A stretch of 31,759 bases of DNA, from positions 2,982-34,740 of the forward strand of contig NWUY0300009927.1 in assembly GCA_004151065.3 (NCBI GenBank). Reading direction: 5' to 3'. The notes below the pieces were generated by a model. The model was not told the origin of the DNA. It saw only the letters and a program-made list of their open reading frames with translations, and did not search any database. Positions 1 to 31,759 of the stretch are shown here, piece after piece. Each line of letters opens with the position of its first letter. Positions within the stretch are counted from its first letter, which is position 1. The position numbers were made by a program, and so were the translations under genes. Source of the stretch: Larix sibirica. Taxonomy: Eukaryota > Streptophyta > Pinopsida > Pinales > Pinaceae.

Positions 1-1394
1 AGAGCTCTTGTATTCATTATCATCATTGTACTCTATGAAGACTTGTTGTCAGTTTTTAAATGATAGCAACTTCTTTCCTCTAACTATTTAAGGACAATAA
101 TGAGGCTTATGTGCAAGGCTATCACAATTGATCAAACTGGATTGACACTGACTAGTTTGGGTATTTCTGGTTTGAATTGGTGGTTTTGCTTTGCCCTTAA
201 CCAGTCCTAAAATGGTTAGAATCAGCTTATTTGAGACAAAACTGGTTAGTTTTCCCAGTTTGTACTGATGCATCCCTATACCCACCCTACAACTACCCTA
301 AGACCGAATTTTCATCTATTTAATGATGTCCCGTTCTACCATGGATGGACGTACCTTGGATGACTTGCATTGGATTTCACCACCGTAGGTTACAGACATT
401 GGTGTTGGACCTTTAAGGGCATCAAGTCAAGATGTCGAGCATACCCATGTAGAGAATGTAAAGGATCTAGTCTCAGATGATTATTTAGTTTGGCTGTATT
501 GTAGACTATGGTACAATTACTTTTGGACTTTAGAGGCCATTTAGAACCTCAATTTTTATGTCATGTGGTTCAGATGTATTGCACCTGGTTTCGTTTTTCT
601 ATATCCACACTTAAAATGTTATATACATGAGAAAAATTTACATATTTTGTGTCTAATGGTTTGGATTTATATTAAATATACAATTTTTTAATCAAAATTT
701 GAATATTTTATATATTTTTTGGTTTACTGTTTTCTTTTCTTGTTTTCGTCCTGGTTCTGGTGCCAGTTCTAATAACATTGCTTATGTAGACTAAAGGCAA
801 TTTTTTTATTTGTTGAAAAAGCAATTGTTTGAGGTGCTTGTATAACTCTTTGTAACCAATCTAGACCTTTTTTATCCATACAATAATATTGTGGTAATTA
901 AGACAGTATCGGAAAATAATAAAGTGATTACTTATGAAAGTAGGAAGATGAGTGAGATCAAGCAAAGGTATCCCATTTTTTATTTGGTCTTATAAAACAC
1001 GGATACTTTATTTGGAGACTAATGATGTTGTGGTGGTTAACGATCATAAACTTTTACTCTCATTTCTCCAGGGTGAACCAGCTTTTGGTTGATATAAATG
1101 TCTGCTCTTTGATGAATGTAGACAAAATGACTTATGAAGTTGGAGAATAAAATGTGGTCTCAGATCCTTTATTGTGGTTGATGATTTCCTACAGTATATC
1201 GGTTCTAAGTTCTAACACAACTTTAAAAATCATAATTTTCAATAGTTTATGGAACTCTAATGTGAGCAATGCATCAATGTCGCATGGCCTAACAATGTAT
1301 AATAATTTCATCGTATATTTATTGGCATGCAAACTATTTTGCTAGATGACTGCTAAGAACTCTTCAATCATTGTTATTTTGTTGGCTTCTGCAG
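1..1394. other. Upstream/intronic DNA, no gene recognised
   Basis: No long open frame or known domain is visible on either strand. The DNA is AT-rich. A pyrimidine-rich tract ending in TTCTGCAG at 1387-1394 forms a good 3' splice site for the exon that follows, so at least the right part is probably an intron of that gene. Upstream exons could be hidden here as short pieces, but I could not identify any. Confidence 0.4.
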
Positions 1395-1744
1395 TTAAGA
1401 ACTCAAGTGATCCAGAAAACTCAAATGCTGAAGGAAAGGCATCAGATAGTGAAGGAGAAGACATAGTGGATGAATTACAACCGACATCACGGATAGAAAC
1501 AGAAGATGTCACAAAACATGGCATCCAAGAAAAGTTTATTGGAGACTTCAATATAGAGGCAACCATAACTGAAGATGATGTTCAAAGGGCAGGTGGATTT
1601 GGAGCAACTGATGACATAAGTAGTTTTCTTCCAGTTGCACTTGATTCTACTGACTTTGAGGCTTCACTACGAAGTGCACGTGACTATGAAGAACCACAGG
1701 GTGAAGTATCTAGACCAGGGCTTGGGTGGTCTGAAAATAAGTAA
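1395..1744 (+). CDS. Terminal exon of a conserved plant protein, function unknown
   Basis: An open frame ends at TAA 1742-1744 and gives about 116 residues after a clear splice acceptor (TTGGCTTCTGCAG, ending at 1394). The ATG at 1346 lies in the presumed intron and is unlikely to be the start. The exon is entered two bases before a codon boundary. The N-terminal half is acidic and Ser/Glu/Asp-rich and looks disordered. The C-terminal half is more ordered (AGGFGATDDISSFLPVALDS, then DYEEPQGEVSRPGLGW) and reads like a conserved C-terminal signature of a plant protein, but I cannot name the family with certainty. There are no internal stops, the composition is coding-like, and the opposite-strand frame is a shadow. 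The stop region is itself the first edge of a 478-bp tandem repeat, so the 3' UTR of this gene has been multiplied. Upstream exons lie outside the window or are unrecognised. Confidence 0.6.
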
Positions 1745-3155
1745 GACAGATTGATTATACAAATGAATTAGAGTCTTTGGTAACGTCATCAGTCATCTTA
1801 GATTTCAGGCACATAATATGTCTTCTTCTCTCCAGATGGTTATGATAAACAAAAGGAATGTCACTGCTACCTTTGGTTGGAAAGTTTTGTGATTTGTGCT
1901 CCCTTCAATGCATGTATTAACTTATCCAAGTGTAATTTTTAACTGTTCGGACTTTGTTGTCACAGGGAATTGTAGACTGATCTGTCTGTCTGTAGATAGG
2001 TTTGAATGAATTGTCACCATTTGCTTTTAGTGTTTTGTGATTTGATTACAAGTAATAATTACATGAAGTGTAAATCCGTTATTCTGTTCTTGTATAATGT
2101 TACAAATGGGTAGAAATTTTGGTCCTCTATATGTGTGGACGTCCCAAGCCATGGTGAGAATTGAATGCTTAATAGGTATGCAGCTATGTTTGATTGGGAT
2201 TAGGTGGTCTGAAAATAAGTGATATAGATTGATCATACAGATGAATGAATCTTTGTTATCTTCATCAGTCATCTCGGTCCCGGACACATAATATGTCTCA
2301 TTCCCTCCAGATGGTTATGATAAACAAAAGGAATGCCATTGCTACCTTTCCTTTATAGGTTTTATGAGTTGTGCCCCCTTCAATACATGTGTGTACTTCT
2401 CTAGGTGTAATTTTTAACTGTCAAGAATTTTGTTGTCATAGGGAATTATAGACAGATTTGCCGTTGCATATAGATTAGTTTAAATGAATTGCTACCATTT
2501 GTTTTTTGTTTTTTGTGATGAGATTGCAAGTACTAAACACGTAAGTGTAAATCCGTTATGATGTTCTTGCATGGTGTTACATTTTGGTAGAAATTTTCGT
2601 CCTATATAGGTGTGGACGTCCCAAGCTGTGGTGAGAAGTGGGTGCTTAATAAACATGGAGCTATGTTTAATTATGCTTGGCTGGTCTGAAAGTAAGTGAT
2701 ACAGATTGATCATACAAATGAATTAGAGTCTTTGTTAACTTAATTAGTCATCTTGGGTCTCAAGACACATAATGTGTCTTCTTCTCTCAAGATGGTTATG
2801 ATAAACAAAAGGAATGCCATTGCTACCTTTGCTATGAAACTCATGAGATTTGTGCTCCCTTCAATGCAATGTATGTACTTTTCTAAGTAATTTTTAACTG
2901 TTAGAATTTTGTTGTCATGGGGAACCATAGACAGATCTGTCTTTCGATAGTTCGGTTTAAATGAATTGCTAGCATTGATTTTTAGTGTTTCGTGAATCGA
3001 TTGCAAGTACCAAACACATGAAGTGTAATTCCGTCATGCTGTTCTGGCGTAGTGTTTCAATTGGGTAGAAGTTTTGGTCCTCTGCAGGTGTGGATCTCCC
3101 AAGTGGTGGTGAGAAATGGGTGCTTAATAATAATGGAGCTATGTTTGATTGGGCT
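1725..3155 (+). repeat. 478-bp unit in three tandem copies spanning a gene's stop codon and 3' UTR
   Basis: Copies begin at 1725, 2203 and 2680 (periods 478 and 477). Each opens with a form of GGTGGTCTGAAAATAAG, which encodes the last residues of the upstream exon, and then carries shared blocks: GATGGTTATGATAAACAAAA, a TGTGGAC(G)TCCCAAG block, and an ending near GTGCTTAATA followed by GGAGCTATGTTTGATTGGG. The third copy ends at about 3155. Copies differ by scattered substitutions and small indels, so the amplification is not very recent. The short opposite-strand frames inside each copy recur because of the repeat and are not genes. Confidence 0.85.
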
Positions 3156-4128
3156 CTTCAAATATTGGTTGATGAAATATGAACGTCTGAAAAATCTAAA
3201 CCAGAGGCATTATAAAACGAGTCACAATTATAAGTTTGTAGTTTATGTTCAATGATGCGATTATTCATCATATAAGCAGTCCATGCTACTCGATATTAAA
3301 TTCTTGATTCCTATGGCACATTCCTTGTTGAGTACCATCTCACAGTATAAATGTCGATCCAACTTAAGTCTTAATAGTTGGTTCTAGGCTTCCACTTGAA
3401 GACATATTCATTAAGGTGCGGTGGTGCATTATTACATGATGAAGATTGCAATTTTGTATGAAGTTATTTTGGGTGACATGCATTTTTTCACCTTTGAAAG
3501 TTGTTTGATTTGATTGATGACATTGCGCTGTTTTTTCAAAATATCCAATAATGAACTTCAAAACATTATTTAAAAGATTTAGAGGTTAGAAAATAGTGTA
3601 AAGTAGATTATGGATGCCAGGATTATCAGCACTGTTCCAATAGATGCTCTAAAGGTTATAAGGGATGCGGTTATTGAGTTAATTTTTTATATTTATCTTC
3701 TAATTTCAACAACATTTGATTTGTTTTTACTAGTTATTTTTAAATGGACTTCTAACAAAATTTAAAAAAGCTTAGAAAAGCAATAATCATGGAATAATTT
3801 GTCTTCAAGATTTAAATTGCATTTTCCATTCCCATGGATACCTTATTGAAATAAGACAAAGTTTTGGCAAAGTTTTAATGTTAAATGTAGTGTGAAAGAA
3901 ACAAAATGCCTAGTGTTTTGGATGAAGAATTTGGAATGTGATTTGAAGTGGAGATCCCATTGTAAGTTAAACATGAAAACCTTGAGAATAGGACAAAGTT
4001 TCAGACATAATCAAGATTCATCAGACATTCTGAATCAGCGAATGCCCAACTCAACAGCCACAGTAGCAGTAGCATCAGGATAGTCTTTATCTTCATTTTT
4101 CATATCATAAGCTCCCTGTGCTTTCTAA
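3156..4128. other. No gene recognised
   Basis: The DNA is AT-rich with only short frames in both directions, none with a recognisable domain. A Ser/Gln-rich plus-strand stretch just before TAG 4081-4083 could be part of a decayed exon, but nothing supports it further. TTTCTAAC at 4122-4129 resembles a plant intron branch point just ahead of the open frame that follows. Confidence 0.3.
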
Positions 4129-4341
4129 CAAATCGGAGAGATCGAGGCCACAGATGGAGAACATCAATGTAATCCACGGAATGGCGTTATGTACAGTGGA
4201 ACCAACTCACAGCCATTACTTAAACCAAAACCAGAACCAACTCAGAGCGATGAGATTGCAAGTTTTGCTCACCAACTTGCTGACCATTTGGCACAAATGC
4301 ATCAACTCCTCCCGTCTATTATCATAACGAACAATGTGTAA
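4129..4341 (+). pseudogene. Possible terminal exon or gene fragment, unknown product
   Basis: An open frame of 70 codons runs from just after an in-frame TAA (4126-4128) to TAA 4339-4341. It lacks a convincing ATG start, so it would have to be entered by splicing; CCACAG near 4147-4152 is one possible acceptor and TTTCTAAC upstream a possible branch point. The peptide is hydrophilic with a Pro/Lys run (LLKPKPEPTQSDEIASFAHQ) and then a short amphipathic helix-like end rich in His, Gln and Leu. I do not recognise the family. A chance open frame is quite possible at this length. The two overlapping frames in other phases look less protein-like. Confidence 0.25.
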
Positions 4342-4860
4342 ATTTCTAAAGTCCATGTTTAAGCTGTCTAGATTTTCCTTTGCATTGAAATTGAATTTCT
4401 CCATGTATTATTTGGCCTCTTGGAGTCCAACCGGAATTTCTGGTCGTTTTCGGTATATGGTTAATGTGCATTTAACAAGATAATCCATCAGTGAGTATGA
4501 TTGTTTGGCTACAAAATGGTTCGCAAATTTTCGTAAGCTTCATTTCTATTTGAACTACCATTCTGGCTGTCATCCTAGCTGTACTAAAGGTAATAGTGAA
4601 TGCAATTGGTGTTTTGGGATGATTTTTCCCAAAATTCATACCATATATAAATAAAAAAGTTCGAAAGTAATACCATTCTTAGCATTCTTAGTTATAGAAA
4701 TACAAGTTTTTGAATCTATGTGGCAATACCTACCACACTCCTTATATATATTTTATTTTCATTAAATAAAATCTATAATATGTGATATATTGCAAAATTC
4801 AAAGCATATAAAGAGAAATTGCAGGACTATTAACATTCGATACAAACCTCTTTTTTTAAG
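4342..4860. other. No gene recognised
   Basis: AT-rich DNA with no domain, splice pattern or repeat that I can support. Confidence 0.4.
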
Positions 4861-5215
4861 GTATTTTTCACTGAGCCCGAGTTGGTCAAGTAGAACCTAT
4901 ACCCAGGTGTGCTTTTGCACTTTCGTCTGAGACCTCAGCAATCGAAACTCTTCGGAGAACATGAGCGTCTCTTCCATTGTTAACATAGGAAACAACATAT
5001 CATCATGCATAACATAAGTCGAAATGTTCCTTAGCACCCGCCCTCCCAATGTCTCTCCATTCAGCATCACGCTGCCCTTCAAGCTCTCTTTCGAAATCTT
5101 GTGCACGAGGGAGTCGATCAATGTCAATTTCTTGGACCTGCTATGGCCGAACACAACGGAAAGATCCCATCTTTAGCTTCTCCAGAATTATTATTTAAAA
5201 CAACTAAATTCTCCA
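4861..5215 (-). pseudogene. ABCG (WBC-type) half-transporter ATP-binding domain, pseudogene fragment
   Basis: Read on the minus strand, this matches the start of the nucleotide-binding domain of plant ABCG half-transporters, which export lipids, hormones or cutin/suberin precursors across the plasma membrane. In order: a GEAKDG segment (about 5167-5184), a one-base frameshift, a decayed Walker A (FGHSRSKKLTLIDSL where the family has a G-rich GKST loop), KESLKGSVMLNGETLGGRVL, the YVMHDDMLFPMLTMEETLMF block with the Q-loop region (Q replaced by H), EFRLLRS, an in-frame TAG, then LLDQLGLSE at about 4864-4890. Signature motif, Walker B and membrane domain are absent. The GTG at 5154 is not a real start. 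Loss of Walker A, a frameshift and a stop make it a dead fragment. No intron-free transcript hallmarks such as poly(A) are seen, so I cannot tell a gene relic from a retrocopy. Confidence 0.85.
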
Positions 5216-5597
5216 TTGCCTTTGTTTCAACTTGGTCAATATACTTCTCTAAGAATTCTCAATCAATAGAAGAATGATTTCAAATGGTACACTCAAGCAG
5301 TGGCATATCATCAATGGACATATTAGTGGACGACGTAGGATCATTCCTCTACAAATAGGTGGTAAAAGAATTACTTCCCTCCCGGAATGAAGTCTCAACA
5401 TATCCAAGGCTTGCGTGCACTAGTCTCATCTTAGGTTCAATCTGAGTGATAATTCACCATCCTTATTTACTAAGTACATTTGTATATCTAATCTAATAAA
5501 GAATTATAGAACTAAACTCTTCAACATGATTTTTGAACTCAGGAGAAATTAGTGCATGAGTAATCAACAATGCATGAGGGGAAGTATGTCCAATGTA
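5206..5597. other. No gene recognised; flank of the LTR element
   Basis: There is no recognisable coding or repeat content. The last five bases before the LTR (ATGTA, 5593-5597) are the probable left target-site duplication of the element that follows. Confidence 0.4.
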
Positions 5598-6068
5598 TGT
5601 TGAGATTCACAAGAGAGAGAAATGATAGGATGCAACCAACCACCAAACCCTAATTTTGCATTAAGGTAAAACCAAACAAATGCAACCATGCAAGAGCACT
5701 AGAAAACATAACCAAGAGCAAGTGCACTAGGAAGAAATATTACCCATCAACAATGAACTGTGGCACTTTATGGTGTGGCACTTTATGGTGCTCGTAGGTA
5801 AATCACTTGTATAAAAAATGAATGAATCATCACAAGATAGGTGAAGTTACAAATTCGAATTATGTATATATACATAGCTTGAGAATAGAGCATTTCCCAA
5901 GCCTGGGTTATGGGCTCACATTGACTAGCTTGGCATTAACAAAAAGTAGAAATATAAAAAATAAATGTTGACTAGGTTGGCCTCAGAGAGTCCTACAAAT
6001 ATATCCAATAATAATTACAATATGAAGTTAGTCATGACCAAAAGTTTAAGTTTACACCATTATCAACA
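5598..6068 (-). repeat. 3' LTR (left, 471 bp) of the minus-strand LTR element
   Basis: This LTR pairs with 9604-11418. Shared blocks include AACATAACCAAGAG, TTACCCAT, ACTTGTATAAAAAATGAAT/ACTTATATAAAAAATGAAT, CACAAGATA, GGTTATGGGC and AATAAATGTT(G/A)ACTAGGTT. Divergence is considerable, so the insertion is old. A 15-bp tandem duplication at 5761-5790 (TGGCACTTTATGGTG twice) is private to this copy. Confidence 0.75.
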
Positions 6069-6077
6069 CCTCTCCTT
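6069..6077 (-). promoter_or_regulatory. Polypurine tract of the minus-strand LTR element
   Basis: On the minus strand this reads AAGGAGAGG and abuts the LTR start TGTTGAT. That is the expected position for priming plus-strand DNA synthesis. Confidence 0.55.
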
Positions 6078-7573
6078 ACACTTAATAGGACCAAGGAGAA
6101 AAATTATGAAATACAAGTGAGAGTGGGTTTATGGATACCCAACTCAATATACAAATGTTAGTGGGTTGATGAATACCTAATCAATAAGATTGAGCGTGGG
6201 TTTATGGATATCAAGCTTAATATAAGGTTAGTTTTAGTTGAAAATGGGAGTAGGTTTATAAATATCCAAGTCTAAAGTGTAAGTGAGAGATTTATCCAAG
6301 TCCTATGTTAGGAAAGGGAGCCACCATAGAAGCTGCCATTTCCTCAGGCTGTCCTCAAATTGTGGGATTGTTTCACTAGATCAACACATGTGCCTTTGAA
6401 AACTTATGTATTCATAGACATGTACATAGCATTTACACAGAACACTCAGATGTGAATCCAAAGTGACAATGTATTTACAATTGTTGAAGATCATTGCAGT
6501 TTTGACAAAGACTTGTATAATTTCTCTTAGAGATATTTATTGTGTATTGACGGTAGACATTTTGGAATACAATTCAAAAGATTTAAGCCTAGGTGCCCTT
6601 GGAATGCAAGAGATTCAAGTATAATTCCAATTTTGGAATACAATTCAAAGGATTTAAGCCCATGTGCCCTTGGATTGCAAGAGATACAAGTATAACGCCA
6701 ATTGGTCGGTTCCTCGTATTTAGATCGATAGATAATGTTTTTGTTATAGCTACTTAAATAAGCAATGAAAGCATTCAAATTTTCCACACTCTTGGGTTTT
6801 TCATGTATCAAAATCACAAGCATGAAAGGTTTATAGTACATGCAACAATTTTGAGGCTCTAGATGTGGTTCATCTTGCTGCGAAGGCTAGAATCCCATTA
6901 ACAACCAAAGAGGTTGAAGACTACAGTTACAAGATTAGGCAGGTCATAGACTCGTTTGGTGAATTGCAAGGGGTATTTTGAAAGGTTTAGAGGTGTAGTG
7001 AAAGAATTTTCATCTTCAAAGAAGAAGATGGGGCAGAAAATGATCTCTGATATTTCTCTGCCATTGCAAGAAGATGGGTTACACAAGCCATGCTTGTGGG
7101 TTTATCAAAGGAAATGTAACCATTGCTGAAGATCCACCTGATACTAATAGTGATGATGACCTTACTACAGAAGAATAGATTTCATCATTGTAAGAAGTTT
7201 GCACTTTGAAGATAGGAAGGAATCAAATGTAGATACAACTATGCATGGATGGTTGCCCAGTTAGTTAGGGAGTTTGTGGATTTCTTGAATTATTCTCCAT
7301 GAGGTTACGAGACATGCTTGTGGATTGCTATCTGATAATTTAATTCAAAATATTTGTAATTTAGGAGTTCGAGGAGGTGGAATCCAGGAACTTGAGAATT
7401 CAACTTGGAAGCTACACCTTTACGAGGGTTATGAGGCAGCTTGATGCAACATTACTTGATCTAAGAATTATTTTCAAAGAAGAATTTGTTGAAGAATCTT
7501 TGGTATTATTTGGCACTGATGTTTTAGGTTTTGGTTAGTGTGTTTTGTCTTCATTTAGTATGTTTTTATTTTA
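6078..7573. other. Decayed interior of the LTR element, no domain recognised
   Basis: Neither strand gives a recognisable retroviral-type domain. Weakly coding-looking plus-strand segments occur, for example GNVTIAEDPPDTNSDDDLTT around 7110-7170 and a stretch at about 7430-7530, but they are broken and unassigned. The 71-bp tandem duplication at 6559-6700 is listed separately. Confidence 0.4.
6559..6700 (+). repeat. 71-bp tandem duplication
   Basis: Two adjacent copies, 6559-6629 and 6630-6700, each start ATTTTGGAATACAATTCAAA and contain TGCCCTTGGA(A/T)TGCAAGAGAT. They differ at only a few positions. Because 71 is not a multiple of three, the minus-strand 104-codon frame across it is unlikely to be a preserved gene. 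Confidence 0.9.
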
Positions 7574-8633
7574 GGGTGAATCCATGAAGATGGGTAACAC
7601 TTTTTGGCAAGCTCGATCGAACTTTAGTTAAGCCCTTGATCGAATCGAGGGCTTAACTAAGTGTTTGATCAAGTTTTTTTTAAAACCTCAATCGAGCTAT
7701 TGTTATTATTAAAAAGAAACAGTTCGTGGGAAAACTGTTCACCAATGAAAATGTAGAAAGTGGCTCATTCGAGCTATTTATTTAATTGCATCTAAACCAT
7801 CGATCAAGATATTTAAAAAACCTCTAAAACCCTCGATCGAGGATCTTTAAGACCTCGAACGAGCTAATAGCTCGATCACGGGCTTTAAAAATAGGCCTTT
7901 AGCCCCCTTTTCTGCAAATTAATTTTATTGGCCTCTTTGAAAGACATAAACCCTATCATTAATTAAACCTCAGGTGGCGGACTTGACGTCAGTGGATACA
8001 TCAACGAATCATCTATCCATTGGCATACCATTTATGCATTTTTGAGTTCGTTTAATTTTTTCAATTTTCTTTTAAAACTTACACTTATAAATCATGTCCA
8101 CAACTTCGAAGTAGTTCAAATAAAAATCATCATCATACAAAGTGCACAACCAAAAAATTTAAAAATATGTATACGCCCCACATCAACACGTCCTCTTCAA
8201 ATGAGTATTTTTGGTTTTCCATTTTTTGTAAGCAGTAAAAAAAAGTTTACGTACACACAAATGTGGACAAAATGTGATTCAAATTTTCAATGGTTAGTTT
8301 TGAAAATTAATAAAAAAATAATAATTTTTTAAAATAAATTAAAAAATATGTACACCCCAGTAAATTTTGTGTAGATTATGTTCATATATTTTTTTTCAAA
8401 AATTATACATTTATCATTAAATTATTTTACGTGCACACAAACCACTTGTGAACTTTTCCTAAAATTTGTAAGGACAAACATTTCATTAAATGCATTTTTG
8501 ACACATTAAATGATATTAGTATTTTTCTTTTAAATATCATTGGAAATACAACATAATTCTCTATTGATTAGAATATCGAATTTTCATCATCACTTTTGGC
8601 CAAAAAGTGTTACCCATCTTCATGGATTCACCC
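7574..8633. mobile_element. Non-autonomous TIR DNA transposon, 1,060 bp
   Basis: The left end 7574-7608 and right end 8599-8633 are perfect inverted repeats of 35 bp, beginning GGGTGAATCCATGAAGATGG at the left. The sequence flanking both ends is TTTA (7570-7573 and 8634-8637), so the target duplication is TTA or TTTA. A GGG start with a 3-bp TTA duplication would suit PIF/Harbinger-type elements, but a 35-bp TIR is long for that and the assignment is tentative. No transposase is encoded; the 96-codon frame at 8042-8332 is low-complexity and K/F/I-rich. The interior is rich in CTCGATCGA/CGAGCTA words and holds a strong hairpin near its left end. It sits inside the interior of the minus-strand LTR element, so it arrived later. 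The perfect TIRs also suggest it is much younger. Confidence 0.85.
7621..7662. repeat. Subterminal hairpin inside the TIR element
   Basis: The left arm 7621-7640 (ACTTTAGTTAAGCCCTTGAT) pairs with the right arm 7644-7662 (ATCGAGGGCTTAACTAAGT) with one bulge and one G-T type mismatch, around a three-base loop. It lies 13 bp inside the left TIR. Several ATCGA/TCGAG words recur around it at 7610-7690 and 7800-7890. Confidence 0.75.
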
Positions 8634-8650
8634 TTTAGTACTATAAGTCT

Positions 8651-8960
8651 TGAGAAGGGGCATTGAAATATAAAGCTTATTATGTAATAAAATAATTTTA
8701 TGACTTTAGATTGGGTCAATTTTCACTTTATGTGTAAATCAATTTATTCCATATTCATAAGTGTAAATGACTTGCTTAGTGAAAAATAGTATATAAGGAG
8801 GTGATCTCCTTTGTAATAGGTGTACAAGTTATTCATAATATCATATTATGTTATTTTGTATATCTCTCGCATGTATTAAGGTTTTTAGAATTATTTATTT
8901 TTAATAAACATCCCACATTAATTTGAATATGAGGCTACAAAGAAAGATATTACATCATAT
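8651..8960 (+). mobile_element. Possible plus-strand Ty1/copia LTR remnant with polypurine tract
   Basis: TTGAGAAGGGG at 8650-8660 followed by CATTGAAATATAAAG resembles the common plant copia junction of a G-rich polypurine tract and an LTR starting TGTTGAAATATA. Downstream, a TATATAAG box at 8790-8797 is followed by a pyrimidine-rich block and CTCTCGCATG, the usual R/U5 layout. The right end is unclear, and no second copy or pol is seen in the window. The orientation is opposite to the host LTR element, so this would be a separate insertion or solo LTR. Confidence 0.35.
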
Positions 8961-9586
8961 GATGCATCCCTCATGATGGTTAAATATTACCCAAATAAAG
9001 AAGTCACTAAATATAATTCTCCCTATATGCCATATCTCCCACACAAATACGATTCCACGCACTAGTGAAGGTGGCATTTAGAAAGGTTTTGTGAATTTTA
9101 TTACAAGAATAACCTCAGAATTGGGTTTTTTGGTTATTTTGGAATTCTAGATCCACTGTTTAATTCCAAATTTAATGAAATATGTGTTTAATATGTTGGA
9201 ATGTTGGTTTGATGAGGATAAAAAGATTGGCATAAGGCGTCATTAAAAATGAAAATAGGGATCATTGCTTAATTTTGTGAATGATTAAGGGGTACTTGAA
9301 TAAGGAAGCTAATGAGTATAGTAACAAGATGCCAGTAGGGTTTCAAATCAATGTTGATGCTAGTAAGGTTTCAAATCAATGCTGAAAAGTTTATGTAAAA
9401 AAAGATTTGAAACCTTGGTTATAGTTACAAAATCAATGATCCAACAACCAAATAACCTTTGATCAATTTACTTTTTTTTTAGTAAAAATATGACCTAAAA
9501 TCTCGGTTTTGTAATCACCAAAAATTAGTGATGCCAAGAGCCAAATAGCATCATATATGCTACATAACTAGGTAAGAGAAGTTTAA
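8961..9586. other. Interior of the minus-strand LTR element next to its PBS, no gene
   Basis: This AT-rich stretch has no domain on either strand. A 28-bp tandem repeat (about AGTAGGGTTTCAAATCAATG) occurs at 9334-9361 and 9362-9389. Confidence 0.45.
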
Positions 9587-9591
9587 TCCTA

Positions 9592-9603
9592 GCTTTGTTA
9601 CCA
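9592..9603 (-). promoter_or_regulatory. Primer binding site of the minus-strand LTR element
   Basis: On the minus strand TGGTAACAAAGC follows the LTR terminus CTCAACA without a gap. It differs at two or three bases from the TGGTATCAGAGC that pairs with the 3' end of plant initiator tRNA-Met. Confidence 0.6.
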
Positions 9604-9860
9604 TGTTGAGATTTATAAGAGAAAAGAAGGATCCAATGGAACATATCAACAAATTCTATTTTTGCTTTAAAGTAATGATAAACCAACATAAGTGGGTCAA
9701 AGAGAGAAAGTGTAAGTGTGGTAGAAAAACATAACCAAGAGAAAGTGCATTGAGAAGAAAAATTACCCATGAACATTAAAGCAAAGGGTTCTCACTTGTT
9801 AAATAACTTATATAAAAAATGAATCAATGATCACAAGATATGTGAAAATACAAATGTGAG

Positions 9861-10453
9861 TTTTTTTCCATAGAAAAAAGTCATATTTCATTTATTGAAA
9901 AATAAACACTTACATCATGTGCTTATAGCACTCTTCAAATTCAGATTTGTCCATACAAAATAGATTAAGTCATTTTCTTACTTTTCTTCATATTCTCTCA
10001 ATACAAATATTTTCAGGAATTTTTAACCTCGGATTACTTAGAAATTCCATCCAATTACTAATTCTTCAAAGGCCTGAACCTATGCTAGATGGAGATTTTC
10101 TAAACTTATATGCAGCTGCTCCAGGACTGCAAAAAGATGATAGTTTGAAGATCGAAGCCCGGTAACACCAGTTCTGTTTGTCATAAAGATGAAGTCATTT
10201 TGTTTTCCAATTTCTCAATACAAAAATTATCAGGAATTTTTTAAAGATTCCATCCGATTTTTTTTAAGTCAGTTTTCTCAACTGGAAACGAAACTTTCCA
10301 CGAACCTTGCCAATAGAGTACATGACTACAGAAATTTTACTACCATGAGACTTGCTCTCCAAGAGAAATCTCGGTACCAGCCGAAGCCCTTCCACCAAAA
10401 ACTATCCTTGCAAAAAACTGATCTTTGAAGTCTCCTCCTCATAAACCAACTTG
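9861..10453 (-). mobile_element. Retroposed poly(A) insert (minus strand), 593 bp
   Basis: The insert is flanked by AAATACAAATGTGAG (9846-9860) and AAATACAAAAGTGAG (10454-10468), a 15-bp target duplication with one mismatch. On the plus strand it starts with a T7 run, so on the minus strand it ends in a short poly(A). An AATAAA lies about 30 bp before that tail (minus strand, plus positions 9892-9897). These are hallmarks of L1-mediated retroposition of an RNA. Internally, two roughly 240-bp halves are related: ACAAA(T/A)ATTTTCAGGAATTTTT-type blocks recur near 10000-10050 and 10215-10255, each followed by ATTCCATCC. No protein family is recognised. It may be the 3' end of an mRNA or a SINE/LINE tail. 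Confidence 0.7.
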
Positions 10454-10480
10454 AAATACAAAAGTGAGTTGTGTATATGA

Positions 10481-11216
10481 TTATTATTATTATTATCATC
10501 GAGACCAACTTTAGTCTATTAAACCTTAGAAAAAATGAAAAGGAATTATTTGGTTTGATTTAACATTTTATTTCTATGCTTGAAAAGAATGTAGAGAAGC
10601 TTTCCTAAATCTATAGTTTTGATGAGTTAACAAATTAGGAATTTCGATAGTGTTACAAACATTTTGAAATTGAGATTTAATGTGGGCATACTCAGGGCAT
10701 TTTAAGAGAAGGTGCATTTTATCTCCCACCTTCTTTGTACCATAATGTTGCCAAATTCTTGAATCTCGTAATGTTTTAGGAATTGTCCAAGGCCTTGTTT
10801 TACTATGGATCTTGTGAGAGTTCATTCTTATTTTATCAATGTTGATTTTCTTTTCTAATCTAGCTATAACATAAAGATATTTTTGATCTTCTAGATTGTG
10901 GTTAATGACGTCTTTTTAGTATTTTAAGTTTCTCCTGTCCTCTATTTCATTATCTCACACAATTTCTCCTTAATTTTTTAGATGCAATAGTATTTTTGTT
11001 AGTATCAATATTCTATAGAATGACCTCCTCTTCTATTCTCAATGGTGTGGCCAACCCCTCTTAAGCCATAGGTGAAGCAATTTTAGGATGCCTCGTCTTT
11101 CATGTTTGTTGTATTGTGCTTGTACTTTAGGCACTTAGTCATTGCCAAAGTCTTAGTGGGGGAAGGACCGACTTCAATGAGGATATGATATGGCATTATA
11201 ATTTTAATTTTAATAT
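10481..11216. mobile_element. Second insertion in the 5' LTR, boundaries approximate
   Basis: LTR homology stops after GTGTATATGAT near 10480 and resumes at about 11217 (TATATACACAACTTGGTAG). The intervening 736 bp starts with a TTA microsatellite (10481-10496) and contains the decayed non-LTR C-terminal remnant. No clean target duplication was found. Right of the remnant I see no further domain. Confidence 0.5.
10574..10845 (-). pseudogene. C-terminal remnant of a non-LTR retrotransposon-type RT protein
   Basis: On the minus strand the peptide runs RMNSHKIHSKTRPW, then TIPKTLRDSRIWQH, then GDKMHLLLKCPEYAHIKSQF. This follows the layout of the C-terminal Cys/His region of many non-LTR and related RTs: R-x-S-H-x-L/I, a basic GR-x-P stretch, an R-x-C-x-x-C element, then a D/E-rich HFLL-x-CP-x-Y block. 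The first Cys pair is lost (replaced by W and Y), while the H and C of the last block remain. There is no RT domain. It lies in the second insertion in the 5' LTR (about 10481-11216), on the same strand as that LTR element. The pattern differs from the zinc-binding region of the L1-type LINE at 17 kb, which points to a different retroelement lineage. Confidence 0.5.
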
Positions 11217-11418
11217 TATATACACAACTTGGTAGTAGGGTGTTTTCTCCAAGAGAGGTTATGGGCCCAGCCTTACAAGTTCAGCCTTAACCAAACATAG
11301 ACATGTAATAAATAAATGTTAACTAGGTTTACCTCAACCAATTCTAGAAATACATACAATAAGAATTACATTATGGTGTTGGTTATGGCCAAAATCTAAG
11401 CTTAAACCATTCTCAACA

Positions 11419-12368
11419 ATATAAACACAACTTTCATTTTTTTTTAAAATCACGAACATCATCGTTAAAAAAAACATTATTATTAACCAAATCAAATATA
11501 GGGAAAGTTCCATGGAAGGATTAATATGAGCATCATCACTCAAAGAATCATGAACAATATCAGTATGGACTACATCATGGGCTTGAACATCAACATGAGA
11601 ATATTCATCATGTGAAGCAACAATATATCTTGAATATGTGAATTCTAAGAAGTGATATTACAAGGATCATCAATTCTTTGAACTAAACATGAAGAATCAA
11701 CCAATTTTATCAAATCACATGGATCACAACAACAATCAACCAATTCTATTATCATAAATACAAAGGACCAATATAGGGTTATCCTTTAATTTCTTATTTT
11801 CTTCCTTAAGCATACCAAATGCATTGCATATGATCATCATAACTTATGGAAACTTGAAAACGCACTCATCAATATTTGTGTTTTTTATAAGCTTATTTAC
11901 ATTATAAAAAAAATAAAAATAAAAATTGAGAGTTCTTCATCCTCATTACCATATTTAACATGAAAACCTTGAATTGGTCACTTATTAGTCCCTGCCCCTT
12001 TGGAAGCAGAGACTATAGGAATTGATTTCTTACAAATCTATTACCCTGGCACAATTTCCAAAGCTTTTTAACCTTTTTTTTCAAAAAGCATGTTCTGGCC
12101 AATAACATTATTTGGAGCCTTATTTGGCCTCAAATCGAGGCTTGATAGATTAAAGGCCTCATATCGAGGCAACCATATTGGGACTATGCACATGGAGGCA
12201 TGATGGAAATGGCTTTGCTTCTATGTCTTGCTTACTTCAGACCATGCATACGAATTATTAATGGGCTTAACACCTGTCGGCTATGGTAACTTTGTGTGTG
12301 CATGGATTACAAGTTTTCGCTAGTGTGTCTCTCTGATGGCTTCATATTTATTCACCTTGCGTTCCCAG
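11419..12368. other. Intergenic or intronic DNA with one dispersed repeat
   Basis: There is no gene. 11424-11980 is AT-rich with ATCA-rich stretches. A dispersed repeat copy occupies 11982-12141. The last 30 bases form a pyrimidine-rich splice-acceptor region (CACCTTGCGTTCCCAG, ending at 12368) for the 4CL pseudo-exon, so the right part may be a relic of its intron. Confidence 0.45.
11982..12141 (+). repeat. Dispersed repeat, copy 1
   Basis: Shares TTATTAGTCCCT(G/A)CCC at the start, (A/G)GACTATAG(A/G)AAT, TTTTAACC, TCT(G/C)GCCAAT, and GCCTTATTTGGCCTCAAATC at the end with 23880-24042. The order and orientation are the same. The family is not recognised; it could be a SINE or MITE-like sequence. 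Confidence 0.6.
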
Positions 12369-12720
12369 GATGTGGTGCTCAGCATCCTCCCGATGTTTCA
12401 CATCTACTCACTCAATTCTGTGTTGATTTGCTCGCTCAGGGATGGCTCTGCAATTCTGCTCATGCAGAAGTTCGAGATCGTGAGTCTTTTGGATCTGGTC
12501 CAGAGGTTCAAGGTCACAGTGGAGGTCATCGTGCCTCCAATTGTTCTTGCCATTGCCAAGAATGCATTGGTGGAAATTGTTCTTGCCATTTTCAAGAATG
12601 CCTTGGTGGAAAGCTACGATCTGTCATCCATTAGGATTGTGTTGTTCGGAGTTACGCTTCTTGGAAAGGAGCTCAAGGATGCATTGAAGTGACAAGTTCC
12701 CAAATCCATTTTTGGCTAAA
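12369..12720 (+). pseudogene. 4CL: 4-coumarate:CoA ligase exon 2, isolated pseudogene exon
   Basis: 4CL activates hydroxycinnamates to CoA thioesters in the cytosol for lignin and flavonoid synthesis. The translation matches the family closely: [76 protein letters not shown]. It starts exactly after TTCCCAG (12362-12368), where an exon 2 of 4CL would begin, and stops at AAAG|GTCAGT near 12720, a plausible donor. This is therefore genomic DNA rather than a processed copy. Defects are an in-frame TGA at 12690-12692 (likely from CGA), a TAA near the donor, substitutions in the conserved SGAAPLG region (FGVTLLG), and a 36-bp tandem duplication. The AMP-binding box I and the GEICIRG motif belong to other exons and are not in the window. 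ATG 12336 lies before the acceptor and is not a start. Confidence 0.85.
12540..12611 (+). repeat. 36-bp in-frame tandem duplication in the 4CL pseudo-exon
   Basis: 12540-12575 and 12576-12611 encode [12 protein letters not shown] and [12 protein letters not shown]. Three base differences separate the copies. The duplication keeps frame. Confidence 0.95.
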
Positions 12721-13404
12721 GGTCAGTTCACAACGACCTTGATAAGTAATCTAACATACAGGATGAAGAATGATCTTCATATCCCTTAAAATCCCTTTCA
12801 GGCTTCATGGCACAAGCTTGACAGTGCATATACACCTTAAGTATTACTATTTTGGAGTCCTCATTCTTCTTATTCCCTTTCTTTTCATTCTCTTCCTGCA
12901 AACACCAAAACCTTTCCCACTTGAATCTGCAAAATATAAAATAAAATGCTTATAAGTCTTGTGAATTGATTGAACAGAAAATTGCTTTTAATGAATGAAT
13001 TCAAAACCTTGCCCATTGTCTCTATGGGTCTGGAGCGGTCTGGTGCTTGAATTAATCTACAGACAGTACGTATGAGACTCAAGCAGATATTGTATGTATA
13101 TTTGAAATGTAAGCAATTCAGGGATATTTCAACGTTGATATCGACCAACAATTCAAGGAACCCACAACGAATCAAACACCTTGCATTCGTCACTGACATG
13201 GAAAAAATGGGGTTTGAGCCACGTGCACTTTAGGTCATTGCAATGGACAAATGTGCCACATGCAATTTTAGCATGGGCACTTAGCATGGTCATATTGTCG
13301 ATGCATGTTTATCATGAACACGCGACACGATAGTTTTAATTATGTCTTATTGAAAGTTTTAATTATGTCTCATTGATAGTTTTAATTATCGAAGGGACTA
13401 AGGT
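12721..13404. other. No gene; left flank of the LINE
   Basis: The next 4CL exon is not found in this stretch. A G-box-like CCACGTGCAC occurs near 13219-13228 with CATGCA words nearby, but there is no gene for it to control. The 23-bp repeat at 13332-13390 is listed separately. Confidence 0.4.
13332..13390 (+). repeat. 23-bp tandem repeat, about 2.5 copies
   Basis: AGTTTTAATTATGTCT(T/C)ATTGA-type units start at 13332, 13355 and 13378; the third is partial and ends AATTATC. Confidence 0.85.
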
Positions 13405-13421
13405 AACGTCTTGAATGTGCC
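13405..13421 (+). repeat. LINE target-site duplication, left
   Basis: AACGTCTTGAATGTGCC is identical to 20100-20116. Its 17-bp length and perfect match fit target-primed reverse transcription. Confidence 0.92.
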
Positions 13422-13564
13422 ATTAACTTTGAATTACATTGAGGTAAAAAATATCCAAGAAAACTGGGAAGCTTAGACTTTCTTGGGCATGACAAGGGCT
13501 GTGCACACTGATATATGCCACAGGCTTCAAGGATCTTGGGATCTTCAAAGCTCTGCTCACTCTA

Positions 13565-14036
13565 ATGGCCCCGCAAGGGGGGCGGAAAAAAACCTCCAAG
13601 CCTCAAGGAATTGGGCCAGTGCCATCTACCACATCTATGGCTCTTTCCAAACAGGATAAAGGCAAGGGCTCATCCGATTCTGAAAGATCCAATAGCAAAA
13701 ACCAGGGGACTCAATCTATCTAGCCTGCAAGCATTGAAACAACGAAAATTCCAGTGCCGCATGGAGGAGGCAAATGTATACCAAAAGCGGTTCTCATCCC
13801 ACGGTATGCTATAACTTCTCCCCAAGTCTCTAAAAACATTCAGTTTATGCATGATCATGCTATTACATGCAAATTTATGGGTCTTTGGCCATCTGAGCGA
13901 GCACTTATGGGTTGGATCAAAGGGTTGGCATACAAACAAATAACGTCTGGATGAGCTAGGTAATCTTATGAGGGATTCAGGACATTATAATCAGCTTATA
14001 GAGTTCTTCTCTTCCTTATCTTCTGTTCAGAAATGA
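13565..14036 (+). pseudogene. LINE ORF1 remnant (nucleic-acid-binding protein), centre deleted
   Basis: ATG 13565 opens a basic, Lys/Gly/Ser-rich N-terminus (MAPQGGRKKTSKPQGIGP). A TAG follows at codon 53, then the frame continues to KNIQFMHDHAITCKFMGLWP and SERALMGWIKG before TGA near 13953. The CKFMGLWPSERAL block resembles the start of the gag-like DUF4283 region of plant LINE ORF1. In another frame, 13944-14036 is open and gives RLDELGNLMRDSGHYNQLIE and FFSSLSSVQK, then TGA. This looks like the natural C-terminus, because its stop overlaps the ORF2 start (ATGA at 14033-14036). Most of the middle of ORF1, including any zinc knuckle, is therefore missing, probably by one internal deletion near 13930-13944. 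Confidence 0.65.
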
Positions 14037-14760
14037 AGCTCATTACCTGGAATATCAGAGGTATCAATGGCTCCTCTAAGCATCGTCTCCTTAAAAATAA
14101 GATTTTAATGGAAAAACCTACTATTCTTATTTTTTCAAGAAACCAAGTGCTCTACTACTACTATGGAAATTATTGCTCAAAAAATATGGAAATCTTCATC
14201 CGTTGTTGATGTGGATGCTTTGGGAGGCTCCGGTGGACTTGCAATTCTTTATAACCCTAATGAGATTTGTCTTAACAGCTTTGAAGCAACTTTGAGAGCT
14301 CTTACAATTTCTTATCATCTCTTAGGTACCAACAAACGAGGTTTCATACCAATATTTATGGACTTCAAACCCTTCAGCCCAAGTTGGAAATCCTTAAGCA
14401 TCTCCATTGGATAAGGGACTCTCATCCAGATCAAAATTGGATTGTGGGAGGTGATTTTAACATGATTACTAATCTTGAGGAAAAAAAAGGAGGTATTAGA
14501 AAGTTAGACAAAGATAGTACTGCCTTTAGTTCATTGATGGAGGGGACGGGTATGATATACATACCCACAACTAATGGTCTATATACCTGGAACAACAAAC
14601 GAGGCAGCCATTTTCAAATAGCTTCTCGTCTCAACAGATTTCTTATTTCGAGTCACCTTTATCCACAAGATGATGGGTGGATGGCTACCATTCTACCGGC
14701 TAATGGTTCTGATAATTGGTCGGTCTGTCTTCAAAGTTCTGATTACAAAGGTGGTCCCAA
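14033..14760 (+). pseudogene. LINE endonuclease domain (APE-like), catalytic His lost
   Basis: Motifs in order: TWNIRG (metal-binding Asn), QETK (catalytic Glu, after a frameshift), GGSGGLAILYNP, NIYGLQT (replaces VYGP), GGDFNMI (Asp 14453-14455), YTWNNKRG, SRLNRFLIS, and SDNWSV. Two key positions are changed. SRLDRFL has Asn for Asp (14633-14635), and the SDHW motif has Asn for the catalytic His (14714-14716). This nuclease nicks target DNA to start reverse transcription, and the changes alone would inactivate it. Confidence 0.85.
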
Positions 14761-15369
14761 CAGACCCTTTCGTTTCAAGAAATTTTGGCTTACCAACCCG
14801 GACTTCAAAGAAAATATTGGAAAGTGGTGGAAGGACTCTTCTATTACTACAGGGTCTTTAATGTACAAGTTCCAGCAAAAGCTCAAAAATATGAAACAAA
14901 AAATTAAAAGTTGGAATAAAACTACTTTCGGTAACATCTTTGAGGAAAAGCATCACATTGAAGAAAACATTAAATTGCTACAGCAGGATATTATCCTTTC
15001 TGGTTACTCTGATGCCAAACAAAGGGAGGAATCTATCCTTAACCTTCAGCTCAATGACAGACTTAATCAAGAGGAGATTCTTTGGAGGAAGAAGTCTCGT
15101 ATCAAATGGCTCAAGGAAGGTGAAAGGAACACTAAATTCTTCCATAATTCTATGCTTCAGTGACGACAACATAACAAAATCACCATGTTGAAGACTAGCA
15201 ATATGTTCCCATTTATGAACAGCAGGAGCTAGAAAAGGATTTCAATACCTACTTCTCAGATCTCTTCTTTGAACCCTTTATTGACAGAAGTCAGGCTATC
15301 AGTGATATTACCAGAAGCATTCCTGTCTGCTCAAACACGATCAGAATGTGCGACTGATGCGGCCAATTA

Positions 15370-16560
15370 GCATGCAGGAAGTTGAAACAACTGTCTTGGG
15401 AATGAAAAAAGGAAAGTCCCCAGGGCCGGATGGTTTTACTACAGAATTCTTCCATGAATGATGGGACGTAATTAAAGAGGAGGTTTTGGAAATAGTGGAA
15501 GATTCTAGGCATACTCAAGGTATTCTTTCTGCCTTCAACGCTGCCTTTCTCACCCTCATCCCCAAAGGTACTAATACTACCAATCCTTTAAACTTTAGTC
15601 TTATTTCTCTTTGCAACGTTATTTACAAAATTATTACTGAAGTCCTTGCTAATCGTCCGAAACCTCTTCTCCCCCTCCTCATTTCACCAGAGCAATCTAG
15701 CTACGTGGAAGGTAGACAAATTCTAGATGGTATTATTCTAGCTCAGGAGGTTATCCATTCTCTCAAAACTACTAAAAAATCGGGAATGCTTATCAAGCTC
15801 GATATGTCCAAAGCCTTTGACAGATTGAACTGGTACTATATTGCTAACGTCCTTAAGGCCTTTGGATTATGTCAACAACTCATCGATTGGATCATTTCTC
15901 TTCTTTCTTCGGCCTTCTATTCGATTTTGGTCAATGGGAAACCCTCGGAACCTTTCTCTCCTTCTCGGGGTATTAGAAAAGGTGATCCCCTTTCACCCTT
16001 CCTTTATATCATTATCGATGAAGGCTTAGGAAGAGCCATCAAAGCTAGTCTTATTTCCAACAACCTAAAGGGCCTCAATCTCCACCTCGCTGCCCCTACA
16101 TGTTCTCATCAACAATTTGTTGACGATACTCTACTTATGGGTTGTCCCTCCTGCAATGAAGCCAAACGTTTTAGAACTATCCTGAGAACCTTTGAAAGAG
16201 CCTCTGGTGCCTGTATCAATCTTGAAAAATCCCATATTTTCTTCTTCAACACCAATCTACTTATCCAAGTCATAATTTCTTTTTGTCTTGGGCTCTCAAT
16301 CCATACTCTCCCTTCTAAGTATCTGGGTTCCCCACTCATGGACAAACCACTTAGACAAGCTAATTGGGAAGACCTTCTCACCAGTCTCAGTAATTGTTTA
16401 GCAAGTTGGACCTTCAGATCTCTTAACCTGGTGAGCTGTCTTACCCTGGTCTAGTTTGTCCTTCAATCAATTCCTCTGTACTTGTTCTTTGTTCTGGAAG
16501 CCCCTAAAAGTATCATTAAACGCATTCGAAACCTCCAAAGAAATTTTCTTTGGGGTAGTA
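15370..16560 (+). pseudogene. LINE reverse transcriptase domain
   Basis: RT motifs are well kept: MKKGKSPGPDGFTTEFF, FLTLIPKG, SLISLCNVIYKIITEVLANR, SPEQSSYVEGRQI, LIKLDMSKAFDRLNW (catalytic Asp at 15801-15803), RGIRKGDPLSPFLYI, QQFVDDTLLMG (FVDD at 16116-16127, both catalytic Asp present), GLSIHTLPSKYLGSPL and the thumb. The uninterrupted stretch 15486-16454 is 322 codons. ATG 15486 is internal and not a real start. TGA 15459 and TAG 16452 break the frame, and reading resumes after each in the same frame. Confidence 0.93.
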
Positions 16561-17057
16561 ATCGGAAACAAATGAAGTGGGATCTTGTCAAATGGGAGGA
16601 GGTTTGTCAACCTAAGCTCAAAGGCGATCTTGGTCTCTGAGACCCGGACACTCTTAATCAAGTCCCGGGTGCTAAAATTTGGTGGAATTGGCTTACTCAC
16701 AACAAGGAACCTTGGTCTCTTCTTTGGCATGCCAAATATTCCCCCTCTTGGCATCCTCGGGATCTTATTCGCTTCAACATCGAGATAAAAGGATCTACAG
16801 TTTGGAATCTGGCTTGGACTAATCGGTCTCTTATCCAACAGCATAGCTCCTCGGATATTAAAAATGGTAATCATGCACTCTTTTGGGAGGACTCTTGGCA
16901 ACAGGCAGGTAAACTTCATGACATTTCTCCTAATCTAGAGCTCCAAAATAATCTTGAACAGAGGGGTATGTATCATGTCTGCCATTATTGGAAGGAACAG
17001 GAAGGAAATACACACTGGTGCATTTGGCAACACCCTCTCAGCTAGCCTAGCCCTCCT

Positions 17058-17489
17058 ATGAGAGATATTGCTAAACTTTTACATGATAGTTTAAGTAGTA
17101 GAAAAATAAAATTCAGCCTTGATAATTATAAGTTGCGCTGGAGACATACCCCAACTGGGCATTTTTCAGTTAAAGAAGGGTACCATATTCACGCCAATTT
17201 TCAGCTTCTCCCGGACAAACCTATCTGGAAGGCGGTTTGGAAAGATAAACTGTGGCCAAAGATAGCTACCTTCCTCTGGCTTCTGCTCAAAAGGAAAACT
17301 CTTACTTGGGATAATCTGCTTAAAAAAGGGTCTACTGGTCCCTCTTTCTATCACCTCTGTCAGCAAGAGGAAGAGACAATTGAGCACCTCTTTAATACTT
17401 GTGTCTTTACTAACAGTATGTGGGATCAGGGGACTGTGCTCTTTCAGATTTCTAAGAGTGACAGAGGCAGCATTTACACTACCTACTAG
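17058..17489 (+). pseudogene. LINE zinc-binding region downstream of RT (zf-RVT type)
   Basis: The frame contains WRHTPTGHFSVKEGYHI, WKAVWKDKLWPKIATFLWLL, KRKTLTWDNLLKKG, and then HLCQQEEETIEHLFNTC. This is the arrangement of the zf-RVT region found after RT in plant LINE-like proteins. It has Cys, His and Cys in the last block, and the first Cys of the usual C-x-x-C is replaced by His or Tyr. It is preceded by TAG 17043 and followed by a TAG at 17487-17489, and probably helps bind the element RNA or target DNA. Confidence 0.8.
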
Positions 17490-17698
17490 ATCGAATCTAG
17501 AACCTCTTCCCTAGCTTCCTGATTTGGGAGATCTGGAAAGAAAGGAATAGGTGAGTCTTCAAAGCCACTACTTTGAGGACGGAGGATATCTGGTATCGCA
17601 TAAAAATGATTATCACTAAAACGGTTAATATCCATCATTGGTCGGAGCGGGATATGCATCCTAAAGAGCCAAAAAGTCATATACTGCAAACCTAGGTC

Positions 17699-18190
17699 TT
17701 GGTCATCTCTAACCCTACTCGGCCAGCTCTCCCCAACAACAATTTGCAAAGTCCTAATACTTGGCTTCCTCCCGCAAACAATTTCATTAAGCTTAACTTT
17801 GACGAGGCTTCAAAGGGAAACCCGGGGCATTCGGGCTATGGTGGTCTTCTCAGAAACAGCAGGGGCAATGTTGCAGGTATGTATGCAGGTTACATTGGCA
17901 TAACTAGTAACAACGCAACTGAACTGGATGCTCTTATTCATGGTTTGAAAATGGCGGTGACCCACAATATTCAAAGGCTTATGGTGGAAGGGGACTTGCC
18001 GATTTTAATCAACATATTGAAGAAAATTATTCATAGTACTAATACCCGCAAGTTAGGAAACTGTTGGAGACTAAAGGATAATCTAAAACTCTTGGCCACG
18101 TTGGTGGGCAACTTTGCCACGTTGATACCTCTCCATGTGCGCAGGAGTGTCAACAAGGCTGCTGACAATCTTGCCAATCTGGGTACCTAG
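17699..18190 (+). pseudogene. LINE RNase H domain, catalytic residues intact
   Basis: The frame encodes FIKLNFDEASKGNPGHSGYG, GLLRNSRGN, NATELDALIHGL, MVEGDLPILI and LHVRRSVNKAADNLANLG. The four acidic positions are all present: Asp 17801-17803, Glu 17921-17923, Asp 17993-17995 and Asp 18164-18166. The usual KLNFDGA has Glu for Gly after the first Asp. RNase H removes the RNA strand of the RNA-DNA hybrid. ATG 17699 is internal. The domain is open across its full length and is the best-preserved part of ORF2 together with RT. Confidence 0.9.
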
Positions 18191-18385
18191 CTAGGGGAAG
18201 AAATCATTAATGTATATGTAAGGTATCAAAGAACTGACATTTGTCTTAACACATGTCATCGACTCATGGCAGATGATCAGCTTCATTTTGACATGCTCCA
18301 AGCGGCTCGACAAATGGAGGCAGAGGATGGTAATTATACTACTCATCAAGGAGCTGGTATGGTTTTGGTCTCTCCAAAAACCGTT

Positions 18386-18724
18386 TAGAGTCTCTTCACG
18401 GTTTCTGTCCTTTAGACTAAGCCCCAGACTCATGTGAACTGTACCATTTGAGCTTGGGATTTGGGCTGAGACTTCATTGCTCAGTACTCGGCTACATGAA
18501 GCAATTATATGAATGTGGATGGATTTGAAAAATTCTCTCTGATCTCCATGCATTATTACTTCATTATCCAATATAGCAGCATGATGTTGGCATATCTCAG
18601 ATTTATTATGATTGATTACCATATTTATTCAGTGCAGCAGGTTTCCTTCACCACCAATTGTGAGGTGTGCAACCATTTTGATTCCTCTCTGTCTATCTTT
18701 AGTTTCTTTGGCTGCTACTTAGAA
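18386..18724 (+). other. Spacer between LINE ORF2 and ORF3
   Basis: The spacer holds several stops in every frame. The frame from ATG 18509 is continuous with ORF3, but its first 72 codons are F/I/Y/S-rich and look like read-through of a T-rich leader (TCTGTCTATCTTTAGTTTCTTT just before 18725). Confidence 0.4.
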
Positions 18725-19655
18725 ATGGTGCGTCCCCGAAAATGTTTGGCTACAGGTCAGATGCATCAGACACCTACTATGAACCAGCTTAAAGTTGTGG
18801 ATGCAGCTAGAGCCTATGCTTTCATCATTCCGTTAGACATTCGTCATTTTATTGAAAGCTCGGAGGAAGCTCTTTGGTGCATGTATACGAACCCTAAAAC
18901 CAAGCTCCCCGCTGTCAAGCTTAATTTCTGGGAACTGGACCCGGGTTCTACAAGAGGCCGATTGGATCTTTTTGAACGAACTCTGGTCACATTCTGGACA
19001 AATAAAATCATGTTGGGGCAAACTCTTATGGCCAAGGATCCGAACAAGTTGTCGTTTCTCCATGTTAACAGGATGCTCCATGATCTCAAGCATGCAGTTC
19101 TGATTCTGGATGGTAACCTTTCCAAATTAGCGGGCAGAGTTGGTATTCAATTCATCCAACGTTCTGACTTGGGAAATTCCTCGCTCTAGCATGGTCCGTC
19201 TGATGATCGGTACGACCATTCCATTGTTGGTAAGGGCAAGCTTAAGCTTTCTGAGCCCACTCCTACGTATCCTCAGGATGGTCTCCACCTGACCGATAGG
19301 CAGTATGAAGTCCCCTTCAATCCTCTGGCTCCGTGGATTCAAAATCCTGGCAATATCAAAAATATGGTGGAGCATTATGAGATCTCCATAGCTCTGCACT
19401 CCATTATGTGTGGTCTTATGAATACTATGCTCTTGGATAACAAAGACTGTCTCCAAGGACTGTGATGCTCTGGGTACATAAATACAGCGGCTCTCTCAAA
19501 TTATGGGGATCAAAATCAGTACCATGGTTGACCATCTGGCGAGCAAGGACTACAAGAGCACTCAGACTCCGGAAGCTCCATCTCCTTGTGTCTCGGCTAC
19601 GGCTGGCAATACTCCCGACATGTTGATCCTCATCAATGATGATGTTCCTATCTAA
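18725..19655 (+). pseudogene. Extra coding region of the LINE ('ORF3'), family unknown
   Basis: Starting at ATG 18725 (context GAAATGG), one frame gives MVRPRKCLATGQMHQTPTMN, then VDAARAYAFIIPLDIRHFIE, KLNFWELDPG, TLVTFWTNKIMLGQTLMA, NRMLHDLKHAVLILDGNLSK, LAGRVGIQFIQRS, a TAG at 19187-19189, and a further 91 open codons (HGPSDDRYDHSIVGKGKLKL onward) to TGA 19463-19465. A shift at about 19450 continues in another frame (SKDCDALGT, TAA 19479, IQRLSQIMGIKIS) to a Pro/Ser/Thr-rich end, NTPDMLILINDDVPI, and TAA 19655. That is about 310 residues with two stops and one shift, much like ORF2's decay. The sequence is protein-like and not repetitive. It is not a part of EN, RT or RNase H that I can recognise. 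It could be a captured host segment or a gag-like protein. The opposite-strand frames here are shadows. Confidence 0.5.
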
Positions 19656-20099
19656 GCAGACTGTTCAGGTTTTTTGGGTCCCTTGACGGGTCTTTCTTTT
19701 TTCTACTGTTCTCTTTCTCGTATGATCTACTATCAATATTGTACTTTCTTTTTTGGTCAAGTACTTGGGTTTACTCGCTCTTGGATCAGGCCCAGGGTCC
19801 AGGGTTGGCTGTGTGTTCAGTCCCAGTTTTGTAATTTCTATTATTGTCAAACCTCTAGGTTTACTCGCTTTTGGATCAGTCACAAGGTCCATGGTTTGCT
19901 CTGTCTGCAATCTAAGGTTTACTCGCTTTTGGATCAGTCACAAGGTCCATGGTTTGCTCGGTCTGCAGTCTAAGGATAGGTCCAGAAGATTTCTGGTGTC
20001 TTTGTGTCATGTACAGACCCAGAATTACTGTGCTCTCTATGTAATATTTTCTCTGACAAAAGTTTAATAACAAGGCTCTATTTTTTTTTCTTAAAAAAA
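19656..20099 (+). other. LINE 3' UTR and poly(A) tail
   Basis: This region contains the 58-bp repeats, then GACAAAAGTTTAATAACAAGG, CTCTA, a T run, CTT and a run of 9-10 A ending at the right target duplication. The frames on both strands here arise from the repeat. Confidence 0.8.
19767..19972 (+). repeat. 58-bp repeat in the LINE 3' UTR
   Basis: Two close copies, 19857-19914 and 19915-19972, start AGGTTTACTCGCTTTTGGAT and contain CAAGGTCCATGGTTTGCTC. A diverged copy starts at 19767 (GGGTTTACTCGCTCTTGGAT) and is separated from copy 2 by about 40 bp. Confidence 0.9.
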
Positions 20100-20116
20100 A
20101 ACGTCTTGAATGTGCC
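20100..20116 (+). repeat. LINE target-site duplication, right
   Basis: AACGTCTTGAATGTGCC is identical to 13405-13421, immediately after the LINE poly(A). Confidence 0.92.
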
Positions 20117-20412
20117 TCCACATTCTAAGTAGAGAAATTTCAAAGACGAACAATCTTTTATTAAAAAAATAATGGGGAAGTTTATTCAATCCATATTTCT
20201 TTATGTATATTCTTGTGTTTGAAATATTTTCTTTCATATACCACAGTTTTGCGATAATCTGGTTTGCTATTTTGTAAGTGCATGGGAGGCAAAAATAAAA
20301 ATAAAAAAATATTCTTACCTTTGATTTAGTCCTTCAACTTCTCATCGTCCTTTATTGTAGGTAGAGATGAATTAACTAATATATAGAGCATTAAACTCTA
20401 AACATATGTGTA

Positions 20413-20644
20413 ACTTCCACCCAAATCCACGTCTAATCTCTAAATGCAAACAATGAACATATATGCAACTTCCACCCAAATCCACGTCTAATCTCTAAAT
20501 GCAAACAATGAAAATATGAGAAAAAAATATATATATATCTAATCTCTAAATTCAAACAATGAACTTATGTTCAACTTCCACCCAAATCCACGTCTAATCT
20601 CTAAATGCAAACAATGAAAATATGAGAAATATATATATATATAT
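20413..20644 (+). repeat. Complex tandem repeat with (AT)n runs
   Basis: ACTTCCACCCAAATCCACG followed by TCTAATCTCTAAATGCAAAC and AATGAA recurs from 20413, 20468 and 20574; a partial copy (TCTAATCTCTAAATTCAAAC) lies at about 20538. Spacing is 55 bp, then 106 bp. Two copies end in GAAAATATGAGAAA plus an (AT)n run. Confidence 0.9.
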
Positions 20645-20873
20645 CGCATCCTTAGTTTGAGAAAAAACCTTTGATAGAAGTTCTGAATGTCCTTTGTTTT
20701 CTAACCATTCTTATTCGAAGGTAGGTTTAAAACTTATTTAAAATGGTTTCCAACTACCTTCTGGAAGAAGTCTGCCTAACCAAGTGACATCCTCACTCCA
20801 TCTTTAGAATGTTAACCAGTTTGCATACAAGTCATTTTGGACAAAAATATCCCGGGCACTTAATTCCTACTCT

Positions 20874-21016
20874 AAATAATTGTTTTGGATTAATTTACAT
20901 AATGTCATGTATATAACATATGACCTGTCATATTTTCATAACCATAAATAATTGTTTTGAATTAATTTCCATAACATCATGTATATGACATAACATGTCA
21001 TATTTTCATAACCATA
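20874..21016 (+). repeat. 72-bp tandem duplication
   Basis: 20874-20945 and 20946-21016 share AAATAATTGTTTTG, ATTAATTT, CATGTATAT, TGTCATATTTTCATAACCAT. Each contains a short palindrome around TATGAC. Confidence 0.85.
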
Positions 21017-21478
21017 ACCAACTTTGTGGAAGTGAGCATTTTAATAAAAAAATGCAAATTTATTGCTCCATTTGGAATTTAATCTTTATTATGCTACGAA
21101 CTCACTGTAATTAGCTTTTGCTGGCTGAAAATTCTTACAGGTGAACTTGTAGACTTGATTCTGTTAATGTATTCATAAGCTATTTTTCATTATTAATTTG
21201 ATAAATGATGAATTAAAAATGTTTGAAAGAATTATGAGGACACTGTGTTTTTGTTGGATCATGAATCGTGATCAAACCCAATTTGTTTTAGCTCTCATAT
21301 TAATTATGTTTTGAAGTCATGATCTAAAGGTATTTTATTACAGAAGTAGTTAACATGTTTTTAGGATGATAAATATTTACAAAGAACTTTATATTAGTTC
21401 TTAGTTTTTTATATTTAACATGTTTTACACTAATGCAATTGTAATATTTGAATTGAGTGTTCATGTATGATGTTTAAT

Positions 21479-21540
21479 TGTCATTTTAATATTTATATTG
21501 GGTTTTTATTGTCATTTTAATATTTATATTGGGTTTTTAT
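21479..21540 (+). repeat. 31-bp tandem duplication
   Basis: TGTCATTTTAATATTTATAT followed by TGGGTTTTTAT occurs at 21479-21509 and again at 21510-21540 with no or almost no differences. Confidence 0.9.
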
Positions 21541-22364
21541 TCAATCCATGGGCAATCATGTTGATGGAAGGTTCTATCCAATAGATATTAAGGGTTTTTC
21601 CATTATTATTAAATATTTTCAACCTGTAATATGGATCTTTTTTCGATTAATATTATTGTTGTTTTTTAAGTTATGAATTTATATAGTTGTTTAAATGTGT
21701 GAATTTATCAGGCATGTTTGAATTAATTTTTAATTTATGATAATTGACAAATTATTTTTTAATGCTTTAAATGAAATTTCTTTCAAAGTTAATTAAATCT
21801 ATATATAAATAATTTCATTTAATATAAATTTCTTTCACATCACAAGATACTCTTTCTCTTTCAAACTAGTTCATTCAATTTTGATTCAATTTTGTTAATG
21901 ACAATCTAACTTTAAATTTTAAAACATGACTCAAATCTAATACAATCTAATTTTGTATAAGATAAGTGTAATAAAATCTAATTTTGTTCAAAAGTATTTT
22001 TAGTTATTGTATTTGGGAGTCTATATGTAGAAAGCCAAAAACTAACAATAACTGTGAAAATGCCAAACCAATATATAAAATGGATCTCTTTTGAAGTTGT
22101 ACACATGTTAGCCATCTAGGCATGACAACTCCCTTAAAACTTAATAAGGGACATCATACAACATAGACATTGATCTTTGCTAGTGGTCTATCATACAAAA
22201 GCCTAACAATATCATGCATTGAATTCAGTTGGATAATTTTATAGGCTTCTGGACATACTCAGTGTTGAATGTTAAATGTAAATGTTCAACATAGAATCAA
22301 GTTGCATCGTATAAAATAACACAATTACATTTCATGTCCATATTAAAAACAATTTTCTTACCAC

Positions 22365-23879
22365 ATGAATCCAATCCCACCTATGGTTTTTGTTGGTGGT
22401 ATTGAAATTTGTTGTTATCTCACTTTTGTTATCAGTAATTTCACTCTAATCAAGTTTTACTGTGGTAAAGATGGAAGGAGGGTGGGGTTTACCATAGCTC
22501 AGCTATGTGAGTCTTTGGTGACTAGTGTGTCGAAGCAACGCTTCCTCTTATGTTTAAACCCATGAGGTTTTTCACTCCCAATGTATTGTATGGAGAGGGA
22601 TTTATGTTTGTCAATTATTAGAGTATATTAAACCCTTGTCTCGATTTCCATGTTGTATTCTAGAATAGAGTAGTATGATTACGATGGCTTGGTAGTTTCT
22701 CAAGAATTGTGTAGATAAATTGGGTCTCTACCGGTGTTTACTAGGTAATCACCTCATGATATAGATTTTGGCCAACCTCTTTGGGTCGTTCTACTCGTGC
22801 TAGCAATTATTTACAAAAAGGGTTGGAAATTTATTTTCAATTAAGTAATAAAACCACTAACATTTTTCTTGTGTACCCCACAAGATATGTAACCCTAACT
22901 TATGAATGGAAAGAGTTCCCTATGTTATAGGTAAGTTAAACTCTTTGGGATTCTTATGTGTTAGTTTATGGCGTTTCCATTTTAAACATGTGAGCTTAAA
23001 TAGTTGTATTGTCATATTTGAGCCATGCTTACTTATTCTTTTCATTGCACTCTCTTCATATCATATGAGGGTTGTACTTATAGAGTTTGAATTTATTACC
23101 TTGATCTACTTGTAGTTTAAACTAGGATTTCTTTCCTAGGTCTATATATCGTTATGAATGAGTGCTCTTTCGCATTCTGTGACTGCGAGTGCATACTATC
23201 AACTTGTTTTCGAGTTGGATTAAGGAGGGATCCTCTCCCTCTCCTAGTTGTTTATCTTAAATAAAACCGGGGTACATTTTCATTTCTTATAATGGTTTAT
23301 GACTTGGCATTAATTATTCTTCATACTTCTTCTCCCTTAATAATCCAACAAAGTCTAACTATTATGTTGTTTACATGGTGTATGGGTTGCAGGCATATGG
23401 TCTCCTTGCATAGGTTATGACCCCACTTAACCCACCATTTTTCTAATTCTCGAGCTCTGCTTTTCAATTTGATATTATTATAGTTCCTCTTCTGTAATAG
23501 GGTCTCGCCTTGTTGAGGAGCTAGTGTTCATGTTTGAACCTTGCAACCCGTGTTTCATTGGTTACTTATAAATTATGGTTATAATAAATTTTATCAATTT
23601 TTGATCCGAGCTTCTAAACTTGAGACACTTTGGGTCGTGGATTTGCTGGTAATATTATGTTATTAAAACATTTTTTATATTGGGATCATCCTCCAAAGTA
23701 TTTCCTATGTTCTTCTCAATATGCTTAGAGTTGATGTGACAATATTTCTATAGATATTGTTTATACAAATATTGATAGGCCTATATCGCGCCATAGTTAT
23801 TTATTTGATTATGCATATATGAACAATGTTTCCATACTATAGATATATATTTTTCTTCTTTATAATAGCTTATCAAATT
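22365..23879. other. T-rich non-coding stretch, no gene recognised
   Basis: Short plus-strand frames at 22365 and 22906 are hydrophobic and T-rich, and no domain is seen. The composition resembles retrotransposon LTR or UTR sequence (for example AATAAAACCGGGG near 23262), but no matching second copy was found in the window. Confidence 0.35.
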
Positions 23880-24042
23880 TTATTAGTCCCTACCCGCAAG
23901 TAGCAAGGACTATAGAAATCAATTTTGCCAAGATCCATTAACATTGCATGAATTACACAGCATTTTAACCAAAGTTTTCTTGAGACAAATATGCTCTCGC
24001 CAATCAATTTATTTGAGGCCTTATTTGGCCTCAAATCGAAGC
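23880..24042 (+). repeat. Dispersed repeat, copy 2
   Basis: Related to 11982-12141 in the same orientation, sharing the start TTATTAGTCCCT and the end GCCTTATTTGGCCTCAAATC. The middle is diverged. Confidence 0.6.
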
Positions 24043-24142
24043 GAGGCCATTTTTTATTTATATTTGCAATTTCAACGTGGGTCCTGCCTCAAACCAAAGC
24101 GAGGCCATTTTTATTTATATTTGCAATTTCAACGTGGGTCCC
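24029..24142 (+). repeat. 58-bp tandem duplication at the end of dispersed repeat copy 2
   Basis: 24029-24086 and 24087-24142 share CCTCAAA, AAGCGAGGCCATTTTT, ATTTATATTTGCAATTTCAA and CGTGGGTCC. They differ by a few bases. Confidence 0.9.
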
Positions 24143-26849
24143 GTAACAATTGTTCAATGTTTTTATCATGGCATAGTTGCACTAACCTACGACAGACTTG
24201 GCAAATGTCGGCACACCTGAATTGGTTTCCATGATCCATCGCCTATTTTATATCCATCTTCTTCACATTTGAATCTCAACTGCCGCTTCTAATCATTTGG
24301 CAGACCCTGCTAAAATTAGATTCTAATACCTATAATCTCTAAAGGATTACTAAAAATACTCATAACCGCATAATTAGATTAGCATGTCGCCTTTACCCTG
24401 AAAACCCTCCACAAAGTTGTTTCAGGTGTTGTTGATGTGCCACAATCTACGAAAAGCGAGGAATCCACATGGCAATCTGTGGTTTAGAGTGTTCACAAAA
24501 ATGCTATTATAAACCCACTAAAGAGAGCAGCAATTACCCTTAACCGTCGATCTCGCAACAGTCCAACAGTCAACTACACTCCCGCTTTAAATGCTCATTC
24601 CTTAGCTTAGCTCTTGGACACATAAACTGGATTGGAACCTTGGTGATCTTGCTCGGAGCAGTATAAGGAACAACTAAAACGTCCCTAGTCGTCGGAATCC
24701 GACATTTGAATAATTGCCCAAATCGCAATTTCCATCGCTCAAATTGTGATTTTGACGATTTGGGTAGTTTTAAAATCACGCATTTAGTCTAGGATTGATC
24801 ATTGTAATTGTTGAAATCGCAACATTGCATAAATTGCAATTTTCAGACCAAATTTAGACCGGAATTGATTAAAAAGCCACCAGAAAAATGGGACATTTTA
24901 GTTTGTTTCTATCCTACGCGATCTTACTCGATGTGTGGACTATGATTTTGACACTTAATGATTGATTTAGCTCTTGATTTAACCATTTCATACACGACGA
25001 CTTAAAATTTCGAAATATGACTTTGGCTTGATAGCTTGGCATGTAGATACATGGTTTGGCAATTGGCTCAACCATCACGCAAACATGTAATGAATCCCAT
25101 TACTCTGCACGCAGGTCGTGACACACACGTCGGGCAATATCCCAACAATTGACATGCATTAAAATAAGAGGAAAATAAAACGTAAACTGGAAAAACCCTA
25201 ACGCTAGAATCCCAAAATGGTCCATAGCAGAGAGACACTAGAAGGCCGACCGTGCCACCAACAGAGAAAAGATGGCAGCTCAACACGCACCAGGAGAATG
25301 AGACAACCAACGCAGAGGTGGACCGTTGAACTATGCCACACAGTCATCGAGGGAACAAGCGGAAGGCATCCGTAAGGTTTACTTTTCAAAGGCATCTACT
25401 ACCCATAGAGTCATATGCCATGCCTTATAACTACCACAACCATATACAGTTTGGTGTTAATCTTGGTTTGAGGTAAGTCGCAAGACCATACTGTATTGCT
25501 TTATGCCACTAGCGAGGACTTCATGATTTATTGCTTTGTGTGACTTTGCAAGGACTTGAAGCTCTGTTTTTTCTCTCTGGTTTTATTATGCTTCAACTTG
25601 TCTCATTTTATTTTCTTTATATTTCCACAATAGCAAGTTTTATAAATATTCTACAACCACTTTCACAAACTTGTAGATCTCAATAATATGAATTCAACAA
25701 AAAAAATGCACCTAAACTGAATTTTGAATGCAAATATATGCCCTTTGAAAGATTTGGGAAAATGTTTTGACCAAACTTTGACCATACTAATTCTGCATAT
25801 ATTTATCCATACTGGAATAAAGTGAAATTGTAACTTACCCCAATTTTGACCAGGAACATTATGAGAAAATAATATTAAAAATTTTGGTCATATCAAAAAC
25901 TTATGGTACTTTTATGAAATACCTCAAATTGGCAAAACAAGAGCAAAGAACAATTCTAAAAGCTTAAGATTGGAATGTAAGGCTTTCATACAACATAAAA
26001 TCACCTTGCAAAATATCTCTTAATTTTTTTGCAGCAAAGATAAGTTATGAGGAAAATGGTTCCAAGCTTCTTCAAACATCTCCAAATCTCTAAATTTGTG
26101 ACAACTTGACCAAAACATGAGAATGGAATTCACCATTCTAAATGTAAAAGACTCTCCCAAATAGAAGATAATTTAGATCTTCCCTTAAAATGTGCCAAGA
26201 CCCATATTTCATCATAATCACTATCATAGATTCACATGGCATTGCTTTATTCTTGCACAACTATGCACTCTGAAACCATGTGAGAATTATTTGGTATTCG
26301 ACTAGTTATTTATAAAACATGATTTCATAATAACATAGCAATAAATCCAAGGATCAAGAACCTAGCAAATATAATTAAATGGCTCAATACATGCCATCAT
26401 AGGAGCACAAAGTTTATGGTGGAAAAACCCACCCTCCAATAAGACTTGATCCATGACAACAAGAGGGTAAAGGTGGCCCTAAGTCTGATAACAAAGAATA
26501 GAGCAAAAATAACCAACACTGAGACAACCAATCAAAGCAACATGCAAAAAAGGGTGAGGATTAGAAAAAGAACATATGGAAATGGTGCAACACCCATAAA
26601 ATCCCTTAGAGCAATAATGAAAAATATCATGCTAAACAATACTTATTAGTTGATCTAAAGGCCTCAAACTTTGATTTAGCCCCAATGCCACCATAACCCA
26701 TGTATAGGGGAAAAATTATAAATGCAAAATCCATTCTTAGTATCACCATAGTAAAGGACCAACCTGAGGAACCGGGGTATCCCAAGGAAGTGGAGTAGCC
26801 TAAGGAAGGTAAGTGTCTCTTATGCTCACAGATGTGCGTGAAGAGTATA
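24143..26849. other. Non-coding DNA leading into the gypsy remnant
   Basis: No gene is seen. 24718-24843 repeats words such as AAATCGCAATTT, AAATTGTGATTT and AAATTGCAATTT on both strands. 25600-26450 is A-rich and may be part of an LTR or leader of the gypsy element. The frame at 26446-26649 is Lys/Asn/Thr-rich and not assignable to gag. Confidence 0.35.
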
Positions 26850-27190
26850 CCATTGCATATCATTGTTGACAATGGTAACCAAAATAAATGTTCTCAATAG
26901 AGGTCATAAAAACAAAGTTTAAGTTGCCAATGATGTTGCACCCCCAACTATACATCATTGAGTCATTGAACCAGGGACGAGACATATGCTTCAGTGAACA
27001 ATTACAATTACAATACACAGTCAATCCCTTCAAAGACAATTACTATGTGATGTTGCAATGATTAGTTATTGTGGTGTTCTTTTAAGACAACTATATGTGT
27101 GGCAACATCGTGTTGTTTACCAATCTAGGCTATGTAGCGTGATTTCTCCCTTGGGAAATCACCTCTACGAGGTGCGAAAGCTATCCATAA
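26850..27190 (+). pseudogene. Gypsy aspartic protease region
   Basis: HIIVDNGNQNK at about 26860-26890 stands where the protease active site D-(S/T/G)-G lies; here it is DNG. In another frame about 200 bp later, LLCDVAMISYCGVLLRQLY and RVVYQSRL follow the C-terminal CDV-x-M...VLLGRPW pattern of plant gypsy proteases. This is weak but position-consistent with the RT that follows. Confidence 0.5.
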
Positions 27191-27419
27191 CTACCATAAT
27201 GTCTTTGATAATTACTAATTGTGCAAGATGATATTCTCTCAGACTACGAGAATTGTCCTCTTCATGCTCTAGTTGAAAGGAGCAAAGAAAATAATTGTGA
27301 TTGCTAACGCCTTTACAATGGGTCTCTTTATGCAGTAGGGACATGTCGATGAGTTGAGGAACAATAGAAAATTATATTCAATTCATCAGTATGGGTACCT
27401 TTGCACTATAAGTTAAAGC

Positions 27420-28230
27420 ATGAAAGTGATTTAACATTGGGTGCCCCTCTATCCAGTGTCCTTGTATATAGATGATCTCTTACATAGATTGAAGAGATCG
27501 AATGCTAGATTCAAGAGCTAATATAAAATGGTCACATTCAACTAAGACCCTCGCCTTGGTGGTAGGATCCCAATTATGCCAATTCAATAGAAGGATGGAG
27601 AATGGAAACTTTGCATCGACTACAAGGTATTGAACAAAATCATAGTTAAGAGACAATAATCCATTCATCAAATTGATGATCGACTCAAATGTGTCAATTT
27701 TTTCAACAATATTGATTTTAATTCAATTTACCACCATGTGCCAAAGAATCCAACAGATGTGTGAAAGACAACCTTCAATTCCAAGAAATGTCTCTTTGAA
27801 TTGATGGTTATGCCCTTAGGCTCAACTAATGTGCCAACAACATTCATGAGGAACATGGATGATATTGTGCAATCATTCACCAATTATTTTTGGTCATATG
27901 CCTGGAAAACATCCTCATCTTCAACAAAACTTGAGAAGAACATCTAAAACATGCTCAAGAAGTGTTGATCACTCTATGACAACACAATTTATATGCCAAC
28001 CTATAAAAGTTCGCATTCAACATGCAAAGGATTCAATACTTGGCACACATTATGGATGAGTGTGGTGTGTACACACGGCTCCAACCAAGGTTTTAATAAG
28101 TCGTCCAAAATTGGATAACCTTGAAAACATCAACAGAACTCTGCAACTTCTTATGCCAACCCAACATTTACCATAGGTCTGTGTTGGGGTTCTCTCATAT
28201 TGCTTGGATCCTAAGACAAGCGAACAAGTG
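27420..28230 (+). pseudogene. Gypsy reverse transcriptase, catalytic YxDD destroyed
   Basis: Blocks in order: LTLGAPLSSVLVYR, IQELI-stop-NGHIQL, KDGEWKLCIDYKVLNKI, FFNNIDFNSIYHHVP, KTTFNSKKCLFELMVMPLGS, TNVPTTFMRNMDDIVQSF, then after a frameshift in a T run VICLENILIFNKT-stop-EEHLKHAQEVLITL. The catalytic YLDD is CLEN at 27899-27910, so both Asp residues are gone (one to Glu, one to Asn). Confidence 0.88.
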
Positions 28231-28268
28231 TGGAGCCAAGACCGAGTTGATTTTGATCTAGACAAAAA

Positions 28269-28570
28269 TTGAAATCAATTGAGGAGTTGAAGCATTGCCT
28301 ATACTTGATGCTAATCCCCATCCTACCAAATCTTCAAAGACAATATAAAACTGAGACAAAAACCTCAAATTATATTGTTGGTGTAATCCTTTCTCAATGT
28401 GGACATTTGATGACCTATCACATCGAGACACTTTCTACTGCAATTCATAGATACCCCACCTATAACAAAGAGCTTTGCTCCATTTCTCAAGCCTATTGGA
28501 AATAGAAGCATTGTATTATGGGAAATAAAATGGTCATCCAAACTAACCATAGGCTTTTGCAATTTATGCA
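28269..28570 (+). pseudogene. Gypsy RNase H region
   Basis: The frame holds IEELKHCLYLMLIPILPN, TETKTSNYIVGVILSQCGHL, TYHIETLSTAIHRYPTYNKE, LCSISQAYWK-stop-KHCIMG, then VIQTNHRLLQF. The TDAS motif is TETK, NH replaces the DH of the H/TDH motif, and the YNKEL Glu is present. Confidence 0.82.
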
Positions 28571-28599
28571 CACTTAGGGTGAGTTATAGAGTGACATCA

Positions 28600-29049
28600 T
28601 AAGTCACGTGGTCCAAGTACATTCAACAATGCCACTTAAACATTAAGTGCAAGAAGGGAAACACCAATAGAGCTGTAGATTGCCTTAAGCAACCTTTGGT
28701 TGTGGCATTAACCGAAGTCCTTAATTCCCATGGACAGAAAACAATGGCTACAATTGTATGGCAATGATATGGAATTTGCTACTACATATTAGATACTTGT
28801 CACATCATGTAAACAAGTTTAAGGATTTCACCTCCATGATGGACATTTCGGCCATCTAGTCCATTTTTGTGTTACTTTAGGTGAGCATGAGAAGACGATT
28901 TATGAGGTGTACTCCAATTGGTTGACATGGAGAAGACAGTAGCAATGCTATAAGAGTACTTATAATTTCCAAACCTCTAACAACACGTCAACATATACCA
29001 GATCATGCATTGCTTGTGTAATTGTTAAATTGCAATCTAAGAGTAAGCA
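28600..29049 (+). pseudogene. Gypsy RNase H-integrase linker
   Basis: SKYIQQCHLNIKCKKGNTNR, AVDCLKQPLVVALTEVLNSH around 28610-28740 is the well-kept linker of plant gypsy pol (KKG-x-TN-x-x-DCLSR). The H2C2 zinc-finger region expected at 28850-29040 is too broken to read. Confidence 0.7.
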
Positions 29050-29540
29050 TTGTGCACTCCTCTAACCATTCCAAATAAGACTTGGGAGTCAAGTTCCATG
29101 TATTTTATGTTAGGTCTAGCCTCAACCAAGCATTGCAATGATTGTGTTTTTGTAGTTGTTTATCAGTTCTTTACGATAGAAATTTTGGCGTCTTGTAAGA
29201 AGAATGTCATAATTATTCCACTAGTAAACTCTTCTAAGAGTATGTTTGGGTTGCTTTTTGGGTTTCCAAATACCATTGTCTCTAATAGGGATAACATATT
29301 CATTTCTTAAAATTGGTTGATCCTTTGGTAATGATGGAGACTAAGCTAACCAAATTGAATACCTTCCATCCACAATCAGATGGACAGTGGGAGGAAATCA
29401 ACATGATTATTACATATATCCTTAGAATGTCGAACTCCAAGCATCCATGTACATTGAATGAAAACCTTCCTTATGTTCAACACAGATACACCATCACTCT
29501 TAATAGTTTTATCAACAACAACCAATTTTAGTTAGGTTTC
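29050..29540 (+). pseudogene. Gypsy integrase core, two of three catalytic acids lost
   Basis: The frame reads NKTWESSSMYFMLGLASTKH, NDCVFVVVYQFFTIEILASC, FGLLFGFPNTIVSNRDNIFI; then, in the next frame, TKLTKLNTFHPQSDGQWEEI and ILRMSNSKHPCTLNENLPYV. The first catalytic Asp is Tyr (29101-29103), the second is Asn (29284-29286, VSNRD for VSDRD), and the Glu of DGQ-x-E is kept (29391-29393). ATG 29050 is internal. Integrase joins element DNA to the host chromosome, and this copy cannot. Confidence 0.88.
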
Positions 29541-29712
29541 CAACCATTGGTCCCAACTAGTACAACTCTATCCATTGTGATCCTCCCATGCTCAAAACAA
29601 GGCAAACAAAGACACCAAATATGTCAAACAAACCCACACTTTGACCAACAAGTTCATTGTATTTAATATAAATCCAATGCCAAGTACAAGTAACAACACG
29701 ATCATCATCATG

Positions 29713-29984
29713 TTTTGCACAAGTTTCAAGTTGGTGACAAGGTATGGTTGCACGTGTATAAAGAATGCCCCATAAGACCCCACATAAAGTTCAATCCTCT
29801 TCGACGTGGCCCTTATATAATCTCCAAGGATATGGGTGACGATAATTTTAAATTTAATCTCCCACCTTTACTCAGATTACACCACGTCCTTAATGTGGAG
29901 TTTCTTCAACCATACTTTCCACCTATTTTGGACACCTTAGAGGTGGAAAATCACTTAGTCACTATAGAGTTCAACCCTTACTAA
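29713..29984 (+). pseudogene. Gypsy integrase C-terminal region
   Basis: An 89-codon open frame: LHKFQVGDKVWLHVYKECPI, KFNPLRRGPYIISKDMGDDN, FKFNLPPLLRLHHVLNVEFL, QPYFPPILDTLEV. The GDKVWLH, RRGPY, LPP...H-x-V-x-NV-x-x-L-x-PY pattern is the non-catalytic DNA-binding C-terminus of gypsy integrases. It is the longest undamaged piece of this element. Confidence 0.88.
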
Positions 29985-30030
29985 ATTGAGGAAACCATAG
30001 TGGTCTAGGTCATGGACATCAAGTTAAGAG

Positions 30031-30694
30031 TGGCAGGTATGGGGGATTCTCTTAGGATTCGATGGAAATTGAATTGAGTTATTCATGGGGACTATAAACA
30101 ATGACAACTAACCAATATGAGATAAACATCTTGTTCCTACAAATTTTACTTCTACAATCCCACCAAATCAAGTCTATCGTGATTTTTGGAGACTCCTTCT
30201 TCATGTATAGTCAAGCAAGGAAGGAGATACCTAAGGAGGGCACAACATTGTCCATAGATTTTTAACGAGTTCATGGACTTCTTGCCTTCGTGGACGAGGT
30301 TAAGATCTTCCATGTACAAAGGGAAAACAATGCCATGGTAGATCACATGGATAATGAACTTATTTATTTAGGGAAAGGGGTCTTGGTAAAAAATGGGGGA
30401 CTCCGTTAGATGTTTGGATCCCCTAAACCTCCTATGGTCACACATATTATTCATTTCCTTAAGTATATGGTCCACCCCCTAACCATGGAAGGTGGTAAAG
30501 GAAAGGATATTAACGGGTTTAAAAGCTTGGAGCATGAGCACCTTGGATGTCATATTGGCCAACATCAAGTGAAAGGGAGAATTAACTCTCCCTTGTCCCT
30601 ATTGTTCCCTCGCTCTTACACCTTTAGTGATCTCAAGCATGTTTCTATTTATAGTGCAATTATTGTAGCCCTCTTGTAGAGGTATGATAATCTT
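30031..30694. other. Gypsy 3' untranslated region, no gene recognised
   Basis: There are short frames in several phases. The 89-codon frame at 30410-30679 has no recognisable motif. Confidence 0.4.
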
Positions 30695-30706
30695 AAGGGG
30701 AGAAGG
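30695..30706 (+). promoter_or_regulatory. Candidate gypsy polypurine tract
   Basis: AAGGGGAGAAGG lies about 670 bp after the end of pol and six bases before TGTGATGC (30713), a plausible LTR start. Confidence 0.4.
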
Positions 30707-30712
30707 TTCTAG

Positions 30713-31759
30713 TGTGATGCTTTTGGATGGATTTTTTTGTGTATGTTGGCTTGAAGGCCTCATGGAGGATTTTTATCAGTGAGTATTTCTCCGATTGGAG
30801 TTGCACCCTCATCCTTTAGGAGATTATAAACTCACTTTTGATAGGGGAAGTGTGCCTATCCTCCCTGGTTTTTTCCTCTCCATGTTTAGTGTTTCCATCC
30901 TTGAATTTTTGTTTGGTTTTTTTAGAGAATTCCACTAGGTGTTATATTTGCTTTGGGTTGAGGATTGTTTTCATTTTCACAAGTCCTCCTAGAATTCCTT
31001 TAAGAAGAATTTTGGTTGAGGTTTGGACCCCCACAAATATCTATTTTTCCTTGGAAGAGACTCAAGGGAATATGTCAATTGGAACTATTATGGTAGTATG
31101 TATAGCAAACCCCTCTAGCTCAAGTTGGCATAGTGGAAAAGGGAATGGAGAGATGAAAAAGATATCGAGACAAGTGGCAGGGCACCTAGAAGTAATGAGG
31201 TAGGCCATTGAATACCTCAATATTCACATGGAAACAATATGAATTGGAAGCTAAACTTGACGATTAAAGTTGGGATATGATAAGCTATCATGCAACTCCT
31301 AAAATGCACTATAATATCATTTTGGTGTTTTTGCACAACCCTTGATCTATGGTAGGGTAGCCAAATGTCTGCATGTGTTTAATGAAGGATAGGGATATTA
31401 AAGAAAATACCATGCAACATACTACATTAGCATTGTTGGAATAACCAAATGCATGTGGAGACCGAGGCCCTCATTGAGATGATGTATCTATGGAGGAAGC
31501 CACAATGGGCATAAATTTGGTCTTGGTTAACTTTTTTTAATGTTTTAACTGCATTTTGTTACTAGGATAGTATGTAAGGCAATATAGCTATAGGTATAAT
31601 AGGAAATCCTTAGCTTCTACTTGCAATGTATGTCATTATGAAGAATAGGTGTTTTGGACAAGCTCAACGGAGTAATTTTGTTAAGTTTTTTTAAATCCTT
31701 GCATTATTTGTAGGTTGTCTAGTCTTCCAACTGTTAGGATATTTTAATACTCCATCCTT
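30713..31759 (+). repeat. Possible gypsy 3' LTR start, right end unknown
   Basis: TGTGATGC follows the candidate polypurine tract. TATAAACT at 30825-30832 could be the LTR TATA box. The other LTR is not in the window, so the end cannot be placed. The 121-codon frame at 30838-31203 is F/L/V-rich and unassigned. 31204-31759 shows nothing I can support. Confidence 0.3.

Follow-up and report, generated by a model that had tools for sequence, protein, structure and literature searches.

The LINE in the window

The window (the whole stretch of 31,759 nucleotides of DNA that was analysed) carries on its plus strand an L1-type LINE of 6.7 kb, the parts of which are listed in Table 1. The element is bounded by a target-site duplication (TSD), an exact 17-bp repeat (AACGTCTTGAATGTGCC); the flanks share no longer exact match, and 500 shuffles yielded 11 bases at most. 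A run of A, read in the sequence just before position 20100, forms the A-rich 3' end. Short direct repeats occur within the 3' untranslated region (19760-19990), with copies up to 96.7% alike, the figure found for the self-match of 19857-19917 with 19915-19975.

ORF2 is broken. Its pieces were matched by Pfam to a reverse transcriptase (RT; PF00078, E 1.3e-28) and to zf-RVT (PF13966, E 1.7e-19), and an RNase H-like domain (RVT_3, PF13456, E 1.3e-15) was found at the ORF2 end. The endonuclease (EN) scored weakly in Pfam (PF14529, E 0.051); its start was placed by eye, and the endonuclease piece is similar in loci L039 and L042. The terminal TAG of ORF2 (18386-18388) falls at the equivalent place of the alignment in four close copies.

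A third coding region, ORF3, lies within the TSD and 3' of RNase H. Its frame runs from the ATG at 18725 through a TAG at 19187-19189 to a TGA at 19463, passes into another frame after a break, and ends with TAA at 19653-19655. The first-pass annotation, made from the letters of the sequence, had counted two stops and one frameshift; the frame break and one clear in-frame stop, the TAG, were confirmed, but the second stop, TGA 19463, comes directly after the break. Its central claim, a third coding region 3' of RNase H in an L1-type LINE and inside the TSD, was borne out by the 17-bp TSD, the Pfam domains and the constrained frame (described below), and the analysis also supports its view that ORF3 was already in the element at insertion. 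The LINE lineage in this plant genome consists of ORF1 (apparently DUF4283-like, gag-like), ORF2 (a probable EN, then RT-zf-RVT-RNase H) and ORF3, and ORF3 is almost certainly a real third gene of the lineage.

Table 1. Parts of the LINE, with positions in the window and the basis of each assignment
Feature	Position	Strand	Basis
Left TSD, 17 bp	13405..13421	.	Exact repeat of 20100-20116
Remnant of ORF1 that keeps the N-terminal part and the last residues but, relative to copy L039, not the middle	13564..14000	+	Reading; tblastn match in L039, E 2e-7
ORF2: reverse transcriptase and zf-RVT, preceded by a probable endonuclease; frame broken by stops and frameshifts	14033..17690	+	PF00078, PF13966; endonuclease by eye and by similarity to L039/L042
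ORF2 end: RNase H domain and tail; earlier TAG at 18188-18190	17696..18388	+	PF13456; alignment; dN/dS 0.21-0.26 against three copies
ORF2-ORF3 spacer, probably mainly non-coding	18389..18724	+	dN/dS 0.69-1.17 in five deeper groups
Third coding region (ORF3), interrupted by a single in-frame TAG (19187-19189) and, in its 3' part, by a single frame break; ends with TAA (19653-19655)	18725..19655	+	Frame reading; relatives; alignment A1
Basic N-terminus of ORF3 (M-V-R-P-R-K-C); ATG in strong start context (gaaATGG)	18725..18745	+	Alignment A1; start-context count
Conserved ORF3 core	18773..19159	+	Approximately columns 17-145 of alignment A1
Second conserved block of type-1 ORF3 (V-P-F-N-P-L-A-P-W-I-Q-N-P-G...)	19310..19462	+	Alignment A1; absent from type-2 proteins read
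C-terminal tail, SUMO-interacting-motif-like (M-L-I-L-I-N-D-D here), in the frame after the break	19620..19655	+	Relatives mostly P-I-x-I-x-D-D
3' untranslated region: short direct repeats, A-rich end	19656..20099	+	Self-matches; dN/dS 0.59-0.97 over all frames
Right TSD, 17 bp	20100..20116	.	Exact repeat of 13405-13421

Copies of ORF3 in the genome

Copies were sought in the window's own genome (618 Mb, 19862 contigs). The DNA of the ORF3 region had 7 matches, the window included. The window ORF3 protein had at least 151, again including the window (150 of 874 candidates were scored), with identities of 23 to 83% when the window is left aside, and a second query, a divergent relative from contig C1051, had at least 150 (150 of 1050 candidates scored). 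The segment is thus present in other copies of the family in the same genome, as DNA and as protein. No total copy number is given because the two lists overlap and include contigs of the same sequence. Two open frames of 2604 and 886 residues that seemed to hold ORF3 relatives were discarded, being in fact runs of N.

The group of the window was designated type 1 and that of C1051 type 2. Type-2 ORF3 is shorter (195 residues) and does not have the second conserved block of type 1; across the lineage the protein measures about 195 to 320 residues, and some copies have no stop in ORF3.

RNase H was found directly upstream of ORF3 in 42 of 46 distinct loci, all of which were picked by ORF3 similarity, so that the count tells where ORF3 lives and not what share of LINEs have it. 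The loci comprise 28 of type 1 (L008-L037 minus L013 and L028, repeats of L012 and L019), 26 of them with RNase H upstream; 16 of type 2 or more divergent (L043-L062 minus four repeats), all with RNase H; and two further divergent loci, L040 and L041. Among the type-1 exceptions, L019 has the tail of RNase H only and L035 has none, and both fit 5' truncation. The region upstream of L040 is cut by an assembly gap. L041 (G000:C5853:29000-34000) holds a divergent ORF3-like stretch at 2348-2614 with RNase H matches absent from the 2.3 kb upstream, and is a truncated LINE or another kind of element.

Two or three same-strand ORF3 matches, separated by only about 1.4 to 5.5 kb and hence closer than the length of the 6.7-kb element, were seen in 13 contigs (C10514, C3093, C9695, C7497, C2302, C4652, C797, C6675, C9869, C6994, C5377, C1386 and C1831). 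At L032, ORF3 is followed by the zf-RVT of the next unit. The closely spaced matches look like head-to-tail arrays of LINE 3' halves, with tandem duplication or nested insertion into A-rich tails as possible origins.

Selection on ORF3

Values of dN/dS were obtained as Nei-Gojobori counts on decayed copies, and are to be read as simple counts rather than as a codon model on internal branches. When the window was compared with each of four close copies, the part of ORF3 before the frame break gave 0.18, 0.19, 0.18 and 0.17, against 0.82-1.65 for the other two frames of the same stretch in the window subfamily. RNase H gave 0.24, 0.26 and 0.21 in this subfamily, and 0.73 in the fourth copy, which has no well-aligned RNase H. 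After the break, ORF3 in its own frame gave 0.24, 0.23 and 0.39 on 43-46 codons, with one pair saturated, and the 3' untranslated region of the subfamily gave 0.59-0.97 over all frames.

Across five deeper groups of type 1, ORF3 had in-frame values of 0.29, 0.35, 0.29, 0.36 and 0.72, and out-of-frame values of 0.67-1.14. The weakly constrained group (0.72 in frame versus 0.76 and 0.97) is made up of three copies that share one contig, and its value may mainly reflect changes acquired after insertion. For type 2 the median was 0.19 (range 0.10-0.38, 48 unsaturated pairs), compared with 1.13 and 1.55 out of frame and 0.25 for RNase H. The ORF3 frame is therefore constrained in the copies, with dN/dS below 1, and is under purifying selection of a strength similar to that on RNase H. 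Neither of the outcomes that the first-pass annotation had named as refuting it, absence of the segment from other copies or an unconstrained frame, was observed.

The spacer and the start of ORF3

The spacer (18389-18724) is open in some copies. It shows a mild third-position excess in the frame of ORF3 within the window subfamily (dN/dS 0.39-0.53), and a signal of this kind is not seen in the five deeper groups (0.69-1.17). Stops are rarer in the frame of ORF3 (67 of 2200 codons, 3.0%) than in the other two (125 and 141 of 2178, 5.7 and 6.5%), in a count from which five of 27 loci were left out. On the values from the five deeper groups, a longer ORF3 starting within the spacer was set aside and the start was kept at 18725, in both cases without certainty.

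The context of the ATG was counted separately for the two types. In type 1, a purine at -3 together with G at +4 occurs in 22 of 24 loci, the other 4 of the 28 having no ATG at the place, against a background of 547 of 3520 (15.5%). In type 2, the purine at -3 is found in 13 of 13 and G at +4 in 0 of 13, with no ATG in 3 of the 16 loci.

Relation of ORF3 to ORF1

The reduced ORF1 of the window copy looks, from its sequence, like the product of internal loss. A separate ORF1 is present in the related copy L039, where only its end lies inside the fetched DNA; it has a partial match to DUF4283 (E 2.3e-4, 21.3 bits, below the Pfam cut-off of 27.2) and, by eye, a zinc-knuckle-like stretch. Profile comparison of ORF3 with this ORF1 (hhalign) gave nothing (probability 0.2%), and none of the 18 ORF3 members searched had a Pfam match at E 0.1. 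The suggestion in the first-pass annotation of a gag-like protein shifted to the 3' side, that is, of ORF3 as a displaced ORF1, was rejected on these results, L039 having an ORF1 of its own that is apparently DUF4283-like in part.

Descent of ORF3 with ORF2

Pairwise protein distances of ORF3 and RNase H were strongly correlated (30 copies, 435 pairs; Mantel r 0.885), a value reached by 0 of 2000 permutations; the correlation between RNase H and the adjoining zf-RVT was 0.769 (343 pairs). Trees of the two regions from 42 copies had 20 of 39 splits in common, compared with a mean of 0.1 and a maximum of 2 for shuffled labels. Of the well-supported splits, 17 of 25 in the ORF3 tree recur in the tree of RNase H; conversely, 13 of 21 from the latter recur in the ORF3 tree, and the type-2 clade was present in both (support 0.999 and 0.989). 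Fifteen pairs of well-supported splits conflict between the trees, which could be due to recombination or to tree error. ORF3 is old and has been co-inherited with ORF2.

Searches for homologues

The ORF3 pieces 18725-19186 and 19190-19462 matched no Pfam family at E 1 or better. Type-1 ORF3 had no relative in PHROGs, in the PDB (best profile E 0.96) or in viral contigs, and among 5.8 billion proteins none was found with the window ORF3 (E 10) or with alignment A1 (E 1). For type 2, the Pfam matches to P2 (E 0.025) and Fip1 (E 0.29) were both under their cut-offs, the best E value in the PDB was 0.59, and no relative was found in viral contigs.

As a control, the RT was searched against the same set of 5.8 billion proteins, and 1570 relatives were found at E 1e-20 or better, including plant-like LINE reverse transcriptases. 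The best 120 of the 1570 were mostly metagenome proteins and entries tagged PITA_, a tag that we take to denote Pinus taeda, with 45-61% identity; plant proteins are therefore included in the set, and ORF3 may be missing there simply for want of annotation. These nearest relatives make a gymnosperm a plausible host of the element. A structure model made from the single ORF3 sequence had a helical core at a mean pLDDT of 31, a confidence too low to carry weight.

Ends of ORF3 and its possible role

The two ends of ORF3 recall motifs of nuclear proteins. An AT-hook, which we take to be a G-R-P core with basic flanks, is brought to mind by the N-terminus: G-R-P between basic residues occurs in 7 of 13 type-2 rows, and type 1 is only loosely AT-hook-like. 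The C-terminus is mostly P-I-x-I-x-D-D in type 1 and P-V-V-x-I-x-D and similar in type 2, and resembles a SUMO-interacting motif, taken as a hydrophobic core followed by acidic residues. By a fixed pattern applied to any of three frames, 30 of the 44 loci have such a tail (type 1, 20 of 28; type 2 and divergent, 10 of 16) and the other 14 do not. As controls, the pattern turned up in 1 of 44 loci when the reverse strand was read and in 2 of 44 when an equally long upstream stretch was taken. Among 20 in-frame proteins, 13 tails matched the motif (0.56 expected from shuffles). Pair identity in A1 columns 319, 320, 322 and 325 was 0.88, 1.0, 0.88 and 0.88, compared with 0.10-0.60 in columns 309-318.

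To judge from these motifs, the ends of ORF3 look suited to the nucleus. Our first choice, which we hold tentatively, is that ORF3 is a nuclear adaptor binding chromatin and SUMOylated proteins. ORF3 would be translated from its own well-placed ATG and would act in the nucleus as a non-enzymatic adaptor through which the LINE particle gains access to chromatin or makes use of it. In this model the N-terminus, basic or AT-hook-like, would contact DNA; ORF1p, ORF2p or a host protein would be the partner held by the core; and the SUMO carried by chromatin proteins would be the target of the hydrophobic-acidic tail. It is a more speculative, and rather unlikely, extension that a major seed-plant L1 lineage was ancestrally tricistronic, with a third protein that serves as a chromatin-and-SUMO adaptor and steers insertion or shields from silencing; if true, this LINE would be the first to encode, 3' of its RNase H, a protein dedicated to nuclear targeting.

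Alternative explanations

Other roles for the protein were weighed against that of a nuclear adaptor. ORF3 might be an anti-silencing factor that binds the DNA of the element or silencing proteins and so lifts host repression, as VANC proteins are reported to do for the VANDAL transposons of Arabidopsis (PMC10398659, PMC5735166). An accessory gene of a plant transposon with a possible DNA-binding N-terminus and a SUMO-like tail would suit this role, but an arms-race protein might be expected to evolve fast and ORF3 is strongly constrained, and we think such a role unlikely. About as unlikely is that ORF3 serves in the LINE particle beside ORF1, as another structural protein or nucleic-acid chaperone; the helices of the low-confidence model, the basic N-terminus and the co-inheritance with ORF2 are consistent with this, whereas the protein has no similarity to the ORF1 of L039 and no Pfam family above cut-off. 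Less probable again is a role in suppressing RNA silencing or some other defence in the cytoplasm. Weak suppression of RNA silencing in a plant test is reported for helicases encoded in insect transposons (PMC6338049), but Pfam indicates no helicase likeness in ORF3, and its motifs look nuclear.

As to origin, ORF3 as a piece of host gene captured by one element, a private insertion, is very improbable and was rejected: there are at least 151 and at least 150 matches in the two overlapping lists, the deep subfamilies track RNase H, and the loci without RNase H upstream amount to L019 (tail only), L035 and L041, together with the gap-cut L040. The captured host gene segment put forward by the first-pass annotation fares differently according to its age. 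A recent capture is unlikely because the subfamilies of ORF3 diverged deeply and in step with RNase H; an ancient one is possible, the missing homologues leaving room for a host origin in the distant past. A chance open frame can be dismissed almost entirely. Beyond the missing database homologues nothing speaks for it, and it is refuted by the in-frame values of 0.17-0.19 versus 0.82-1.65, and by the type-2 median of 0.19 versus 1.13 and 1.55. Among the three options originally proposed for ORF3, the one that survives is a lineage-specific accessory protein.

Comparison with known elements

Plant L1 LINEs are usually described as having two ORFs. If well over a hundred copies carry a conserved third gene, the annotation of these elements would have to change, and one would have to ask by what route a third cistron comes to be translated; ORF3 would also offer a protein with which to approach two open matters, the choice of insertion sites by plant LINEs and their way of coping with silencing. 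No report of a plant LINE with a separate ORF3 after RNase H was found in the open-access literature searched, and in PMC5741268 the term SUMO is confined to the reference list.

Celine of poplar is described as a plant L1 with a DUF4283-bearing ORF1, an ORF2 with EN and RT, and a 189-bp 3' untranslated region (PMC11288735). The present element resembles it in an ORF2 with RT, a TSD and an A-rich tail, and probably also in the EN and in an ORF1 of DUF4283 type. Celine is described with two ORFs; the present element has, 3' of ORF2 and ahead of the 3' untranslated region, a further stretch of about 1.3 kb that holds the constrained ORF3. An archaeal-like RNase H is reported for some plant L1 LINEs (Smyshlyaev et al., 2013, cited in PMC5718144), at the end of ORF2, as here. 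The LTR retrotransposons of bdelloid rotifers likewise bear an additional ORF besides gag and pol, with ORF3s of env-like, GDSL esterase and DEDDy exonuclease types (PMC5408684). Those are LTR elements, with some ORF3 types common to Penelope-like elements, and the LINE ORF3 matches none of the types by Pfam. Insect LINEs with an extra helicase domain likewise have an added module on the 3' side, but there the helicase is part of ORF2, and ORF3 here is a separate ORF (PMC4686597, PMC6338049). VANC is likewise an accessory gene of plant transposons, albeit of another transposon class.

Other features of the window

Three further groups of fragments were recognised by eye. On the plus strand, 12324-12692 resembles a 4-coumarate:CoA ligase pseudogene and 28257-29984 holds fragments resembling the end of a Ty3/gypsy pol; on the minus strand, 4897-5172 resembles part of an ABCG-type transporter.
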